Source: a virus
IMG/VR virus record: IMGVR_UViG_3300036760_000101
Coordinates: 1 to 54,244 of that record
Reading direction: 5' to 3' (one strand)
Length of the DNA stretch: 54,244 nucleotides
This document shows, piece after piece, positions 1-54,244 of this stretch (positions within the stretch are counted from its first letter, which is position 1; each line of letters starts with the position of its first letter). The position numbers were made by a program, and so were the translations under genes. Below the pieces are notes generated by a model. The model had not been told where the DNA came from. It did no database searches and saw nothing but the letters and a program-made list of their open reading frames with translations.

Positions 1-255
1 GGACTATACTTTCAATGGTTGGATAGATAGTAATTCCATTTTTGGTAATGTAAGCCCTGACCCTTCAATTACAGGTGCATCTACATTTCCAATTTTTGCT
101 TGTGTAACAAAAGGCTTTGATGGAATTAATCGTTTAGTTGCATTAGATATGCTTCCCAATGGTGGTGCATATCGTTGTAATTCACGTCTTATATATGCTA
201 CAGATTCACTTGCTTATTTTAATGGTTTACAAGTTGGTGGACTTGGAACGTGGGG
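1..255. repeat. Terminal overlap, left copy (circular join)
   Basis: This segment matches the last 255 bases of the window (53990-54244) base for base except at positions 27 (A here, G there) and 128 (A here, G there). The copies lie inside one continuous reading frame. This is the pattern of a circular or circularly permuted genome whose assembly ran past its own start; true direct terminal repeats would be expected to be identical. Confidence 0.93.
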
Positions 256-595
256 ATTTGATAATAAAGCGAGACTATCAAAGTTGTATTTCTTTAGGGG
301 TGGAGTGGCAGCAGCAGACGCAATTAATCCAGCAGCAATTCAAGGTTCATTTGAAGACCCTGTTACTGGAATACCGTATGTTCTTTGTAGTCAAAATCAG
401 GGCGTGGAAGTTTATAATGATGAATGTATTTTGAACATTGCATCGATAGATTATTACTATAGATGTATGTATCCTACACTAACCCCACCACACACAATTA
501 TGTTAGCAAGTAAATTTTCTAACTTTAATGCAGCAGTAGTTCCATCAAGAACAGGTGGAGACAAAATACTTACTTATTGGGTGAGGAGAGTATAG
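2..595 (+). CDS. Tail/fibre-like protein, 3' part of the gene split by the window ends
   Basis: The frame is open from base 2 with no start codon. It continues the gene that starts at 53661, giving an intact protein of 307 residues across the join. The protein is rich in Gly, Asn, Tyr and Trp and looks beta-structured, as tail or receptor-binding proteins do; I recognise no named domain. The end has Cys and Tyr clusters (DYYYRCMYP) and closes with LTYWVRRV. A DUF2341 tail protein follows after three bases. Internal ATGs such as 149 are not needed as starts. The function is inferred from context only. Confidence 0.8.
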   Translation, partial: DYTFNGWIDSNSIFGNVSPDPSITGASTFPIFACVTKGFDGINRLVALDMLPNGGAYRCNSRLIYATDSLAYFNGLQVGGLGTWGFDNKARLSKLYFFRGGVAAADAINPAAIQGSFEDPVTGIPYVLCSQNQGVEVYNDECILNIASIDYYYRCMYPTLTPPHTIMLASKFSNFNAAVVPSRTGGDKILTYWVRRV

Positions 596-598
596 TTA

Positions 599-1948
599 AT
601 GGGTTGGTTGACTGGTTGGACATATAGAAAATCTCATATTATAAATCCTGCTTCTGGTGCTGATAAAAATTATCAGAAAAGAATAGTAGTGCATTATGGT
701 GCTGGAGTTGATAGTGATGAAGAAGTCTATCTTGATAGTAAATGTAAAACCGATTTTGGAGATATAAGATTTACAGATAGTAGTGGAACTTTCCTACTGG
801 ACTATTGGATTGAAAAGAAAGTTGACAGTAATTATGCTATTTGTTGGGTTGAAATTATTGACGATTTGAGTGTGTATGATAAGAAAATTTATACCTATTA
901 CAGTAATGCAGGAGTAACTTCAATAGCCAATGGAGATAATACGTTTGTATTCTTTGATGATTTTGAAGTAGATTTAAGTAAATGGTTAAATAATCATGCT
1001 TCAATTTCAACAGACTATGCTTATAATGGTAGTAAATGTTTAAGATTGGATGTTGTAGGTGGAAGTAATGGATTTGTTTCTAAACTTCTCACTCAATTAA
1101 ATGTAGCAATTCATACCCATTATTATGATATTGAATCTGCCGAAGTTGAACTTCATGCTCTTATGGTTTCAGATGGTGCTGGACATGATTCTGCCATAGG
1201 TGTAGTAAGTGATGGTTCGCAGTATGAATATATGCCTGACGCATTTAATCCTGTTCCTATAAATAGTGGAATAGACAGAACTATTGATTGGCATGAATTT
1301 ATAATTAGATGTCATGCTAATGATTTGGCTCAACCTTGGCTTGGAGGTTCAAGACAATTTCTTATAGATGGAATCGTAATGTCAAATACTACATTAAATT
1401 ATGCAAATATTTTCTTACTAACATCTTCCACAGGAGGTGGTACTGCAACTGGGAAATCTTATTGGGATACGGTTTTTATAACAAAATATATTAATCCCGA
1501 ACCTGCTCATGGAACTTGGGGTTCAGAAGAAGATGATGGTGTAGGAATAACAACATTTAATGCGGAAGATATTGTGCAGTCAGACGAAGAAGCACCCATA
1601 GAGTTGGAAGATATTATTTATTCTTTATCACAAAGTCCTGAATTAGTTGAGAATGTAATATATGGTTTATTAAAAACTCCATTACATGTAGCAATATTAT
1701 CTGAGGATATTTTGGTAGTTTTAAATAGATTAAAAACATGGCTTGTTGAAGATATAATGGTTGCACTAACAGGTTCTTTGCATGTTCCAGTATTATCAGA
1801 GAACATACTGGTTGAATTATTAAGGATAAGGATTTGTGAGGTTGCAATAGAATTTGGTATTTCCGAGCAAGAAATTGTAAATATAATTATGACTACACAA
1901 GGGGAATTATTAAGAAGATTAACCAGTAAATTATATGAGAAACTTTAA
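599..1948 (+). CDS. DUF2341-type tail protein with lectin-like domain
   Basis: The protein has 449 residues. Residues about 5-110 carry the DUF2341 pattern: an early W-x-YRK start, then GDIRFTDSSG, LDYWIE, a WVEI strand and a YYSNAG end. DUF2341 is a beta-sandwich found in surface and phage tail proteins. Residues about 120-310 (FFDDFEVDLSKW to HGTWGSEE) resemble a concanavalin-like jelly roll. The C-terminal 130 residues hold amphipathic repeats (SEDILVVL, VEDIMVAL, SENILVEL) that could oligomerise or bind the next protein. It is probably a distal tail or host-binding protein; glycan binding is an inference. Confidence 0.72.
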   Translation: MGWLTGWTYRKSHIINPASGADKNYQKRIVVHYGAGVDSDEEVYLDSKCKTDFGDIRFTDSSGTFLLDYWIEKKVDSNYAICWVEIIDDLSVYDKKIYTYYSNAGVTSIANGDNTFVFFDDFEVDLSKWLNNHASISTDYAYNGSKCLRLDVVGGSNGFVSKLLTQLNVAIHTHYYDIESAEVELHALMVSDGAGHDSAIGVVSDGSQYEYMPDAFNPVPINSGIDRTIDWHEFIIRCHANDLAQPWLGGSRQFLIDGIVMSNTTLNYANIFLLTSSTGGGTATGKSYWDTVFITKYINPEPAHGTWGSEEDDGVGITTFNAEDIVQSDEEAPIELEDIIYSLSQSPELVENVIYGLLKTPLHVAILSEDILVVLNRLKTWLVEDIMVALTGSLHVPVLSENILVELLRIRICEVAIEFGISEQEIVNIIMTTQGELLRRLTSKLYEKL

Positions 1949-1957
1949 GGGGAGTAA

Positions 1958-2323
1958 ATGAAACAAAAATCTATGGTTACAGTTTCAAAATATTGGAATA
2001 ATCCAAAGATAACTACAGAAATTTGGTTAGAGGGAATACAATTAACTAAAGATTTAGATGACTTTAAGGAATCGTTGAAGTATGAGGTAGGGAAGTTAGT
2101 TCTTGATGCTATAAATAATAGACTAAAGGGCAGAGTTAATGCCTTGAAGGGTGAAGTAGGTTCTCCTATTTTTTATATCACCAAGAAATCCATAGGAGAT
2201 GTTATTGATAAAGTATTGGGGCAAAATGCTTCTTTGGATAAGGAGGAACTATATAAAATATTTGATGAAGCATTTGATAGTATTATTAACAAGATAAAAG
2301 AAGAAAGTGCTAAGGTTGTTTAG
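1958..2323 (+). CDS. Small helical protein of unknown function
   Basis: The protein has 121 residues and follows the DUF2341 gene by 9 bases, with GGGGAG ahead of the start. It is charged and predicted helical (LDDFKESLKYEVGKLVLDAI, then a Lys-rich end). No family is recognised. Its place between two structural genes suggests a tail chaperone or minor virion part. The stop codon lies inside a perfect 7-bp inverted repeat. Confidence 0.65.
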   Translation: MKQKSMVTVSKYWNNPKITTEIWLEGIQLTKDLDDFKESLKYEVGKLVLDAINNRLKGRVNALKGEVGSPIFYITKKSIGDVIDKVLGQNASLDKEELYKIFDEAFDSIINKIKEESAKVV

Positions 2324-2357
2324 CACTAATATGTTAATCTTTACAAATAAAGATAAC
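2307..2357 (+). promoter_or_regulatory. Two small hairpins between tail genes
   Basis: GTGCTAA (2307-2313) and TTAGCAC (2320-2326) form a perfect 7-bp stem around a 6-nt loop and contain the stop codon of the preceding gene. A second hairpin pairs ATCTTTA (2337-2343) with TAAAGAT (2348-2354), extended by GTT/AAC around one bulged base. The second is followed by CTAAAAAAC, with no U-run, so it is not a typical rightward terminator. mRNA processing or partial attenuation is possible. Confidence 0.4.
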
Positions 2358-2376
2358 TAAAAAACGGAGGATTAAT

Positions 2377-3027
2377 ATGTGGAATAAGTTAAGAGATGTA
2401 GTAAGGTTCGTTAGTTTCGATTCTGTAAGTGGTGAGGCATTTTTAGGTAATGTTCCATTAAAAAATTACATTTCCTTATTTGCTCCAGCAGCACCAGCAA
2501 CGGCAGTTGCGAATCGGTATGTAACATCTACCGCTATGGTAAATGCTGGATATTCAATAGCAAACAGTGGACTTCCTGGAGATGGTCTTTGTAGGAATGT
2601 TACATGCACACGAACAGTTGTTACTGGTGCTGATACTCCAGGAATATTAACAGTAACAGGTACAGATTATAATGATAAGGTAATAACGGAAGTCCTTATT
2701 CCAGGAGCACATACTGTTCTTGTTAGTGGAAAATTAGCGTTTAAGTCTGTCACAGCAGTTGTGGGTTCTGGTTGGGTTGTTGATTCTGGTGTTGCTTATG
2801 ACACAATAGTTGTAGGATTCGGAGATGTAGTTGGTTTTTCAAGTGTATTGTCTAAGGGCGATATTCTATTGTTTGTATGGAATCAGGCGATTCTTACTGC
2901 TGCAACTACTCCAGCACTTCCAACATTTACTTATAGTAAAGAAGTAAGTGGATGCACAATTCCACTTCCTGCTGCTGCTAATGCTGCAAAGAAATTAATA
3001 GCTATATTACTACAATTTAAAGGATAG
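2377..3027 (+). CDS. Putative structural protein (tail region)
   Basis: The protein has 216 residues and follows a CGGAGG site. It is rich in Val, Ala, Thr and Gly with alternating hydrophobic residues, suggesting beta structure (GILTVTGTDYNDKVITEVLI). The end is Ala-rich and basic. No named family is recognised. It lies in a run of tail and fibre genes and is probably a minor virion protein. Confidence 0.62.
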   Translation: MWNKLRDVVRFVSFDSVSGEAFLGNVPLKNYISLFAPAAPATAVANRYVTSTAMVNAGYSIANSGLPGDGLCRNVTCTRTVVTGADTPGILTVTGTDYNDKVITEVLIPGAHTVLVSGKLAFKSVTAVVGSGWVVDSGVAYDTIVVGFGDVVGFSSVLSKGDILLFVWNQAILTAATTPALPTFTYSKEVSGCTIPLPAAANAAKKLIAILLQFKG

Positions 3028-3038
3028 GAGGTACTAAA

Positions 3039-3953
3039 ATGACATTCAGTAAAGTAGTATCTCTTATAGAACAACTTTTAGCAAGTGGTGTTGCGAAGGT
3101 AACGCTTCCATTATCCAATGATAAATTATGGCTTGGTGGTGTAGATGGAATAGCACATGAACAAAGCATGTCTGGTGCAGGAACAATAACCAACGCTGGT
3201 GTATTGGCTATCACTGGACAGATATTACCATCAAGTATACTCATGGGTGATGGAACCACAAAGATTGCATTTGATAGTGTAGGTGCAGATTTTGCACATC
3301 TTTCGTCTGGCGTAGCCGTTACTGAAACTGGAACTAATGATAATGATATTAAAAACATAAGATGTCAACTTACGTCTATGGAGGCATTAACAGGAAAACA
3401 TCTTAAGTCAATTTATTCAAGGGTTGACGTAGACCATGCGTGTACTGATGCTTATTGCTTCCAGGGAAGTATGCGACTTACTGGAGTTGTATCTACAACT
3501 GGATATGGTATAAGTCAGACTGTTGTTATTAAAACTGGTACTCAACCAGAGGTTTACGGTTCATATATTACATTTGCTGGACATACATCAGACCATACTC
3601 AACATACTGGTACGGTTTCGGGTGTTTCTGCTGTTTATAACGGAGGAAATAGTCACGCTGGATTCAAGGCAACGAGTATATTTCGTGGTGGTGGTGCTGC
3701 ATACTGCTCAGTAGGTGCTGTGCTTCATGCTGCTGGAGAGGCTGCTATTGATAATATAATACAAGTTAGTAATGGCGAAGGTACTCCTAAATTTGTTAAG
3801 TTTGATGTAGCAACGGCAGTAAATTGTATTACTTCAAGCGGTGCTGGAACAGCTACAAATCCTGGTGCGGTTGGATTCTACAATATCGTAATTGACATTG
3901 CTGGAACTCCATGTTATATATTAGCAACTAAAAGTCCTTGGACAAATACTTAA
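3039..3953 (+). CDS. Tail fibre-like protein
   Basis: The protein has 304 residues. The N-terminal segment (VTLPLSNDKLWLGGVDGIAH) and the following SGAGTITNAGVLA are typical of phage fibre shafts. Later segments are Gly/Thr/Ser-rich beta strands with several His and Cys residues (GHTSDHTQHTG). An AGGAGG site lies ahead of the start. Similar fibre-like openings occur in the gene at 17592. It is likely a host-contact or decorating tail protein; the receptor cannot be told. Confidence 0.68.
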   Translation: MTFSKVVSLIEQLLASGVAKVTLPLSNDKLWLGGVDGIAHEQSMSGAGTITNAGVLAITGQILPSSILMGDGTTKIAFDSVGADFAHLSSGVAVTETGTNDNDIKNIRCQLTSMEALTGKHLKSIYSRVDVDHACTDAYCFQGSMRLTGVVSTTGYGISQTVVIKTGTQPEVYGSYITFAGHTSDHTQHTGTVSGVSAVYNGGNSHAGFKATSIFRGGGAAYCSVGAVLHAAGEAAIDNIIQVSNGEGTPKFVKFDVATAVNCITSSGAGTATNPGAVGFYNIVIDIAGTPCYILATKSPWTNT

Positions 3954-3965
3954 TAGGAGGAATAA

Positions 3966-4196
3966 ATGCACATAAGAGTAGAAAAAGCTGCTGACGGAAC
4001 TTATATCGTTGAAGTCCCTGCCAAAAAGAAGAAAGACAAAAAGGGCATGGAAATGTGTAATGAAGATTTAAAATATACAGCTAAGACAGAAGAGGAATGT
4101 ATTAAGGTTATTAAGGAAGCATTGAAAGAAATTGATGCTCCTAATGATGAATATGGTATAGCGTTTAACGAAGCAGTAAAAGAACCAAAGGGATAA
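3966..4196 (+). CDS. Small charged protein of unknown function
   Basis: The protein has 76 residues. A short beta opening (MHIRVEKAADGTYIVEVP) leads into a Lys run (AKKKKDKKG) and an acidic helical C-terminal half (TEEECIKVIKEALKEI). It has a GGAGG site and is followed at 4200 by a tail gene. No family is recognised. It may assist assembly of the neighbouring tail protein. Confidence 0.6.
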   Translation: MHIRVEKAADGTYIVEVPAKKKKDKKGMEMCNEDLKYTAKTEEECIKVIKEALKEIDAPNDEYGIAFNEAVKEPKG

Positions 4197-4199
4197 GTC

Positions 4200-5459
4200 A
4201 TGCAATATATGACCCTATCCCTAAAAAAGTTTAAAGGGTTAAATAATATCCTCCCTACTTATGACCACGCAAGGGTTGAATTTGTAGGGAGGACAGCTAT
4301 CACGGAAGCCTTCCTCATGGAAGCTAAAAATCTTGACCTAACGGATGAATTTCATCTCAGGATGAGGAAAGGACATGACCCAATATATAACCAATCCAAT
4401 GGAAATATTCATTCCCTATGGAGCAATAATGATATTTGCTTACTTAGGGAGGGTATAAATCTTAAATATCTTTCTACCGATTATCTTTCTCATAATCTAA
4501 GGGAGAACTTAACTCCCCAGAAAATCAATATGTCTTATTTGGATTTAAATAATAAGATTTATTATTCAGATGGGATAGATACTGGAATAGTAGAAAATTA
4601 TACTTCAAGAAGTTGGGGATTGGATATTCCACCGTCTCCTGTATTAACTGAAACTGTTGGTCAAATGAGGGCAGGAACTTACCGTATTGCATTGTCCTAT
4701 GTAAGAAATGATGGACAGGCATCTGGAACTAAATTACCATCTGTCATTACTATAGGAGAAAATAAAGGAATAAGTGTATCGAATATTATTCCATCAACAG
4801 ATAGTACGGTAAGTTACATTAATGTATATATTTCAAGTCCAGACGGTGAGGCATTATTTCCATATACAGTAATAGATAATGCAAATCAGACATTTTCCAT
4901 ATTGGGGAATAGTTTACAGTCTGGATTATCCTTACAATTATTTAATTTAGTTAAGGCTCCAGCAGGAAGTATTCTTGAGTATTACAACGGAAGGATATGG
5001 ATAGTAAGTGGTGACGTAGTATGGTATTCCGAACCATTTGCCTATGAATTATTTAGGTTAGCATCAAATTATTTGATGTTAGACTCTCCGATTACTATTT
5101 TTTCGGCAGTTAAGGATGGGTTATGGATAGCCACGGAAGATAATACCTACTTCTTCCAGGGAGATAATCCACCGTTTAAGGTAACCGTTAAGGCTAACTA
5201 TGGAGCAATAAGAGGAACCTTACAGAAAATCTCTGGTACGTTTATGGGTAAGGGAGATAATAATATGGTTTCCGTATGGACTTCCAAAAAGGGAATATGT
5301 GCTGGATATGACGGTGGGGAGTTCAAAAATTTTACAAATGAAAATTATGATTTACCAATAGGATTATATGGTACGTCAATTTTTCGTCAAGAACGTGGCA
5401 TGAATCATTATTTGGTATCACTTAAAAATATAGAAGAAGCAGGCAATATTTATGAATAG
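4200..5459 (+). CDS. Tail hub/nozzle-like beta-propeller protein
   Basis: The protein has 419 residues. It shows repeated strands with GRIWIVSGDVVWYSEPF, DGLWIATEDNTYFFQG and GKGDNNMVSVWTSKKGIC, a pattern seen in propeller-like tail hub or nozzle proteins of short-tailed phages. A fibronectin-like stretch (GTYRIALSYVRNDGQASGT) lies near residue 160. The start is three bases after the previous stop. The podovirus nozzle role is an inference from fold-like repeats and gene order. Confidence 0.6.
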   Translation: MQYMTLSLKKFKGLNNILPTYDHARVEFVGRTAITEAFLMEAKNLDLTDEFHLRMRKGHDPIYNQSNGNIHSLWSNNDICLLREGINLKYLSTDYLSHNLRENLTPQKINMSYLDLNNKIYYSDGIDTGIVENYTSRSWGLDIPPSPVLTETVGQMRAGTYRIALSYVRNDGQASGTKLPSVITIGENKGISVSNIIPSTDSTVSYINVYISSPDGEALFPYTVIDNANQTFSILGNSLQSGLSLQLFNLVKAPAGSILEYYNGRIWIVSGDVVWYSEPFAYELFRLASNYLMLDSPITIFSAVKDGLWIATEDNTYFFQGDNPPFKVTVKANYGAIRGTLQKISGTFMGKGDNNMVSVWTSKKGICAGYDGGEFKNFTNENYDLPIGLYGTSIFRQERGMNHYLVSLKNIEEAGNIYE

Positions 5460-5468
5460 GAGGAATAT

Positions 5469-6332
5469 ATGAGTGTCAAAATTTCGACAGGATTACGCAA
5501 CAAGTTAGCAGGTATTTATGCAGAGAAAGTAACCAACGGTGGTTTCAGTTCTGCCACTACAGGATGGACAGCAGTTGCAGGTGTATTGGCAAGTGTAGCT
5601 TCTGGTCAGTCTGGTAACTGCTTGAGGATTACAACCAATAGTGCAAACGTAGCAAAGGCGTATCAGGACATTACCACAAAGGTTGGTCATGTTTATATTT
5701 TTGGTGGTTATCAAAAACAGGGCGATGGTACTGGTGGTAGAATAATGATAGGCACTACTGGTGATGAAAATGCTTATTATGATTCTGGAGATTCCAATCC
5801 TGCATCATGGACAGTTCAGGAATTTTTCCTTAGAGCCACAACCACAACTACAAGAATTACATTACAGAACGACGATACAACCAATACTGGAAAGACAGCA
5901 CTATTTGATACCATTACAATGTCATCGTTTATGAAATCAGTACAGGATGTAATGAAGGGATGTTTCTTGGATGTATGGAGTGGCGCTCAGCCTTCATCTC
6001 CAGATGCACCCATGACAGGAACTAAGTTATTGACACTATTTTCTGATGGTTCAACAACTGGTTTAAACTTTGATGATGCGGTAGCTGGTGTTTTAAGTAA
6101 GGCAGTAGCAGAAACATGGTCTGGTGCTGGAATAGATACTGGAGTGGCTGGATGCTGGAGATTAAGAACTGCTGGTGATAGTTCTAATGACCAGAGTGAG
6201 ATTAATGAAAGAATAGATGGTACGGTAGCATTATCTGGTGGAGATATGACGATGTCTCCGTCACTTAATATCGTAGTTACTGCGATACAGACACTATCAA
6301 CATTTACGGTAACTGTTCCGATAGGGGCATAA
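5469..6332 (+). CDS. Tail protein with carbohydrate-binding-module-like N-terminus
   Basis: The protein has 287 residues. Residues about 20-155 read like a CBM4/9-type jelly roll: VTNGGFSSATTGWTAV, NCLRITTNSANVAKAYQDI, then a TALFDTITM end. The C-terminal half (LDVWSGAQPSSPDAP, then WSGAGIDTGVAGCWRLRT) is a beta domain common in phage structural proteins. A strong AGGAGG site precedes the start. It is probably a tail surface protein; sugar binding is a family-based guess. Confidence 0.65.
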   Translation: MSVKISTGLRNKLAGIYAEKVTNGGFSSATTGWTAVAGVLASVASGQSGNCLRITTNSANVAKAYQDITTKVGHVYIFGGYQKQGDGTGGRIMIGTTGDENAYYDSGDSNPASWTVQEFFLRATTTTTRITLQNDDTTNTGKTALFDTITMSSFMKSVQDVMKGCFLDVWSGAQPSSPDAPMTGTKLLTLFSDGSTTGLNFDDAVAGVLSKAVAETWSGAGIDTGVAGCWRLRTAGDSSNDQSEINERIDGTVALSGGDMTMSPSLNIVVTAIQTLSTFTVTVPIGA

Positions 6333-6336
6333 TATT

Positions 6337-7080
6337 ATGGCAGACGGTTATGTCCGTTCTGTATATATACAATTAGAACCACTGATTGTAAATGCAACCA
6401 TTACAAACACTCAAGGTAATGAGTTAAGCGTTGAAGTTGAATTATCTTCAATAACGGTAGAATCCGAAGTTATATCTGGTATATTACTTTCGGCAGAAAT
6501 AGAACTTTCTGCATTTACAACAACAGGAACCTTAGCTCAATCATCTGGAAATGCACTTAGCGTTAGTATTGCATTACCATCCCTGAAAGTATCTGGTCTG
6601 TTAGAGACAATTCTAAGAGAAATCCTAAGTACATTTTGTATGAATACCAGAAACTCAGGATTAACCTCATATGATAATTATAATTTTAATAGTTTCTGTA
6701 AATTTAATGGTAAGTATTTTGGTGCAACATCAGGCTCTATTTCCTTGCTCGACAATGACAGGGATGATATAACAAATATAGACTTTGAATTAGCAGTAGA
6801 CTTGTCGGATGTGGGTGTTGATAAGTTAAAAAGAATTAATGATATTTTTATGAATATGAAGTCAGATGGAGATTACGAATTAAAGATAAGTATAGACGAA
6901 GAAGATGAATATATTTATCAATTCAAGGATGATGAATGGAAACTCCATATGTCCAAAGTCAAGATTGGTAAGGGCATGAAGGGAAGTAACATTAAAATAT
7001 CATTGATAAATAAGTCTGGTTCTGATGTAGAATTAGATTCCCTGGAAGCAACAATAGAGACCCTATCGAGAAGGACATAA
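6337..7080 (+). CDS. Structural protein with three N-terminal beta repeats
   Basis: The protein has 247 residues. Residues about 25-95 contain three related units of roughly 23 residues, centred on LSVEVELSS, LSAEIELSA and LSVSIALPS. The rest is a mixed domain containing DYELKISIDEEDEYIYQFKD. Its stop overlaps the next start (ATAATGG), so the two genes are coupled. No named family is recognised; it is most likely a tail component. Confidence 0.62.
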   Translation: MADGYVRSVYIQLEPLIVNATITNTQGNELSVEVELSSITVESEVISGILLSAEIELSAFTTTGTLAQSSGNALSVSIALPSLKVSGLLETILREILSTFCMNTRNSGLTSYDNYNFNSFCKFNGKYFGATSGSISLLDNDRDDITNIDFELAVDLSDVGVDKLKRINDIFMNMKSDGDYELKISIDEEDEYIYQFKDDEWKLHMSKVKIGKGMKGSNIKISLINKSGSDVELDSLEATIETLSRRT

Positions 7081-9215
7081 TGGAACCCGAAGATTTCTGG
7101 ACTCCAAGATTGAGAATTGACGTTAGGGGTGGACGGGAATATCTTGGATTTGCCAAAAAGAAACTTCGACAAATGAAAAGTAGAATGAAAGACCTTGGAC
7201 TGAATATTCTAAGAAAAAGATTCAAGACTCAAGATGTAGACATTACAATTCAATCTATTCAAGAAAATGATTTAATAAGAATAAAAAGAGTATTGATTGA
7301 AAATGATATTTTGATTTTATATTGTATGATTCCATATGTAACACCAGGAATGGGAAATGATTGGATTTTTCTTCCCTTGACTTGGTATCCTCAGTTATAT
7401 GAAATAAAATATGATAAAAAGAATGAAATATATAGCTTAAATCCAAGATTAACTAATCCCACAATAGTATTTAATAAGGATACAATAAGAACATCATTTA
7501 TACAAGATAATAATGGTAAAAATGAGCATGTATCATTTATACCAAAAGTGGTTGTATATTCGGAACCACAATCTTTTGCTGTTATATATGAAGATAGTAC
7601 ATATAAGGGAATAGGAACGAATACCTTAGGTGGTATTGTAGCTCCATCTGGTACTTTTATACCATTATTGATTGGAAATAAGATAGTATGGGGATGGGAT
7701 GACTTTCAATATATTCCAAGTGATTTAGTAATAGATGGTAATACGTTTGTGGAATTGGCACTTGGCAGATATAATTATACATTACAAAATAATGGTGCGG
7801 TAGATAGAACTAATTATAGAGTTGTAAGTATAGCAAATATTGAAAGTGGGGAAGCAACTACAGGATTTCTTTATTATTTGGGTGGATGGAACCTGTCCCC
7901 CACATTATTACCATATCCAGTTTATGATATTATTAATGGTGAAAATGAAGATAAAGCAGAGTTAGGTATTTATTCATATATAGACAATGAAAAGGCATTG
8001 TTGGATTATAAAATAACAAATAAGGTAACTGAAAGTTCTGAAAGTTCAGATAGTAACGATACCAAAATATGTGTTGGCGTGATGCATATAGAATCGAGTA
8101 GTTCATCACAAACTGTATCTAAAAGTCAAAATTTAAGTGTAATATTTGGAGATGAAGTTTTATATAATGACATAAGAAATATAGAAAGTAGTAGTTATTC
8201 TTCTGAATATAATGGGTCAGCGTATGTGGGTGAGGGATTTGAAGTTCCATTTAGCGGATTAGCGGAAACGTCTTTTTCTCAAACACTCAGTTCCTATTTG
8301 ATAACCCTTGGATGTTTTGATTATACCTATGACAATAGTTCTTTTATAACCATAGTTTCTAAATATGAGGCAGAATATAATTTATCATATAGTTTACATG
8401 ATGAATCTTATCATGGAAACCATGTATTTTATACATGGAACGCACCACCCTATGAGTGTATACCCATGTTTGACCATTTTGGTTCTTCAAGTGGAATTGG
8501 TAGTGGTAGTGAGTCAAGTGTTAAGTCTTGGTTTTTATTATATAAAATTAATAATGGTGCATATGTAGAGATTCCATTAAATATTTCACTTACTGCAAGT
8601 AGGTCATTTTCTGGTACTGGTTATCCTATTATAAATTATCAATATTCCGATTGGATATATATTGGAAAAACAATAAGCAATAGTTCAGTAAAAATAGACT
8701 GGAATAAAAAGTATATGGTATATACGTATATTATTACTACAGAATATAATAATGGGATATGGTATGCAGATAGTAGGGTTATCGGATTGATAGATATAAA
8801 AACTGGCGATAGACAGGAATGGACTTACCCCATTTTTGGGGAAAGTTTACAGATAGAAAATATAGAAGGAACAACCATAGATGGTGGAAATATATGGTGG
8901 ACATACCAACAATTTTTTATAATTGCATGTAATCCTACTTGCGTATCTTCCCCTGCTGAATTTGATTACAATATTGAAGGTGCAAGTTATCAACATAAGA
9001 AATCGGTATTGTTAGAATGGGATAAGGTAACCGATGCTACCTATTATCTTATATTTGCAGGACAAAGTTTGGTCGGGATTTCAGATACAAATAGTTATTT
9101 ATTTAATGGAAATGTAATGGATACCAATTATGATTTTGGGGGAAGCCCAAATGCAACAGTGGAGCCTAACCATTCCAGTATAGGATTATATACAATAAAG
9201 ACAAAGGGAGGATAA
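7080..9215 (+). CDS. Large tail protein
   Basis: The protein has 711 residues. A basic N-terminus (RLRIDVRGGREYLG, then KKKLRQMKSRMK) leads into long beta-rich regions, a Ser-rich stretch near residues 315-350 (ESSSSSQTVSKS) and a fibronectin-III-like end (VLLEWDKVTDATYYLIFAG). It starts on the stop of the preceding gene and ends two bases before the next start. It is probably a central tail or adsorption protein, inferred from size, composition and position. Confidence 0.62.
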   Translation: MEPEDFWTPRLRIDVRGGREYLGFAKKKLRQMKSRMKDLGLNILRKRFKTQDVDITIQSIQENDLIRIKRVLIENDILILYCMIPYVTPGMGNDWIFLPLTWYPQLYEIKYDKKNEIYSLNPRLTNPTIVFNKDTIRTSFIQDNNGKNEHVSFIPKVVVYSEPQSFAVIYEDSTYKGIGTNTLGGIVAPSGTFIPLLIGNKIVWGWDDFQYIPSDLVIDGNTFVELALGRYNYTLQNNGAVDRTNYRVVSIANIESGEATTGFLYYLGGWNLSPTLLPYPVYDIINGENEDKAELGIYSYIDNEKALLDYKITNKVTESSESSDSNDTKICVGVMHIESSSSSQTVSKSQNLSVIFGDEVLYNDIRNIESSSYSSEYNGSAYVGEGFEVPFSGLAETSFSQTLSSYLITLGCFDYTYDNSSFITIVSKYEAEYNLSYSLHDESYHGNHVFYTWNAPPYECIPMFDHFGSSSGIGSGSESSVKSWFLLYKINNGAYVEIPLNISLTASRSFSGTGYPIINYQYSDWIYIGKTISNSSVKIDWNKKYMVYTYIITTEYNNGIWYADSRVIGLIDIKTGDRQEWTYPIFGESLQIENIEGTTIDGGNIWWTYQQFFIIACNPTCVSSPAEFDYNIEGASYQHKKSVLLEWDKVTDATYYLIFAGQSLVGISDTNSYLFNGNVMDTNYDFGGSPNATVEPNHSSIGLYTIKTKGG

Positions 9216-9217
9216 GT

Positions 9218-10357
9218 ATGGCAGACGTAGAAGCCCTAATAACAGGAATGGAAACTTATGCTGATGATGCAGTAGTGGAAGCTATGGCAGATATTGATAA
9301 TATAGTTTCTGCTGTTGGTGCGTTGGCAAATGAGTTAGATTTTGCTAATAATATTTCACAATGGAGCTACGCTACCCTTGGTAATTTAGCTCAAACTTTT
9401 ATAAACACATTAAATCAGGGTTATAAAAATGACCCAACCCTACCATCAGGAATTGGTATTTTTCCAGATGCGGGAAATATTAATTATCCCATTGCAGATA
9501 CGTCAATTATAAGACAAGACTTGGCTGCATGGGTTAATACATTAAAGTTAATACCAGAAAAAATAAGTAAAGCTATTATAACCTTTGATGCTGTTAATAC
9601 GAGAATTTTAACAGATTTGAATAATGAGACCTATGGAATTAATCCTGCGGATGAAATGGCATTATGGGAAAGAACAAGAGATAGGGAATCTATACTTGCA
9701 AATCTTTTACTTAATGAAATAAAGAATCAATTTGCAACTTACGGTATTCCTATTCCACAGGGAGCTTATGTTGCTGCAATAGAAGGTGGATTAAATAAAA
9801 CACAGGAAAATATGTCTACGGTTAATAGGGACATCTCTATTAAACGAGCAGATTTATATAGAATAACAAGAGAAACATCAATAAAACTTGCTATGGAATT
9901 AGGAAATGCACAACTTGGGATAACAGATACCCAAATCAAGGTATGGAGGGAAGTTGTTAATGCTGAATTGGATGAGATTAAAACTAATATGGATTCATAT
10001 AAAACAAAACTTTCTCAGTATGAATTTGAGCTTAGCAAGACAAAAGAAAAACAAGGTGCTGCCAATGCACTATACGCTGAGTATATTAAGGCATGGGGTA
10101 CAAGATTGGATACTTTAAGTAGGGCTTATGCTGTATATCAACAGGCTCAGGCTGACCAAATTAGGTCAACAGAACTTACCCAAAGGGGAGAAGTTGAAAG
10201 AGCCAGGGTTAAGGTAGAAGCCTTTAATGCACAGGTAAATATTAATACCGCTGCCCTATCTTCCAAGGCTCATGTTCTTGCTAATAAGGTTGCTGGTGCG
10301 TTATCTGCCCTTAATGCAGTAATCGGTGCATTGGAAGAAAAAACAGGTTCAATATAA
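9218..10357 (+). CDS. Putative internal virion / ejection protein (helical)
   Basis: The protein has 379 residues and is almost wholly helical and coiled-coil-like, with many Ala, Glu, Gln and Asn residues (ISIKRADLYRITRETSIKLA; NALYAEYIKAWGTRLDTLS). The tail is Ala-rich and weakly hydrophobic (KVAGALSALNAVIGALEE). Podoviruses carry long helical proteins in this place, just upstream of the giant internal protein, which leave the head with the DNA. This assignment rests on composition and neighbours. Confidence 0.6.
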   Translation: MADVEALITGMETYADDAVVEAMADIDNIVSAVGALANELDFANNISQWSYATLGNLAQTFINTLNQGYKNDPTLPSGIGIFPDAGNINYPIADTSIIRQDLAAWVNTLKLIPEKISKAIITFDAVNTRILTDLNNETYGINPADEMALWERTRDRESILANLLLNEIKNQFATYGIPIPQGAYVAAIEGGLNKTQENMSTVNRDISIKRADLYRITRETSIKLAMELGNAQLGITDTQIKVWREVVNAELDEIKTNMDSYKTKLSQYEFELSKTKEKQGAANALYAEYIKAWGTRLDTLSRAYAVYQQAQADQIRSTELTQRGEVERARVKVEAFNAQVNINTAALSSKAHVLANKVAGALSALNAVIGALEEKTGSI

Positions 10358-10371
10358 TATAGGAGGATAGT

Positions 10372-11316
10372 ATGGCTGATGAAGGAAATGATGTATTAAA
10401 AAGATTAATAGGAAAGGGGCTACCAAAAAAGATTACCCATCCTTCTGTTACTGGTGCTACATATCCATATACTGCTACTACAATAAAAGAAAAGAAACCT
10501 ACAGAGCAGGAACTTGCTGGTAAGTATGCTGGAATAAGGTATCCTACTGGTGCAACTAAGGATGAAATTAAGGCTGCTGTTGAACCACTCGCAAAGGAAC
10601 AGGTTATACCTAAAGCAGAAGAAGCACCCAAGGAAGAAAAGTTTCAAGCGTTACCTACAGCAGAACGTGTTAAGGCTGTTCAAACATTAGCTGCTGCTGG
10701 TCATGTATTCACAAATGAAGATTTAAAAAAGTTTTACGGTACTGGTTTACCTCCTGCAAGTATGTTAGATACACTTATGGAGAGAGCTAATACTATATCA
10801 AGCTATTTAACATCAGGAGTATATAAGGATAGGGCTGCTAAAGCTGCAAGACAAGAGTTGACTCAGCTACATGAAACAGCAAGAAGTTTAATAGGAGTTA
10901 CTGGTGAGGCTGAATATAAGAAAGCATTAACAGAAGAAAAGAAAGCCGAGACTGCTGCCATTCCAGAAAAGCTAAAAATAGAACATGAGAAGGCTGCTGC
11001 ATTAGGTACAAGATGGGAAGCACAGGAAGAAGAAAAAAGATTAACCGAAAGAAGTAAATATATAGAAAAGAGAAAATCTGAGGGAAGAACTGATGCGGAA
11101 GCAGAGGCAGATGCAGGAACATACTTTGACCCATCCTGGGAATCGGCAGGTGGTGGTGCAACTCCTGGAAAAGTAACGCATCAAAATGTAATAGATGAAG
11201 TTAGTAAGGGTTCTGGATGGAAAGAATCAACAAAACATCCTGGAATGATGGAAGGTACAATAAGAGGAAAGAAAGTCCTTTGGGATAAAACTAAAAACAC
11301 GTTTCATACGGAGTAA
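10372..11316 (+). CDS. Hydrophilic virion-associated protein with GKGLPKK motif
   Basis: The protein has 314 residues and follows an AGGAGG site. It carries GKGLPKK near residue 16, a motif shared with four small proteins at 16.35-17.58 kb. The remainder is Lys/Glu/Ala-rich and probably helical or disordered, with a folded C-terminal end (HPGMMEGTIRGKKVLWDK). It sits directly before the 1676-residue internal protein. It may be an internal head protein or its chaperone; no family is recognised. Confidence 0.58.
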   Translation: MADEGNDVLKRLIGKGLPKKITHPSVTGATYPYTATTIKEKKPTEQELAGKYAGIRYPTGATKDEIKAAVEPLAKEQVIPKAEEAPKEEKFQALPTAERVKAVQTLAAAGHVFTNEDLKKFYGTGLPPASMLDTLMERANTISSYLTSGVYKDRAAKAARQELTQLHETARSLIGVTGEAEYKKALTEEKKAETAAIPEKLKIEHEKAAALGTRWEAQEEEKRLTERSKYIEKRKSEGRTDAEAEADAGTYFDPSWESAGGGATPGKVTHQNVIDEVSKGSGWKESTKHPGMMEGTIRGKKVLWDKTKNTFHTE

Positions 11317-11321
11317 TATAT

Positions 11322-14300
11322 ATGGCACTTAGACAAATAAGTCCAGAAGAATTAATGGGAACGCAAAGTCAACTTAAGGAAATAAGTCCAGATGAGTTAA
11401 TGAAGGCTCCTACTGGAACAACTCCAATTCCCATTGAAGAAACTAAACCTACTGGACAATTAAGAGAAGTAACACCCGATGAATTAATGGGTGTAGTTCC
11501 ACCCAAAACAACTAAACCTATAATCCCTACCGTTCCTGCTCCTAAGATAGTAACGAAGTTTGCAGATATGGTAGGTGGTGCATTAACCAGAATTGGTGAA
11601 GCTACTGGCGTAGAACCCATAAGGGGTGCTGGTACAAGTATAACAATGGGTTCTAAGATGATGCAGGAGGAAGGTTTGGGTGGTAGGGCTGCTAAGATTC
11701 CAGGAATGGCAGAACTTACTCATTTTTTGAGTGGTGCATTTCCTATAGGAGAAGCAATTCCAGCAGAAACAGACACAAGAAGGGTAACAAGTGGTATTGC
11801 ATGGCTTTTGGGTGCTGGATTATCCACAGCAGCACTTGGTGGTGCATTGAAGGCTGTTGGTATATTACCTAAGGCTGCTACATTTATGAAGTTTGGATTA
11901 CCCCCAACAATAGCTGGAATAGCTGCAAGGGGAGCATCTGGTACAGCCATTGGTGGTTTATATGGTGGATTTGGTGCAATGTTTTTACCTAAAGACCAGA
12001 GTAAACTTTTACATATTGGTAAAATGGCAGCAACATTTGGTACATTTGGTACTGCTGAAGGAATATTAGAGGGTCTTGCTGCTGAAATTCCAGCAGTAGG
12101 TAAAATATTAGGAAAGATAAATAGGGGAGAAATATTAAGTCCACAAGAAAGGACTATATCTAAAATAGTAGATGTTGCAAGGCAGAGTTCATTAGGTGCT
12201 GGTGCTGGTGTTTTGGAACCTACTAAGGATTGGGGAGAAAGGATAAGGAACGCAACGTTAGGTCTTATTACATTCGGTGCTACAGGATTAATACCCTTTG
12301 GTGCTGCTAAGGCGTTCAAGGAACTACCACCAGAAAGACAGGCAGATATAAAAGAATCAATGAAGAAGACTGACATACCACCAGAAAAAAGACTTGCTGA
12401 CTTATTGACTGTTGTTAATAAAGTAAGGGAACAGGGTGGAGATAATTCATATATGGCAGACCTTCTATTTAATTATGGAAAGTCTCAAATAAATGATGGT
12501 CAGGAAGTGGACTTAAGTTACTTTTCAGAAATGATAGCACATGCTATCCACGATGGTGAACAGAATGCAAGACAAGCATGGTTTGATATGGAGATGCAAA
12601 AGAAACCAGCATTTACTCAACCATCTGCTGATGCTCAAACTGCATGGCATGGTGAAGTTAAAAATATAACACCACCAGAGCAATTAAGTTTATTCAAAGA
12701 AAAACATGGAGACGCATGGTTTGACCAAGTTCCTGCAAGTATTTTAACTCCAGAAACTCACGGAAATAGATGGTATGAGGCTGCACCATTACCTACTGTT
12801 ATAAGAGAAGGTGGTGTTCCTGCTACCATTACAAAACAAGAATCTGAATTAATGGCTACTGGAATAGACCCATTAAGGGCAGAAGATGACCTTAAACATC
12901 AAGCATTAAGGTCTTTAAATGAAAAGTTTGAAAGAAAATTAGAAGAAATAAATAAGTCAGATATTGATATAAACGAAAAAAGAAAGAGAGCAAGGGAATT
13001 ATTTGAGTGGCATAATACAGAAAGAAGGAATATGAATCTATTTGATATAGATATACCTATATCAGAAAAGAAGATTCCAGTTGAGGCAGAACCTACTATA
13101 CTTAATAATATAGGAGATATTCCAAGTGAAAACATTGATACGTTATTAGGTAAGGGTGATAGTAAATTAACAGAGCAAGTTAAGAAATCCTTAGTAGATG
13201 GAACAGCAACACCAGAATCTATTATGGCAACTATCAACGAAAAGGTTGCTGCTGCATTAGATGTTCCAGAAAATGTTAGGGCTGATGCTACTATTAATGT
13301 TAGAAATGCCCTTGATGAAATAAAGAGAACTATTGAAGAATTTAAATCTGGTAAGTTGATTGAACCTAATAAGGTTTATCAGGATAAAATAAATAGAGTA
13401 AGAAATCTATATGATGAAGTAATAAGGGGAATTACTACCAAAAGAAAAGCCCAATCTGAAATTCTACAAATGACAAGAGATGAAAGGGGAAAGCCAGGTT
13501 CCGAAGATTTCTTAGCTGAGGCTGGAAGAATTAAGAACCAAATAAGACAATTTAAACAAGTTAAGAAAGCTACCCTTGGTTTTATGGGAACCCAAACTGC
13601 TTATGAAGTTATGGTAGATGAGGCTAAAGGTTTATATGATAAAGCCAAGGAAGTAACTCCTGAAATTAAAGGTAAACTTGTTGATATAGGAAAACATATA
13701 TATCAAGTTGGTCAAAAACTAAGTGAATTTGTAAAAAGTATGAAGGTAGCACTTGGAGATTTTTATGGCAAGGTTAAGGATTTCATGGTTTCTATATTTT
13801 CACAGGTTAAGGAAGCATACAAGAAGATGCCTATAATTTCAAGTGAGGCTGGTATAAGTCCATTTGGAAAATTACAGGATACTATAGATAAGATAACTGG
13901 AGAAAAGCATAAGGAAGTTAACATAGAAGACGTAACTGATGCACTTAATAAGATGGATAAACCAACCGATACAGTTAAGAAATCCATGAACTTGGGTATG
14001 GACATAGCCAAAAAGGCTTCCGCATCTAAGGATGCTATGTCTGGTCTATTTTCTGACTTGAAAGGTATAACATCTGGACTGTTTAATAAATTAAAAAATA
14101 CTCCTGCATTTACAGATTATAAAAAGATAGTCGGGGAAAACTTACAATCGAGATGGTTGGCATCATTTAAAACAAAAGCATTTGCCAAAACAGGATTAGA
14201 AGTATTCCCTGACGCAAGAGTAAGGGCAGGACTACAAAAGTTTGTAGAAGCTAACGGAGATGAAACAACCTTAAGAGATGCTATTAAGTTTGCTCCTCAA

Positions 14301-16352
14301 GATGTAAAAGCTAAATATGAAGCTGCACTTAATCTTACACCAGAACAGAGAATGTTTGCAAACCAAATAAGGGATTATTTTAATAGTAAGGAAAACTTCC
14401 TACAGAGAATGGGATGGTTAAGGGAAGGTCAGGAGCATTACATAAGGAGATTAATAGAAAAAGGTCACAAGGGTGCAGAGAAACTATTAGCTCAATATAG
14501 GTCTGGAATATTCAAAACAAGTGCTGGATTCTTGAGACAGAGAATGTTTGAGACATCCTTAGAAGGTGAAATGTCTGGAGTAAGATATAAAGATGATGCA
14601 ATAATGTCTATGACTGAATATGATAGGTCATTGAATGAAATGATAGCTAATAGAATGACATTAAAATCCATGATAGAAACTGGTAAGGGAACTGATGGTA
14701 GACCATTGGCTGCTGTGTCTGGGATAGGAGTTGAAGTTCCAAAGGGTGCAGAAGAACCAGATGCTATATTAATAAAACCGAAAGCAAGAACATCTGATAC
14801 GTTTGATTATGTGTCTTATGACCATCCAGCTATGAGAAAATGGTATTGGCTTACATCTGACACGGATGGTAAACCTATAGTGATGCAGGGAGATATAGTT
14901 CTACATCCTGAAATAGCAAAACATTTTAAGAATATGACAGGATATTCTGCGTTAAGGCAATTTGCCATTGGTAGGGGTGCATTGAACTTAGTTAGGGAGT
15001 TTAAGGGTGTTTTACTTGCTGCATCTCCATTCCATCAGGTACATGTTGGTAGTCATGCTATATATCATAAAGTCAATCCATTTAAACTTCCTGAGATTGA
15101 CCCTAATAATATGTTGCTACGAGAAGGTGTATCTCATGGTTTAAATATTCATGCTGACGATTCCCTTGAGATGTTTGAGGAAGGACTTGCAAGTACAGGA
15201 ATATTGACGAAAATACCTGGAATCGGTGATTTAATGCGTAAATATAATAATTATGTTTTTGCTGACTTCATTCCGAGACTAAAGGCTAAAATGTTCCAGG
15301 ATGCTTTTGGCAGAAATCTTGAACTATATAAGAATAAACTATCAAGAGACCAGATACTTGAAAAGACAGCAAACCAATCTAATGCTGCTTTTGGTGAATT
15401 AAACTATAAATGGATGGGTAGAAATCCTACCGTTCAGGATGCAATGAGACTTATGTTACTTGCTCCTGACTTTTTAGAGGCAAGGGGTAGATTTTTGGGT
15501 CAGGCTATAAGACCAGGTGGTTCCGAACAATCTGCTGCTCTTTTAAGGGCAAGTTTGGGAATGATACTCATTACTAAAACACTTACTGCATTACTTGATA
15601 AGGATAATAATCCACATTGGGATAGACCCATGAGTTTAGTTGTAGGTGAAAAGGAATTTATGATGAGGTCTGTTCCTGGTGACTTAATACACTTACTATC
15701 TAATCCAAGAAGTTTTATTTATCATAGGCTTAATCCCACACTCACAAGAACATTACTTGAAGGACTTAGTGGAAGAAATGAATTAGGTCAACAGAGATAT
15801 GTTACAGAACAAGTAAGGGATTTCTTTGCTACACATATTCCTATTCCATTACAATTTGTAAGGGGAGAAACACAGAAGAATGTATTGGATTCTGCATTGA
15901 CATCTATGGGAATAAGTGAGTATCAATATAAGACACCTTTTGAACGTGAGATGTCTACTTATATATCAGAACATGCACCCAAGGATGCTAAGACTTTAGA
16001 TGAGATACATACACAGAGGGACAAGAGAAATATATTTGTAGCACTTCAAAACAAGAAGCCAGAAGCCATGCAGATGTTAAATGAAGCTGTTGAGGCTGGA
16101 GAAATATCTCAATATGATAAAGTTAAGATGCTAAAGGATGCACATAAGGCTCCTATGGTATTGGGATTCTCTAAGGTTCCATTTGAGGATGCTATTGATA
16201 TGTTTAAAAAAGCTGACGATGAGGAGAGGAAAATTATCATTAGATATATTCCCAAGAAGTTTACTAATGCCCTTAAACATGCTTCCGAAAATAAGAGGAA
16301 GGAATTAAGGGTTAGGTTCGATGAATTTATGAAAGAGTATGGAGGTAAGTAA
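11322..16352 (+). CDS. Giant internal virion protein (LPD38-like C-terminal region)
   Basis: The protein has 1676 residues, the longest in the genome. The N-terminus repeats a short motif three times (ISPEELMGT, ISPDELMKA, VTPDELMGV within about 60 residues). Residues about 150-330 are Gly/Ala-rich and hydrophobic and could cross a membrane. The middle is a long charged helical region. The last 600 residues (ASPFHQVHVGSHAIYHKVNP, then FADFIPRLKAKMFQDAFGRN) resemble the large polyvalent domain LPD38 of phage internal proteins. I infer a role in DNA ejection. I see no lysozyme or protease motif. Confidence 0.7.
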   Translation: MALRQISPEELMGTQSQLKEISPDELMKAPTGTTPIPIEETKPTGQLREVTPDELMGVVPPKTTKPIIPTVPAPKIVTKFADMVGGALTRIGEATGVEPIRGAGTSITMGSKMMQEEGLGGRAAKIPGMAELTHFLSGAFPIGEAIPAETDTRRVTSGIAWLLGAGLSTAALGGALKAVGILPKAATFMKFGLPPTIAGIAARGASGTAIGGLYGGFGAMFLPKDQSKLLHIGKMAATFGTFGTAEGILEGLAAEIPAVGKILGKINRGEILSPQERTISKIVDVARQSSLGAGAGVLEPTKDWGERIRNATLGLITFGATGLIPFGAAKAFKELPPERQADIKESMKKTDIPPEKRLADLLTVVNKVREQGGDNSYMADLLFNYGKSQINDGQEVDLSYFSEMIAHAIHDGEQNARQAWFDMEMQKKPAFTQPSADAQTAWHGEVKNITPPEQLSLFKEKHGDAWFDQVPASILTPETHGNRWYEAAPLPTVIREGGVPATITKQESELMATGIDPLRAEDDLKHQALRSLNEKFERKLEEINKSDIDINEKRKRARELFEWHNTERRNMNLFDIDIPISEKKIPVEAEPTILNNIGDIPSENIDTLLGKGDSKLTEQVKKSLVDGTATPESIMATINEKVAAALDVPENVRADATINVRNALDEIKRTIEEFKSGKLIEPNKVYQDKINRVRNLYDEVIRGITTKRKAQSEILQMTRDERGKPGSEDFLAEAGRIKNQIRQFKQVKKATLGFMGTQTAYEVMVDEAKGLYDKAKEVTPEIKGKLVDIGKHIYQVGQKLSEFVKSMKVALGDFYGKVKDFMVSIFSQVKEAYKKMPIISSEAGISPFGKLQDTIDKITGEKHKEVNIEDVTDALNKMDKPTDTVKKSMNLGMDIAKKASASKDAMSGLFSDLKGITSGLFNKLKNTPAFTDYKKIVGENLQSRWLASFKTKAFAKTGLEVFPDARVRAGLQKFVEANGDETTLRDAIKFAPQDVKAKYEAALNLTPEQRMFANQIRDYFNSKENFLQRMGWLREGQEHYIRRLIEKGHKGAEKLLAQYRSGIFKTSAGFLRQRMFETSLEGEMSGVRYKDDAIMSMTEYDRSLNEMIANRMTLKSMIETGKGTDGRPLAAVSGIGVEVPKGAEEPDAILIKPKARTSDTFDYVSYDHPAMRKWYWLTSDTDGKPIVMQGDIVLHPEIAKHFKNMTGYSALRQFAIGRGALNLVREFKGVLLAASPFHQVHVGSHAIYHKVNPFKLPEIDPNNMLLREGVSHGLNIHADDSLEMFEEGLASTGILTKIPGIGDLMRKYNNYVFADFIPRLKAKMFQDAFGRNLELYKNKLSRDQILEKTANQSNAAFGELNYKWMGRNPTVQDAMRLMLLAPDFLEARGRFLGQAIRPGGSEQSAALLRASLGMILITKTLTALLDKDNNPHWDRPMSLVVGEKEFMMRSVPGDLIHLLSNPRSFIYHRLNPTLTRTLLEGLSGRNELGQQRYVTEQVRDFFATHIPIPLQFVRGETQKNVLDSALTSMGISEYQYKTPFEREMSTYISEHAPKDAKTLDEIHTQRDKRNIFVALQNKKPEAMQMLNEAVEAGEISQYDKVKMLKDAHKAPMVLGFSKVPFEDAIDMFKKADDEERKIIIRYIPKKFTNALKHASENKRKELRVRFDEFMKEYGGK

Positions 16353-16353
16353 A

Positions 16354-16539
16354 ATGGCAGATGATTGGAGAAAACCCATAGGGGAACGTGTAAAAAACTT
16401 TACTGATATTTTAGAAAAAGAAAAGAAAGGTAAGGGGTTGCCTGATAAGGAAGTTGTAAAAGCGTTAAGGAAACGTGGCTTAGGGTTTAAATCAACAAGA
16501 AAACAGAAAGAACTTCCGTCAGAGAAAATAGGTAAATAA
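16354..16539 (+). CDS. Small basic protein with GKGLP motif
   Basis: The protein has 61 residues. I chose the ATG at 16354 because GGAGG lies just upstream; the in-frame ATG at 16339 overlaps the end of the giant gene and would place that site inside the gene. It contains KGKGLPDKEV and a second weaker copy, QKELPSEK. It is strongly basic and probably virion-associated. No family is recognised. Confidence 0.6.
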   Translation: MADDWRKPIGERVKNFTDILEKEKKGKGLPDKEVVKALRKRGLGFKSTRKQKELPSEKIGK

Positions 16540-16541
16540 AT

Positions 16542-16781
16542 ATGGCAGGTTATGTGCCAAGGGAGGTTAAGGATATGGCGAAGGGATTACCGAAAAAGAT
16601 ACCCGAAAAGGTTCTTGAATGGAGAGCCAAACAAAAAGAAGGTAGTATCATGAAAACCGAGACCTTCAAGAAAATAGAAAAGGGTGCAGCTAAGGATGTG
16701 GGCAAAGAGAGGGCGAAAAAAATCGCTGGTGCAAGTTACTGGAAATCTGTGTTTGCTAAATACAAAGAACGTAAAAAATAA
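16542..16781 (+). CDS. Small basic protein with AKGLPKK motif
   Basis: The protein has 79 residues and starts two bases after the previous stop. AKGLPKKIPEK lies at residues about 13-23. The rest is basic and helical (WRAKQKEGSIMKTETFKKIE; KYKERKK end). It belongs to the GLP-motif cluster. No family is recognised. Confidence 0.6.
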   Translation: MAGYVPREVKDMAKGLPKKIPEKVLEWRAKQKEGSIMKTETFKKIEKGAAKDVGKERAKKIAGASYWKSVFAKYKERKK

Positions 16782-16798
16782 ATCAAAGGAGAATCAAT

Positions 16799-17206
16799 AT
16801 GTTTCACATTGATTTTCGGTGCGAACCTTATTCCGCAAATATTGTCTTCTATACTGATTGTTCTCCTATGGACTTTAAAAAACATGTGGAGAAAAGTTAT
16901 GAAGGAGTTACCATAGATAGTGAAAAGGGAGATGCTGGTTGTATAAATAGCTTTGCTCCAGTATCAGAAAATGAATCTATAAGATATTTTATATGGGTTA
17001 GGCTTTGTGAAGATATAGCAGTTTTGGTACATGAATGTATTCATTTAGCATATCGTGTTTTGGAAGATAGGGGCATTAAAATTTCACAAGAAAATGATGA
17101 GGTCTTGGCATATTATCATGGATATTTATTCAAGACCCTTTGGAATGAAATGACGATACATACAGATAAGAAAGCAAAAAGAAAAGCTAAAAAGGGAGGC
17201 AAGTAA
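16799..17206 (+). CDS. HExxH putative zinc metallopeptidase
   Basis: The protein has 135 residues. The helix VLVHECIHLAYRVL carries the zincin signature HExxH. A downstream Glu in ENDEVLAYYHGYL could be the third zinc ligand, as in related small phage and immunity-gene metallopeptidase-like proteins. A Lys/Arg-rich tail (KKAKRKAKKGGK) ends the protein. GGAG precedes the start. It sits among GLP-motif virion-associated genes, which suggests processing of internal proteins or action on entry, but the substrate is unknown. Confidence 0.62.
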   Translation: MFHIDFRCEPYSANIVFYTDCSPMDFKKHVEKSYEGVTIDSEKGDAGCINSFAPVSENESIRYFIWVRLCEDIAVLVHECIHLAYRVLEDRGIKISQENDEVLAYYHGYLFKTLWNEMTIHTDKKAKRKAKKGGK

Positions 17207-17207
17207 A

Positions 17208-17429
17208 ATGGGAGCATTGGGAATACTTAAGGAAGTGTTAGGTTTAGAAAATATAAATGTTGAGAAGTTTGGTGGAACTACAGACCCAAGACTTACAAAA
17301 CCAAGAGAACCAGGCAAGGGATTGCCAGCAAGGAAAACCCTAAAGGACTATGAAACATTTGAGGCTTACAGGGGTGGTGGTGGTGGTAAGACAAGGGATG
17401 AATGGACAGAATGGAAGAAAGTGAAGTAA
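17208..17429 (+). CDS. Small protein with GKGLPARK motif
   Basis: The protein has 73 residues and starts two bases after the metallopeptidase stop; AGGCAAG serves as its binding site. A helical start (ILKEVLGLENINVEKF) is followed by PREPGKGLPARKTLKDY, a Gly run and a charged Trp-rich end. It belongs to the GLP-motif cluster. Function unknown. Confidence 0.57.
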   Translation: MGALGILKEVLGLENINVEKFGGTTDPRLTKPREPGKGLPARKTLKDYETFEAYRGGGGGKTRDEWTEWKKVK

Positions 17430-17430
17430 C

Positions 17431-17583
17431 ATGCCATACAAAATAAAAGGAAAATCGGTAGTTAAAGCAGATACGGGCAAGATTGTTGGTCATTCCAAGA
17501 ATCCCAAGAAATACCTCCGTATGTTACAGGCAATAGAGCATGGTTTTGTTCCTACCAAAAAAGGACTACCAAAGAAAAAGTAG
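17431..17583 (+). CDS. Small basic phage protein ending in KKGLPKKK
   Basis: The protein has 50 residues (MPYKIKGKSVVKADTGKIVG at the start) and begins one base after the previous stop. The segment VVKADTGKIVGHSKNPKKYL matches a small phage protein type that I have seen near virion genes in other phages (from memory). The last residues are KKGLPKKK, placing the shared GLP motif at the very C-terminus. Confidence 0.62.
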   Translation: MPYKIKGKSVVKADTGKIVGHSKNPKKYLRMLQAIEHGFVPTKKGLPKKK

Positions 17584-17591
17584 GTGATTAA

Positions 17592-18773
17592 ATGAGTATA
17601 ACACATAGTTTTACAAGTACAAAAACTGATGGTGAAGATACCAGTTTAGTTAGACCAACTAACTGGAACGCTGTTCATACTATTTCTGGATATGAGACAG
17701 GACAGGTATTGTTCGGTAATATGTCACAGGATGCTGGTTTATTTTGGGATAATACATCTAATAGTAAAATATTATCTATTAAATCAGATGTAAATAATTA
17801 TTGTGGTATTTTACGGTTAGGGTGTCCATCGCTTGCGAGTACATATAACGATTTGGGGTTCGTGCAATTCTGCAATGGAACACAAATAAATGCACAAATT
17901 TATGCAAAGCCAATTGGTTCTAATTTAGATTCTGGATCATTAAGGTTTTATACTCGTGTAACTGGTGGTGCATTAAGTTTACGTCTTACAATATTCGATT
18001 CTGGTGAGGTAGGCATAGGTGCTCCAAGTCCAACCAATATTCTTAGTTTAGGAAATACTACTGCACAAAAATTCTGGATAGAAAATAGTATTACTGATGT
18101 AGTAGGTAGAGCATTAACTATTGCTGCTGGTGGAACTATTGCTGGAACAAACGTAGATAATGTTATTGGTGGTAATCTTATATTACAATCTGGTTTAGGT
18201 ACTGGTACTGGAGAAAGTACAATTTCATTCCAAACAGGTACTACCCTAACAACTGGAAAAACATTACAAACAATGTCTACTAAGATGACTATTTTGGGTA
18301 ATGGTAATGTTGGTATAGGGATTGAAAATCCAACACATATACTTCAAGTAAGGGGTTCGGGATATGCTCAAGTTTCAATAACAGATGAAGATAATAGGCA
18401 TATGGAAATAGGTATTAGTGGTGCAGCAGTACATTATGGTGCAGGTATATGGATGAGTAGTACACAACAAATTAACCTTTATAATGCTGGAATATCTCTT
18501 GGTAGTTTTGTTTCTAATGACCCACCAGCAGGGGGGCTTTCTTGTAGCGGAAGTGTAGGTATAGGCGACCCCTCACCTGGAGAATTATTGGATGTAGCTG
18601 GAAATATAGACTTAACTGGTGTGTTAAAAATAGACGATATTCAAGTTGTAAGTAATCGTGTTGTTGATTCCAGAATATCCAATACACCCAATTCTGGTGA
18701 TGCAACTACGGATGATTTAATAGATGCAATGCGTGATGCCATGTTGTCACACGGATTAATGGCTGCCTCGTAG
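17592..18773 (+). CDS. Tail fibre / receptor-binding-like protein
   Basis: The protein has 393 residues. The N-terminus (SITHSFTSTKTDGEDTSL, then VRPTNWNAVHTI) is a recurrent opening of phage fibre proteins. The shaft is Gly/Thr/Asn-rich beta sequence with repeated GNVGIGIENPTHIL- and GSVGIGDPSPGELL-type turns, a pattern of trimeric fibres. The end (DDLIDAMRDAMLSHGLMAAS) is helical. A weak site (AGGTGATTAA) precedes the start. It is probably a host-contact protein. Confidence 0.68.
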   Translation: MSITHSFTSTKTDGEDTSLVRPTNWNAVHTISGYETGQVLFGNMSQDAGLFWDNTSNSKILSIKSDVNNYCGILRLGCPSLASTYNDLGFVQFCNGTQINAQIYAKPIGSNLDSGSLRFYTRVTGGALSLRLTIFDSGEVGIGAPSPTNILSLGNTTAQKFWIENSITDVVGRALTIAAGGTIAGTNVDNVIGGNLILQSGLGTGTGESTISFQTGTTLTTGKTLQTMSTKMTILGNGNVGIGIENPTHILQVRGSGYAQVSITDEDNRHMEIGISGAAVHYGAGIWMSSTQQINLYNAGISLGSFVSNDPPAGGLSCSGSVGIGDPSPGELLDVAGNIDLTGVLKIDDIQVVSNRVVDSRISNTPNSGDATTDDLIDAMRDAMLSHGLMAAS

Positions 18774-18780
18774 GAGATGT

Positions 18781-19476
18781 ATGGCATTTAAACAAGACAG
18801 TTTCCAGAATGATACTTTTCAGCTATATACTTTTGGTAGGGTATTTGCTGGAAGTGTGACATTTATAGGAAATATAATCAGAAGTACAGGAAAGGTATTG
18901 TCTGGTGGATTAACTACAGCAGGAAATATTATAAACCAAACCAGTAAGGCATTAATTGGTAACTTAACTTCTTCTGGAAATATCATAAAGGAAATATATA
19001 GAACTTTAATTGGTAATCTGACATTAACTGGAAATCTTGTGAAGTTAATATATAAGACCTTTGCTGGTGCTATGGATTTTATGGGAAATATTATAAAAAT
19101 TACTGGTAAAGTATTGAGTGGTGCATTAAGTTCCATAGGAAGTATTACAAAAACAATAAATAAAATATTACCTGGCATCTTATCCCTTACTGGAAATATT
19201 ATAAAAGCAATAAGTACACATCTATCTGGTATATTATCTTTTATTGGAATAACTGGTAAATTATTTAAAATTACCATACATGGTACTATATTTTTCTCTG
19301 GTATAATAATTAAAAAAATTAATAAAGCATTACATAGTATAGTATCATTTATTGGTAGTCTCTATAAAATTCAATCAATACAAACAATATTAAAAATAGT
19401 ATTCACATTGAGAAATTCATTCTCAAGATTTTTATTTAGGAAACCTAAGATTTATTTTAATAAGGAGGATGAATAA
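18781..19476 (+). CDS. Protein built of ten 18-residue repeats
   Basis: The protein has 231 residues. Residues 18-197 divide without gaps into ten units of exactly 18 residues with the pattern xxKxLxGxLxxxGNIIKx, for example TSKALIGNLTSSGNIIKE and INKILPGILSLTGNIIKA. The last 34 residues are basic and hydrophobic (FSRFLFRKPKIYFNKEDE). The spacing suggests a solenoid in which Gly marks turns. It lies between fibre-like genes and has a partner at 20815. The repeat units are established from sequence; the fold and role are inference. Confidence 0.68.
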   Translation: MAFKQDSFQNDTFQLYTFGRVFAGSVTFIGNIIRSTGKVLSGGLTTAGNIINQTSKALIGNLTSSGNIIKEIYRTLIGNLTLTGNLVKLIYKTFAGAMDFMGNIIKITGKVLSGALSSIGSITKTINKILPGILSLTGNIIKAISTHLSGILSFIGITGKLFKITIHGTIFFSGIIIKKINKALHSIVSFIGSLYKIQSIQTILKIVFTLRNSFSRFLFRKPKIYFNKEDE

Positions 19477-20669
19477 TGGCATATTCCTATACGGTAAATT
19501 TATCATGTGCCAATAGAGCAGCAGCCCTAACGGAAATATGGGTTCGTATGGCTGCTATGGGTTGGACTTTACATGATGACATGTCTGGTTCAAGTTATCA
19601 AGTATGGAAAAGTAACGGAGAAAATGCTGACAGAATATATGAATATATACAAATAGAATATGTTACAGCAAATACCATAAAGTTTATAGCATTTGGATAC
19701 TGGAACGCATCAACCCATGCGGGAACTAATGGAACTGGTTTGTCTACACAATCCGTAACCACATCCGAATCTGGATTTTACTTATGGATATATGGAAATA
19801 AAAGTCTCGTTAAGGTAGAAACAAAAATTACAGCAACATACTATCGTACATTATTCGGACATTTACCAACTATATATTGGAATACACCAGTAAGCGATTT
19901 AACACAAAACGCAACATCTGGCTCAAGTGTAACCCTACACGTTACAAGCACTACTGGATTCGTAGCTGGAAGTTATTATCAAATATTTGGTGCTACTGGT
20001 GAGGGAAGGGATAAAGTTCAGGTATCTTCTATAACTAATCCTACAGATATGGTAATAGCAAGTTTACCAAGAAATTACAATACAGGTTCTTACATAGGAA
20101 CATGCCCATCGAGTTTTGGTGTGGGTGATGGTAATACTTTTTACAATACATGCACATGGCTTACTGCTGGAACTGGTACTGCTTTTGGTTCCTGTGCTCG
20201 ATATATTCCTGTTAATGTTGCTTATGAAGTTCCAGATGTCAGAACGGCAAAGGATTTAATATATCCAATGATATATCAATGCATATACGCAAGTAATTAT
20301 GGAATGATAGGATATTGTGATTCATATTTATTTGCTGCTTATGATGCTTCTTATTCATCTGAAGACACATACGGAGTAACGCAACAAGACTCTGGAACAG
20401 CAGAGAGTGGTGGAAATGATTCATTGACAGATTCAAATAAGTCATGGTCTACAGACCAATGGATTAATAAGGCAGTTATTATAACATTTGGTACTGGCAT
20501 TGGTCAGATAAGAAAAATATCATCCAATACAGGAACAATATTAACCGTATCCGTTAACTGGTCTACAAACCCAAGTTCAGATTCTCAATATGCTATTTGT
20601 GATGAAGCATATAGGGTATTGGATATAACAAGCACAACCCTGGGTATGGCATGTAGGGAAGGGGTATAG
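19476..20669 (+). CDS. Tail/fibre-like protein
   Basis: The protein has 397 residues. It starts on the stop of the repeat protein (TAATGG) after an AAGGAGG site. The N-terminal part (YSYTVNLSCANRAAALTEIW, then WTLHDDMSGSSYQVW) has the same general style as the junction gene at 53661. The middle has a beta segment (VTLHVTSTTGFVAGSYYQIF) typical of fibre insertion domains. Several Cys residues are present. It is probably an adsorption protein; no named family. Confidence 0.62.
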   Translation: MAYSYTVNLSCANRAAALTEIWVRMAAMGWTLHDDMSGSSYQVWKSNGENADRIYEYIQIEYVTANTIKFIAFGYWNASTHAGTNGTGLSTQSVTTSESGFYLWIYGNKSLVKVETKITATYYRTLFGHLPTIYWNTPVSDLTQNATSGSSVTLHVTSTTGFVAGSYYQIFGATGEGRDKVQVSSITNPTDMVIASLPRNYNTGSYIGTCPSSFGVGDGNTFYNTCTWLTAGTGTAFGSCARYIPVNVAYEVPDVRTAKDLIYPMIYQCIYASNYGMIGYCDSYLFAAYDASYSSEDTYGVTQQDSGTAESGGNDSLTDSNKSWSTDQWINKAVIITFGTGIGQIRKISSNTGTILTVSVNWSTNPSSDSQYAICDEAYRVLDITSTTLGMACREGV

Positions 20670-20815
20670 TGGCTAATCATATTGCCATAAAGGTAAGTTC
20701 TAATTTTTTTTCCACCATGATTAGGGTTGCATCATGGTTTAGTGGTGGAAATATTGTACCAAGAGAATTTCATCAAATAATTAAATTTAAAAAGAAATTA
20801 CATAAGAAGGGTTAA
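20669..20815 (+). CDS. Small basic coupled protein (GTG start)
   Basis: The protein has 48 residues, starting ANHIAIKVSSNFFS after the initiator. Its GTG overlaps the preceding TAG by one base, and its TAA overlaps the next ATG (TAATGG), so it bridges two genes by translational coupling. AGGGAAGGGG lies upstream. The end (FKKKLHKKG) is strongly basic. Function unknown. Confidence 0.55.
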   Translation: MANHIAIKVSSNFFSTMIRVASWFSGGNIVPREFHQIIKFKKKLHKKG

Positions 20816-21642
20816 TGGCTCATCATAGTGCAATAGTAATTACGCTTGCTGAGGAATATTCACATGATACATCTGGTGATGTAGATATGTCTGGCGTTAT
20901 AACAAAACAAACAGACAAGATAACATATGGTGGATTAATCTTTTCGGGCATACTTGATACCCTTAAGGCTTTCTTTTGTCCATTAACTGCATCTCTTAGC
21001 TTTGCTGGAGATATAATAAAGAAAACATATAGAAATTTACATGCAAGTATGATTACATATGGAACTATATCCAAATTAACTATAAGAATTGTTAATGGAG
21101 CTATAGGTTTTATTGGTAATATAACCAAGATTCCCGATAAAGTCCTGAGTGCCATTTTAGGCTCATCGGGTTCCATATCCCATGCTGTGTATAAAGTTAA
21201 GGAACTTATTGCAGCCTTGGGCTTTTCAGGAAGTCTTGTAAGGAATATAAACAAAGAATTGACTGGTATTGTAACATTCTATAGGGTATATACAAAACTT
21301 ATACAAAAATATATGTTAAGTATATTTAATCCAAATGGAAATGTGTATAGAAAATCATACAGGTCACTACAGGCTGCATTATCCTTTATCGGTAATGTAT
21401 CGTCAATTTTCCTGGAATTATATCATAAGGTTCTTAACGGAATCGTAGGGTTTAGTGGAACAATATTAAAGACACCCAATAAGGTTTTATTCGGTGTTTT
21501 ATCCATAAATGGAGTTCAGGGTTTAGTATTAACAATAGGAAGAATATTGGGATTTCAAAATCCAATAGTTAAATTCCTATTAAGAAAGGCAGGGATTGAC
21601 CTTACCAAAAGGGAATCGTCTGCTAAATTTAGAATGAGATAG
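20815..21642 (+). CDS. Second 18-residue-repeat protein
   Basis: The protein has 275 residues and is a diverged relative of the repeat protein at 18781. Units such as TIRIVNGAIGFIGNITKI, PDKVLSAILGSSGSISHA and SYRSLQAALSFIGNVSSI keep the 18-residue period, with a few units lengthened by two to four residues. The C-terminus (NPIVKFLLRKAGIDLTKRES) resembles the basic hydrophobic end of the first. Two copies separated by a fibre-like gene suggest duplication with that gene, or paired structural roles. Confidence 0.65.
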   Translation: MAHHSAIVITLAEEYSHDTSGDVDMSGVITKQTDKITYGGLIFSGILDTLKAFFCPLTASLSFAGDIIKKTYRNLHASMITYGTISKLTIRIVNGAIGFIGNITKIPDKVLSAILGSSGSISHAVYKVKELIAALGFSGSLVRNINKELTGIVTFYRVYTKLIQKYMLSIFNPNGNVYRKSYRSLQAALSFIGNVSSIFLELYHKVLNGIVGFSGTILKTPNKVLFGVLSINGVQGLVLTIGRILGFQNPIVKFLLRKAGIDLTKRESSAKFRMR

Positions 21643-21651
21643 GAGGGACTA

Positions 21652-22143
21652 ATGTTTAAGTTTTTAAGGAAAATCTTTCTCGGATATAATCCAGAAGATG
21701 TGTTGGTTTTTAAATCAGAATTATTTGCTAAAGTAATTCATGCAAATGGTAAAGTAAGAAATTTGGGTCTTATCTGCACAAGAGTTGTAACAACTGCTGG
21801 CGTTACTTATTTGGCTGCTGACTTTGCTGGTGGGTCAAACCACATAGGTCTATTTAAATATCATGGTTGTGGTACAGGAACTAACGATGAAGACATAGAG
21901 AACATAGCATTACAGACACCAATAGAATCAAGGTCAACTGGTAGTCAGGGTTCGGTTGACAATGTCTATACAACCATAGCAACTATAGCCATGACAGACA
22001 CGCATCAGGTTACTGAACATGGACTATTTTCTGCCCCAACAAGTGGAACGCTTTGGGACAGGTCTAAATTTTCAGTAATTAATGTAATAAGTGGAGACTC
22101 AATTCAGTTTACCTATGCACTCACTTGCACAGCTGGGGGTTAA
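21652..22143 (+). CDS. Small tail-associated structural protein
   Basis: The protein has 163 residues after an AGGAGG site. The N-terminus is basic and hydrophobic (MFKFLRKIFLGYNPED). Core strands follow (FAGGSNHIGLFKYHGCGTGT; TATIAMTDTHQVTEHGLFSA), and the sequence ends in TYALTCTAGG. I have seen this core type in proteins near phage fibre genes. It is likely a tail or fibre-attachment protein. Confidence 0.62.
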   Translation: MFKFLRKIFLGYNPEDVLVFKSELFAKVIHANGKVRNLGLICTRVVTTAGVTYLAADFAGGSNHIGLFKYHGCGTGTNDEDIENIALQTPIESRSTGSQGSVDNVYTTIATIAMTDTHQVTEHGLFSAPTSGTLWDRSKFSVINVISGDSIQFTYALTCTAGG

Positions 22144-22144
22144 T

Positions 22145-22477
22145 ATGGAATTTGCATATGCAGGTTCAAATTCATTCCTGGATGTAAAATTTATAGATGA
22201 TTTAGGTAGACTTGTGGTTCCTACTACATTATACTATAGCATAATGGATTACGATACTGAAACCATTATTAGAGCAGAGAACTCCGAAGCTATAGTTCCT
22301 ATTACATCTACCCATACTATTGAAATTGTACCTGTTGATAATATTATTATAGACACTAATAAGACAGAAGAAAATCATACGGTAAAGGTAAGATTCACCT
22401 ATGCGGGCGTTGGTGGAAGTAAGACTGGAATAGGAAGATACGAGTATCAAGTAATAAATACTAATGTAATTCCATAA
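22145..22477 (+). CDS. Small beta-rich structural protein
   Basis: The protein has 110 residues from the ATG at 22145, preceded by GGGGG one codon after the previous stop. An upstream in-frame ATG at 22091 lies inside the preceding gene and is less likely. The sequence is beta-rich (LVVPTTLYYSIMDYDTETII; HTVKVRFTYAGVG), like an Ig-type fibre accessory domain. Its stop overlaps the next ATG. Confidence 0.6.
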   Translation: MEFAYAGSNSFLDVKFIDDLGRLVVPTTLYYSIMDYDTETIIRAENSEAIVPITSTHTIEIVPVDNIIIDTNKTEENHTVKVRFTYAGVGGSKTGIGRYEYQVINTNVIP

Positions 22478-22758
22478 TGCTTAAGATAATTCTATTTATA
22501 CTTTTTATATTACTTCAAGCAGGTGATACGGTTACTACCCTTATTGGTATCAAGTGGGGATGTGTAGAAAAGAATCCATTAATAAGGTTTTTAATGGGAA
22601 CCTTTGTTGGACATTATAGTTTGATATTATATAAGATTGCATTAGTTTTATTAATGCTATTAGCGTTTAGGTACGTTCCTTGGTATGTATTATTAATAGT
22701 AAATTTAATATATATTTACGTTGTAATACATAATTGTATCATACTGCATTATAGTTAA
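22477..22758 (+). CDS. DUF5658-like small membrane protein
   Basis: The protein has 93 residues and about three membrane helices (IILFILFILL, YSLILYKIALVLLMLLAF, WYVLLIVNLIYIYVVI). The loop DTVTTLIGIKWGCVEKNPLI fits the DUF5658 pattern, D-x2-T then E-x-NPL. It is the last gene of the rightward block. A holin or holin-like regulator is possible, but a better holin candidate lies at 38955. Confidence 0.6.
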   Translation: MLKIILFILFILLQAGDTVTTLIGIKWGCVEKNPLIRFLMGTFVGHYSLILYKIALVLLMLLAFRYVPWYVLLIVNLIYIYVVIHNCIILHYS

Positions 22759-22764
22759 AAAATA

Positions 22765-22793
22765 GAGGGGAAGAAATAAAGCCCCTTCCCCTC
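22765..22793 (-). terminator. Hairpin terminator between converging blocks
   Basis: GAGGGGAAG (22765-22773) pairs with CTTCCCCTC (22785-22793), a 9-bp GC-rich stem with an 11-nt loop. On the minus strand it is followed by TATTTTTTAA, a good U-run, so it should stop the leftward early transcript after the HNH gene. Rightward it lacks a U-run but could still slow late transcription. Confidence 0.78.
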
Positions 22794-22794
22794 C

Positions 22795-23232
22795 TTATGG
22801 AGATAGTCTTTTTGGTTTTTGTGGTAGGGATACTTTAAGGATTTTTAATTCATTCAATAATATCTTCTCGTATTTCTTAAAAAAAGAAACCATATCTACG
22901 TCTGTTATTACAATTTTAGACTTCTCATATAATTTCAAATATTTTTTCTCTCCACCTACATATTTAACAAAACATTGCCTCATGCCTTCGGGGTCTTTCA
23001 TTAATCTCCAATGGTGACAATAATAGCAAAGTAAAATACCTGTCTTGGGGTCGAACCGAATAGATAATCCACGATGAAATATGTGGTGAGCATCAAGTTT
23101 ACTTTCATTTACGGACTTTCCACAATAAGCACACCTATTATTTTTTGAGTGAACACATAAACCCCACAGTAAATCCAACCAACGAACCCAAGTTTGTTTT
23201 AGAGTCTTAACCTTCCTTGTCTTCACTTTCAT
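22795..23232 (-). CDS. HNH endonuclease (NinG-like layout)
   Basis: The protein has 145 residues. Zinc and catalytic residues are clear: C34-x2-C37, then LDAHHIFHRG with H49-H50, and C69-x2-C72-H73 (LLCYYCHHW). The spacing resembles NinG/Rap-type and other phage HNH nucleases. It is the last leftward gene, so it could act in recombination or be a free-standing homing enzyme. The basic N-terminus could bind DNA. Its exact subfamily is uncertain. Confidence 0.72.
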   Translation of the reverse strand: MKVKTRKVKTLKQTWVRWLDLLWGLCVHSKNNRCAYCGKSVNESKLDAHHIFHRGLSIRFDPKTGILLCYYCHHWRLMKDPEGMRQCFVKYVGGEKKYLKLYEKSKIVITDVDMVSFFKKYEKILLNELKILKVSLPQKPKRLSP

Positions 23233-23320
23233 TTCCTATATTATAACACCAGATTACCCTTGGCTTATCCTCATCTATACATTTCTTTTTACTTTCTGTA
23301 AATAACCCTAATTGTCCCAT
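23207..23320 (-). CDS. 37-residue peptide with sliding-clamp-binding-like motif
   Basis: The peptide starts MGQLGLFTESKKKCIDED. QLGLF matches the bacterial beta-clamp-binding consensus QL(S/D)LF except for the middle residue. The ATG directly follows the stop of the zinc-ribbon gene (TAAATGG), and the stop lies 26 bases inside the HNH gene. The phage has no DNA polymerase of its own, so contact with the host clamp would make sense. That the ORF is translated is inferred from its tight packing. Confidence 0.5.
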   Translation of the reverse strand: MGQLGLFTESKKKCIDEDKPRVIWCYNIGNESEDKEG

Positions 23321-23458
23321 TTATTCCCAATACCATATAATGTCTTGATTTATCCATCCACATATTAAACAAATATCCTGATGGTAGTTCCCATAAACCC
23401 GTATTGGTTTAAAAAACAAGTTACCGCACTTTTGGCATTTATACTTTTCTTTTTGCAT
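23321..23458 (-). CDS. Zinc-ribbon microprotein
   Basis: The protein has 45 residues: YKCQKCGNLFFKPI in the first half and ICLICGW in the second give a C-x2-C plus C-x2-C ribbon, followed by a Trp-rich end (IIWYWE). It starts inside the end of the preceding gene, after AAAGG. It may bind DNA or protein; no specific family. Confidence 0.6.
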   Translation of the reverse strand: MQKEKYKCQKCGNLFFKPIRVYGNYHQDICLICGWINQDIIWYWE

Positions 23459-23858
23459 GACATTTACCTTTCCAGGGATGATCTTTTCCAGACCACGACA
23501 TTTTATTTATCCCATATCCTTTCTTCTTTTTGATTTTCAAGACCTTACCGTCCTTTATCATTTCAAGTCTATCTTTTTTATAGATACCTAACTTATTTGC
23601 TTTTTTAGTGCAAGAGGAAGAACAGCTTGACTTATTTCCCCTTTCCATTATATATATTAATCCACACACGGGACACTTAACTTCCTTCTTAACAAAAAGA
23701 GGCATTACCTTTCCAGAACATATAACACATTCCCTATCTCCACATTCCGTTACGAAAGGAATGCCACATTTTTCACATTTGGCAAACTCAATATTTGTAT
23801 TACCTAAAATCCTTTCTTCTTTAACTAATTCCTTAAGGTAATATTCTACATTAAGCAT
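23439..23858 (-). CDS. Multi-zinc-finger protein
   Basis: The protein has 139 residues. Cys pairs occur at FAKCEKCGIPF, RECVICSGKV and VKCPVCGLIYI, plus SCSSSC, so at least two zinc ribbons are likely. The C-terminal third is strongly basic (KIKKKKGYGI; GKCHAKRKV). It is probably a nucleic-acid-binding protein of the early region. Nothing shows its target. Confidence 0.6.
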   Translation of the reverse strand: MLNVEYYLKELVKEERILGNTNIEFAKCEKCGIPFVTECGDRECVICSGKVMPLFVKKEVKCPVCGLIYIMERGNKSSCSSSCTKKANKLGIYKKDRLEMIKDGKVLKIKKKKGYGINKMSWSGKDHPWKGKCHAKRKV

Positions 23859-23859
23859 A

Positions 23860-24417
23860 TTATAGTTTTTTAATAGTACCCTTATCCATGTCTACTTCAT
23901 GGAATGGTGGTTGACTAAATGGGTATCTATCTTCATGGTCTTTTATCAGTTGCTCAAGATAAGTTATTCCATCTTCATAGGTAGAAAATATAATATCAGC
24001 AGCTTCAACAACAAAGGCATGATTATGAATATTAACTGGATTGCCATTTTCATCCAAAGAAGTATCCATAACCAACACAGTATGTTTTCTATGAATATGA
24101 CCAGCAATAAGTTCACCCACACAACCTATTGACACTTCGTTCCTTGCATTGGCACATTCCAGATTCATAAAAACAATATCTGACTTTTCTACCATCCATA
24201 GGTCTCTTTGTAAAATTGCATGGTTACTGGAACAGGGTATTCCTTCATATCCTTGACTCTTAAATTTTATCTCATTTCTAAGCGACTCTTTTCCTGTTAG
24301 TGGATGTAGGACAGTTGCACCACAAGCCTTTAATCTTCTACATGTAGAAAGATAATAAGTAACGGTTTCGGGAAATGAACATCCAGTTATAGGTCTGGCT
24401 ATATAGCAAACTAACAT
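23860..24417 (-). CDS. Nucleoside 2-deoxyribosyltransferase-like protein
   Basis: The protein has 185 residues from the ATG at 24417, chosen because AGGAG lies 8 bases upstream; a longer in-frame start overlaps the preceding gene. The opening MLVCYIARPITG and the later RDLWMVEKSDIVFMNLE fit the nucleoside 2-deoxyribosyltransferase fold. The tail has HAFVVEAADIIFSTYEDGI. Such enzymes move deoxyribose between bases and occur in phages that alter nucleotide pools. The catalytic Glu was not pinned down. Confidence 0.6.
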   Translation of the reverse strand: MLVCYIARPITGCSFPETVTYYLSTCRRLKACGATVLHPLTGKESLRNEIKFKSQGYEGIPCSSNHAILQRDLWMVEKSDIVFMNLECANARNEVSIGCVGELIAGHIHRKHTVLVMDTSLDENGNPVNIHNHAFVVEAADIIFSTYEDGITYLEQLIKDHEDRYPFSQPPFHEVDMDKGTIKKL

Positions 24418-24554
24418 TCCATATTCTCCTGATAATAAACAATATATTTTCCCTGTAGAGTTTTGTGCATACTTACAATTTCTTCCCAATTCATTGACAA
24501 TACCGCTTCCACAAAAGTGTTATAGATTCTCCATTTAGTTACTATTTCACACAC
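24411..24554 (-). CDS. Small protein of unknown function (GTG start)
   Basis: The protein has 47 residues (CEIVTKWRIYNTFVEAVLS after the initiator). An AGGAGG sits 5 bases ahead of the GTG, and the TAG overlaps the next ATG by 7 bases. An alternative ATG two bases earlier would end after four codons. The sequence looks helical. No family recognised. Confidence 0.52.
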   Translation of the reverse strand: MCEIVTKWRIYNTFVEAVLSMNWEEIVSMHKTLQGKYIVYYQENMEC

Positions 24555-24555
24555 A

Positions 24556-24780
24556 TTATCCTCCTATTAAATGTTTTAATAAACCAAAGGTAGCGATTAT
24601 TACATACAAAGTCCAAAGCCATGCCTGACCATATTCCTTTATTCGATAATTATAAATCACCATGAGAGGATTGGACAATATCCATACTATATTGGCATAT
24701 AAGGACATATTAAGAGCAACAAATATACATCCTATGATACCACCACACATCCCTGCAAGTAATTTTTTCTTCTTAATCAT
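24556..24780 (-). CDS. Small membrane protein, two helices
   Basis: The protein has 74 residues. A Lys-rich start (MIKKKKLL) precedes two hydrophobic segments (GGIIGCIFVALNM through WILSNPLMVIYNY, and WLWTLYVIIATFGLL). It stands next to another two-helix protein. Inner-membrane location is predicted; the role is unknown, perhaps exclusion or host membrane takeover. Confidence 0.55.
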   Translation of the reverse strand: MIKKKKLLAGMCGGIIGCIFVALNMSLYANIVWILSNPLMVIYNYRIKEYGQAWLWTLYVIIATFGLLKHLIGG

Positions 24781-24786
24781 ATTCCC

Positions 24787-25005
24787 TTATTTTCCCATAC
24801 CCCTGTTCCTTGCTAACACAATTACCCAAGTAACAAGTAATATAGCCACACCTAACCTTTCATCTACATGAGTCAATTCCTTAAGTCTAAAATGTATCCA
24901 AAGAAAGCGAACCCCAAGCATTATAAGAAGGGTGATTACAAGAATACCTGCCATGTATAATCTAAATATTTCACCCATAAGTTTACCTTTTGGGGATATT
25001 TTCAT
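24787..25005 (-). CDS. Small membrane protein, two helices
   Basis: The protein has 72 residues with helices around MAGILVITLLIMLGVRFLW and LGVAILLVTWVIVLA, joined by a charged loop (RLKELTHVDER). Its start overlaps the stop of the preceding gene by one base. Function unknown. Confidence 0.55.
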   Translation of the reverse strand: MKISPKGKLMGEIFRLYMAGILVITLLIMLGVRFLWIHFRLKELTHVDERLGVAILLVTWVIVLARNRGMGK

Positions 25006-25256
25006 TATACATCACCACTGGTTTTAATTTTTTCATCTTCGTATGGACTCACACGCCTACGGTAGAACTCCAATTTGGAACATTCCAACACTCCCATAAC
25101 TTCATTATATCTTTGATAATTTGGCTTATTTCCTAAATATTTTAAACATAATTTTGTGATAAGATAATTTAGGTCACCAGGACTATGGAACATAGGATTT
25201 CCGTTATCGAAAATATAACCATACCTTATCCTGTCTTCTGGTTTAATATATGGCAT
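25005..25256 (-). CDS. DUF6899-like protein
   Basis: The protein has 83 residues from ATG 25256, which has GGGGG upstream; a longer start at 25292 would lie inside the neighbouring gene. The sequence MPYIKPEDRIRYG, GDLNYLITKLCLKYLG and YRRRVSPYEDEKIKTSGDV fits a small family common in phages and bacteria, which I recall as DUF6899. Its biochemical role is not known. Confidence 0.68.
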   Translation of the reverse strand: MPYIKPEDRIRYGYIFDNGNPMFHSPGDLNYLITKLCLKYLGNKPNYQRYNEVMGVLECSKLEFYRRRVSPYEDEKIKTSGDV

Positions 25257-25257
25257 A

Positions 25258-25434
25258 TCACACCCCCTCGCCCCTAAGTTTATGATAGACATCCTTAACT
25301 TTATTTAGCTCCTGCCTCGTTGCATAGACATCCTTAACTTTATTTAGCTCATGCCTCGTTGCCCTGAGTTTCTTTGATATTCCCCTGATATATAACAATA
25401 AAGAAAATATTATAAAAATTAATAGATATGTCAT
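25258..25434 (-). CDS. 58-residue membrane-anchored protein with duplicated 13-residue unit
   Basis: The N-terminal helix MTYLLIFIIFSLLLYI is followed by a basic patch and two tandem copies of a 13-residue unit, ATRHELNKVKDVY and ATRQELNKVKDVY. An AAGGA site lies 5 bases before the ATG, and the TGA is next to the following gene's start. It could form a short coiled coil on the membrane surface. The gene is too short for many gene callers. Confidence 0.65.
   Translation of the reverse strand: MTYLLIFIIFSLLLYIRGISKKLRATRHELNKVKDVYATRQELNKVKDVYHKLRGEGV
25285..25362. repeat. 39-bp tandem duplication inside a small gene
   Basis: Two direct copies of a 39-bp unit (25285-25323 and 25324-25362) differ by one internal base. 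The period equals 13 codons, so the reading frame of the small membrane gene is kept. The near identity suggests a recent slippage or recombination event. Confidence 0.85.
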
Positions 25435-25467
25435 ATTATTCCTTTCTACTTGAACATATCTTGGTTT

Positions 25468-26604
25468 TCATCTTACCTTTCGTTCACCAAGGTCAATAGC
25501 ATAAGCAAATGTCACTGGTCTATTTTTTGAGCAACCCCAAATTAGTTGTATAGGTTCCGCTTCTTCTGCTAATTGTTCCGTATATTCATCCGAACCTACC
25601 AATGAACCACCCTTTATGATAGTTATTCCTAATTTATCACCAATAGAGTAATGATGATAGTGTCCCGAAACAATAACATCACAATTATGTTTCCTTGCCC
25701 ATCCTAAAAATTTAGCCTTACCAGCAGCAGTTTCGCCTTGTTGCGGAGCAATGTGTCTTATGTGATATTTCCATCCCTGAATGGATAAGTTAAGATAGTC
25801 CAACTCAGAATAATGTATGGTAATGTTACTATCTTTTATGATGGCTTTAGCCCAAAAATCCAAAACTAAATATAACATAAAATCCCAATTGGCATTGGGG
25901 TCTTTCGCCTTTCCCTTATCTCCCCTAATTTCACCATGATTACCCCTAACCGCTTGCATGGTTACGTTTAATTTTCTTTTTAATAATGCTAAAATAAAAT
26001 TCTGTATAACCTCAACGGCTAACATAATTTGGAATGGTGGTGAAGTCTCAGATACAGATTCTTGTGATGCAAATATACCCATGCCATCAACAATATCTCC
26101 AGTAGAAAGAATAACAACATCCTTAATAGGTGTTCCCTTAATAATATATTGGTCTAACAGGGTTAGAATTTCTATTAATAATTTATTTACCCTTTCCTTG
26201 AAAACCTCAATGTTGTAAATTTCTTTTCCATCTTCGTTCCTTACGATACGTCCAATATGCCAATCTGTAAAATGAACGATTAGGGTATCTCCTTCTTTGG
26301 GTTTATATGTAGAAACCTTAATATCTGTTTTCGGTAATTCGGATAATTTTACTTTAAGTTCTTCTATTAAATCTACAGGTCTTGATTTCGTTTCCTTTTT
26401 GGGTAGTAATCCACATTCTTCTCTTGTGAACGTTATAGACCCCCGATAGTCTTCTGGTTTTAAAGGACTATCCTTAATTTTCTTCACCTTTTTCTGAACA
26501 GAATCATAGCTTCTTCCGAGAGTTTCACATAAATAATCCATACCCTCGGTGACGTAAAGGTTTCTTACTGTTTCTTCTTCTTCCTCAGTCCAAGGTTTTA
26601 TCAT
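25468..26604 (-). CDS. Calcineurin-like metallophosphoesterase with N-terminal Myb/HTH-like domain
   Basis: The protein has 378 residues from ATG 26604 (AAGGA upstream; a TTG three codons earlier is less likely). Residues 4-45 (PWTEEEEETVRNLY to GRSYDSVQKKV) look like a SANT/Myb-type helix-turn-helix. Metal-binding motifs follow: D114-W-H116, GD at 169-170, GNH at 221-223 and GHYHH at 314-318. Such proteins are phosphodiesterases or SbcD-like nucleases. The DNA-binding head and the replication neighbours suggest nuclease action on DNA. Confidence 0.75.
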   Translation of the reverse strand: MIKPWTEEEEETVRNLYVTEGMDYLCETLGRSYDSVQKKVKKIKDSPLKPEDYRGSITFTREECGLLPKKETKSRPVDLIEELKVKLSELPKTDIKVSTYKPKEGDTLIVHFTDWHIGRIVRNEDGKEIYNIEVFKERVNKLLIEILTLLDQYIIKGTPIKDVVILSTGDIVDGMGIFASQESVSETSPPFQIMLAVEVIQNFILALLKRKLNVTMQAVRGNHGEIRGDKGKAKDPNANWDFMLYLVLDFWAKAIIKDSNITIHYSELDYLNLSIQGWKYHIRHIAPQQGETAAGKAKFLGWARKHNCDVIVSGHYHHYSIGDKLGITIIKGGSLVGSDEYTEQLAEEAEPIQLIWGCSKNRPVTFAYAIDLGERKVR

Positions 26605-26774
26605 TAAAAACAATTCCTTATTCTTTCTTCTATTACTTCCATAGCTCTATCATATCCAGCATCATATCCATCTTTATATCCATCCCTTTGACCATCATCA
26701 TATCCATCCTTATAACCACCATCTTCACCATCTGCCCTTCCCTGTTTATATCCAGCATCATAATCTTCGTTCAT
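26604..26774 (-). CDS. Gly/Tyr/Asp repeat protein (Yae1-like pattern)
   Basis: The protein has 56 residues. GY or DGY recurs about every four residues (YDAGYKQGRADGED, GYKDGYDDGQRDGYKDGYDA), resembling the Yae1-type repeat. The ATG at 26774 is preceded by GGAGG at 5 bases; an ATG at 26786 lies on top of that site. A strong promoter lies immediately upstream, giving a leader of only about 14 nt. Its stop overlaps the next ATG. Confidence 0.6.
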   Translation of the reverse strand: MNEDYDAGYKQGRADGEDGGYKDGYDDGQRDGYKDGYDAGYDRAMEVIEERIRNCF

Positions 26775-26794
26775 CTTATCCTCCATTTACCTAT

Positions 26795-26823
26795 AGTATA
26801 TCATACTTTTTTGGAAATGTCAA
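26795..26823 (-). promoter_or_regulatory. Leftward sigma70-type promoter, extended -10
   Basis: On the minus strand, TTGACA (26823-26818) and TATACT (26800-26795) are separated by 17 bases, and TGA directly precedes the -10 box. The first bases of the spacer (TTTCCAAA) are shared with the promoter at 33808-33836. The predicted start is near 26788, just ahead of the repeat-protein gene. Confidence 0.78.
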
Positions 26824-26826
26824 GCA

Positions 26827-27654
26827 TTAAAATAGGTCAGCTTCGTTTTCTGTAAATATCTCATGCTTTGGCTTTCTTTTGGAATCTTCCTTGGGTTCAT
26901 CCTGAATCTCTACTAAATATTTACCTAATTTCATTAGCTTAATCTTCTTATTAAAAACACCCTCACCCCTGTTTTTGGCTATCTTAAGTATGGCACGATT
27001 TTCTGTATTAATCAATCGCCATATGTAAAACACGTTGTCACTGGTCTGCTCGATAAAAGAGCTATCCCTTGTGCATCCCAATCCCAACTCCGTTTCGTCA
27101 TTAAATTTAATAGATTGTGTATGTGCTAATAAGAAAAAAACAAGACCTTCCTCTATAGCCAACTCCTTAATTCTCATTACAATCTTCCCTATATCAAGAC
27201 TTGGATTTCTGCTAATAAGAATATCTGCAAGGAAATGGAGGTGGTCAATGAATACAGTATTTATATTATATTTGTCCTTGGCTTCTTTTATTCTATCAAA
27301 AATCCAATTTATGTTTCCACTTTTCATTAGGGATGGTAGATAAAAATTTGGAATAGGCATTTCAAAACTTCCGAGAAATTGTCTTGGGGTTACTTCATAT
27401 TGAAACCACAAGGGAACGTTTCCAGACTTTATTAAGGCATCGGTGAATGTTTTTGCTAAGGTCGTTTTTCCATTCCCTGTCAAACCACTAATAACTGTTA
27501 AGTCTCCAGGAAGAAAGCCCAACATTGAATCGTCTAAGGATTGTATTCCAGACTTAATATATTTAATATTGGGATTCTTCTTAAGTGCTTTTTCGTATAA
27601 TTCAAAGGAACTTATTACCTTATCTTCACCCTCATAATTAATCCAATTTTCCAT
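26827..27654 (-). CDS. DnaB-like replicative helicase (helicase domain only)
   Basis: The protein has 275 residues. SGIQSLDDSMLGFLPGDLTV leads to Walker A GLTGNGKTTL (57-66) and Walker B NTVFIDHLH with D137, then a LLAHTQ motif and an arginine-rich end segment, as in the RecA-type domain of DnaB and T7 gp4. The N-terminal primase-binding domain of full DnaB is absent. It works with the separate primase at 33895 and the loader at 27838. Confidence 0.82.
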   Translation of the reverse strand: MENWINYEGEDKVISSFELYEKALKKNPNIKYIKSGIQSLDDSMLGFLPGDLTVISGLTGNGKTTLAKTFTDALIKSGNVPLWFQYEVTPRQFLGSFEMPIPNFYLPSLMKSGNINWIFDRIKEAKDKYNINTVFIDHLHFLADILISRNPSLDIGKIVMRIKELAIEEGLVFFLLAHTQSIKFNDETELGLGCTRDSSFIEQTSDNVFYIWRLINTENRAILKIAKNRGEGVFNKKIKLMKLGKYLVEIQDEPKEDSKRKPKHEIFTENEADLF

Positions 27655-27837
27655 TTATCCCACCAATCTATGATAAAATAAATCTACCGTCCAGTCTCCA
27701 CCATGATAATTTACCGTAAGTAATCCCCTACTACCATCATAAGCACCTACCATTACCAAAATACCAAGATTAAAATGTTTCCCATTTCCATCTCTACCAA
27801 AACCCAAACTAAAGAAATCAATAAAAAAATCCTTCAT
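27655..27837 (-). CDS. Small protein of unknown function
   Basis: The protein has 60 residues with a good GGAGG site, and its stop is one base before the helicase start. The N-terminus is amphipathic (MKDFFIDFFSLGFG). The second half is beta-like (GRDGNGKHFNLGILVMVGAY; LLTVNYHGGDWTVDLFYH). It is wedged between loader and helicase, so a replication accessory role is possible. Confidence 0.52.
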   Translation of the reverse strand: MKDFFIDFFSLGFGRDGNGKHFNLGILVMVGAYDGSRGLLTVNYHGGDWTVDLFYHRLVG

Positions 27838-28401
27838 CTATTCCTCCATCCAATTCTTTTTTATTTGCGGTGTATCATTCCATCTTTTATATATCAAAAA
27901 ACTATGTGCCGAGGGAACATACTTACCGTTATCTTTTTTCCACTGGTCTGATTTTATCCACAATGTAAGGCTATTGACTATTTCCTGTGCAAGCTCGTCT
28001 GATGGATTTAACTTTATCCATTCCCTTTTTGCTAACTCAAAATTTAGCCTTGCGGATTTAGGGTAACTATTCCAAAAATCAAAGAACCCCTTAGATACTT
28101 CGGGCATTTCCACTTCTTGTCTTTCTATAACTTTCTTAACTTGAATCCATGAATTATAATTTTCATTAAGAGAATAAGATATTTTCTTTCCATTAACTTC
28201 CTTAAGGATAACATTCATAGAAACTAACCTATGTATAGACCGATGAACAGCAGAACGCTTTAATCCAGTTAAATTAACAAATTGACTTAAGAAAGTAATG
28301 GTTTTGTTTCTTTTAAGGATAACACTCAATACCTGCCAGCACTCTCCTGGGACTCGGAATCTTGCAAAAGCATCAAGTATTTCGTCTTGTATTTGTATCA
28401 T
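27838..28401 (-). CDS. Replication protein O / helicase loader-like
   Basis: The protein has 187 residues. Residues about 15-75 form a winged helix-turn-helix (FARFRVPGECWQVLSVIL; VHRSIHRLVSMNVILKEVNG) like phage replication protein O. The C-terminal part (FFDFWNSYPKSARLNFELAK, then YVPSAHSFLIYKRWND) is the domain found in phage replisome organisers that bind the helicase. It lies directly upstream of the helicase genes. Its origin target may be within its own gene or in the 36-37 kb region. Confidence 0.75.
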   Translation of the reverse strand: MIQIQDEILDAFARFRVPGECWQVLSVILKRNKTITFLSQFVNLTGLKRSAVHRSIHRLVSMNVILKEVNGKKISYSLNENYNSWIQVKKVIERQEVEMPEVSKGFFDFWNSYPKSARLNFELAKREWIKLNPSDELAQEIVNSLTLWIKSDQWKKDNGKYVPSAHSFLIYKRWNDTPQIKKNWMEE

Positions 28402-28609
28402 TTCTTTCCTTTATTGCTATGTAATCCTTAAGTGCGTCACCTATGAGAAATCCCTTATCTCCCATTTCGACAAAGGAACTGTCACTAAAATTTGGTATAA
28501 TAACAACATGAACCTTCTTGCCATCATGGGATAATCTACACTTATCACCCTTGAAATAATCATATAGAGTAGCCCCTGGACTATCCTTTATTTTCAGTTG
28601 TTTCTTCAC
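28373..28609 (-). CDS. Small protein of unknown function (GTG start)
   Basis: The protein has 78 residues and overlaps both neighbours by about 28 bases. The GTG at 28609 has no strong binding site, so the exact start is uncertain. The sequence (LSHDGKKVHVVIIPNFSDSS, FVEMGDKGFLIGDALKDYI) looks like a small alpha/beta fold. No family recognised. Confidence 0.45.
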   Translation of the reverse strand: MKKQLKIKDSPGATLYDYFKGDKCRLSHDGKKVHVVIIPNFSDSSFVEMGDKGFLIGDALKDYIAIKERNDTNTRRNT

Positions 28610-28820
28610 TTGGCTTTACTATTAAACCTTCTTCTTTTTTTATTAAGTAATCTGTTACCACAATCTTATTGCACTTCACACATTGGCACAGTGTAGCCCA
28701 TTTTAGCTGAACCTTATCAGCTTCATTTATTGCAAGATTATTGTAGGTAATACCAACAACAACATTTGTTATTGGTGCAACTTGACATACATGTGGGACA
28801 TTTTTTTTGATTTTATACAT
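28581..28820 (-). CDS. Small Cys-containing protein
   Basis: The protein has 79 residues after an AAGGA site. LCQCVKCNKIVVTDYL contains a C-x-C-x2-C cluster that could bind zinc with C13 near the start (VPHVCQV). The end is acidic. It is one of many small Cys-rich proteins in the early block. Confidence 0.52.
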   Translation of the reverse strand: MYKIKKNVPHVCQVAPITNVVVGITYNNLAINEADKVQLKWATLCQCVKCNKIVVTDYLIKKEEGLIVKPSEETTENKG

Positions 28821-28823
28821 TCC

Positions 28824-29054
28824 TTATCCCTCCAACTTATCTAAATTATAACCGTTTATTGCCCCTTCAAATAACACATTTCTTATTAAGTAATCAAGTT
28901 CTCCATTTATCCATGACCTCAAATGTCGAGAACAAAAAAATAGAGTTAATTTTCTTCCCTTATTTACTTCCTCATCCCTACCATCAACTACCACGTATCC
29001 CCTTGCTTGTTCCTTACAAACACAACACACAGAATCTTTTACTATTTTATCCAT
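28824..29054 (-). CDS. Small zinc-binding protein
   Basis: The protein has 76 residues from ATG 29054, which has GGGGAG at the right spacing; the ATG seven codons upstream lies in the preceding gene. DSVCCVCKEQARG and FFCSRHLRSWING provide C-x2-C and C-x2-H ligands, a treble-clef-like layout. Function unknown. Confidence 0.52.
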   Translation of the reverse strand: MDKIVKDSVCCVCKEQARGYVVVDGRDEEVNKGRKLTLFFCSRHLRSWINGELDYLIRNVLFEGAINGYNLDKLEG

Positions 29055-29298
29055 ACCATGCCTCTCCCCATTCACTTTTTTTAAATTTATCTTTAGGACG
29101 AAACCACTCAGGACAATTCTCTACTATATCCTGAGCAAAGATAATAATTTTATTCTTCTCTCCACCCTTCACGTAAGAATAGTAATATGAAAATTCTTCT
29201 TCTTTTTCGTTCTGTATTTTATTGAATACAAAGATTGCTCCCTTTTTCATAAAGGGAAGGTCTTTTAATAGTTTATAATCTTTAGGCTTTGGCTTCAT
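29047..29298 (-). CDS. Small protein of unknown function
   Basis: The protein has 83 residues from the ATG at 29298 (MKPKPKDYKLLKDLPF); longer starts lie inside the upstream gene. A beta-rich body (KKGAIFVFNKIQNEKEEEFS, then KNKIIIFAQDIVENCPEWF) is followed by a charged end. The pattern fits small phage proteins with an SH3-like fold, but I cannot name it. Confidence 0.52.
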   Translation of the reverse strand: MKPKPKDYKLLKDLPFMKKGAIFVFNKIQNEKEEEFSYYYSYVKGGEKNKIIIFAQDIVENCPEWFRPKDKFKKSEWGEAWYG

Positions 29299-29497
29299 GG
29301 CAATCACCACTACACTTGCAACCCCCCTCATGTAATATTTCCATGTAGGCATTCCATTCCGCTTCACTTAAGACATAAACCGTTTCATGGTCAATCTCCA
29401 TGACTTGACTTTTTAAGTCCTTAACTACTTCCACAGCAAGCGTAATATCTCCTGTTGTCTTTAGTGTTTTTGTTTGTGATACATAACCCTTAACCAT
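29282..29497 (-). CDS. Small protein of unknown function
   Basis: The protein has 71 residues. The ATG overlaps the nuclease stop (TAATGG), and GGAGGG lies upstream within that gene. The end GGCKCSGDCHEA has three Cys and one His that may bind metal. Coupling to the nuclease gene suggests shared expression; the role is unknown. Confidence 0.52.
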   Translation of the reverse strand: MVKGYVSQTKTLKTTGDITLAVEVVKDLKSQVMEIDHETVYVLSEAEWNAYMEILHEGGCKCSGDCHEAKA

Positions 29498-30165
29498 TAA
29501 AGTAAGCCCTCCAGTTTTTTCTGAGATTTACTTAACATAATTGCAGCTTCAAAACAATCCCAGGCTCCAGCCCTATATAGGTCACTCCATGACCAGTTAG
29601 AATGATGAAATGATTCAGAATCTTTTGGAAACCTAACCAAATGAACACCACCTACCAATAGGTCGTCTGGAAAATTCTCCTCCCATGCTTCCTTATAGGC
29701 AATCATTTGAATAAGGTAATTTTCATGTATCTTCTTTGATGTTTTCCAATCAAATAAACTTAATTCATTATTAATGTAGGCAAGCATATCAGGGGTAGCA
29801 CCATACCCATACTTCTCAGAAACTAAATGAATTTCAGATTTTAATATTTTAAACTTAACTGCCCTCATCCATTTAAGGAAGTTTTTATAAGCAACATTTC
29901 CTAATCGTGCAACTTCTTCTTCAAATGTTTTTAAGTATTCCTTGTCAGGGTCTATTTTGCATAAATGACAATCGGCAAGGTAGTGGGCGTACGTTCCCGA
30001 ATCAGCAGCAACGTCCCTTACTGCCTTATAGTCAATTCCCTGCATACCAAGATTCCAACTCCAATACATTAAACCATCCTTCCCCCAGCCTATGTTTTGT
30101 CCAATTATGGTGGTTGTTCCCTTAACCCTCGTTCCGTCCTTTTTCTTGTAAGGTATAGTTGGCAA
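29497..30165 (-). CDS. Cas4/RecB-like PD-(D/E)XK nuclease
   Basis: The protein has 222 residues with a TTG start (GGAGG 7 bases upstream). Motif order fits the RecB/Cas4 nuclease family: H61 in GTYAHYLADC, E111, D126 in GYGATPDMLAY, D139-W-K141 in LFDWKTSKKIHENY and the following Y150/Q153. It lies downstream of the Rad52-like gene, so it probably produces single strands for annealing recombination. It lacks the Cys cluster of Cas4, so it is closer to phage RecB-like exonucleases. Confidence 0.75.
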   Translation of the reverse strand: MPTIPYKKKDGTRVKGTTTIIGQNIGWGKDGLMYWSWNLGMQGIDYKAVRDVAADSGTYAHYLADCHLCKIDPDKEYLKTFEEEVARLGNVAYKNFLKWMRAVKFKILKSEIHLVSEKYGYGATPDMLAYINNELSLFDWKTSKKIHENYLIQMIAYKEAWEENFPDDLLVGGVHLVRFPKDSESFHHSNWSWSDLYRAGAWDCFEAAIMLSKSQKKLEGLL

Positions 30166-30177
30166 GTTATTCCTCCC

Positions 30178-30333
30178 TTATTTCCATCTTAATCTCCAAT
30201 TACCAAATGGCAATTTAATATATTTCTTATATCCATATCTCTCAGAAAAACAAAGGGGATAATTTGTAATTAAGAATTTCCATATTCTTATCCAGCCCAA
30301 GTCCGAAAGAAAGTGATATGATATTCTTTTCAT
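30178..30333 (-). CDS. Small basic Trp/Tyr-rich protein
   Basis: The protein has 51 residues (MKRISYHFLSDLGWIRIWKF at the start). Its ATG overlaps the preceding stop by one base. It is basic, with many aromatics (RYGYKKYIKLPFGNWRLRWK). No family recognised. Confidence 0.5.
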   Translation of the reverse strand: MKRISYHFLSDLGWIRIWKFLITNYPLCFSERYGYKKYIKLPFGNWRLRWK

Positions 30334-30563
30334 TATATCTTCACCTTATTGCAGATAGCCTCAATCACCATATTTTTATTACCTTCTTCTGGATAATAAA
30401 CATTAATAATAACCTCAGCACAATAATCCCTTTCTCCCAAGTATGCGTTGGCGTATCCAATGGTTAGTTCATCTTTTGAATTTTCCGATAGACTATTCCA
30501 TACGGACATTGGAATACTTCCTACAATTACAAACATAAAACATACAATTAAAAACTGTTTCAT
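30333..30563 (-). CDS. Small exported protein with signal peptide
   Basis: The protein has 76 residues from ATG 30563, which has AGGAGGGG upstream and overlaps the previous stop (TAATG). MKQFLIVCFMFVIVGSIPMS reads as a signal peptide or membrane anchor, without a clear lipobox. The remainder (ANAYLGERDYCAEVIINVYY) is short and mixed and has two Cys residues. It may act in the periplasm or at the surface. Confidence 0.55.
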   Translation of the reverse strand: MKQFLIVCFMFVIVGSIPMSVWNSLSENSKDELTIGYANAYLGERDYCAEVIINVYYPEEGNKNMVIEAICNKVKI

Positions 30564-30700
30564 TACCCCTCCTTCACATATTCCTTTAATATCCAAAGTA
30601 TTTCAAGTGCCTTCGGAATATCCCTATAGACTTCTATTTCATCTATAATGTCATCTAAGTAACTTTGAAGAATGTCCTTGTGCAAATCCGTGCCTAACAT
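30563..30700 (-). CDS. Small acidic helical protein
   Basis: The protein has 45 residues (MLGTDLHKDILQSYLDDIID at the start), almost entirely helical and acidic. Its stop shares a base with the next ATG. No strong binding site is seen upstream, so translation may be coupled. Function unknown. Confidence 0.48.
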   Translation of the reverse strand: MLGTDLHKDILQSYLDDIIDEIEVYRDIPKALEILWILKEYVKEG

Positions 30701-30702
30701 TA

Positions 30703-30885
30703 TTACACCTCCCTGCAAATTGGTTCAAGATAAAGTAGAATAGCACACCAGTGACAATATACCTTATCTCCCAAATTAATCATATGCAAATACTTGTCTT
30801 CAAATGTTTCTTCGCATAATTCACATACATAAGTATGGCTTAATACCTCATTACACTTTTCGCAATTACATCCGTTGGCTAACAA
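30703..30885 (-). CDS. Zinc-finger microprotein (TTG start)
   Basis: The protein has 60 residues. Ligand pairs are CNCEKCNEV, VCELCEETF and YCHWCAILL. The start is TTG, overlapping the preceding TGTTAG, with GAGG upstream. It probably holds two zinc sites. The target is unknown. Confidence 0.55.
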   Translation of the reverse strand: MLANGCNCEKCNEVLSHTYVCELCEETFEDKYLHMINLGDKVYCHWCAILLYLEPICREV

Positions 30886-31094
30886 TTCCCTGCCTCATCA
30901 TCTAATCCAGTAACCTCAATACACTTGCATTTAACCTGCTTCTTCTCACAAAATTCACCTTCATCCATACAGGTAGTTTTTGAAGAAGAAAATACAGGAA
31001 CATGTAAGGCACAGTGTTTACAAAGAGATAGTTTCTTTTCTGCATAATCAATATTGATACAATCCCAATCAGACTTATTACAAATAACACGCAT
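30879..31094 (-). CDS. Cys-rich small protein
   Basis: The protein has 71 residues from ATG 31094, which follows AAGGAA and touches the previous stop. Eight or more Cys residues occur (VICNKSDWDC; LCKHCALHV; TTCMDEGEFCEKKQVKCKCI). The spacing resembles a metal-binding fold. No named family. Confidence 0.52.
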   Translation of the reverse strand: MRVICNKSDWDCINIDYAEKKLSLCKHCALHVPVFSSSKTTCMDEGEFCEKKQVKCKCIEVTGLDDEAGNC

Positions 31095-31291
31095 CACATT
31101 CCTTCCTTCCATTTATAATTAAGATAATAATCACCACTATATCTTGTTACAAACTTATCTTTATATATAATTTCTATCTCACCGTAACCAAATTGTATTT
31201 GGTCAATATTATTAGCGTATATACTAATCTCACCATTATAAAGGATAAGATTATAAAAATCAACAAATTTACTGGTTAGACGGTCTACCAT
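31094..31291 (-). CDS. Small beta-rich protein of unknown function
   Basis: The protein has 65 residues after a GGAG site. The sequence (NNIDQIQFGYGEIEIIYKDK) is beta-rich with many Tyr residues. It sits between the Rad52-like gene and Cys-rich genes. No family recognised. Confidence 0.5.
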   Translation of the reverse strand: MVDRLTSKFVDFYNLILYNGEISIYANNIDQIQFGYGEIEIIYKDKFVTRYSGDYYLNYKWKEGM

Positions 31292-32119
31292 TTACTTCTC
31301 CTCCATTCCCCTTTCCCCCTCTGGAAAGAAGCATTTTCTACCAGTTTTCTTACAAAGAACATTTCCTAAATCATCCCATTCGGAATTGTCACATGGGTGA
31401 GTTCCCCTTGGACAATCAGTAAGGGTTTTTTCCAACATTATTATTATTCCTGGGACTGCATCATCTGGAACATCATAAAAACTTTCAAATCCAGAGACAT
31501 ATTCAAGAACATTTCCTATCTTTTCTTTATTTTCTCCTGTTATTTTTTTGATTACTCCGAATAGCCTTACTGCACCCTCTCCTATTTTTTTCTTTTTGGT
31601 TGCTGGTACTGATTCCGTTGTTGGTGGTGGTAATTCCTTCGGTTTTTCTTTTTTACCACCGAGTTCTTCTTCGTATATGGCATCATCATCCAATATTCCG
31701 AGATAAGCCTGATTACCTACACCAAAAAGGGCAGAGGTTTTCTTTATTCCGTTTGTTAATGCTCCCTTAAGTGCATCTCCATAAACAGACGAAAGGTGGT
31801 TTCCAATACATTTTCTTGAAATAGTCACTACTTTGTCAATGTCAGTAAGGTGAATATTGATAGTAACCTCAACCGTTATGTCCACATAGGATTTACCACT
31901 TTGAAATGTTCCGTGGGAAGTCTCTAAAATCTTATAATCATAACTCCACCCATCTACATTGCATGTTTCGTTGAATTTATTTACCACGTACTGATAACCA
32001 TAACCGCTTGTTGAGTATCCCTTTTTAGTCTCGTTTTTATCTGTTTTTTGTATCGCTTCTTTGGGCAATAAAGCAGAAAGTTCTCCATATACTTTTGTTA
32101 TGTCTCCCAATAATCGCAT
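31292..32119 (-). CDS. Rad52-like single-strand annealing protein
   Basis: The protein has 275 residues. The N-terminal 150 residues have the Rad52-type pattern: YGYQYVVNKFNETCNVDGWS, a beta core, then VYGDALKGALTNGIKKTSAL and FGVGNQAYLG. The middle is a Pro/Lys-rich linker (PKELPPPTTES). The C-terminus has a small domain with Cys and His residues (CPRGTHPCDNSEW; CKKTGRKCFF). With the SSB and the Cas4/RecB-like nuclease it forms a recombination set. Confidence 0.75.
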   Translation of the reverse strand: MRLLGDITKVYGELSALLPKEAIQKTDKNETKKGYSTSGYGYQYVVNKFNETCNVDGWSYDYKILETSHGTFQSGKSYVDITVEVTINIHLTDIDKVVTISRKCIGNHLSSVYGDALKGALTNGIKKTSALFGVGNQAYLGILDDDAIYEEELGGKKEKPKELPPPTTESVPATKKKKIGEGAVRLFGVIKKITGENKEKIGNVLEYVSGFESFYDVPDDAVPGIIIMLEKTLTDCPRGTHPCDNSEWDDLGNVLCKKTGRKCFFPEGERGMEEK

Positions 32120-32550
32120 TATTCGCCTTTCTTTAAATATTCAAATAAATATCCCATAGCGTTGAATATAAGACCACATAGGGCATCTTCTATTCCTTCC
32201 CTACTTTCATATCCATCATGCTCTAACCACCAATCTATAAAATGTCTCAATCCAGATTTTATATAGGTATCTAATGGAATACCCCTTTTCCAATTATCCG
32301 ATTCCCTGTAGTTTCCATCAGACTGAATCCTGTGCTTATGTAAATATTCGGCATATCTTTTAAGGACTATGGGAGATAGGAAGCCATGATAATCTAACTT
32401 GTCCCTATCCGTATCTCTTGTAGCTCCCGTATTAAATTTTCTAATATTGCCCTCACCTGAATAAGTAAGTCCTTCATCTGGAATAGCTATTGGTGTCTCA
32501 TAAGAAAAATCATCAACACATACAACCTTATTCCTTGGCATTATCGGCAT
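32119..32550 (-). CDS. DUF5664 / dATP-dGTP diphosphohydrolase N-terminal-like protein
   Basis: The protein has 143 residues. GATRDTDRDKLDYHGFLSP, VLKRYAEYLHKHR, NWKRGIPLDTYIKSGLRHF and IDWWLEHDGY fit the phage family first called DUF5664. I recall that it was later linked to the dATP/dGTP diphosphohydrolase MazZ of diaminopurine-DNA phages. No PurZ or DatZ gene is seen here, so a Z genome is not implied. A nucleotide-pool role is plausible. Conserved acidic and His residues are present. Confidence 0.68.
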   Translation of the reverse strand: MPIMPRNKVVCVDDFSYETPIAIPDEGLTYSGEGNIRKFNTGATRDTDRDKLDYHGFLSPIVLKRYAEYLHKHRIQSDGNYRESDNWKRGIPLDTYIKSGLRHFIDWWLEHDGYESREGIEDALCGLIFNAMGYLFEYLKKGE

Positions 32551-32756
32551 TATTCCTCCACTACTGGATTATTTTTAGCATCATAATCCTGAAATGCCTC
32601 ACCCACCAATCCTGGAATTAAATACGATAGGGCATTAGATACCACCGTTCCCATTGCAAAGTCAGCATCCTTACCCATACGAAGATTTATTTCAGAATTA
32701 CCTGCATTTTTATTATAATCATTGTCATATAATGTTAATTCCAACTTATAATTCAT
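32550..32756 (-). CDS. Small protein of unknown function
   Basis: The protein has 68 residues after an AGGAA site, lying between the ssb gene and the DUF5664 gene. The opening MNYKLELTLYDNDYNKNAG is beta-like; LSYLIPGLVGEAFQDYDAK follows. Its stop overlaps the next start. No family recognised. Confidence 0.5.
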   Translation of the reverse strand: MNYKLELTLYDNDYNKNAGNSEINLRMGKDADFAMGTVVSNALSYLIPGLVGEAFQDYDAKNNPVVEE

Positions 32757-32768
32757 TCCTATTCCTCC

Positions 32769-33173
32769 TTAAAATGGTTCTAAATCGTCAGTATCTTCAG
32801 TTTTAGGTTTATTGGTAACCTTGCCTTCTGGTTTAGGCTCTGACTTGTTTTCCATCTTTTCTTTTGTGGTAATGAATCTCACGACCTGACCAATAATTTG
32901 AATTTTACTTTTCTTATTTCCCGATTTATCATCCCATGTCTGCTGTTGTAATCTACCATCAACCAATACACTACTTCCCTTGCCAGTGTATTGTGAACAT
33001 ATTTCAGCTAATTTTCCAAAGACTACCACATCAATAAACATGGTTTCTTCCTTGTCACCATACTTGTCCCTTACTGCTAAAGTAAAATTTCCAACTGCTG
33101 TCCCTGTTGGCAAATACTTAAGCTCAACATCCCTTACTAAATTTCCAGCCTCAATAACCTTGTTAAAAAACAT
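32769..33173 (-). CDS. ssb: Single-stranded DNA-binding protein (SSB)
   Basis: The protein has 134 residues. An OB fold is evident (NKVIEAGNLVRDVELKYLPT, VGNFTLAVRD, TMFIDVVVFGKLAEICSQYT, GSSVLVDGRL). The acidic tail ends DTDDLEPF, close to the bacterial SSB tip that recruits partner proteins. A strong promoter lies 30-60 bases upstream, and a copy of the duplicated control module lies beyond it. It binds single strands in replication and recombination. Confidence 0.9.
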   Translation of the reverse strand: MFFNKVIEAGNLVRDVELKYLPTGTAVGNFTLAVRDKYGDKEETMFIDVVVFGKLAEICSQYTGKGSSVLVDGRLQQQTWDDKSGNKKSKIQIIGQVVRFITTKEKMENKSEPKPEGKVTNKPKTEDTDDLEPF

Positions 33174-33203
33174 TCTAATTACCTCCCTTTTGATACTTTC
33201 CTT

Positions 33204-33232
33204 AGTGTATCACAAATTTTTAAAAATGTCAA
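33204..33232 (-). promoter_or_regulatory. Leftward promoter of ssb, extended -10
   Basis: On the minus strand, TTGACA (33232-33227) and TACACT (33209-33204) are spaced by 17 bases, with TGA just before the -10 box. The predicted start is near 33197, about 24 bases from the ssb ATG. The spacer begins TTTTTAAA, close to the other two leftward promoters. Confidence 0.75.
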
Positions 33233-33243
33233 GTCCTTTCTTT

Positions 33244-33269
33244 GGGTGGATACAATTTAGGGGACACCC
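33244..33269 (-). promoter_or_regulatory. Control element copy: GTGTCC-N5-ATTGTATCCAC
   Basis: Read on the minus strand, this element matches the 22-bp copy at 37297-37318 at 19 of 22 positions. It lies 12 bases upstream of the ssb -35 box. GGGTG and CACCC flank it as a short inverted pair. It is a candidate operator or activator site shared by early and late promoters. Confidence 0.55.
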
Positions 33270-33310
33270 ATGCCCTATATATATAATATACATTAATAAG
33301 TCTTTTCAGA

Positions 33311-33395
33311 ATAAATACTTTTTCTATTCTGTAATATATATTATTTAAACTAATATATATTATATAAGTTATTAGTAAGAGAAAAAAGTATTTAT
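33311..33395. repeat. Inverted repeat with AT-rich loop (ssb side)
   Basis: The left arm (33311-33325, ATAAATACTTTTTCT) pairs with the right arm (33380-33395) with one bulged A, around a 54-nt loop of almost pure A and T containing TAATATATATTA motifs. The size and layout match the inverted repeat at 37075-37157, although the arm sequences differ. The stretch 33270-33409 holds no gene. Confidence 0.6.
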
Positions 33396-33409
33396 AGGCT
33401 GAGTACATC

Positions 33410-33595
33410 CTATTTTAGTTCCTTTGGAACATTTCCCAATATACCATGAAGAATTTGAATATCAGAATTAGGGAATACAACCTTAAGCCTTGCAAAAAAC
33501 AATTTCTCGTCTTCCTGTAGGGTAGTCACTGATTGTAATTTACCATCCCTATAAATCGCTATTTCATTTTCTAAGATTTTTATTCTATCACTCAT
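33410..33595 (-). CDS. Small coiled protein of unknown function
   Basis: The protein has 61 residues from ATG 33595 (GGAGGAAGAG upstream); a longer start lies inside the preceding gene. MSDRIKILENEIAIYRDGKL and LFFARLKVVFPNSDIQILHG look helical and amphipathic. It is the first gene left of the ssb control module. Confidence 0.52.
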   Translation of the reverse strand: MSDRIKILENEIAIYRDGKLQSVTTLQEDEKLFFARLKVVFPNSDIQILHGILGNVPKELK

Positions 33596-33695
33596 CTCTT
33601 CCTCCATCACCACACCACTTGTCTATAAGATAAGTAATTATGAATAAAATTATAAAAATAGGAAACATGTTTTCCCAACTAAACCACTCTGCCAT
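33588..33695 (-). CDS. 35-residue single-helix membrane protein
   Basis: The sequence MAEWFSWENMFPIFIILFII continues TYLIDKWCGDGGRDE. A single membrane helix is predicted. AAGGGG precedes the ATG and its TGA lies inside the next gene's start region. It is too short for most gene callers. Function unknown. Confidence 0.5.
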   Translation of the reverse strand: MAEWFSWENMFPIFIILFIITYLIDKWCGDGGRDE

Positions 33696-33708
33696 TATTG
33701 CCCCTTTC

Positions 33709-33891
33709 TTATTCATGGTTTTTACAGAAAAATGGTTGTTCATATTCCAAAACATTCCTACCGCATTCAGGACAAACGAATCCTTCCCTTAGCCTTGGAG
33801 TTCTTTTACTATAACATATTTCTTTGGAAATGTCAAGGTCTATTTCTTCTGGAAATACGGCTTCATTAAATAAATCTACCAAATCTTTCAT
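33709..33891 (-). CDS. Small zinc-finger protein with promoter inside its gene
   Basis: The protein has 60 residues. The C-terminal half has VCPECGRNV and FFCKNHE, a C-x2-C plus C-x2-H site. The N-terminal half is acidic (MKDLVDLFNEAVFPEEIDLD). A GAGG site precedes the ATG. A strong leftward promoter at 33808-33836 overlaps codons for residues about 19-28. Confidence 0.55.
   Translation of the reverse strand: MKDLVDLFNEAVFPEEIDLDISKEICYSKRTPRLREGFVCPECGRNVLEYEQPFFCKNHE
33808..33836 (-). promoter_or_regulatory. Leftward promoter within a coding region
   Basis: On the minus strand, TTGACA (33836-33831) and TATAGT (33813-33808) have a 17-base spacer with TGT before the -10 box. The spacer start TTTCCAAA equals that of the promoter at 26795. 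It would transcribe the small genes at 33695-33410 independently of the long early transcript. Confidence 0.65.
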
Positions 33892-33894
33892 ATT

Positions 33895-34743
33895 TTACCT
33901 CACTTTCTTAATCAAAACATCATGTAAATCTTTAAGTTTTTCACCAAAGCCCATAATATTATACCTTATTTTGTATTGCTCACACAATATCTTTCCTTTG
34001 CTTAATGCCTCCCTTCCTGCACTGTCATTGTCGAGTGCAAATATAATAAAGCTCGGTTTATACTGAGAAAATAAATAATTAAGTTTATTAATGTTTCCTG
34101 TTCCATTTAAAGAACAAAGAGATATGCTTTTATCTTGCAATAATCTATCACCAGCTAAGGCATCTATTATGCTTTCTGTAATAAGAAATTTAGACGTATC
34201 CCTTCTTAATAACCATAGGGTCTTAACTCCTAAACATATTCTTTTATGTCCCTCAATAGACCTACATTCAAGACCTATTATATTCTCAGGAAAGGGCATG
34301 GGTATTCCTATAAAATCCACAAGACCATGACGATATATCAAACACTTCATTTCTGGATAATAATTAACATGCTTAGAATTAAAGTATTCCTTAATGGAAG
34401 GTTCTTGTTCTATAGAATAATGATTTTTATATACTTCCTTAATCCATTTTATTTTTTGAGTTCTTTTCTCTTTCCTGTCTGTAAGTTCAGGGGTGATACT
34501 TTCTATTGGAGTTAGGTCTAACTCACCAGCAAGGAAAGCCTTAGCATCCTCAAAGGAAATATCCCTAATGTCCATAACAAAATTAAAGGCATCTCCTGTT
34601 TTGTGACATCCAAAACAATGATAAATAGTTCCCTTAAGCCAACAGGAAGGCTCAAGCTCCTCATGGAAAGGACATATAATCATATTATTATGATTAACTT
34701 CAAAACCTAATTGTTCGGCTACTTCCCTTAAGAAATACTTCAT
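33895..34743 (-). CDS. DnaG-like primase (CHC2 zinc finger + Toprim)
   Basis: The protein has 282 residues. The zinc finger is C24-x2-H27 (CPFHEELEPSC) with C43-x2-C46 (YHCFGCHKTGD), the CHC2 type. The Toprim part has FLITESIIDALAGD and FIIFALDNDSAGREA. It is short compared with bacterial DnaG and has no helicase-binding tail, as in other phage primases. It makes primers for the helicase at 26827. Confidence 0.85.
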   Translation of the reverse strand: MKYFLREVAEQLGFEVNHNNMIICPFHEELEPSCWLKGTIYHCFGCHKTGDAFNFVMDIRDISFEDAKAFLAGELDLTPIESITPELTDRKEKRTQKIKWIKEVYKNHYSIEQEPSIKEYFNSKHVNYYPEMKCLIYRHGLVDFIGIPMPFPENIIGLECRSIEGHKRICLGVKTLWLLRRDTSKFLITESIIDALAGDRLLQDKSISLCSLNGTGNINKLNYLFSQYKPSFIIFALDNDSAGREALSKGKILCEQYKIRYNIMGFGEKLKDLHDVLIKKVR

Positions 34744-34747
34744 TGTA

Positions 34748-34894
34748 TTAGTTCTTTTCGGTATTTAATAGCTCATTAACCCTATCTACTAATTTTTGCA
34801 AAACAAGATTATTACCAAAGTCCTTTTCAAATTCAATTATTTCCTTGAGGGATGCTTTTATATTCATATGTTTTATTACCTGTAAGTCAAACAT
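34748..34894 (-). CDS. Small helical protein
   Basis: The protein has 48 residues, MFDLQVIKHMNIKASLKEII at the start, followed by charged helical sequence ending LLNTEKN. AAGGAG lies upstream, and the ATG directly follows the previous stop (TAAATG). It stands before the primase gene. Function unknown. Confidence 0.55.
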   Translation of the reverse strand: MFDLQVIKHMNIKASLKEIIEFEKDFGNNLVLQKLVDRVNELLNTEKN

Positions 34895-35035
34895 TTATTT
34901 CTCCTTATAATTTTTTGTAGGTTTTAAAAGTTTCAATGGCTTCGGTTGTTTATTAACAGACCTTCCCCTTCTTCTTGCTTCCTGAGCCTTGTCTTTGATG
35001 CTTTGCCTTGTTCTGATGGTTATATCACGGCTCAC
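34895..35035 (-). CDS. Small very basic protein (GTG start)
   Basis: The protein has 46 residues, rich in Arg and Lys (SRDITIRTRQSIKDKAQEAR; RRGRSVNKQPKPLKLLKP). GGAG precedes the GTG, which overlaps the preceding TGA (GTGA). It probably binds nucleic acid. No family recognised. Confidence 0.55.
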   Translation of the reverse strand: MSRDITIRTRQSIKDKAQEARRRGRSVNKQPKPLKLLKPTKNYKEK

Positions 35036-35220
35036 TTAATTTTCTCCTTTCTATGGCATATGCCATTCTCAATTAAGTTCATCGCATTTCTACCGAACCA
35101 TCCCTGTAAAGACCAGCATAGTCCAGTATCAATAAGATATTGCCATGCCTCAATATATTGCCCTTCGCTATCACACTCAACAAATCCTTCGGCTATTCCT
35201 ACAGCGTCATACGATGTCAT
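35032..35220 (-). CDS. Small conserved phage protein (DUF7417-like)
   Basis: The protein has 62 residues. EAWQYLIDTGLCWSLQGWFG is a hallmark of a small family found in very many phages, which I recall as DUF7417. AAGGAG precedes the ATG. Its function is unknown, but it is usually found in early regions. Confidence 0.68.
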   Translation of the reverse strand: MTSYDAVGIAEGFVECDSEGQYIEAWQYLIDTGLCWSLQGWFGRNAMNLIENGICHRKEKIK

Positions 35221-35458
35221 TTTTCTTCTCCTTTACTTTTTGCATTTCTTTCTTTGTTCTTCTATGAATTATAGGGTCTTTTGCGATATGCTTTCTCCAT
35301 GAATCGCACTTATCCTTACGGCTACATTTCTTTTTACATATTGCCCTTTCCCTCCATGATTCTTCACGATAACAATATAGATATATCCTACCATTATCGC
35401 ATATCATTGCATTGTTAAAGGCTATACCAGTTTCTTCGTCAATTATTGGTTTTTCCAT
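35207..35458 (-). CDS. Cys-rich small protein
   Basis: The protein has 83 residues after GGAAGG. MICDNGRIYLYC and AICKKKCSRKDKCDSWRKHI give five Cys residues in a possible metal site, followed by a basic tail (RRTKKEMQKVKEKK). It overlaps the next gene by 14 bases. No named family. Confidence 0.55.
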   Translation of the reverse strand: MEKPIIDEETGIAFNNAMICDNGRIYLYCYREESWRERAICKKKCSRKDKCDSWRKHIAKDPIIHRRTKKEMQKVKEKKNDIV

Positions 35459-35495
35459 TTTCCTTCCTTTTTTATATTATTAATACTAACTTCCC

Positions 35496-35603
35496 TTATT
35501 TTCCTATTTTTGTAAATAGTTCGATATATGCTTTATATTCTTCTATTTGTTCTTCTGTAAAATTATGTTCCTTTGCTATTTTTAGTCCTTCTCCTTTGGA
35601 CAC
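35496..35603 (-). CDS. Possible 35-residue peptide (GTG start)
   Basis: The frame reads SKGEGLKIAKEHNFTEEQIE and continues to KIGK after a GTG. The sequence is a plausible charged helix and overlaps the preceding small gene, but no binding site is well placed. A TTG at 35624 would add seven residues. The stretch 35459-35495 holds no gene. Confidence 0.3.
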   Translation of the reverse strand: MSKGEGLKIAKEHNFTEEQIEEYKAYIELFTKIGK

Positions 35604-35665
35604 TGTAATTGATAATAGAAACAAAGTACATCAAGCGCAAAGTTAATTGTAAATACTGTGTTCAT
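35582..35665 (-). CDS. Possible 27-residue peptide
   Basis: MNTVFTINFALDVLCFYYQL then QCPKEKD. The ATG overlaps the preceding TGA (ATGA), which is the main support. No separate binding site is visible. Function unknown. Confidence 0.4.
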   Translation of the reverse strand: MNTVFTINFALDVLCFYYQLQCPKEKD

Positions 35666-35811
35666 ACTACTGGAATACTATAAATAGATATATTGTTATT
35701 ATCACAATATACCTTAACATGCTTAACCCATAACCAAACATCTAAAGCAGACATGGGATTCTCCCAATATTCTAACTGCATTTTCCGGATAGTAAGATAT
35801 AGTTGTTTCAT
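35662..35811 (-). CDS. Small helical protein
   Basis: The protein has 49 residues (MKQLYLTIRKMQLEYWENPM at the start, then SALDVWLWVKHVKVYCDN). It lies 6 bases downstream of the zinc-cluster gene and is coupled to the next peptide by ATGA. Function unknown. Confidence 0.5.
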   Translation of the reverse strand: MKQLYLTIRKMQLEYWENPMSALDVWLWVKHVKVYCDNNNISIYSIPVV

Positions 35812-35817
35812 TTCATT

Positions 35818-35961
35818 TTACTTATCCCTAAAGGTTATAACTCTTTTACCATTTTTCTGGTATCTTACGCCGATAACGTGTTGACACAAACATTCCTTAT
35901 CGGGATTGATAACATTAAGACATACTGGACAGCAACAAAAAGCCTTTGTTTTTTTAACCAT
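35818..35961 (-). CDS. Cys-cluster small protein, first gene of the leftward block
   Basis: The protein has 47 residues. FCCCPVCLNV and KECLCQHVI supply six Cys and one His, a probable zinc site, then a basic end (GVRYQKNGKRVITFRDK). AGGAG lies 7 bases before the ATG. As the first gene after the control region it would be made earliest. Confidence 0.58.
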   Translation of the reverse strand: MVKKTKAFCCCPVCLNVINPDKECLCQHVIGVRYQKNGKRVITFRDK

Positions 35962-36109
35962 GATAATCTCCTTTCCTCCGATTTTAAATTGTTAATAGTT
36001 GAAATGTTCATGTCATTAAATATAGCAAGTCCCATGCCACCTTAAAAAAGCCATAACCCATTGATAAGATTCGATAATGGAAAATCTTTTAATGGCATAA
36101 TGACAGATA

Positions 36110-36138
36110 ATGTTATTTTGGAAGACGAATCTTGTCAA
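36110..36138 (-). promoter_or_regulatory. Candidate leftward early promoter
   Basis: On the minus strand, TTGACA (36138-36133) and TAACAT (36115-36110) are spaced by 17 bases. The -10 box matches the consensus at four of six positions and has no TGN extension. The leader to the first early gene would be about 140 nt. A second weak candidate is TTGACA 36233-36228 with TTGTAT 36209-36204. Confidence 0.35.
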
Positions 36139-37074
36139 ATTCAATCTGGTCTGAATCATCAAATCTAATAATGAATAGATTACTACTTCCAGTAAAGGAT
36201 TGAATACAAGGCATTTAGACAATGGCATGTCAATAGCATATAGCATAGCATGTTATTAATAGTTAATAATCAGTTATGGTGAAGATAAACTATAAAAAAT
36301 AATAAGCGGCATAACATCCAATAAACCATAACCATATTTAATCCGTTTTTAAACCGTATCTAAACTGCATCCAAAAGATACAATGCGCTTCCAATAGTAT
36401 AGCGTATCGAAACACAATACTATAGAAGGTATGTTTAGGGGTAACAAGTGGTGACAGTGTTTCAATGGAATAATAGAAATGTAGATATATCAATATAGTG
36501 TGTCATTTTTGATACAGTTGAGTCGAGTCATATTAAGTATATTGATACGGTAAGGCTCACTATATAGAGGTCTACTACATGTATGATATACCCTACACAA
36601 TCACCACCCCATAACCGCACATGTGAATAAATAACACACCACTATCTCTTATAGCACCCATTAGCATCTCTTATAGAATAGACATCATGTATTACTTTAA
36701 GAGATAAGGGTAACTCATGGGATAATAACAATACTTTATGGTAGAGGAGGGGGTATTCCGCATTTCCAAAAGAGACCCCCTACCACCACAATCATCTCAA
36801 TCACATGTATAATAGGCATCAAAATAAATTGTTACACCATAACATTAAGTTAACAACGTAACCCCTTGATTTCATTAGACTTCTATAATAATACCTATAG
36901 AAAACAACCCCCCTATTCCCAAAATGGTATATCCTGGTAATGTAACCCATTGTCAAATTTGGATTTTCTATAGAAAATATAATAGGACTTTATAAGGCAA
37001 ATAAGTCCAATTCATTTTTTGATAGGTGTATGGAATATCATACAGTCATTTTCAAAAAAGCTGTACACATCCCG

Positions 37075-37157
37075 TAAGAGTATCTTCTTTAACTAATAAA
37101 TTATCTAATATATATTATTTAATATAATACATATTAAAGAGTAAGAAGATACTCTTA
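37075..37157. repeat. Perfect 15-bp inverted repeat with AT-rich loop
   Basis: TAAGAGTATCTTCTT (37075-37089) is the exact reverse complement of 37143-37157. The 53-nt loop is nearly all A and T, and CTTTAA/TTAAAG can extend the pairing inward. The ssb-side copy at 33311-33395 has the same design. A protein-binding cruciform or an easily melted site is possible. Confidence 0.7.
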
Positions 37158-37206
37158 TGTATTAGTATTATATATATAATATATATTATAGCGGAACAAT
37201 TTAGTG

Positions 37207-37318
37207 ATGTCCTCAATATTGTATACACCCAGGGTTCCTGTAACGTATTGATTCATGGTTCTTTCTTGAGTGGGGTGTCCTCAGTATTGTATACAGGTGT
37301 CCTCAATATTGTATCCAC
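37207..37318 (+). repeat. Three 22-bp direct repeats (operator/iteron-like)
   Basis: Copies lie at 37207-37228, 37275-37296 and 37297-37318. The last two are directly adjacent. The core is TGTCCTCARTATTGTATMCA. The related element at 33244-33269 is in opposite orientation ahead of ssb. The block sits 70 bases upstream of the rightward promoter. The 22-bp period, about two helical turns, suits a dimeric regulator binding one face. Confidence 0.72.
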
Positions 37319-37388
37319 ATGTTATATTCCATGTGCCAAACACGACATGTGCAGCCTACTTATGTCTTATAAAATATAACAATAAGTA

Positions 37389-37418
37389 TTGACATAATAC
37401 TACCCCATATGTTATACT
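37389..37418 (+). promoter_or_regulatory. Rightward promoter, extended -10, at the start of the late block
   Basis: TTGACA (37389-37394) and TATACT (37413-37418) have an 18-base spacer, and TGT directly precedes the -10 box. Transcription would start at about 37425, which is the A of the first ATG. This is the only strong promoter ahead of the lysis and packaging genes until 48288. Confidence 0.78.
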
Positions 37419-37424
37419 AATAGA

Positions 37425-37589
37425 ATGGAAGAAGAAACATACATAGGTAGTGGTAGGGTAATGGTTACCGTTATTGACGATAAACTTACCATTATGACAG
37501 ATTGCCCTAAGTGTGGTAGGCTTCTTCAAAAGAAAGAATATATCGCAATCGTAACATGTTTTTGCGGATATGTTTGGCAGGAGTGGTAA
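37425..37589 (+). CDS. Zinc-ribbon microprotein, probably leaderless
   Basis: The protein has 54 residues. TDCPKCGRLL and VTCFCGYVW give a C-x2-C / C-x-C ribbon. The ATG is only 7 bases after the -10 box and has no binding site upstream, so the mRNA would begin at or near the AUG. Its stop is followed one base later by a second zinc-ribbon gene. Confidence 0.65.
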   Translation: MEEETYIGSGRVMVTVIDDKLTIMTDCPKCGRLLQKKEYIAIVTCFCGYVWQEW

Positions 37590-37590
37590 G

Positions 37591-37794
37591 ATGGAATGTA
37601 AGGAATGTGGTTTATCTCTGGAACTCGATAGTTACCAAAATACAGATGGTGATGTAATAGTCACTCTGTATTGTAACGACTGTGATAAGTATTTTCCTGT
37701 TAAGACCAAGGGGGAACTTAGGGAAATACTTAATGACGAAGAGTTGGCTAATTATCTTCCAGTTGATGTAATCTTTGAAATAAATAAATTTTAA
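37591..37794 (+). CDS. Zinc-ribbon protein
   Basis: The protein has 67 residues from ATG 37591 (AGGAG 8 bases upstream); the in-frame ATG at 37570 lies inside the previous gene. MECKECGLSLEL and LYCNDCDKYFPV give two C-x2-C pairs. The C-terminus is acidic and helical (LREILNDEELANYL). Paired with the preceding ribbon gene, it may be a regulator of the late block. Confidence 0.62.
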   Translation: MECKECGLSLELDSYQNTDGDVIVTLYCNDCDKYFPVKTKGELREILNDEELANYLPVDVIFEINKF

Positions 37795-37810
37795 CCTTTA
37801 GGAGGAAACA

Positions 37811-38575
37811 ATGTTTTCTGTTTTAGAGATACCTATTGCCATTGCCGTGAGTGGCACAAGTTTTAATAGTGACCCTGTTTATATTCCAGAAGGGGTTAGG
37901 GTTTTGGGTTGGGAGTTTACCACCCCAGATTATACAGTTGCCCGAACAACTACTATGTCTATTGTGTCTGCTGCTGGAAGGACTTTAGTTTCTGGCTCTG
38001 CTATTAACGAAGCAACTGCAAGCGTTAAACTTTGTGATGAGACGGAAGCCCCTGCTGTATTCTCAGGGTTCTATCTTAATGCTGCACTTAGTGGTGCTGC
38101 TGGTGGAACAGACCCATATACTATGAGTGTTATTCTCTATGTTGAAACTGGAGATAGTGGGGCATTAATGATTCCATCTGGTTTGGTTGCTGCAATGAGT
38201 TTTCAGACACAGGCAGATGCTTTACTTAGTCAAGCTACTCCAGTTCAAAATACTTGGTATACTATTCTTGATACAGTTCATTACGCTAAATTATTTGGGA
38301 TAGCTATTGCCGTTGCTACAACTGGAGAAACCTTAGAAGTAAGACTAACGGTAGATGGTAATGTATACACTGGAAGTCAGGTCGCTGTCGCTGATACTGC
38401 ATATAAGGCAAATCCCTATACTGCACCAACTGGAACTTATTTACTTATGACTACTTCTTCAATACAAAATAGTAATGAACTTGAAGGAAGGTCTTTGAAG
38501 GTTGAGGTTAGAAAAACAACCGCAGCAGGTACGGGAACAATAACTGGTTGCGTTACTTATGCACAGAGAGGATAA
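37811..38575 (+). CDS. Putative structural or decoration protein
   Basis: The protein has 254 residues after AGGAGG. It is beta-rich with many Ala, Thr and Val residues (LEIPIAIAVSGTSFNSDPVY; LEVRLTVDGNVYTGSQVAVA) and two similar halves are hinted at. It is odd to find such a protein at the head of the lysis cassette, away from capsid genes. A virion surface protein is likely; no family recognised. Confidence 0.55.
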   Translation: MFSVLEIPIAIAVSGTSFNSDPVYIPEGVRVLGWEFTTPDYTVARTTTMSIVSAAGRTLVSGSAINEATASVKLCDETEAPAVFSGFYLNAALSGAAGGTDPYTMSVILYVETGDSGALMIPSGLVAAMSFQTQADALLSQATPVQNTWYTILDTVHYAKLFGIAIAVATTGETLEVRLTVDGNVYTGSQVAVADTAYKANPYTAPTGTYLLMTTSSIQNSNELEGRSLKVEVRKTTAAGTGTITGCVTYAQRG

Positions 38576-38576
38576 A

Positions 38577-38954
38577 ATGGAACTAAAGAAAGAAAAAATC
38601 TCTTTATTGGAATTGGTCAATATGCAGCCAACACTCAGGAAGATGGTGACTAAGGAGTTACCTGCGAAGTTGGCTTATCGTTTGGCAAAACTTATTAAGA
38701 ATTTAGAAACCGAATATACTTCATATGAGGAAACAAGAAAGAAGCTCGTTGGGAAATATGGAGATAAAGAAGAAGATAATAGTATCTCGGTTCCTCCAGA
38801 TAAGATTGATGTATTTATGGGTGAACTTAACGAGGTATTAAAAGAGGAAGTAGAAATAACTTACATTCCATTCTCTCTGGATGAGATAGAAAAAATAGAG
38901 CTTACAGTTCAGGATATTGTTAGTATTGAAAGATTCTTGGTAGGGAAAGAATAA
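38577..38954 (+). CDS. Small helical protein of unknown function
   Basis: The protein has 125 residues from ATG 38577 (GAGG upstream), chosen over an ATG at 38559 inside the previous gene. KLAYRLAKLIKNLETEYTSY and an acidic C-terminal half (LSLDEIEKIEL-like) are helical. The type resembles small phage proteins found upstream of holins. Function unknown. Confidence 0.57.
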   Translation: MELKKEKISLLELVNMQPTLRKMVTKELPAKLAYRLAKLIKNLETEYTSYEETRKKLVGKYGDKEEDNSISVPPDKIDVFMGELNEVLKEEVEITYIPFSLDEIEKIELTVQDIVSIERFLVGKE

Positions 38955-39245
38955 ATGAATAAACTCTGGTCTGAATTAGTAAGAATATTTCCACTATTGC
39001 TAATCATCCTTGCTGCCATTGTAGTATTTGGTGATGTCTCACAATTGCAAGTTCAATTATATCAACTTTCTATGGTTGCATTTGTAATCATAGCCTTTCA
39101 TATTGCAAGGCAGGTTTTATTTCCCTATATAGACATTAAAGAGATTGTAGCATATACAAAGTATAATGCTATAGCATCTGCTATGGTATTTGTGGGAATG
39201 TTGATATTTATTATAGTAATAATTTATATGGGGGTCATTAAGTAA
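38955..39245 (+). CDS. Putative holin
   Basis: The protein has 96 residues and three hydrophobic segments (FPLLLIILAAIVVFG, LYQLSMVAFVIIAFHIA and SAMVFVGMLIFIIVIIYMGV). RQVLFPYIDIKE between helices two and three resembles a class of phage holins. It is just upstream of the transglycosylase gene, the usual place. It would form holes in the inner membrane and set the lysis time. Confidence 0.7.
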   Translation: MNKLWSELVRIFPLLLIILAAIVVFGDVSQLQVQLYQLSMVAFVIIAFHIARQVLFPYIDIKEIVAYTKYNAIASAMVFVGMLIFIIVIIYMGVIK

Positions 39246-39313
39246 TGGTTATTTTTTTAATAATACTTGCCGTTGCACTATACGTTGTATTTATTGATAG
39301 GATTACGAGATGA
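39245..39313 (+). CDS. 22-residue membrane peptide
   Basis: MVIFLIILAVALYVVFIDRI then TR. The ATG overlaps the holin stop (TAATG) and the TGA overlaps the next ATG (ATGA), so it is coupled on both sides. It is a single membrane helix and may tune the holin. Nothing but packing and composition supports it. Confidence 0.5.
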   Translation: MVIFLIILAVALYVVFIDRITR

Positions 39314-39555
39314 GTGAATTTGATATTAAAAAATTAAGAAAAAATCAATATGAGATAGATGAGAGAAAAAATTATATTGTTCAGGATATTGAATGTTGCC
39401 TTAATTGTTCCTATAGGGGAAACGAGGTAGATGGTGCAATATCTTGTAGGATGCACAGATTTCATAGAATCGGAGAATCATATTGGTCATTTCCAGTAGA
39501 TAACCTTGGTAAGTGTGATAAATATTTTGATGAAAGATTGTATAGATTAAAATGA
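39310..39555 (+). CDS. Cys-containing small protein
   Basis: The protein has 81 residues. ECCLNCSYRGNEVDGAISCR with a later KCDKYF gives five Cys residues, perhaps a metal or disulfide site. It lies between holin and endolysin, with four-base overlaps on both sides. Function unknown. Confidence 0.57.
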   Translation: MSEFDIKKLRKNQYEIDERKNYIVQDIECCLNCSYRGNEVDGAISCRMHRFHRIGESYWSFPVDNLGKCDKYFDERLYRLK

Positions 39556-40238
39556 AAAAAGTTACTAAGGATTCATTGATAACTTGGGGTATTGTAACTG
39601 GAATAATTATTTTTCTTTGGTTAGTGGTTATGGTTCAACATGCGTTTCCAGTTACTATGCTTGATAAAGCAAAACCATATCTTCCAGTTGTAAGGGAAGT
39701 TGTTCATAAATATTGGACAGACGTAAAAAATGAACACTACATTTGTGGTCAAATTGAACAGGAATCTGGATGGAAGAAATATGCAGAACTAAAAACTTCA
39801 AGAGAATATGGTTTTGGACTTGCTCAAATAACAATAACCCCAAGATTCAATAATTTCCTTGAAGCAAGAAAAAAAATAAAGGAACTATCTGCATGGAATT
39901 GGGATGATAGATTTAATGAGAAATATCAATTAACCTACCTTACCTTAACCGACAAAAGTAACTTTCAGCAAATGCTGAAACTGCTTAATTCAGTGAAAGA
40001 TATATGGGCTGGAACTCTTGTCAGTTATAATGCTGGTAAGGGGACAGTCCTACAGAGGAGAGCCTTGTGTGCATCCTCTGTAGGCTGTGATAAAACAAGA
40101 TGGTTTGGTGGATTAGATTCTGTAAGAATGAATTATGAAAAGAGGGTACTATACGGTAAGGAAGTGGGTAATATGAGAAATGAATACCCACATGTAATAA
40201 TTTTTGTAAGAAGTCCAAAATATAAAAATGTCATTTAA
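39552..40238 (+). CDS. Membrane-anchored lytic transglycosylase (endolysin)
   Basis: The protein has 228 residues. A hydrophobic N-terminal helix (LITWGIVTGIIIFLWLVVMV) could act as a signal-anchor-release segment. The SLT-type domain follows: catalytic E71 in CGQIEQESGW, GFGLAQITITPRF at 87-99, and SYNAGKG near residue 160. It cleaves peptidoglycan glycan strands. The N-terminal anchor would hold it inactive until the holin depolarises the membrane. An anchored endolysin suggests a Gram-negative host. Confidence 0.82.
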   Translation: MKKVTKDSLITWGIVTGIIIFLWLVVMVQHAFPVTMLDKAKPYLPVVREVVHKYWTDVKNEHYICGQIEQESGWKKYAELKTSREYGFGLAQITITPRFNNFLEARKKIKELSAWNWDDRFNEKYQLTYLTLTDKSNFQQMLKLLNSVKDIWAGTLVSYNAGKGTVLQRRALCASSVGCDKTRWFGGLDSVRMNYEKRVLYGKEVGNMRNEYPHVIIFVRSPKYKNVI

Positions 40239-40488
40239 TGATTTCTTAAATCAAGCATATCTAATAGCTGGTGCATTTGCTGTAAGGGAATTTGCTGCTT
40301 GGGGATTCAGGAAAGTATTCAGTGGTGGAAATGCCCTTATTACAAAATTAGATTTTGAAAAAGAAAAGGCACTTCTGGTATCTTATGAAGATTATCAGAA
40401 AGATACTGATAAGTTAGATAAGCGACTTGAGGAAATTTGGAAGAAAGTTGATTTTCTTGTGGAGTTAGAAATTGAAAAGAGCAAATAA
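40228..40488 (+). CDS. Small protein of the lysis region
   Basis: The protein has 86 residues and overlaps the endolysin end by 11 bases. The N-terminal half is hydrophobic and amphipathic (FLNQAYLIAGAFAVREFAAW); the C-terminal half is a charged coiled coil (DYQKDTDKLDKRLEEIWKKV). This layout suggests a membrane-associated lysis accessory, but no family is recognised. Confidence 0.57.
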   Translation: MSFNDFLNQAYLIAGAFAVREFAAWGFRKVFSGGNALITKLDFEKEKALLVSYEDYQKDTDKLDKRLEEIWKKVDFLVELEIEKSK

Positions 40489-40621
40489 ATTTGTGATTAA
40501 TGGAAGCCCTCAGAGGCAAGGAACCAATCCTACCAAGGTGGATATGAGGGAAATAGACTTTAAACTCAAAAAAATCCTTATGGATTTACAAACACTAAAA
40601 CATCTCAAGGGAGGAACGTAA
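40472..40621 (+). CDS. Small basic protein (TTG start)
   Basis: The protein has 49 residues (KRANKFVINGSPQRQGTNP after the initiator). GGAG lies 7 bases before the TTG, and the stop overlaps the ATG of the protease gene (GTAATGG). It contains LKKILMDLQTLKHLKGG, a helix. Function unknown. Confidence 0.5.
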   Translation: MKRANKFVINGSPQRQGTNPTKVDMREIDFKLKKILMDLQTLKHLKGGT

Positions 40622-41469
40622 TGGAAAGTACAGACAATGTAATCATTAGGTTGCACAAACAGGTTCTTTATCCTACGGTAAGGGTTCGTACCGAGAAAGC
40701 GGGTGGTAGCGGAACGGTAGCATTTTCAGGTAAGAATTGCAAGGATAAGGTAGAAACTTATGTTATTACAAATCATCACGTTGTAGCAGATGCTATCGAG
40801 GTTAGGAAGATTTGGGATGCAAGATTAGGTAGGGATGTTAAGAGAGATGTTCGTTCAACTGTCTCTGTTGAGTTTTTTAAGTACAATAATTTCTCTCATT
40901 GCATAGGGTCTTTTGGTGTCGAAGCAGACATTATGGCTTATGATGCAGAACAGGATGTTGCATTACTAAGATTGCGTGATGAGGAAAATGTTGCTCCCTA
41001 TATAGCAAAACTATTCCCCTTATTGAGATTAGATGAAGTACATCTTTTTGATGATATTTATGCTTGTGGTGCAGCCCTGGGACATTCACCAATTCCGACA
41101 AAGGGTGAGATTACATTTATGGATGATGAGATTGACAACTACAAATATTGGATGAGTTCTGCTCTTACAATCTTTGGAAATTCTGGTGGTGCTGTCTATA
41201 GATTAAATGAAGTTGGAAACTACGAATGGATTGGTATTCCATCAAGGATAAGTATGAGTATGGCAGGATTTAGTGCAAGTCCGATTACGCACATGGGTTA
41301 TTTTATTCCAGCATGGCGTGTATATAGGTTTTTGGATGTGAACCATTATCAGTTTGTTTATGATGATACTTACACGATAGAACAGTGTGAAGGAAAAAGA
41401 AATCAAATGAAAGAGAAGGAAGTAAATAAACTGGAAATGCAGTTTGGTGTCATAGAAGAAGATAAGTAA
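40621..41469 (+). CDS. Trypsin-like serine protease
   Basis: The protein has 282 residues. The catalytic triad is visible: H53 in VITNHHVVAD, D112 in EQDVALLRL and S188 in IFGNSGGAVY. The fold matches trypsin/HtrA-type peptidases without a PDZ domain. No signal peptide is seen, so it acts in the cytoplasm or inside the particle. The gene lies between lysis and packaging genes. It may process virion proteins, since no classical prohead protease is present; this is inference. Confidence 0.78.
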   Translation: MESTDNVIIRLHKQVLYPTVRVRTEKAGGSGTVAFSGKNCKDKVETYVITNHHVVADAIEVRKIWDARLGRDVKRDVRSTVSVEFFKYNNFSHCIGSFGVEADIMAYDAEQDVALLRLRDEENVAPYIAKLFPLLRLDEVHLFDDIYACGAALGHSPIPTKGEITFMDDEIDNYKYWMSSALTIFGNSGGAVYRLNEVGNYEWIGIPSRISMSMAGFSASPITHMGYFIPAWRVYRFLDVNHYQFVYDDTYTIEQCEGKRNQMKEKEVNKLEMQFGVIEEDK

Positions 41470-41471
41470 TC

Positions 41472-41741
41472 ATGGAAATATATAGGCTATATACAAGAGA
41501 TTCAAATGCTGGAGTGGTAGCTGATATAGCAAAGAAAAACCTTCCTTGGTATTTACTTATACCGATGTGGTATAGTGATGGTAGTGGAATCCTAAAGCAA
41601 GGTTCTATAATAGAATTTCATGCATATGACAATGATGATATAATGAAATTTATAGTATTCTATGATATATGTGTAGATAGGACTGATGCTAAATTTGACC
41701 AATGCCATTGGAAGGTTGGTAAGAATTTCTTAATTGAATAA
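41472..41741 (+). CDS. Small protein of unknown function
   Basis: The protein has 89 residues and starts two bases after the protease stop. The sequence (LLIPMWYSDGSGILKQGSII, FHAYDNDDIMKFIVFYDICV) is beta-rich. Its stop overlaps the next possible ATG. The location suggests it may work with the protease, possibly as inhibitor or partner, but nothing shows this directly. Confidence 0.5.
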   Translation: MEIYRLYTRDSNAGVVADIAKKNLPWYLLIPMWYSDGSGILKQGSIIEFHAYDNDDIMKFIVFYDICVDRTDAKFDQCHWKVGKNFLIE

Positions 41742-41752
41742 TGAGGAAGTTA

Positions 41753-42085
41753 ATGTCAAGGAAAACTATATTTTTTATAGTGGTAGGAATATTGTTTTTA
41801 GTTCTTGTGTCAGGATTTTTTAAGTATAGACCTGACAAAACGATTATTGATAAAATAATTCAGGATAGGATTACTGAAATAAATCAGCAAAAAGATACTG
41901 AAATTAATAGTTTAAAATCACAAATGGAGTTGATAAACAATCAACTGGTTGTTAGTCAAAGGAAATACGACCTATTAAAAAAGAAACTTGGTGGATTAGA
42001 ACAACAGGCAAGTAATATCCACCAACCAGGGAGTATAAATGAAACTAAAGAAAGATTCAAGTCCTTGGGTTATAATCCTAAGTAG
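41753..42085 (+). CDS. Putative inner-membrane spanin-like protein
   Basis: The protein has 110 residues from ATG 41753 (GAGG at 6 bases); an ATG at 41741 overlaps the previous stop. One N-terminal membrane helix (TIFFIVVGILFLVLVSGFF) is followed by a long coiled coil (INSLKSQMELINNQLVVSQR). The layout is like Rz-type i-spanins, which join inner and outer membranes in Gram-negative lysis. The overlapping next gene strengthens this reading. Confidence 0.5.
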   Translation: MSRKTIFFIVVGILFLVLVSGFFKYRPDKTIIDKIIQDRITEINQQKDTEINSLKSQMELINNQLVVSQRKYDLLKKKLGGLEQQASNIHQPGSINETKERFKSLGYNPK

Positions 42086-42479
42086 CTTTTTGGCTGCTGT
42101 TGTAATTTATCTTTTCTTGCTTGTATTCTGTGGTAATGTTTATTCAGCAGATACGGATGTTTGTTTTGACCCACCAACAGCAGGAAATATGGTTGTTGAA
42201 TTGGAAAAAGCAAGGATAATGGAAAAGGAAAATATCCTACTTAGGGAAGGTAATAATGAACTCGAAAGACAGATTGGTTTGCTTAAACAGGTCACTGAAC
42301 TCAAGGATAAGCAAATTGATGTCCTTGAAAAAACTAACAAGGAATATGAGGATTTACTTAAGACACAGAAAGACTTATATAGTGAGATGCTTAAACATGC
42401 CAAGCCATCAATTTTTAGTCAACTAAGAGATGCTCTTGGCTTTGTGGGAATCGGTGCTTTATTAATGTTGGTATTGTAA
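42039..42479 (+). CDS. Exported coiled-coil protein, possible spanin partner
   Basis: The protein has 146 residues and starts 46 bases inside the previous gene, with AGGGAG upstream. SSFLAAVVIYLFLLVFCGNV then YSADTDVC reads as a signal or anchor. A long coiled coil follows (ELEKARIMEKENILLREGNN), and a C-terminal hydrophobic helix (FVGIGALLMLVL) ends it. It is not a typical small lipoprotein Rz1. A periplasm-spanning lysis protein is a reasonable guess. Confidence 0.5.
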   Translation: MKLKKDSSPWVIILSSFLAAVVIYLFLLVFCGNVYSADTDVCFDPPTAGNMVVELEKARIMEKENILLREGNNELERQIGLLKQVTELKDKQIDVLEKTNKEYEDLLKTQKDLYSEMLKHAKPSIFSQLRDALGFVGIGALLMLVL

Positions 42480-42970
42480 TGAGTAAGGAATTAATTAAGA
42501 TACCTAACTATAGGTCAAGAAACGCTGCCATTGCAAGGGAAGCAAGAAAGAAGAAAATAATAGACGAAAAGTTAAATGAACTTGATGATAAGGTTAGGGG
42601 TCTTTCTCAGGAAGTTGATAAGAAGATAGAGGAAGGATTAGATAAACAAATAGCCGAGAAGGTTCAGGAAGTAGTAAAGGATTTAAGTTTTGTTTCCAAG
42701 AAAGTAAAGCAAGATTTTCTTGATGCGTTTGATAAATGCGGTGGTGTTGATGGTTTAGTTAATTGGGCTATGGGAGGAATACTTCCTGATGGAAAATTTT
42801 CACTTGGACATAGGACAGATTTCTATAAGTTAATTATATCACTACTAAAGAGTGAAACGGCAAAGCCCGATAGCGGTGGTCAGAAGCAAGCCGTAATTGT
42901 AAATATATCTGGAGTAGGAAAGGGTAAGGAATTAAAAGTAGAGTTAAATGGAGAACCAAGCAATAATTAA
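42479..42970 (+). CDS. Small terminase subunit-like protein
   Basis: The protein has 163 residues. The core VKQDFLDAFDKCGGVDGLVN with FYKLIISLLKSE fits a phage small-terminase type that I recall (FxxAFxxxGGVxGLVxWA then FYKLxxKLL). An N-terminal basic and coiled region could bind the packaging site and oligomerise. It lies directly upstream of the large terminase, separated by a relic endonuclease. It starts on the previous stop (TAATGAG). Confidence 0.68.
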   Translation: MSKELIKIPNYRSRNAAIAREARKKKIIDEKLNELDDKVRGLSQEVDKKIEEGLDKQIAEKVQEVVKDLSFVSKKVKQDFLDAFDKCGGVDGLVNWAMGGILPDGKFSLGHRTDFYKLIISLLKSETAKPDSGGQKQAVIVNISGVGKGKELKVELNGEPSNN

Positions 42971-43188
42971 TAAAAATAGAGAAATATTTTTATCATATTT
43001 GGCTGGAATTTTTGATGGTGAAGGTTCTATATTTAATTCTTAAAAAGAAACAGGCTGAATGTGTCTTGAAGCTTAGAAAAAATATAGATTTTTATAGCTT
43101 TAGGGGATTTAAGGCTATACCTAAAAATATATTAAAAGAAAGAGATAAGTTATTTCTATTATGCAAGAAATACAACAAGCAATCATAA
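42948..43188 (+). pseudogene. Relic of a LAGLIDADG homing endonuclease
   Basis: A short ORF at 42948-43043 encodes FLSYLAGIFDGEGSIFNS and then stops; LAGIFDGEGSI is a clear LAGLIDADG motif. In the next frame from 43042, KKQAECVLKLRKNIDFYSF and KNILKERDKLFLLCKKYNK read like the usual C-terminus of such enzymes, ending at 43188 inside the large terminase start. The catalytic middle is missing and the frame is shifted, so the gene has decayed. It lies exactly between the small and large terminase genes, a common insertion place. Confidence 0.8.
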
Positions 43189-44567
43189 ATTATTCAACCG
43201 ATGATTGTGCTACCCTTAAAAGATTTACGGAATCAGACGCAAGGGTAAGAGGAATAAGGGGAGTAATTGGTTCTGGGAAGTCCTCTGTTTGCGTGTGGGA
43301 ATTAATAAGACGTGGACTTGAGCAAGCTCCAAGCACACTTGACGGTATAAGAAAGACCAGGTGGTTTATTGTTAGAAATACCTATATGCAATTAAAGGAC
43401 TCCACCATAAGGACTGTACTTGAGTGGCTACCAGAGAAGTATTTTGGTGTATACCACAAGACAGACCATAACTATAATATAACAAAATTTAAAGATACCC
43501 ATATTGAGTTTTGTTTTAGGGCATTAGATAGACAAGAGGACATAAGAAATCTTCTTTCTGTTGAAATGACTGGATGTTGGATTAATGAAGCAAGGGAAGT
43601 ACCGAAGGGAATTTTAGATGCTGTTGATTCTCGAATACCACGATTTCCTTCTATGAAGGAAGGTGGTGCTACCTGGTGCGGTATGATTATGGACACCAAC
43701 TCACCAGACGAAGATTCATGGTGGTACAGTACATTTGAAAAGGGAAACATTCCGAAGGGTTGGGAACAATACGTTCAACCATCGGCATTTTCTCCAGATG
43801 CGGAAAATATAAAGAACTTACCACCCAAGTATTACGATAATATGTTAGCTGGTAAGGATGCTGATTTTATAAAAGTATATTTAGAAAATCAATATGGATT
43901 TGTTAAGGAAGGAGACCCTATATTCAATGCTACATGGGTAGACCATTTGCATATGGCGAAAGAAATATTAAACTTCCTTAAGGGATTTGATTTAATTATA
44001 GGAATGGACTTTGGATTAACACCTGCTGCTGCCATTACACAGTTTAGTCCAACTGGACATTTTAATATTCTTGATGAACTTGTATCGGAAGAAATGGGAG
44101 TTCAGAGATTTATAAGAAATAAAATGAAACCTCTTATTTTGAATAAATATAAAGATGCAAATATACTTGTAATAGGAGACCCTAATGCTGTTAATGTTAG
44201 AAGTCAAGTAGATGAGAAGACATGCTTTGAAGAACTAATGAACTCAGGATACCATGTTAGGCTTGCTCCAAGTAATGCACCAGCAGCAAGAATAGGTGCG
44301 ATACAATTATTTTTGAGTGAGTTGAAGGAATATGGTCTTCCATCACTACAAGTTTCACCAAATTGCAAGGTAATAAGGAAAGCCTTTAATGCTGGATATG
44401 TTAAAGACAAGAAAGGTGAACCTAAGAAAAATAAATATTCACATATAATGGAAGCTGTATCTTATGCAGCATTACATTTTCAAGAACTATTAAAAAGAAT
44501 GGGTGGGAGGTCTGGCACTGTTAGGGGAAAAAGTACATACCAAAGACCAACGGTGGCAGGATATTAA
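43161..44567 (+). CDS. Large terminase subunit
   Basis: The protein has 468 residues. Walker A is GVIGSGKSS (34-42), Walker B is GCWINEA (138-144), and the nuclease part has D283 in IIGMDFGLTP, D340 in LVIGDPNAV and H428 in KYSHIMEA. It pumps DNA into proheads and cuts it. The start ATG overlaps the end of the homing-endonuclease relic, and no clear AGGAGG precedes it, so expression may have been rewired by that insertion and decay. Confidence 0.88.
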   Translation: MQEIQQAIINYSTDDCATLKRFTESDARVRGIRGVIGSGKSSVCVWELIRRGLEQAPSTLDGIRKTRWFIVRNTYMQLKDSTIRTVLEWLPEKYFGVYHKTDHNYNITKFKDTHIEFCFRALDRQEDIRNLLSVEMTGCWINEAREVPKGILDAVDSRIPRFPSMKEGGATWCGMIMDTNSPDEDSWWYSTFEKGNIPKGWEQYVQPSAFSPDAENIKNLPPKYYDNMLAGKDADFIKVYLENQYGFVKEGDPIFNATWVDHLHMAKEILNFLKGFDLIIGMDFGLTPAAAITQFSPTGHFNILDELVSEEMGVQRFIRNKMKPLILNKYKDANILVIGDPNAVNVRSQVDEKTCFEELMNSGYHVRLAPSNAPAARIGAIQLFLSELKEYGLPSLQVSPNCKVIRKAFNAGYVKDKKGEPKKNKYSHIMEAVSYAALHFQELLKRMGGRSGTVRGKSTYQRPTVAGY

Positions 44568-44568
44568 T

Positions 44569-44709
44569 ATGAAAAAAGACTACGGGAAATTTGATTTCAA
44601 CAAAAGGGACTGGAAGATAACAAAGAAAGAAAAATCATACTATGAAAATTTTGATGGTATTTTTAGAAAAGAAAAAGGGGTAAATAAGAATGACAAGCCT
44701 AAAGAATAA
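44569..44709 (+). CDS. Small charged protein
   Basis: The protein has 46 residues from ATG 44569 (MKKDYGKFDFNKRDWKITKK at the start); longer frames lie inside the terminase gene. It is basic with many aromatics. It starts one base after the terminase stop and overlaps the ATP-grasp start by 20 bases. Function unknown. Confidence 0.52.
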   Translation: MKKDYGKFDFNKRDWKITKKEKSYYENFDGIFRKEKGVNKNDKPKE

Positions 44710-45943
44710 AAGTGTACTGATTTATGATTTTGGTCTCTGTTCTGAGAACGCCGTTAGGCTTGCAAGGGATTTTGAATCAGTTTTTTATTACACACCTTGG
44801 GAAGCAGCGTTTCCCAAATCATCTTATTCTTTGATAGGAAAGAATTTTGAGGGAGTTACAAGGGTAGATAGTTTTGAGGATTATAAAAAAGAAGTAGACC
44901 TAATATGTTTCTTCGATACATATTGTTCAGATATAGTTAGGGACTTAAGGGAAGATGGTTATAGAGTATTCGGTGCTAGTGCATCAGAGGGACTTGAGAA
45001 TAATAGACATCAAGCCAAAAAGTACATGGAAGAGGTTGGTCTTCCAGTTCAACATTATGAATTAATTAAAGGATATGAAGCACTTGAGGAATATTTAAAG
45101 AAACATAATCATGTTGTTGTAAAGTTAAATATGTTTCGTGGAGATGCTGAAACATTCATGCACGATACATGGAATACTACCCAGGCTCAATATATGGGTG
45201 ACTTACTTATGAAGTTAGGAGCCAAGGCAGAAGAAATAGAATTTTTAGTAGAAGATGAAATTAAGGGAGTTGAACCTGGATATGATGGTTTTGTGGTAGA
45301 TGGACAATATTCAAATGTGTCAATGTATGGATATGAAAGAAAAGGAACTGGCTACATAGGAAAGGTTATGCCATATACGGAATTGCCTAAACCACTAAAA
45401 ATGGTTAATGATAAAATAGCTCCGTATTTTAAAAAATATGAGGGTAGAACATTTTTCTCAACAGAGGTTATGGTTAAGGAAGATGGAACTCCATATCTTA
45501 TTGACCCAACTGTTCGTTGTCCAATGCCATGTCCAACCGCTATAGCACTTGAGATGTATGAAAACTTTTCTGAATTTATTTGGGAAGCTGCTGATGGAAA
45601 TTTAATAGACCTGGAACCACTATACAAATATGGTGCTGGTATATGTGTTGATTCTGATTGGGCTGAGCATCATTGGACACATATAGATTTTGATTATAAA
45701 TATAGACAATGGATTAAATTTAGGATGGCTTGTAAGATAGGAAAGGAATATTATGCACTACCTGGATTTAATAGTGTCTGTAGTGTTATAGGATTAGGAA
45801 ATACCATTGATGAATGTATTGACAAAATAGAGGAAATAGTTCCTACTTTAAAAATAAGAGAATCAACCTATACAGTTTCTGGCTTGAGGGAAATATTGGA
45901 TGATGTTATTCCCGAAGGTCGTAAACATGGAATAGAGTTTTAG
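44690..45943 (+). CDS. ATP-grasp ligase-like enzyme in the packaging module
   Basis: The protein has 417 residues. An N-terminal Rossmann-like part (NKSVLIYDFGLCSENAVRL) precedes an ATP-grasp core: K145 in HVVVKLNMFRGDAETF, EFLVEDEIKG near 185-193, and E259, D272 and R276 in FFSTEVMVKEDGTPYLIDPT. The order resembles PurD and carbamoyl-phosphate-type ligases, which join a carboxylate to an amine with ATP. No purine genes stand nearby; the neighbours are terminase and portal. The substrate is unknown and could be a virion protein or a metabolite. Confidence 0.72.
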   Translation: MTSLKNKSVLIYDFGLCSENAVRLARDFESVFYYTPWEAAFPKSSYSLIGKNFEGVTRVDSFEDYKKEVDLICFFDTYCSDIVRDLREDGYRVFGASASEGLENNRHQAKKYMEEVGLPVQHYELIKGYEALEEYLKKHNHVVVKLNMFRGDAETFMHDTWNTTQAQYMGDLLMKLGAKAEEIEFLVEDEIKGVEPGYDGFVVDGQYSNVSMYGYERKGTGYIGKVMPYTELPKPLKMVNDKIAPYFKKYEGRTFFSTEVMVKEDGTPYLIDPTVRCPMPCPTAIALEMYENFSEFIWEAADGNLIDLEPLYKYGAGICVDSDWAEHHWTHIDFDYKYRQWIKFRMACKIGKEYYALPGFNSVCSVIGLGNTIDECIDKIEEIVPTLKIRESTYTVSGLREILDDVIPEGRKHGIEF

Positions 45944-45949
45944 GAGGTT

Positions 45950-46153
45950 ATGGTGATAAATAACGAAGGATGGGTTTGTCCGAGATGCAACAAGGTAAAT
46001 GCTCCCTGGAAATCTCAATGCGATTGTGTTCCTACATATTATGGTATACCAATTACAGACAATCACTATGGTGGTAGTTATATTTACTGTCCTATATGCA
46101 AGCAATTATATAATACTATCGAACTTCATTTTTGTAAGGCAGAGGTAAATTAA
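45950..46153 (+). CDS. Zinc-ribbon protein
   Basis: The protein has 67 residues. WVCPRCNKVNAPWKSQCDC and YCPICKQLYN supply two C-x2-C pairs plus C-x-C. The first nine residues allow ATG 45950 or GTG 45953; the latter has better spacing to AGGAGG. It is placed between the ATP-grasp and portal genes. Its role is unknown. Confidence 0.6.
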   Translation: MVINNEGWVCPRCNKVNAPWKSQCDCVPTYYGIPITDNHYGGSYIYCPICKQLYNTIELHFCKAEVN

Positions 46154-48079
46154 ATGAACTTCCATGAATTAGAAGAATTATCAAGACTTGAATTGGATAG
46201 TCTTGGAACTATACTTAAAAATGAATTTGAATATACCAAGATAGTAAGGCGTGATAAAGAAGTTGAATGGGTTCAGAATCTTAGGCAATATCGTGGTCAA
46301 TATGACCCAGAAATATTATTGAAGATTCACAAAAATGCTTCCCAGGTCTTTCCTAAATATACAAGATTTTGGTTAAAGAAATGGAAAGCTATATTACAGA
46401 ATATAGTCCTACCCGATAATGATAAGAATTGGGGAATATCACCAACCCCCAAGCCAATGGTTGATGTAAAGGATTTACAAAATATAATTGACCAATTAGA
46501 AAAATCTCAAGTTGAAGCTACTCCAGAAAATATAGAGAAAGCTGTATATGAATTTGCTAAAGCAAGATGTAAGAATATGGAACTTGAAATAGAAGACCAG
46601 TTAAGCGATATTAAATATGAAATTGTTATTAAGGACACTATTGATTCTGGCTTGAAGTTTGGTACTGGTATTGTAAAGGGTACAATGTCCAAGAAAGATA
46701 CGTCTAATGAAATCGTATCAGAAGGTGGAGTATTTAAACAAGTTACAAAAACTATACATGTTCCATATATTGAGAATGTTAGGATATGGGATTATTACCC
46801 TGATATGGGAACTACCGATAAGGAAACGGTAGAATTTGAATGGGAAAGAATGGTTCTCACAAAACACCAACTAAGGGAACTTGCCGATAAGGAAGGTTTC
46901 TTTGGTGACTTAATCCTTCAACATTTAAAGGAAAATCCCAAGGGGGATGCCAAATACGAGCAATGGGAAATTGACCTACAGGCTATGGACATAAATAAAT
47001 TTAAGGATATGAGAACTAATAAATATGAAGTTTATGTCAGGCATGGTTATCTTGATATTGAAGAAATGAAATATGCAGGCATTACAGTAGATGAAGAAAA
47101 TGTAGAATTTGAGGTAATGTCAGATGTTTGGATATTGGGAAGTAGGGTAATTAAAGTTGAGGAAAGTCCATTTCTGGAACCACTATATCATTTGTTTTAT
47201 TTTGAAAAGGACGAAACAAGTATTTTTGGTAGTGGACTTCCTAAAATAACAAGAGATAGTCAACAGACTCTTTGTTCTGCTATTAGAATGTCTCTCGATA
47301 ACGGTGCTATTTGTGCTGCCCCTCAAGCAGAGGTTAATATAGAACTTCTTGACCAAGGTGAAGACCCAGATGATTTTAGACCAAGAAGGATATGGAAAAG
47401 GTGGGGAAGGGGCATTGACGCACAGATTCCCGCAATAAGGGCTATAGAATTTAACTCACATATACCTGAATTGTTAAGTATAGTTGATAAGGCTGAAAAG
47501 ATAGCGGAAATGGAAATATCATTTTCTATGTATCCCCAGGAAGAAATGGAAACTCCAACAAGACAGAACTTGGCTGAATCTTCCATGAAGGCATCCTCTA
47601 AGGTTATAACCATTAAGGATGTTGTTAAGGCATTTGATGATTGCAATAAGAGCGTAATTAAGGCTCTTTATGATTGGAATATGGAATATAATAAGAAAGA
47701 ACATATTAAGGGTGACTTTAATGTGGAAGCTAAGGGCGTTGCTACGTTACTTTCTAAGGAAATTCTAACTCAACGTGTTGGATATTTCAGCCAGACCCTA
47801 TCTCCAGAGGAAAGAATGTATATTAAGACTGGTGAGTTCCTGAGACAGAAGGCTAAAATACTCGATTTGGATGTTGATGAATGGCTTAGAACTGACAAAG
47901 AAGTACAAGAGATGCAGGAAGCCAGTAGAGACGCTGAGATGGAAGCTATAATGAAAGCTAAAGCCAAGTCAGATGTAGCCTATACGGACTCTAAGGCTGC
48001 CCATATGAACGCTAAGGCTGAAAAAGCAGTCAAGGATTCAGACCTGGATGTAATTAATACCCTAAAGGGAAGCCAATAG
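46154..48079 (+). CDS. Portal protein
   Basis: The protein has 641 residues. The opening (ELEELSRLELDSLGTILKNE), the early YDPEILLKIHKNASQVFPKY, a mid-part YHLFYFEKDETSIFGSGLPK and a long helical C-terminus fit the large portal proteins of short-tailed phages with N4-gp56-type capsids. It forms the ring through which DNA enters and leaves. Position between terminase and capsid genes supports this. The end is Ala/Lys-rich helical (EAIMKAKAKSDVAYTDSKAA). Confidence 0.8.
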   Translation: MNFHELEELSRLELDSLGTILKNEFEYTKIVRRDKEVEWVQNLRQYRGQYDPEILLKIHKNASQVFPKYTRFWLKKWKAILQNIVLPDNDKNWGISPTPKPMVDVKDLQNIIDQLEKSQVEATPENIEKAVYEFAKARCKNMELEIEDQLSDIKYEIVIKDTIDSGLKFGTGIVKGTMSKKDTSNEIVSEGGVFKQVTKTIHVPYIENVRIWDYYPDMGTTDKETVEFEWERMVLTKHQLRELADKEGFFGDLILQHLKENPKGDAKYEQWEIDLQAMDINKFKDMRTNKYEVYVRHGYLDIEEMKYAGITVDEENVEFEVMSDVWILGSRVIKVEESPFLEPLYHLFYFEKDETSIFGSGLPKITRDSQQTLCSAIRMSLDNGAICAAPQAEVNIELLDQGEDPDDFRPRRIWKRWGRGIDAQIPAIRAIEFNSHIPELLSIVDKAEKIAEMEISFSMYPQEEMETPTRQNLAESSMKASSKVITIKDVVKAFDDCNKSVIKALYDWNMEYNKKEHIKGDFNVEAKGVATLLSKEILTQRVGYFSQTLSPEERMYIKTGEFLRQKAKILDLDVDEWLRTDKEVQEMQEASRDAEMEAIMKAKAKSDVAYTDSKAAHMNAKAEKAVKDSDLDVINTLKGSQ

Positions 48080-48080
48080 A

Positions 48081-48287
48081 ATGTATGATATAAGCGAATT
48101 TAATGACCTTATAAGTAAGATTAAGTCATTAGATTATGATTATATACATTATTTTGCTAAATTATTTAAAATAAGATTGGAACATTTAAGGTCTGAGAAT
48201 GATACTGCCAATATGGATGAGGTTAAGATAAACCAAGGTGGAATAAGGGAATTATCCTATATTCTGAATTTACTTAAACGTGGGTAG
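48081..48287 (+). CDS. Small helical protein after portal
   Basis: The protein has 68 residues (FNDLISKIKSLDYDYIHYFA, then KINQGGIRELSYILNLLKRG). It is helical and starts one base after the portal stop. Genes here in related phages are often uncharacterised head accessories. Its stop is 3 bases before a new promoter. Confidence 0.55.
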   Translation: MYDISEFNDLISKIKSLDYDYIHYFAKLFKIRLEHLRSENDTANMDEVKINQGGIRELSYILNLLKRG

Positions 48288-48317
48288 TTGACTTAAAACT
48301 ATTAAATGTGTTATAAT
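48288..48317 (+). promoter_or_regulatory. Internal late promoter, extended -10
   Basis: TTGACT (48288-48293) and TATAAT (48312-48317) have an 18-base spacer, with TGT immediately before the -10 box. Transcription should start near 48324. It drives the 54-residue gene and the structured region before scaffold and capsid, allowing strong separate expression of the head genes. Confidence 0.8.
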
Positions 48318-48340
48318 AGAGTATAGTAGAGGAATGGTCT

Positions 48341-48505
48341 ATGAATAAGGTAGAGAAGAAAGAAGTTGTATTTCAGGACGGTTTTTACGGTAAATTAATT
48401 CTCGGACTCGAAGACGGAAATTTTATCTATCTTAAAAAAGAAGAAACCATTAAGGACAAGAAAGTAATAAGACAAATACTCGAAAAAGTCCTTAAGGCAT
48501 TATAG
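48341..48505 (+). CDS. 54-residue protein upstream of structured RNA
   Basis: MNKVEKKEVVFQDGFYGKLI then LGLEDGNFIYLKKEETIKDK with a helical end. GAGG lies upstream of the ATG. A 16-nt leader separates it from the predicted transcription start. Its transcript runs into the structured region, so it may be a leader protein that helps control the head genes. No family recognised. Confidence 0.55.
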   Translation: MNKVEKKEVVFQDGFYGKLILGLEDGNFIYLKKEETIKDKKVIRQILEKVLKAL

Positions 48506-48782
48506 TATAGCCTTATCCACCATGTGTGGAAAAAGATTAGCCAACCAGCAATGGTAGGTGGAAACTAAAAGGTTACGACAAACAAGGGGAAATCTACTGA
48601 GTACCCTGACAAATCGTAAGCCCTGGTAGATAGGGAAAGCGGTAGAAATGTCGCATAAAATATATAAAAAAGTGGTAGGTATCTGGATTAAGCCTTAGTC
48701 CATAACCCTACCCCAATAGTATCGAGAAAATCGAGCTATAGAAACGGCTACTTACAGCGAGCCTAAATTCTATAGCTTTTTT
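48506..48782 (+). ncRNA. Candidate structured RNA upstream of scaffold and capsid genes
   Basis: This segment of about 277 nt has no ORF but many complementary pairs: TCCAC/GTGGA near 48516-48530, CGACA with TGTCG enclosing ATCTAC with GTAGAT, TGGATTAA with TTAGTCCA (one G-U pair, 3-nt loop) within GGTAGG/CCTACC, and a final terminator hairpin. It begins after the 54-residue gene and ends in a U-run. It could be a free small RNA, a packaging RNA or an attenuator. No known class was recognised. Confidence 0.58.
48734..48782 (+). terminator. Intrinsic terminator or attenuator ahead of scaffold
   Basis: AGCTATAGAA (48734-48743) pairs perfectly with TTCTATAGCT (48768-48777). An inner GGCT/AGCC pair caps the arm. 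Six U residues (48777-48782) follow, with TTTT two bases on. Being only 18 bases before the scaffold start, it must be read through, or leave most transcripts short. Confidence 0.75.
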
Positions 48783-48800
48783 GTTTTAAGGAGACAAAAA

Positions 48801-49688
48801 ATGTCAACTAAAGAAAAAGAAGAAGAAAAAGTAGAAACATTTGAAGATGTTTTTGCTGAGGCAGCAGAAGAACCAGAAGGCAACAAAGCCGAAGCTGGTA
48901 AATCTGACGAACCCAAAAAAGAGGAACCTAAAGAGGTTGAGCCTAAGAAGGAAGGTGAGGTTGAGCCTAAGAAGGAAGACGAGCCCAAAGTTGAGGACTA
49001 TGAACAAAAATACAAGTCCCTGCAAGGCATGTTTAATTCTGAGGCTGAAAAGAGACAGGCTTTAGAGGAAGAAGTTAAAAAACTCAAAGAGCCTAAGCCC
49101 GAAGAAAAGAAACCAGAACCTAAACCCGAAGAAGACAAGCCCGACCCTGAGTTAGATGAGTATTTGAAAGAATACGATACAATCGCTAAAAACGAATCTA
49201 AGCTCAGAAAAAAGGAACTCGCAGCACTAAAGACGGAGATTAAAAAGGAAATGGCAGAAGAATTAGGAGTACCTTTTAGGAAAATAGAGGAACTTCTAAA
49301 TACAAGAGATGAGGAAGCTGAACTTACCCATGTTGCTTCTATCTTAGATGCACATGAGGATTATGGTATTGCTTTCGATAGACCACAAGTTGAAGAATGG
49401 ATTAGTAAACTATCTCCACTAAAAAAGAGAGAATACGGTGCGATTCTCGGAGAAGGTAGCACGGAAGAAGTTGTTGAGCTATTAACTGAATATAAAAAAG
49501 CCAATAACATTTCTTTGAAAAAAGAGGAAGAATCCGATACTACCAATCAAGAAGAAGACGAAGAAAAAGAAAAGAAATTAAAGTCTATGGAAGCTGTCAA
49601 ACATAAGAAGACTCCTGTTGGTGATACTGCTAATAAAAAAGAGGATTACGAAGGAGCCTTTGATGAGGCAGCCAAAAAGAAAGATTAA
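48801..49688 (+). CDS. Scaffolding protein
   Basis: The protein has 295 residues and is extremely acidic and Lys/Glu/Pro-rich, with long helical parts (YEQKYKSLQGMFNSEAEKRQ; LRKKELAALKTEIKKEMAEE). This composition, size and place directly before the capsid gene are typical of scaffolding proteins. The N-terminal FEDVFAEAAEE and the C-terminal YEGAFDEAAKK are near copies of each other, possibly two capsid-binding peptides. AAGGAG precedes the ATG. Confidence 0.78.
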   Translation: MSTKEKEEEKVETFEDVFAEAAEEPEGNKAEAGKSDEPKKEEPKEVEPKKEGEVEPKKEDEPKVEDYEQKYKSLQGMFNSEAEKRQALEEEVKKLKEPKPEEKKPEPKPEEDKPDPELDEYLKEYDTIAKNESKLRKKELAALKTEIKKEMAEELGVPFRKIEELLNTRDEEAELTHVASILDAHEDYGIAFDRPQVEEWISKLSPLKKREYGAILGEGSTEEVVELLTEYKKANNISLKKEEESDTTNQEEDEEKEKKLKSMEAVKHKKTPVGDTANKKEDYEGAFDEAAKKKD

Positions 49689-49700
49689 CGGAGGATAAAA

Positions 49701-50708
49701 ATGGCTTATTCTGCAACTCTATACGGAGATATTTCCCCAAGGACAGCAGCCTATGTGGTTGTTGAACTTTTAAAGAGGGGTATGCCTTATTTGGTTCTTG
49801 AGAAGTTCGGTCAGGCAAAAGAACTTCCTATGAATAAAACACAGGCTATGAAATTTAGGAGATACGAGCATCTTCCATTGGCAACTACGCCTTTGGTAGA
49901 GGGTGTAACTCCCACAAGTACAAAACTAAGATACACCGATATTACTGCAATTCTAAGGCAGTATGGTGCTATCGTTGAAATTACAGACATCGTGGCTGAT
50001 ACCCATGAAGACCCGATAATTAAGGAATCAACGGTAATTATGGGTGAGCAAGCTGCAAAGACAGTTGAGACAATTAGGTTTAATGTTGTCAAGGCTGGCA
50101 CTAACGTATTCTTTGCTAACAGTACAGTAAGGGGTAGTGTTAATGTTCCTGTTTCTCTTGCAAAACAGAGAGCAGTTACAAGGGCGTTAGCACGACAGAA
50201 CGCTGTAAAAATTACATCAGTTGTTAGAAGCACACCAAGTTTCAATACTGAGAACGTGCTTCCTTCCTATATTGCTATTGCACATACCGATATGGATAGT
50301 GATATTAGGAGTATGCCTGGGTTTATAGATGTAAAAGATTACGGTCAGCTTCCACCTTACGAAGCCGAAATTGGTGCAGTTGAAACTTGTAGGTATCTGA
50401 CTACTTCAATAGCTCCTTATTGGGCTGACCAGGGTGCAACCGCTAACGGTAGTGGTGTTCAGATGCTTTATACAACAAGCAATAGTGCTTGTGACATATA
50501 TCCAGTAATTTATCTTGCCAGGGATGCGTTTGCAATAGTAGCCCTTAAGGGTAAATATGCTGTAACACCTACAGTTATTAATCCTGTCCCAAGTAAGTCT
50601 GACCCATTAGGTCAGAGGGGAAGCATCGGATGGAAAACCATGCAGACCGCAGTTATTCTTAATGACGCTTGGATGGCTCGTTTGGAATGTGCAGTTACCA
50701 GTTTATAA
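49701..50708 (+). CDS. Major capsid protein, N4-gp56 family
   Basis: The protein has 335 residues. TTPLVEGVTPTSTKLRYTDI, then ILRQYGAIVEITDIVADTHE and TNVFFANSTVR match the N4 gp56 family pattern, an HK97-type capsid fold. The C-terminus has SDPLGQRGSIGWKTMQTAVI and LNDAWMARLEC, also characteristic. GGAGG lies before the ATG. It forms the icosahedral shell. Confidence 0.9.
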   Translation: MAYSATLYGDISPRTAAYVVVELLKRGMPYLVLEKFGQAKELPMNKTQAMKFRRYEHLPLATTPLVEGVTPTSTKLRYTDITAILRQYGAIVEITDIVADTHEDPIIKESTVIMGEQAAKTVETIRFNVVKAGTNVFFANSTVRGSVNVPVSLAKQRAVTRALARQNAVKITSVVRSTPSFNTENVLPSYIAIAHTDMDSDIRSMPGFIDVKDYGQLPPYEAEIGAVETCRYLTTSIAPYWADQGATANGSGVQMLYTTSNSACDIYPVIYLARDAFAIVALKGKYAVTPTVINPVPSKSDPLGQRGSIGWKTMQTAVILNDAWMARLECAVTSL

Positions 50709-50739
50709 TCGTAGGTAAATAAAATAGGAGGTAATGGAA

Positions 50740-51012
50740 ATGACTATGAATGAAACGATTGTTCAGACAGTAAGGGATGCAGCTAATCTCTTTTGTTCTG
50801 AGGCAGAAAGTTTTATAGATAATAGCACTAATGTAGCTCCAGGTGGACAGGTCAATATAGTTAGAATGAGCATCGCTGAGGAAGCGGTAGTGGAAACAGT
50901 TACGGTGGCTCTTTACGGTATTGGCGCTACAATTCTTGGTGCTGACCTTTATGCAAGGTTGGTAGCATTGAAGGCTACACTTGACGTATATCAGTCGGCT
51001 ATTGGTGGTTAA
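50740..51012 (+). CDS. Small head-region protein
   Basis: The protein has 90 residues from ATG 50740, which suits the AGGAGG spacing; an ATG at 50734 is too close to it. A helical start (ETIVQTVRDAANLFCSEAES) leads to a beta-rich segment (VNIVRMSIAEEAVVETVTVA) and a hydrophobic helix. Position after capsid suggests a head component. No family named. Confidence 0.58.
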   Translation: MTMNETIVQTVRDAANLFCSEAESFIDNSTNVAPGGQVNIVRMSIAEEAVVETVTVALYGIGATILGADLYARLVALKATLDVYQSAIGG

Positions 51013-51039
51013 TTAAAGTAAATTAGGAGGTAAATAAAT

Positions 51040-51366
51040 ATGTTACAGGAACTTTTTGCGGTAGGAAAGATTGTAGGTACTGGTTCCGCTATTCATGTTC
51101 ATCTTGGTTTTATTCCAAGATACGTCAGACTCTTTAATGCGTCAGATGCTACAGTTCCGTTCCTGGAATGGTTTCAGGGTATGCCAGCAGGTTACGCACA
51201 TAAAACGCTAATCAGTACAAAAGATTTAAGTTCCTATGCAGCAAGTGGTTGTATTAGTGAATATGCTGGTACTGATGCACAGGGTGATGGTGCTGGTTTT
51301 ACACTTGGAACAGACAGTGACCTTAATGGCTCAACGGATGTAATATTCTATTTGGCATTGAGGTAA
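51040..51366 (+). CDS. Tandem-duplicated small structural protein, copy 1
   Basis: The protein has 108 residues and is closely related to the next gene. Shared blocks include PRYV-(R/K)-LFN, DAT-x-P, HKT-x-IST and AG-x-DAQGDGAGFT, ending DVIFYLALR. It is beta-rich and suited to capsid decoration. AGGAGG precedes the ATG. Being after the capsid gene supports a cement or surface role, which is inference. Confidence 0.65.
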   Translation: MLQELFAVGKIVGTGSAIHVHLGFIPRYVRLFNASDATVPFLEWFQGMPAGYAHKTLISTKDLSSYAASGCISEYAGTDAQGDGAGFTLGTDSDLNGSTDVIFYLALR

Positions 51367-51370
51367 AAAC

Positions 51371-51694
51371 ATGATACAGGAACTTTACTCTATAGGACAA
51401 GTTGTAGGTACTGCTGCTGCTATTAATGTTCATTGTGGATTTGTGCCAAGATATGTAAAGTTATTTAACGTTACAGATGCTACACTTCCACAAATGGAAT
51501 GGTTTGATAGTATGGCAGCAGCCCATTCACACAAAACTTATATTAGTACCAATGATTTTTCATCTTATGCTGCTACTGGAATTACTGCCTATGCTGGTAG
51601 TGATGCACAGGGAGACGGTGCTGGTTTTACAATCGGTACTGATACACAGATGAATGGCATCGGAGACGTAATTTTTTATTTAGCACTTAGGTAA
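51371..51694 (+). CDS. Tandem-duplicated small structural protein, copy 2
   Basis: The protein has 107 residues, the second copy of the pair. It starts 4 bases after copy 1 and no AGGAGG stands directly before it, so translation is probably coupled. It differs mainly in surface residues and has one deletion near residue 70. A strong terminator follows, so the pair ends a head-gene transcript. Confidence 0.65.
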   Translation: MIQELYSIGQVVGTAAAINVHCGFVPRYVKLFNVTDATLPQMEWFDSMAAAHSHKTYISTNDFSSYAATGITAYAGSDAQGDGAGFTIGTDTQMNGIGDVIFYLALR

Positions 51695-51701
51695 TTTTAA
51701 A

Positions 51702-51731
51702 AAGAGGGATGGAAACATCCCTCTTATTTTC
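51702..51731 (+). terminator. Strong intrinsic terminator after head genes
   Basis: AAGAGGGATG (51702-51711) pairs perfectly with CATCCCTCTT (51716-51725) around a GAAA tetraloop, followed by ATTTT. It separates capsid-region genes from the adaptor and tail genes and would lower expression of the latter. Confidence 0.88.
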
Positions 51732-51755
51732 CATAGAAAAAATCAGGAGGATAAA

Positions 51756-52079
51756 ATGTTTGAAGTAGAAGAAGTAAAAAAAGAAGAAGGGATTAAAGAA
51801 CCAACAGAACAGGGTATGGTTCAGAAACCAAAAGAGGAAGATAAGAAAGTTAAAATCATAATCGAGGAACAAGAAGGGGACGAAAACTCTGGTGATGTGT
51901 TTGTAAGCGTAAATGGTTACGGTATGACAATCAAGAGAGGATTTCCTGTAGAGATTCCTGAGAGTTTTGTTGATGTGCTAAGAAAGGCAGTTATTACCAA
52001 AATGACACAGGATAAGGAAACTGACGAAATTAAGTATCGTGACGTTCCCCGATTCAATTTCAGAATAGTTAATGAGTAA
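51756..52079 (+). CDS. Small head-completion-like protein
   Basis: The protein has 107 residues. A disordered acidic/basic start (VEEVKKEEGIKEPTEQGM) is followed by KVKIIIEEQEGDENSGDVFV and SVNGYGMTIKRGFPVEIPES, a core that I recall from proteins between capsid and adaptor genes in many phages. AGGAGG precedes the ATG. A head-completion role is likely, not proven. Confidence 0.62.
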   Translation: MFEVEEVKKEEGIKEPTEQGMVQKPKEEDKKVKIIIEEQEGDENSGDVFVSVNGYGMTIKRGFPVEIPESFVDVLRKAVITKMTQDKETDEIKYRDVPRFNFRIVNE

Positions 52080-52082
52080 AAT

Positions 52083-53054
52083 ATGACAGTAGGGAAAATA
52101 ATAGAATTTTCAAGATTTCAACTTGATGATACCCAAAAACCCTATAAATGGTCAAGTGAAGAATTAGTTTTATATCATAATGATGCAGAAGCGGAAGCAT
52201 GTAGGCGTGGTAATTTAATACATGCGTATCCATCAGTCGTAACTATTACTGGAAACAGTAATATTTCATTTGCTACTACTAAGAAGATTACAAAATCAAC
52301 TGGTGGTTTTTTGTCTGCTGGTACTGTATCTGAATTAGAGACATTTGAAATAGATGACCAAATAACTATTACTGGAACTGTAAGTAATAACGGAGTTAAA
52401 ACTATATCCAATGTTACAGATACAGAGATTACGGTTATAGAATCATTAGTTGCCGAATCCAATAAAAGTGCTACAATAGAAGCTACCAGAACTGCCACAA
52501 GATTACCGCTTAGGGCTGGTGTCCATACATACAGATTGCATCCAAAAACATTAATGGTTTATAGGGCAAGACCAGAAAGTTTAACTTATCCATTAAGACA
52601 AAGAACACTTGAAGGATTAGACGCTGATATACTTGTTGTTGATACGGATTTAGATGATATGGTTGATTCTTTCTATTATGAATCATGGGAAGAATTAACT
52701 AATTATTTATTTTCTTATATAGAAGACTCTGGAAAAATAAGGATTGTGTCCCCACCTATTGTGGATGATATTCTATGGATGTTCATTTCAAGATTACCAA
52801 AAAAGACATATACAATTAATGATTTTGATTTAACTCCAGAGATTCCAGAACCTTACCATATGGGACTTGTAGATTGGATTTTACATCGAGCCTACATGAA
52901 ACAGGATGGTGAAACTCAGGATTTAACAAAGGCTAAGTCATTTGAGGCATCCTTTGAGTCAAGGTTCGGAAAGAGACCTTCCGCAATTCAGGAGATGAAT
53001 AGAAAACTTTATCCGAGAAATACAAGTTTCAGACCTCGTTCATTTGGATTTTAA
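52083..53054 (+). CDS. Head-tail adaptor-like protein
   Basis: The protein has 323 residues. The N-terminal IIEFSRFQLDDTQKPYKWSS and YHNDAEAEACRRGNLI with YRLHPKTLMVYRARPES fit a phage adaptor type (DUF6682-like, from memory). It carries an inserted beta domain (VSNNGVKTISNVTDTEITVI). The C-terminal helical part (LVDWILHRAYMKQDGETQDL) is typical. It would dock below the portal. It starts three bases after the previous stop. Confidence 0.68.
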   Translation: MTVGKIIEFSRFQLDDTQKPYKWSSEELVLYHNDAEAEACRRGNLIHAYPSVVTITGNSNISFATTKKITKSTGGFLSAGTVSELETFEIDDQITITGTVSNNGVKTISNVTDTEITVIESLVAESNKSATIEATRTATRLPLRAGVHTYRLHPKTLMVYRARPESLTYPLRQRTLEGLDADILVVDTDLDDMVDSFYYESWEELTNYLFSYIEDSGKIRIVSPPIVDDILWMFISRLPKKTYTINDFDLTPEIPEPYHMGLVDWILHRAYMKQDGETQDLTKAKSFEASFESRFGKRPSAIQEMNRKLYPRNTSFRPRSFGF

Positions 53055-53112
53055 TATGAAAGCACATGAACCTGAAAGATTATATGGTGGATATTTTTCG
53101 GTATAATCAAAA

Positions 53113-53649
53113 ATGTTAAAACTTAAAATAACAGACGAAAATGGTGAAGTTATATATGAGGGATTTGCTGAACATCTATCGAATCTTGTAAGTGCTATTG
53201 TAGGATATGATGAAGTAAGTAAAGCATGGATGCCTATTGGGGTAACCGATAGGGGTCTCTCCAAAACTGCAAATTATATTTGGAATACTAATACGTTAGC
53301 ATGGGAATCATCAACTACTGGTGCGGGTGGTCTTGCTCAGGATGTTAATGTTAATAATTTTCCATCTGGAATAGCAATAAATAATCTTCCATCTGATTAT
53401 GCAAAGGAAGAAGGTAATTTAGATAGTATAAATAAAAATTTAATTCCATATAATACATTAATTGACGATTTTAGTTCTATAGATAAAACATATATAGGAA
53501 AGGCATTGTCAGGTTCTTCTGAATCTAATTCAGTGTGGCAAATTAAATGCATAGACGAAACTGGTGATTATATGAAAATTAAATTTGCAGATGGTGTTTC
53601 TACTTTTACAAAAAAATGGTCTGATAGAATAACATATTCTTATTTATAA
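53113..53649 (+). CDS. Tail-associated protein
   Basis: The protein has 178 residues. It is beta-rich (LKLKITDENGEVIYEGFAEH) with a Gly-rich middle (SSTTGAGGLAQDVNVNNFPS). No strong AGGAGG stands before the ATG. It lies between the adaptor and the fibre-like gene at the circle join. Function inferred from place only. Confidence 0.55.
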   Translation: MLKLKITDENGEVIYEGFAEHLSNLVSAIVGYDEVSKAWMPIGVTDRGLSKTANYIWNTNTLAWESSTTGAGGLAQDVNVNNFPSGIAINNLPSDYAKEEGNLDSINKNLIPYNTLIDDFSSIDKTYIGKALSGSSESNSVWQIKCIDETGDYMKIKFADGVSTFTKKWSDRITYSYL

Positions 53650-53660
53650 AGGAGAAAAAC

Positions 53661-54244
53661 ATGGCTTGGGTAACTTTTACTTGTGCTGGTACAATTTTTG
53701 ATGCTACCCTTGCTACCAATGCAATAGCAAATGGGTGGACAAGATGTGAGACTGGTTATCAATGGATTAAACCAGCAAATTCAAATAATGTATTTTATGG
53801 AAGGATTACACAATTAGGTGCTATAAGGATTTATACTGAGGTTAATGCCACTGGTTACTTATATACAATTTATGAACCAGCAGTCAGGGAGTCCTATGAT
53901 ATGGGTTCACATACAGGAATAGGATTAGGATGGACAGGTTGGGGTAATCCTATTTATTGGGCTGGAAGAAGCGAAAATGATGTTGCAAGGGACTATACTT
54001 TCAATGGTTGGATAGGTAGTAATTCCATTTTTGGTAATGTAAGCCCTGACCCTTCAATTACAGGTGCATCTACATTTCCAATTTTTGCTTGTGTAACAAA
54101 AGGCTTTGATGGAATTGATCGTTTAGTTGCATTAGATATGCTTCCCAATGGTGGTGCATATCGTTGTAATTCACGTCTTATATATGCTACAGATTCACTT
54201 GCTTATTTTAATGGTTTACAAGTTGGTGGACTTGGAACGTGGGG
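53661..54244 (+). CDS. Tail/fibre-like protein, 5' part of the gene split by the window ends
   Basis: AAAGGAG lies ahead of the ATG at 53661. The protein starts MAWVTFTCAGTIFDATLATN and continues with IRIYTEVNATGYLYTIYEP and WGNPIYWAGRSENDVARDYT. It runs off the end in the frame that is open at base 2; joined, it has 307 residues and stops at 595. Its general style resembles the tail gene at 19476. Confidence 0.8.
   Translation, partial: MAWVTFTCAGTIFDATLATNAIANGWTRCETGYQWIKPANSNNVFYGRITQLGAIRIYTEVNATGYLYTIYEPAVRESYDMGSHTGIGLGWTGWGNPIYWAGRSENDVARDYTFNGWIGSNSIFGNVSPDPSITGASTFPIFACVTKGFDGIDRLVALDMLPNGGAYRCNSRLIYATDSLAYFNGLQVGGLGTW
53990..54244. repeat. Terminal overlap, right copy (circular join)
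   Basis: This is the second copy of bases 1-255. Differences at 54016 (G) and 54117 (G) against A at 27 and 128 change Asp to Gly and Asn to Asp in the encoded protein when read left copy to right copy. Confidence 0.93.

Follow-up and report, generated by a model that had tools for sequence, protein, structure and literature searches.

What a viral protein composed largely of one recurring 18-residue unit does for its virus is the question raised by the locus at 18781-19476 of the window, by which we mean the whole 54,244-nucleotide stretch of DNA analysed here (IMG/VR virus record IMGVR_UViG_3300036760_000101). The open reading frame (ORF) follows an AGGAG motif at 18772-18776 and is laid out as follows:

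18781..19476, plus strand: repeat protein, 231 aa (ORF; E = 1.3e-61 with a unit profile free of window sequences)
18781..18831, plus strand: short N-terminal cap, MAFKQDSFQNDTFQLYT (from the sequence)
18832..19371, plus strand: ten gapless 18-residue units, residues 18-197 (from repeat analysis)
19372..19473, plus strand: C-terminal tail, basic/aromatic (..SFSRFLFRKPKIYFNKEDE), common to an array-less 69-aa version in the related phage G001

The self-identity of the 231-aa protein at a lag of 18 residues was 0.353 (lag 36, 0.32; lag 54, 0.31), whereas 2000 composition-matched shuffles averaged 0.093 at lag 18 and never exceeded 0.171. Together with the gapless tiling, this confirmed the original prediction of ten phased 18-residue units across residues 18-197. 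The DNA of the ORF also repeats at 54 nt (0.516). Within the unit, position 13 is Gly in 10/10 copies and position 7 in 9/10, position 5 is L, F or I in all ten, and K or R occupies position 17 in nine and position 3 in eight. The phasing, earlier described as perfect, held with a qualification: only 3-10 of 18 residues are common between units, unit DNA identity is mostly 0.4-0.7, and units 8-10 retain the GNIIK core only in degraded form. On these identities the units are old and diverged, and recent duplication as the sole cause of the window array was ruled out because the units share so few residues. The protein is hydrophobic overall and has hardly any acidic residues.

To place this protein, we searched for relatives. 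Queried alone, it returned none by tblastn in 50,697 phages, in a back-translated IMG/VR scan or via a two-sequence alignment; relatives surfaced only with an in-register consensus of the unit, which recovered 3 + 15 loci in IMG/VR, and many more came via a linked gene described below. A profile search with the 18-residue unit, proposed in the original prediction as a check, matched 75 proteins from 70 loci, with 1098 units in total and 2-51 in each protein, a sample gathered by repeat or linkage that includes some near-duplicates. None of the 75 family proteins matched the unit profile once shuffled. With the window and its sister phage G001 left out of the profile, the 18781 protein was recovered at E = 1.3e-61 and a second window protein, at 20815, at 2.3e-36, with 0/500 shuffles matching. 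The family consensus is [T]x[KR]x[L]x[GA]x[LVI][ST][FPS]x[G]x[LVI]x[KR]x. Over the 1098 units, G13 is conserved in 89%, G7 in 75% and [ST]10 in 82%, and Pro is found at position 11 in 18% and anywhere in the unit in 28%. Units are most often spaced by 18 residues (764 cases), followed by 20 (170), 22 (12), 19 (9) and 21 (4). Seven loci (L031, L057, L062, L067, L090, L097 and L104) have a 20-residue unit at every third or fourth place (18,18,20 or 18,18,18,20), a rhythm that looks as if a superhelix needed periodic adjustment.

No family in Pfam or PHROGs covers the repeat, in either the window proteins or the family members, and no match to a known non-structural family occurred in the family searches. 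DUF5671 (PF18920) scored 22.2 bits against a gathering threshold of 28.4 and matched 1/61 family rows only. Other Pfam matches of members (Aldolase, HAMP_2 and others) concerned 1-3 of 61 rows each and were taken as chance, and a PDB profile match, 9e5c_0q, was discarded as a low-complexity repeat of another kind. Nor does the repeat protein match a tail-fibre family in Pfam or PHROGs, where only its upstream neighbour does. We do not file it as a member of such a family; what we propose is a fibre-like function, and profiles of this type may miss a protein consisting only of repeats. No members were confirmed in two scans of 84,980 species genomes, whose sensitivity, including that for prophages, low-complexity filtering may limit. 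A literature search found no description of the repeat. In the libraries and papers searched, neither the repeat family nor its spread or partner gene seems to have been described; the kind of protein, a repeat beta-solenoid fibre, is already known. One long family repeat ORF, L018:5148-6959 (MW202615.1), runs antisense to the deposited gene UOF79353.1, which for that reason was apparently called on the wrong strand.

Family members differ in the domains that they carry and in the length of the array. Locus L024 has an N-terminal Laminin_G_3 (LamG_3/concanavalin) domain (4.7e-7), and L033 has a LamG domain inside the array, at residues 754-894 (6.5e-9); a LamG-like match in L029 (8.5e-5) fell below the Pfam cut-off. 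Lectin-like domains next to or within the array are consistent with a stalk exposed at the surface. In place of the 231-aa protein, the sister phage G001 encodes a 69-aa ORF (L016:9818-10027) that lacks repeats but has a related C-terminus. The C-terminal tail aligned with this ORF at a score of 73 versus 36+-6 for shuffled sequences (0/500). The short ORF looks like the repeat protein minus its whole array.

Structure prediction of the monomer gave two answers. AlphaFold2 (AF2) modelled the 18781 protein, with an alignment of 18 rows, as helical at low confidence (pLDDT 58.7, pTM 0.31). The structural neighbours of this model were ordinary helical bundles, and we set it aside as a guide to fold in view of its low confidence. 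The canonical relative L082, with 61 family rows, was modelled as a regular all-beta solenoid (pLDDT 73.7, approximately 80 over the repeats; pTM 0.61). By unit position, strand occupancy in the L082 model is high at 1-5 and 8-11, falls to zero at 13-14 and breaks partially at 6-7, which puts the corners on the two conserved glycines. The regular solenoid or fibre of the original prediction is therefore supported at the level of the family, by the all-beta model of the relative and by the tail-fibre surroundings, and not by the window protein's own model. Carried over to the window protein, whose fold and oligomeric state we infer, each unit (xxKxLxGxL[ST]xxGxLxKx) would make up a single beta-solenoid coil, in which a long strand runs from position 15 to position 5 of the following unit, the chain turns a corner at Gly7, a short strand spans 8-11 and a second corner falls at Gly13, with Leu5, Leu9 and Leu15 as the likely core. 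At the standard beta-solenoid rise (10 x ~0.48 nm), ten stacked coils would make a rod of ~5 nm, and gain or loss of units would alter its length, to none in the sister phage.

A Foldseek search of the L082 model against the PDB gave only E-values above 0.8, so the fold match rests on VIA re-alignment, which paired the model with solved beta-solenoids. The closest was region IV of the Marinomonas primoryensis antifreeze adhesin (3p4g; Z 21.8, rmsd 3.3 over 266 residues of the model), part of a large adhesin (PMC3492233) and likewise a long parallel beta-solenoid of short glycine-cornered coils. It differs in being bacterial and calcium-dependent, at 10% identity, and the phage unit shows no obvious calcium motif. 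Curli CsgA (8c50; Z 16.7) and Ag43 (7ko9; Z 14.5) are also repeat beta-solenoids, but they are secreted bacterial proteins built of other repeats (10-14% identity, rmsd 5.5-9.7). The long tail fibre of Agrobacterium phage 7-7-1 (gp015, 9rkv; Z 12.1) aligned over 178-433, within its beta-helical domain (177-453; PMC12796354). That fibre is part of a trimer and 10% identical; the likeness is structural, and no relation between the sequence repeats was apparent.

The repeats might instead form the intertwined shaft of a trimeric fibre, a triple beta-spiral or triple beta-helix in place of single-chain solenoids. Shafts of this type occur in the adenovirus fibre and in T4 gp5. We consider this unlikely. 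The strand-turn-Gly-strand pattern of each unit, with its variable spacer loops, does resemble fibre-shaft repeats, and the gene lies among tail-fibre genes. Against this, a PDB sequence search gave no match to such shafts, and the L082 model is a self-contained regular solenoid, albeit as a monomer prediction, which cannot separate a single-chain solenoid from an intertwined trimer, a distinction that the VIA matches do not make either.

Eighteen residues also correspond to five turns of an alpha helix, and the units could be amphipathic helices of a helical fibre, or of a tape-measure-like or membrane-active protein acting during DNA ejection. The hydrophobicity of the average family unit has its main periodicity at 100 degrees per residue (47% of power), more in keeping with an amphipathic helix than with a simple beta strand; the low-confidence helical model of the window protein, its hydrophobicity and its scarcity of acidic residues point the same way. 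Weak tape-measure matches (best PHROG E 2.2e-4) were partial, spread over several unrelated tape-measure families and probably compositional, and LamG domains inside arrays are unsuitable for a tape measure. A helix would moreover have to accommodate two conserved glycines per unit and prolines in over a quarter of units, and the length changes, mostly of two residues, would turn its face by ~200 degrees. The glycines, the frequent Pro at 11 and the steps of two argue for beta structure, as does the deep-alignment model of L082. The original prediction had further suggested that the hydrophobic repeats line or insert in membranes. This found no positive support: mean hydropathy over 19 residues never exceeds 1.45, and every unit carries basic residues. 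We regard the helical readings as quite improbable and retain the beta-solenoid.

To ask what such a solenoid might serve, we examined its genomic surroundings. The window has matching ends (1-255 and 53990-54244, 99% identical over 255 nt), and for this reason the genome is probably complete, either circularly closed or terminally redundant. Genes for a terminase (43161), a PHROG head-tail adaptor (46154), a capsid protein (49701), a head closure protein (4200) and a 1676-aa protein (11322) are followed by the tail-fibre-like gene (17592), the 18781 repeat gene, a 397-aa gene (19476), the second repeat gene (20815), a PHROG_5417 gene (21652) and a gene for a small hydrophobic protein (22477), after which come replication genes in the opposite orientation. 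The immediate neighbours are:

17592..18773, plus strand: tail-fibre-like protein, 393 aa, directly upstream of 18781 (PHROG tail fibre protein, 2.2e-7 and 2.3e-7)
19476..20669, plus strand: 397-aa protein between both repeat genes, 71% identical in G001
20815..21642, plus strand: second repeat protein (paralogue), 275 aa, 12 units spaced 18/20/22 (window-free profile, 2.3e-36)
21652..22143, plus strand: PHROG_5417 protein, 163 aa, linked partner of the repeat gene

The original prediction saw the repeat in one protein and missed the paralogue, in which units of 20 and 22 residues also occur. This second gene starts 1.3 kb downstream of the 18781 gene, has an orthologue in G001 (53% identical) and adjoins the PHROG_5417 gene, which lies 2.2 kb downstream of the 18781 gene. 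The 397-aa protein matched no family above threshold in Pfam or PHROGs.

Among the best 80 IMG/VR loci with homologues of the 21652 protein, 59 carry a repeat ORF, a percentage biased upwards since the query alignment derived from loci with the repeat and some loci are near-duplicates. All 59 linked ORFs lie on the same strand as the PHROG_5417 gene, 52 are downstream of it and 58 are within 4 kb; in only four of the 21 loci lacking a repeat ORF does the downstream sequence extend beyond 4 kb. In independent samples, whole-record searches of nine other terminase/portal relatives found the repeat in 0/9, and both genes occur together in one of 17 records related by capsid protein and are absent from the other 16, although several of these records are fragments. 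In G018, the capsid protein is 76% identical and the cassette is absent. Because capsid relatives mostly lack both genes and G001 is array-less, we take the module to be accessory and the array to be variable in length; by these genome comparisons, the repeat gene and PHROG_5417 constitute an exchangeable cassette.

Two of 11 PHROG_5417 homologues matched the Gp80 fibre protein (PF23140; best 6.5e-6), with the window's own copy below threshold (0.048). This resemblance to fibre I Gp80 of podophage GP4 belongs to the linked partner and not to the repeat protein. A few homologues matched PHROG tail fibre 4176 or, in one case, PHROG head protein 240 (1.2e-7). In the cultured phage ART, the gene immediately after the PHROG_5417-like one is annotated as a tail fibre gene, and in phage Simon a fibre-like gene, as judged from its sequence, follows the PHROG_5417-like gene. 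Tail-fibre neighbours and fibre-like homologues point to a role in host attachment. It is improbable that the repeat protein serves as a head fibre or decoration protein, or that it stays out of the virion and has no part in adsorption (e.g., as a lysis-region or host-interaction factor): the genes do lie near the late operon end beside the small hydrophobic protein, one PHROG_5417 homologue matches a head protein, and the module is downstream of a capsid-like gene in L020 and just upstream of the terminase in L117 and MW202615, but the tail-fibre neighbours in the window, ART and Simon, the lectin-like domains of family members and the exchange among capsid relatives all speak against it.

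We therefore favour, with a probability of roughly 0.6, a reading in which the 18781 protein is a beta-solenoid stalk of the phage host-recognition apparatus, within a tail fibre or adhesin cassette. The protein would be present in the virion, where it probably displays or spaces receptor-binding parts, such as the lectin-like domains in the arrays of other phages, and probably acts together with the neighbouring PHROG_5417 protein. We put forward more tentatively, at somewhat less than even odds, that this widespread, undescribed phage repeat family serves as a beta-solenoid ruler or stalk of adjustable length, inherited together with a PHROG_5417 adaptor in an exchangeable cassette for host attachment, with lectin domains plugged between coils. 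Most tail-fibre genes of uncultured phages escape recognition by sequence; the repeat and its linked partner, unnamed by family libraries, provide a sequence tag for candidate host-attachment cassettes in many environmental phages. With their variable coil number and inserted lectin domains, the arrays also provide a model, open to experiment, for the way in which phages extend and re-equip their adhesins.

Three further features of the window were noted. The late operon encodes, at 599-1948, a 449-aa protein with a DUF2341 domain (1e-18), likely a further surface protein. A 114-nt direct repeat (51253-51366 and 51581-51694, 75% identical) sits in the neighbouring small late genes 51040-51366 and 51371-51694. 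Finally, a tandem 39-nt repeat (25285-25362, 97% identical) is located near the start of the minus-strand ORFs.

Follow-up and report, generated by a model that had tools for sequence, protein, structure and literature searches.

A candidate protein-held transcription attenuator in the 5′ leader of the scaffold and capsid genes of an uncultured phage

Introduction

Phage late-gene control is mostly understood from a few models, namely Q, N, put and the phage RNA polymerases. In lambda, the late genes lie behind a promoter, a short leader and a terminator (PR′, 6S RNA and tR′) and are expressed by regulated readthrough. The role of Q in this control has been described previously (PMC7171158). 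The put RNA of HK022 is about 70 nt long and consists of two stem-loops just behind the early promoters (PMC9378689), while at the IsrK locus of Gifsy-1 a phage promoter and a terminator give a short RNA and partial readthrough gives an mRNA (PMC4825925). Hairpins that compete with a terminator are known as well. The RAT of the BglG/SacY (LicT) proteins is a hairpin of 23-30 nt which partly overlaps an intrinsic terminator and is held by the protein (PMC4347634; PMC9981650), and the ANTAR dual-hairpin antiterminators (EutV, NasR, AmiR) place a small hairpin just 5′ of an intrinsic terminator with which it is mutually exclusive, their targets being composed of two hairpins with six-base loops carrying A at position 1 and G at position 4 (PMC3369931).

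The window analyzed here is the whole 54,244-nt stretch of the uncultured-phage record IMGVR_UViG_3300036760_000101, for which a structured RNA and an attenuator had been proposed ahead of the scaffold and capsid genes. Judging from comparison with related loci, this region is probably the 5′ leader of the scaffold-capsid transcription unit, ending in a transcription attenuator that a protein may hold.

Results

Gene order and related loci

The late region of the window runs rightward and includes an ordinary large terminase (43161-44567), a head-tail adaptor or portal-type protein (46154-48079), a 68-aa ORF located between the portal-type gene and the leader, a scaffold-like gene (48801-49688, + strand) and the major capsid gene (49701-50708, + strand), the last being assigned to PHROG 1357, major head protein, with E = 5e-51. 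The scaffold-like gene, which lies just ahead of the major head protein gene and has homologous ORFs in the relatives, is preceded by the Shine-Dalgarno sequence AAGGAGA (48788-48794, + strand); its product is acidic and rich in Lys and Glu and had no PHROG match. IMG/VR was scanned with the capsid, portal and terminase and with a sequence pattern, which resulted in about 50 distinct loci with the region upstream of the scaffold. A DNA-level search of the region against 50,697 cultured phages returned no match.

Several other features of these genomes were observed. Between the terminase and portal genes of the window there is a CDS (44690-45943) for a 417-aa protein with a weak ATP-grasp match, and behind the capsid gene there are tandem paralogues (51040-51363 and 51371-51694; 107-108 aa, 66% identical), L053 likewise having two copies. 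The final 120 bases of the window also occur at positions 135-254, the 150-base end has no exact match, and the ORFs at the end (53661-54242) and the start (2-595) encode nearly identical products, so that the window either is a complete genome whose ends (1-254 and 54125-54244) form an imperfect terminal repeat or carries a tail gene duplicated in tandem. LAGLIDADG-like ORFs, coding for putative homing endonucleases, adjoin the head genes in L035 (6509-6958 and 8626-8940, both on the − strand) and in L036 (135-764, − strand). The capsid gene of L017 is in several pieces. A capsid protein of this phage clade (56% identical) is also encoded on the contig L086 (JAHEYD010000005.1), which has been assigned to an archaeal Nitrosotalea MAG and is probably a misbinned phage contig.

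Promoter and leader layout

The dedicated extended −10 promoter of the original prediction is present at 48288-48317 (+ strand), slightly 5′ of the segment 48341-48790 to which it had been ascribed. It is of the sigma70 type (TTGACT-N18-TATAAT with TG before the −10), and sites with at least 11/12 consensus positions plus the TG number 4 in the window versus 0-2 (mean 0.25) in 20 dinucleotide shuffles. The promoter is conserved before the same genes in L005, L002, L036, L053, L054 and L017, and in L003 as the −10 element only. Three other strong extended −10 promoters were noted in the window, at 33808-33836 (−), 26795-26823 (−) and 37389-37418 (+), two of which read into leftward replication genes while one opens the rightward region.

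The other parts of the predicted layout were found as well. The promoter is followed by a short ORF of 54 aa (48341-48505, + strand; ORF54) and by a non-coding stretch, expected to be about 277 nt long and actually 281 nt (48506-48786), with no + strand frame open for more than 24 codons; the check for a hidden conserved ORF crossing it did not refute the original idea. A terminator consisting of a hairpin and a T-tract precedes the scaffold gene, the first T-run ending 18 nt before the ATG at 48801. The non-coding stretch is indeed highly complementary, with a folding z of −4.2 and none of 200 shuffles equally stable; with the antiterminator and terminator hairpins described below removed, the excess stability is smaller yet still there (z = −2.7), and the entire 467-nt leader has z = −2.9. 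Behind ORF54 there are two additional hairpins in a variable insert (48508-48570, + strand; alignment A3 and folding) which is missing in L005, then a structured core (48571-48655) and then a stem-loop (48672-48713, + strand) whose sequence is unconserved, a stem-loop in this place being also present in L003, L036 and L002.

A promoter ahead of the scaffold is common in the clade. In its distant members, L012 to L031, only the promoter is found before the scaffold, at a distance of 51-54 nt with nothing in between. In the subclade of the window, the promoter and the scaffold are separated by a leader that contains a small ORF and a terminator hairpin and varies greatly in sequence (L005, L002, L036, L003, L053, L017, L008, L095, L059, L067, L068, L057 and others), L017 showing a minimal form with the terminator almost directly behind the promoter. 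In L056 and L080, the scaffold promoter sits inside a terminator hairpin, just 5′ of the scaffold, so upstream transcripts should be stopped there and the promoter's own transcripts should begin within the hairpin, as in a terminator-promoter insulator.

Two mutually exclusive hairpins

Directly behind the stem-loop, nascent-RNA folding, covariation and a three-strand permutation test point to a 24-nt antiterminator hairpin (48716-48739, + strand) with the sequence AUAGU-[A]-UCGA-GAAAA-UCGA-GCUAU and 9 bp. It consists of an outer helix (48716-48720 with 48735-48739), a bulged A (48721), an inner helix (48722-48725 with 48731-48734) and the loop GAAAA (48726-48730). The intrinsic terminator (48733-48787, + strand; −16.7 kcal/mol) has a stem spanning 48735-48776 with an internal loop, in which 48735-48743 pair with 48768-48776 and the inner stem 48746-48749 with 48760-48763, followed by TTTTTTGTTTT (T-tract at 48777-48787). 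It was not picked up before the scaffold by a simple terminator scan because its stem is long and interrupted.

Since the antiterminator uses the 5′ arm of the terminator, the two hairpins, hereafter called the switch, are mutually exclusive. In the nascent RNA folded up to 48757, the bases 48735-48739 pair with 48716-48720 with a probability of 0.87-0.99, and once the RNA is complete, their partner is the terminator 3′ arm (probability about 0.8-0.9). The sequence GUANCGARAAAAUCGRGC is common to the window, L005, L002, L036 and L003, just 5′ of the terminator. When ten copies were aligned as tandem hairpins (YYGA-AAAAA-UCRR plus the terminator), 98% of the cells were paired and 7/12 pairs were changed on both sides, and T-tracts of 5-7 U stand behind the hairpin in all ten site-1 cassettes listed, including those from unrelated phages. 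As in a transcription attenuator, an intrinsic terminator lies between promoter and gene, and a covarying alternative hairpin shares a strand with it; the 3′ part of the region thus appears, from covariation and mutual exclusivity, to be a terminator/antiterminator pair, in line with the attenuator predicted ahead of the scaffold and capsid. A reading of the conserved GTAYYGAAAAAATCRRGC motif as a phage promoter was rejected because the halves of the motif covary with each other and one of them covaries also with the terminator 3′ arm.

Covariation of three strands

Many of the upstream folds are singly no more stable than shuffled controls, and for this reason the case is carried by covariation and recurrence. 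Covariance analysis across the homologous loci did find covariation, in keeping with the original prediction. For this purpose, strand 1 was defined as the antiterminator 5′ strand, strand 2 as the terminator 5′ arm and strand 3 as the terminator 3′ arm. The three strands read AUAGU/GCUAU/AUAGC in the window, UAGUU/GACUA/UAGUC in L003, GGGU/GCCC/GGGC in L168, UAGGU/GCCUG/CAGGC in L170 and CGGU/GCCG/CGGC in L176, and the additional U of strand 1 in L003 has its counterpart in an additional A of strand 2.

Strand 1 forms 49/55 pairs with its own strand 2, compared with a mean of 37.8 when strands are dealt among phages, and no permutation out of 20,000 gave as many pairs (p < 5e-5; p = 0.0016 after collapsing to 8 lineages). 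Strand 2 forms 84/88 pairs with its own strand 3, compared with 53.8 with a strand from another phage. For L169, this test used a terminator strand shifted by one base, an error of register that lowers the score and does not raise it. In the antiterminator alignment of 12 sequences, 94.4% of the cells are paired, versus at most 44% in slid controls; 6/9 pairs show double changes, and the cells with double changes number 24 versus 10.3 in shuffles. The U-G pair beside the bulged A, the GA/UC pairs and the A-rich loop are nearly invariant, and therefore this pattern suggests that the apex of the antiterminator is a recognition site on a hairpin whose other pairs vary freely.

The structured core

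The original prediction of a structured RNA is supported for the segment 48571-48655 (+ strand), where compensatory changes relative to L005 were found, with the restriction that this domain is limited to two genomes. The core comprises hairpin A/D (48573-48578 with 48614-48619 and 48587-48589 with 48604-48606), hairpin C (48621-48624 with 48632-48635), hairpin E (48639-48644 with 48649-48654) and a loop-loop pairing B of six pairs between the loops of D and C (48592-48597 with 48626-48631). The identity to L005 is 77% in the core, 72% in the preceding ORF and 38% in the following 58 aligned nt; the core contains one frame-breaking gap, and the mismatches are spread across all three codon positions. 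All 25 core pairs hold in both the window and L005, and both bases differ in six of them, of which A and E contain one each, C two and the loop-loop helix the remaining two, one becoming U-G. As these double changes come from one genome pair, they represent few events. The loop-loop score was reached by 0/400 shuffles for the window and by 11/400 for L005.

The core was found in none of the other loci: a pattern search of viral contigs gave only L005, the covariance model R3 matches only the window and L005, and such close relatives as L002 and L017 lack it. It may be an accessory domain of these two leaders, serving either as an input domain of the switch or as a stabiliser. In L003, the loop-loop test gave one pair of low credibility. 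A kissing-loop design seen by eye in L036 was not recovered by the automatic test and is not claimed.

The leader ORF and its DUF2292-like neighbors

A search of ORF54 against Pfam DUF2292 (PF10055, YezD) gave no match. Its relatives score 18.2 bits (L003), 20.9, 16.1 and 18.7 bits, all below the curated Pfam cut-off of 22 bits, which only the ORF of L176 exceeds with 24.4 bits. ORF54, which carries the motif FYGK..x..EDGNxxYLKKEETIK, is grouped with a DUF2292-like set on the basis of alignment A5 and a profile. The AlphaFold model of ORF54 is poor (mean pLDDT 70, pTM 0.35), and the predicted structure matched no solved fold.

A DUF2292-like ORF with the motif (F/Y)(Y/F/H)GKxTIxFxxGKI lies upstream in 11/12 copies of site 1, at a distance of 19-314 nt, the exception being L173 with a DUF4926 ORF ahead of the switch. 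When the profile of DUF2292-like ORFs was run over all open frames of the loci fetched by then, nothing else was convincing except for an ORF in L095, which was outside the training set and was picked up at E = 4e-7; the switch of L095 has the same layout. L017, on the other hand, lacks both a DUF2292-like ORF and a good antiterminator and keeps the terminator. In L169, L171 and L176, the DUF2292-like ORF follows or overlaps the preceding gene and a separate promoter is not visible; the one from L169 had no match among 50,697 cultured phages at E = 1.

Control of the switch by the position of a ribosome on the leader ORF was considered and is not general, because the distance from the stop codon to the antiterminator ranges from 19 to 314 nt. 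The leader ORF before the scaffold in L068 codes for a 47-aa Cys4 zinc-ribbon protein weakly resembling small zinc proteins, among them RNA polymerase subunit P and anti-TRAP, which again hints at a possible regulatory role of leader ORFs in the pre-scaffold slot.

The second site

A second site (51702-51755, + strand), composed of a hairpin, GAAAAAATC (51736-51744) and a Shine-Dalgarno sequence, precedes the head-region gene at 51756 (107 aa). In L002, L003, L035, L053 and L054, it consists of a full antiterminator-type hairpin, a second hairpin and a Shine-Dalgarno sequence with no T-tract, while in the window and L005 only GAAAAAATC is retained from the conserved hairpin, beside the Shine-Dalgarno sequence. 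In L035, the end of one of the LAGLIDADG-like ORFs overlaps the second-site hairpin. Since the T-tract is absent, the hairpin must have a role other than antitermination there or be a relic. If a single protein acts at both sites, it may couple termination before the scaffold to translation of the gene at 51756.

Occurrence in other phages

Two pattern scans found the switch in phages of other kinds, namely L168, L169, L170, L171/L172, L173 and L176. L168 is a podovirus-like record with a portal protein 25% identical, and in L169 and L170 the switch stands ahead of other scaffold-like genes. The gene behind the switch in L171/L172 is taken here to be a terminase, and the records L176 and L173 are presumably Mu-like. 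A 33-position model of the switch, R2, scores 33.8-43.5 bits in this group of unrelated phages; in the window and in the near-complete L003 and L005, it found no convincing site beyond the two known. L008, L095 and L059 have unrelated sequences with the same layout, i.e. a small inner hairpin and an outer helix with the terminator 5′ side.

Not all members of the clade have the switch: the terminator is present in L053 and L017 with the site-1 antiterminator lost or degraded, and site 1 of L054 keeps the hairpin with the T-tract absent. A third site in the genome of L003 (L048, 12920-12952) and the matches in L174, L175, L177 and L178 were attributed to chance, being located inside or at the start of ORFs or having no terminator. 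An R2 match in an archaeal MAG has 28.9 bits, equal to the score of the chance match L178. A search with the 42-nt element against phages and plasmids gave only short chance matches.

Discussion

Proposed mechanism

The conservation of the promoter, the terminator, the exclusive hairpins, the covariation of three strands and the association with a DUF2292-like ORF were established here by comparison of sequences, and the arrangement is best read as protein-controlled antitermination of the head genes by a putative trans-acting factor. RNA polymerase would start at the promoter 48288-48317, transcribe the DUF2292-like ORF and reach the switch. By default, the more stable terminator would form, transcription would stop at 48777-48787 and a leader RNA of about 460 nt would be released. 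Where the original prediction considered an abundant small phage RNA, it is this leader RNA that default termination would yield. A factor binding the conserved GAAAAAAUC apex would hold the antiterminator, so that the terminator could not close and the polymerase would continue into the scaffold and capsid genes. The binding, the direction of control and its timing are the steps that we infer.

Because the ORF is linked to the switch, the DUF2292-like protein encoded just upstream is proposed as the regulator and is the most likely candidate for binding the GAAAAAAUC apex, an assignment which we make tentatively; a host protein or another phage RNA-binding protein is the alternative. Head genes would then be expressed only after a small protein made early from the same transcript had accumulated. 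A broader and rather speculative idea, which we consider doubtful, is that the DUF2292/YezD-like proteins form a new family of RNA-binding antitermination proteins with the target RGU-[A]-YYGA-AAAAA-UCRR-GCY, that gene and target are exchanged among phages as a module gating late genes, and that the second copy is a target at the level of translation.

Other explanations

It is unlikely, though conceivable, that the unit is a moron-like cassette, an autonomous set of promoter, small gene and terminator between portal and scaffold in which the terminator merely closes the unit and the hairpin strengthens it. The window does show a complete transcription unit added between genes that are adjacent in relatives, as in the definition of a moron, and SPP1 genes 8-10, bracketed by transcription signals, also lie between the portal region and the scaffold (PMC6316719); distant relatives have the portal, one small gene, the promoter and the scaffold without the cassette, and both the structured RNA and the ORF differ between close relatives. 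However, the covariation of strand 1 with the terminator 5′ arm is needless for a terminator that only closes a unit, and no separate promoter is visible in L169, L171 and L176. Moreover, cassette and switch are compatible, as the unit may be a moron carrying the switch. We regard as improbable a post-transcriptional element, in which the role of the tandem hairpins is to protect mRNA 5′ or 3′ ends or determine where they lie, or to control translation, not termination. Such an element would need no overlap of the hairpins, which an attenuator does need, and site 1 has T-tracts of 5-7 U in all ten cassettes listed, unrelated phages included; it would nevertheless fit the same hairpin pair lying right before the Shine-Dalgarno sequence without a T-tract at site 2, and the hairpin without a T-tract at site 1 of L054.

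Processive antitermination, with a put-like nascent RNA or a promoter-loaded Q-like factor for which the terminator is a point to be overridden, appears very unlikely. The gene logic of a constitutive promoter, a terminator and late genes is that of the lambda late genes, and the core at 48571-48655 could contact the polymerase as put does, but most relatives lack the core, put RNAs consist of two long stem-loops close to early promoters (PMC9378689), and there would be no need for antiterminator and terminator to overlap locally. The packaging RNA considered in the original prediction, i.e. a trans-acting structural RNA like the phi29 pRNA which multimerises via complementary loops, is extremely improbable: complementary hairpin loops could pair between molecules and the locus does lie beside the head genes, yet the terminase is a normal one, the core is limited to two genomes, close relatives such as L002 and L017 do not have it, it is absent where relatives share these head genes, and the switch is the one part with wide conservation.

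Comparison with known systems

A compact termination switch before head genes was defined by sequence comparison alone and recurs in unrelated uncultured phages, for which the R2 model allows a search in other genomes; it suggests that virus genes are subject to a kind of on/off control not recognised so far. The DUF2292 family is barely named in the open literature, and the switch offers DUF2292-like proteins a concrete and testable function.

Like lambda PR′-tR′, the window has a promoter, a leader and a terminator, then late genes; it differs in that Q loads at a promoter DNA element, while the signal proposed here is an RNA hairpin overlapping the terminator. The arrangement of promoter and terminator, with a short RNA versus readthrough, resembles the IsrK locus, although IsrK is a trans-acting regulator of the translation of the long form. 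The SPP1 morons 8-10 occupy the same slot of the head operon and are likewise accessory genes bracketed by transcription signals, but they are not related to the genes here, and their description includes no terminator/antiterminator switch (PMC6316719). A 24-nt hairpin overlapping a terminator before late genes does not correspond to the HK022 put as defined.

The absence of a nameable RNA class, as originally predicted, was confirmed by an Rfam search, which gave nothing at the gathering threshold in the window, L002, L003, L005 and L036. The best sub-threshold match, RF02980 (freshwater-2), shares the order of five-base-loop hairpin, second hairpin, U-rich stretch and Shine-Dalgarno sequence, but scores 16.4 bits against a cut-off of 49.9 (E = 5.7) with the second hairpin mostly unaligned. 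With the BglG/SacY RAT, the 24-nt hairpin of the window shares the size range and the overlap with the terminator. The RAT has two internal loops and a different consensus, whereas the loop here is AAAAA/GAAAA with a single bulged A, and no CAT-RBD protein (PF03123) was found in the seven phage records searched, the controls matching in 4 genomes, which leaves room for a host protein. As in the ANTAR elements, a small hairpin excludes the adjacent intrinsic terminator; unlike them, the window has one hairpin with a five-base A-rich loop which departs from the ANTAR loop rules, and a search for the ANTAR domain (PF03861) gave no match, nor did it in the controls. We therefore rate the hairpin of the window as a putative new antiterminator element that belongs to neither RAT nor ANTAR, with a distinct recognition loop and a DUF2292-like protein as its proposed partner.
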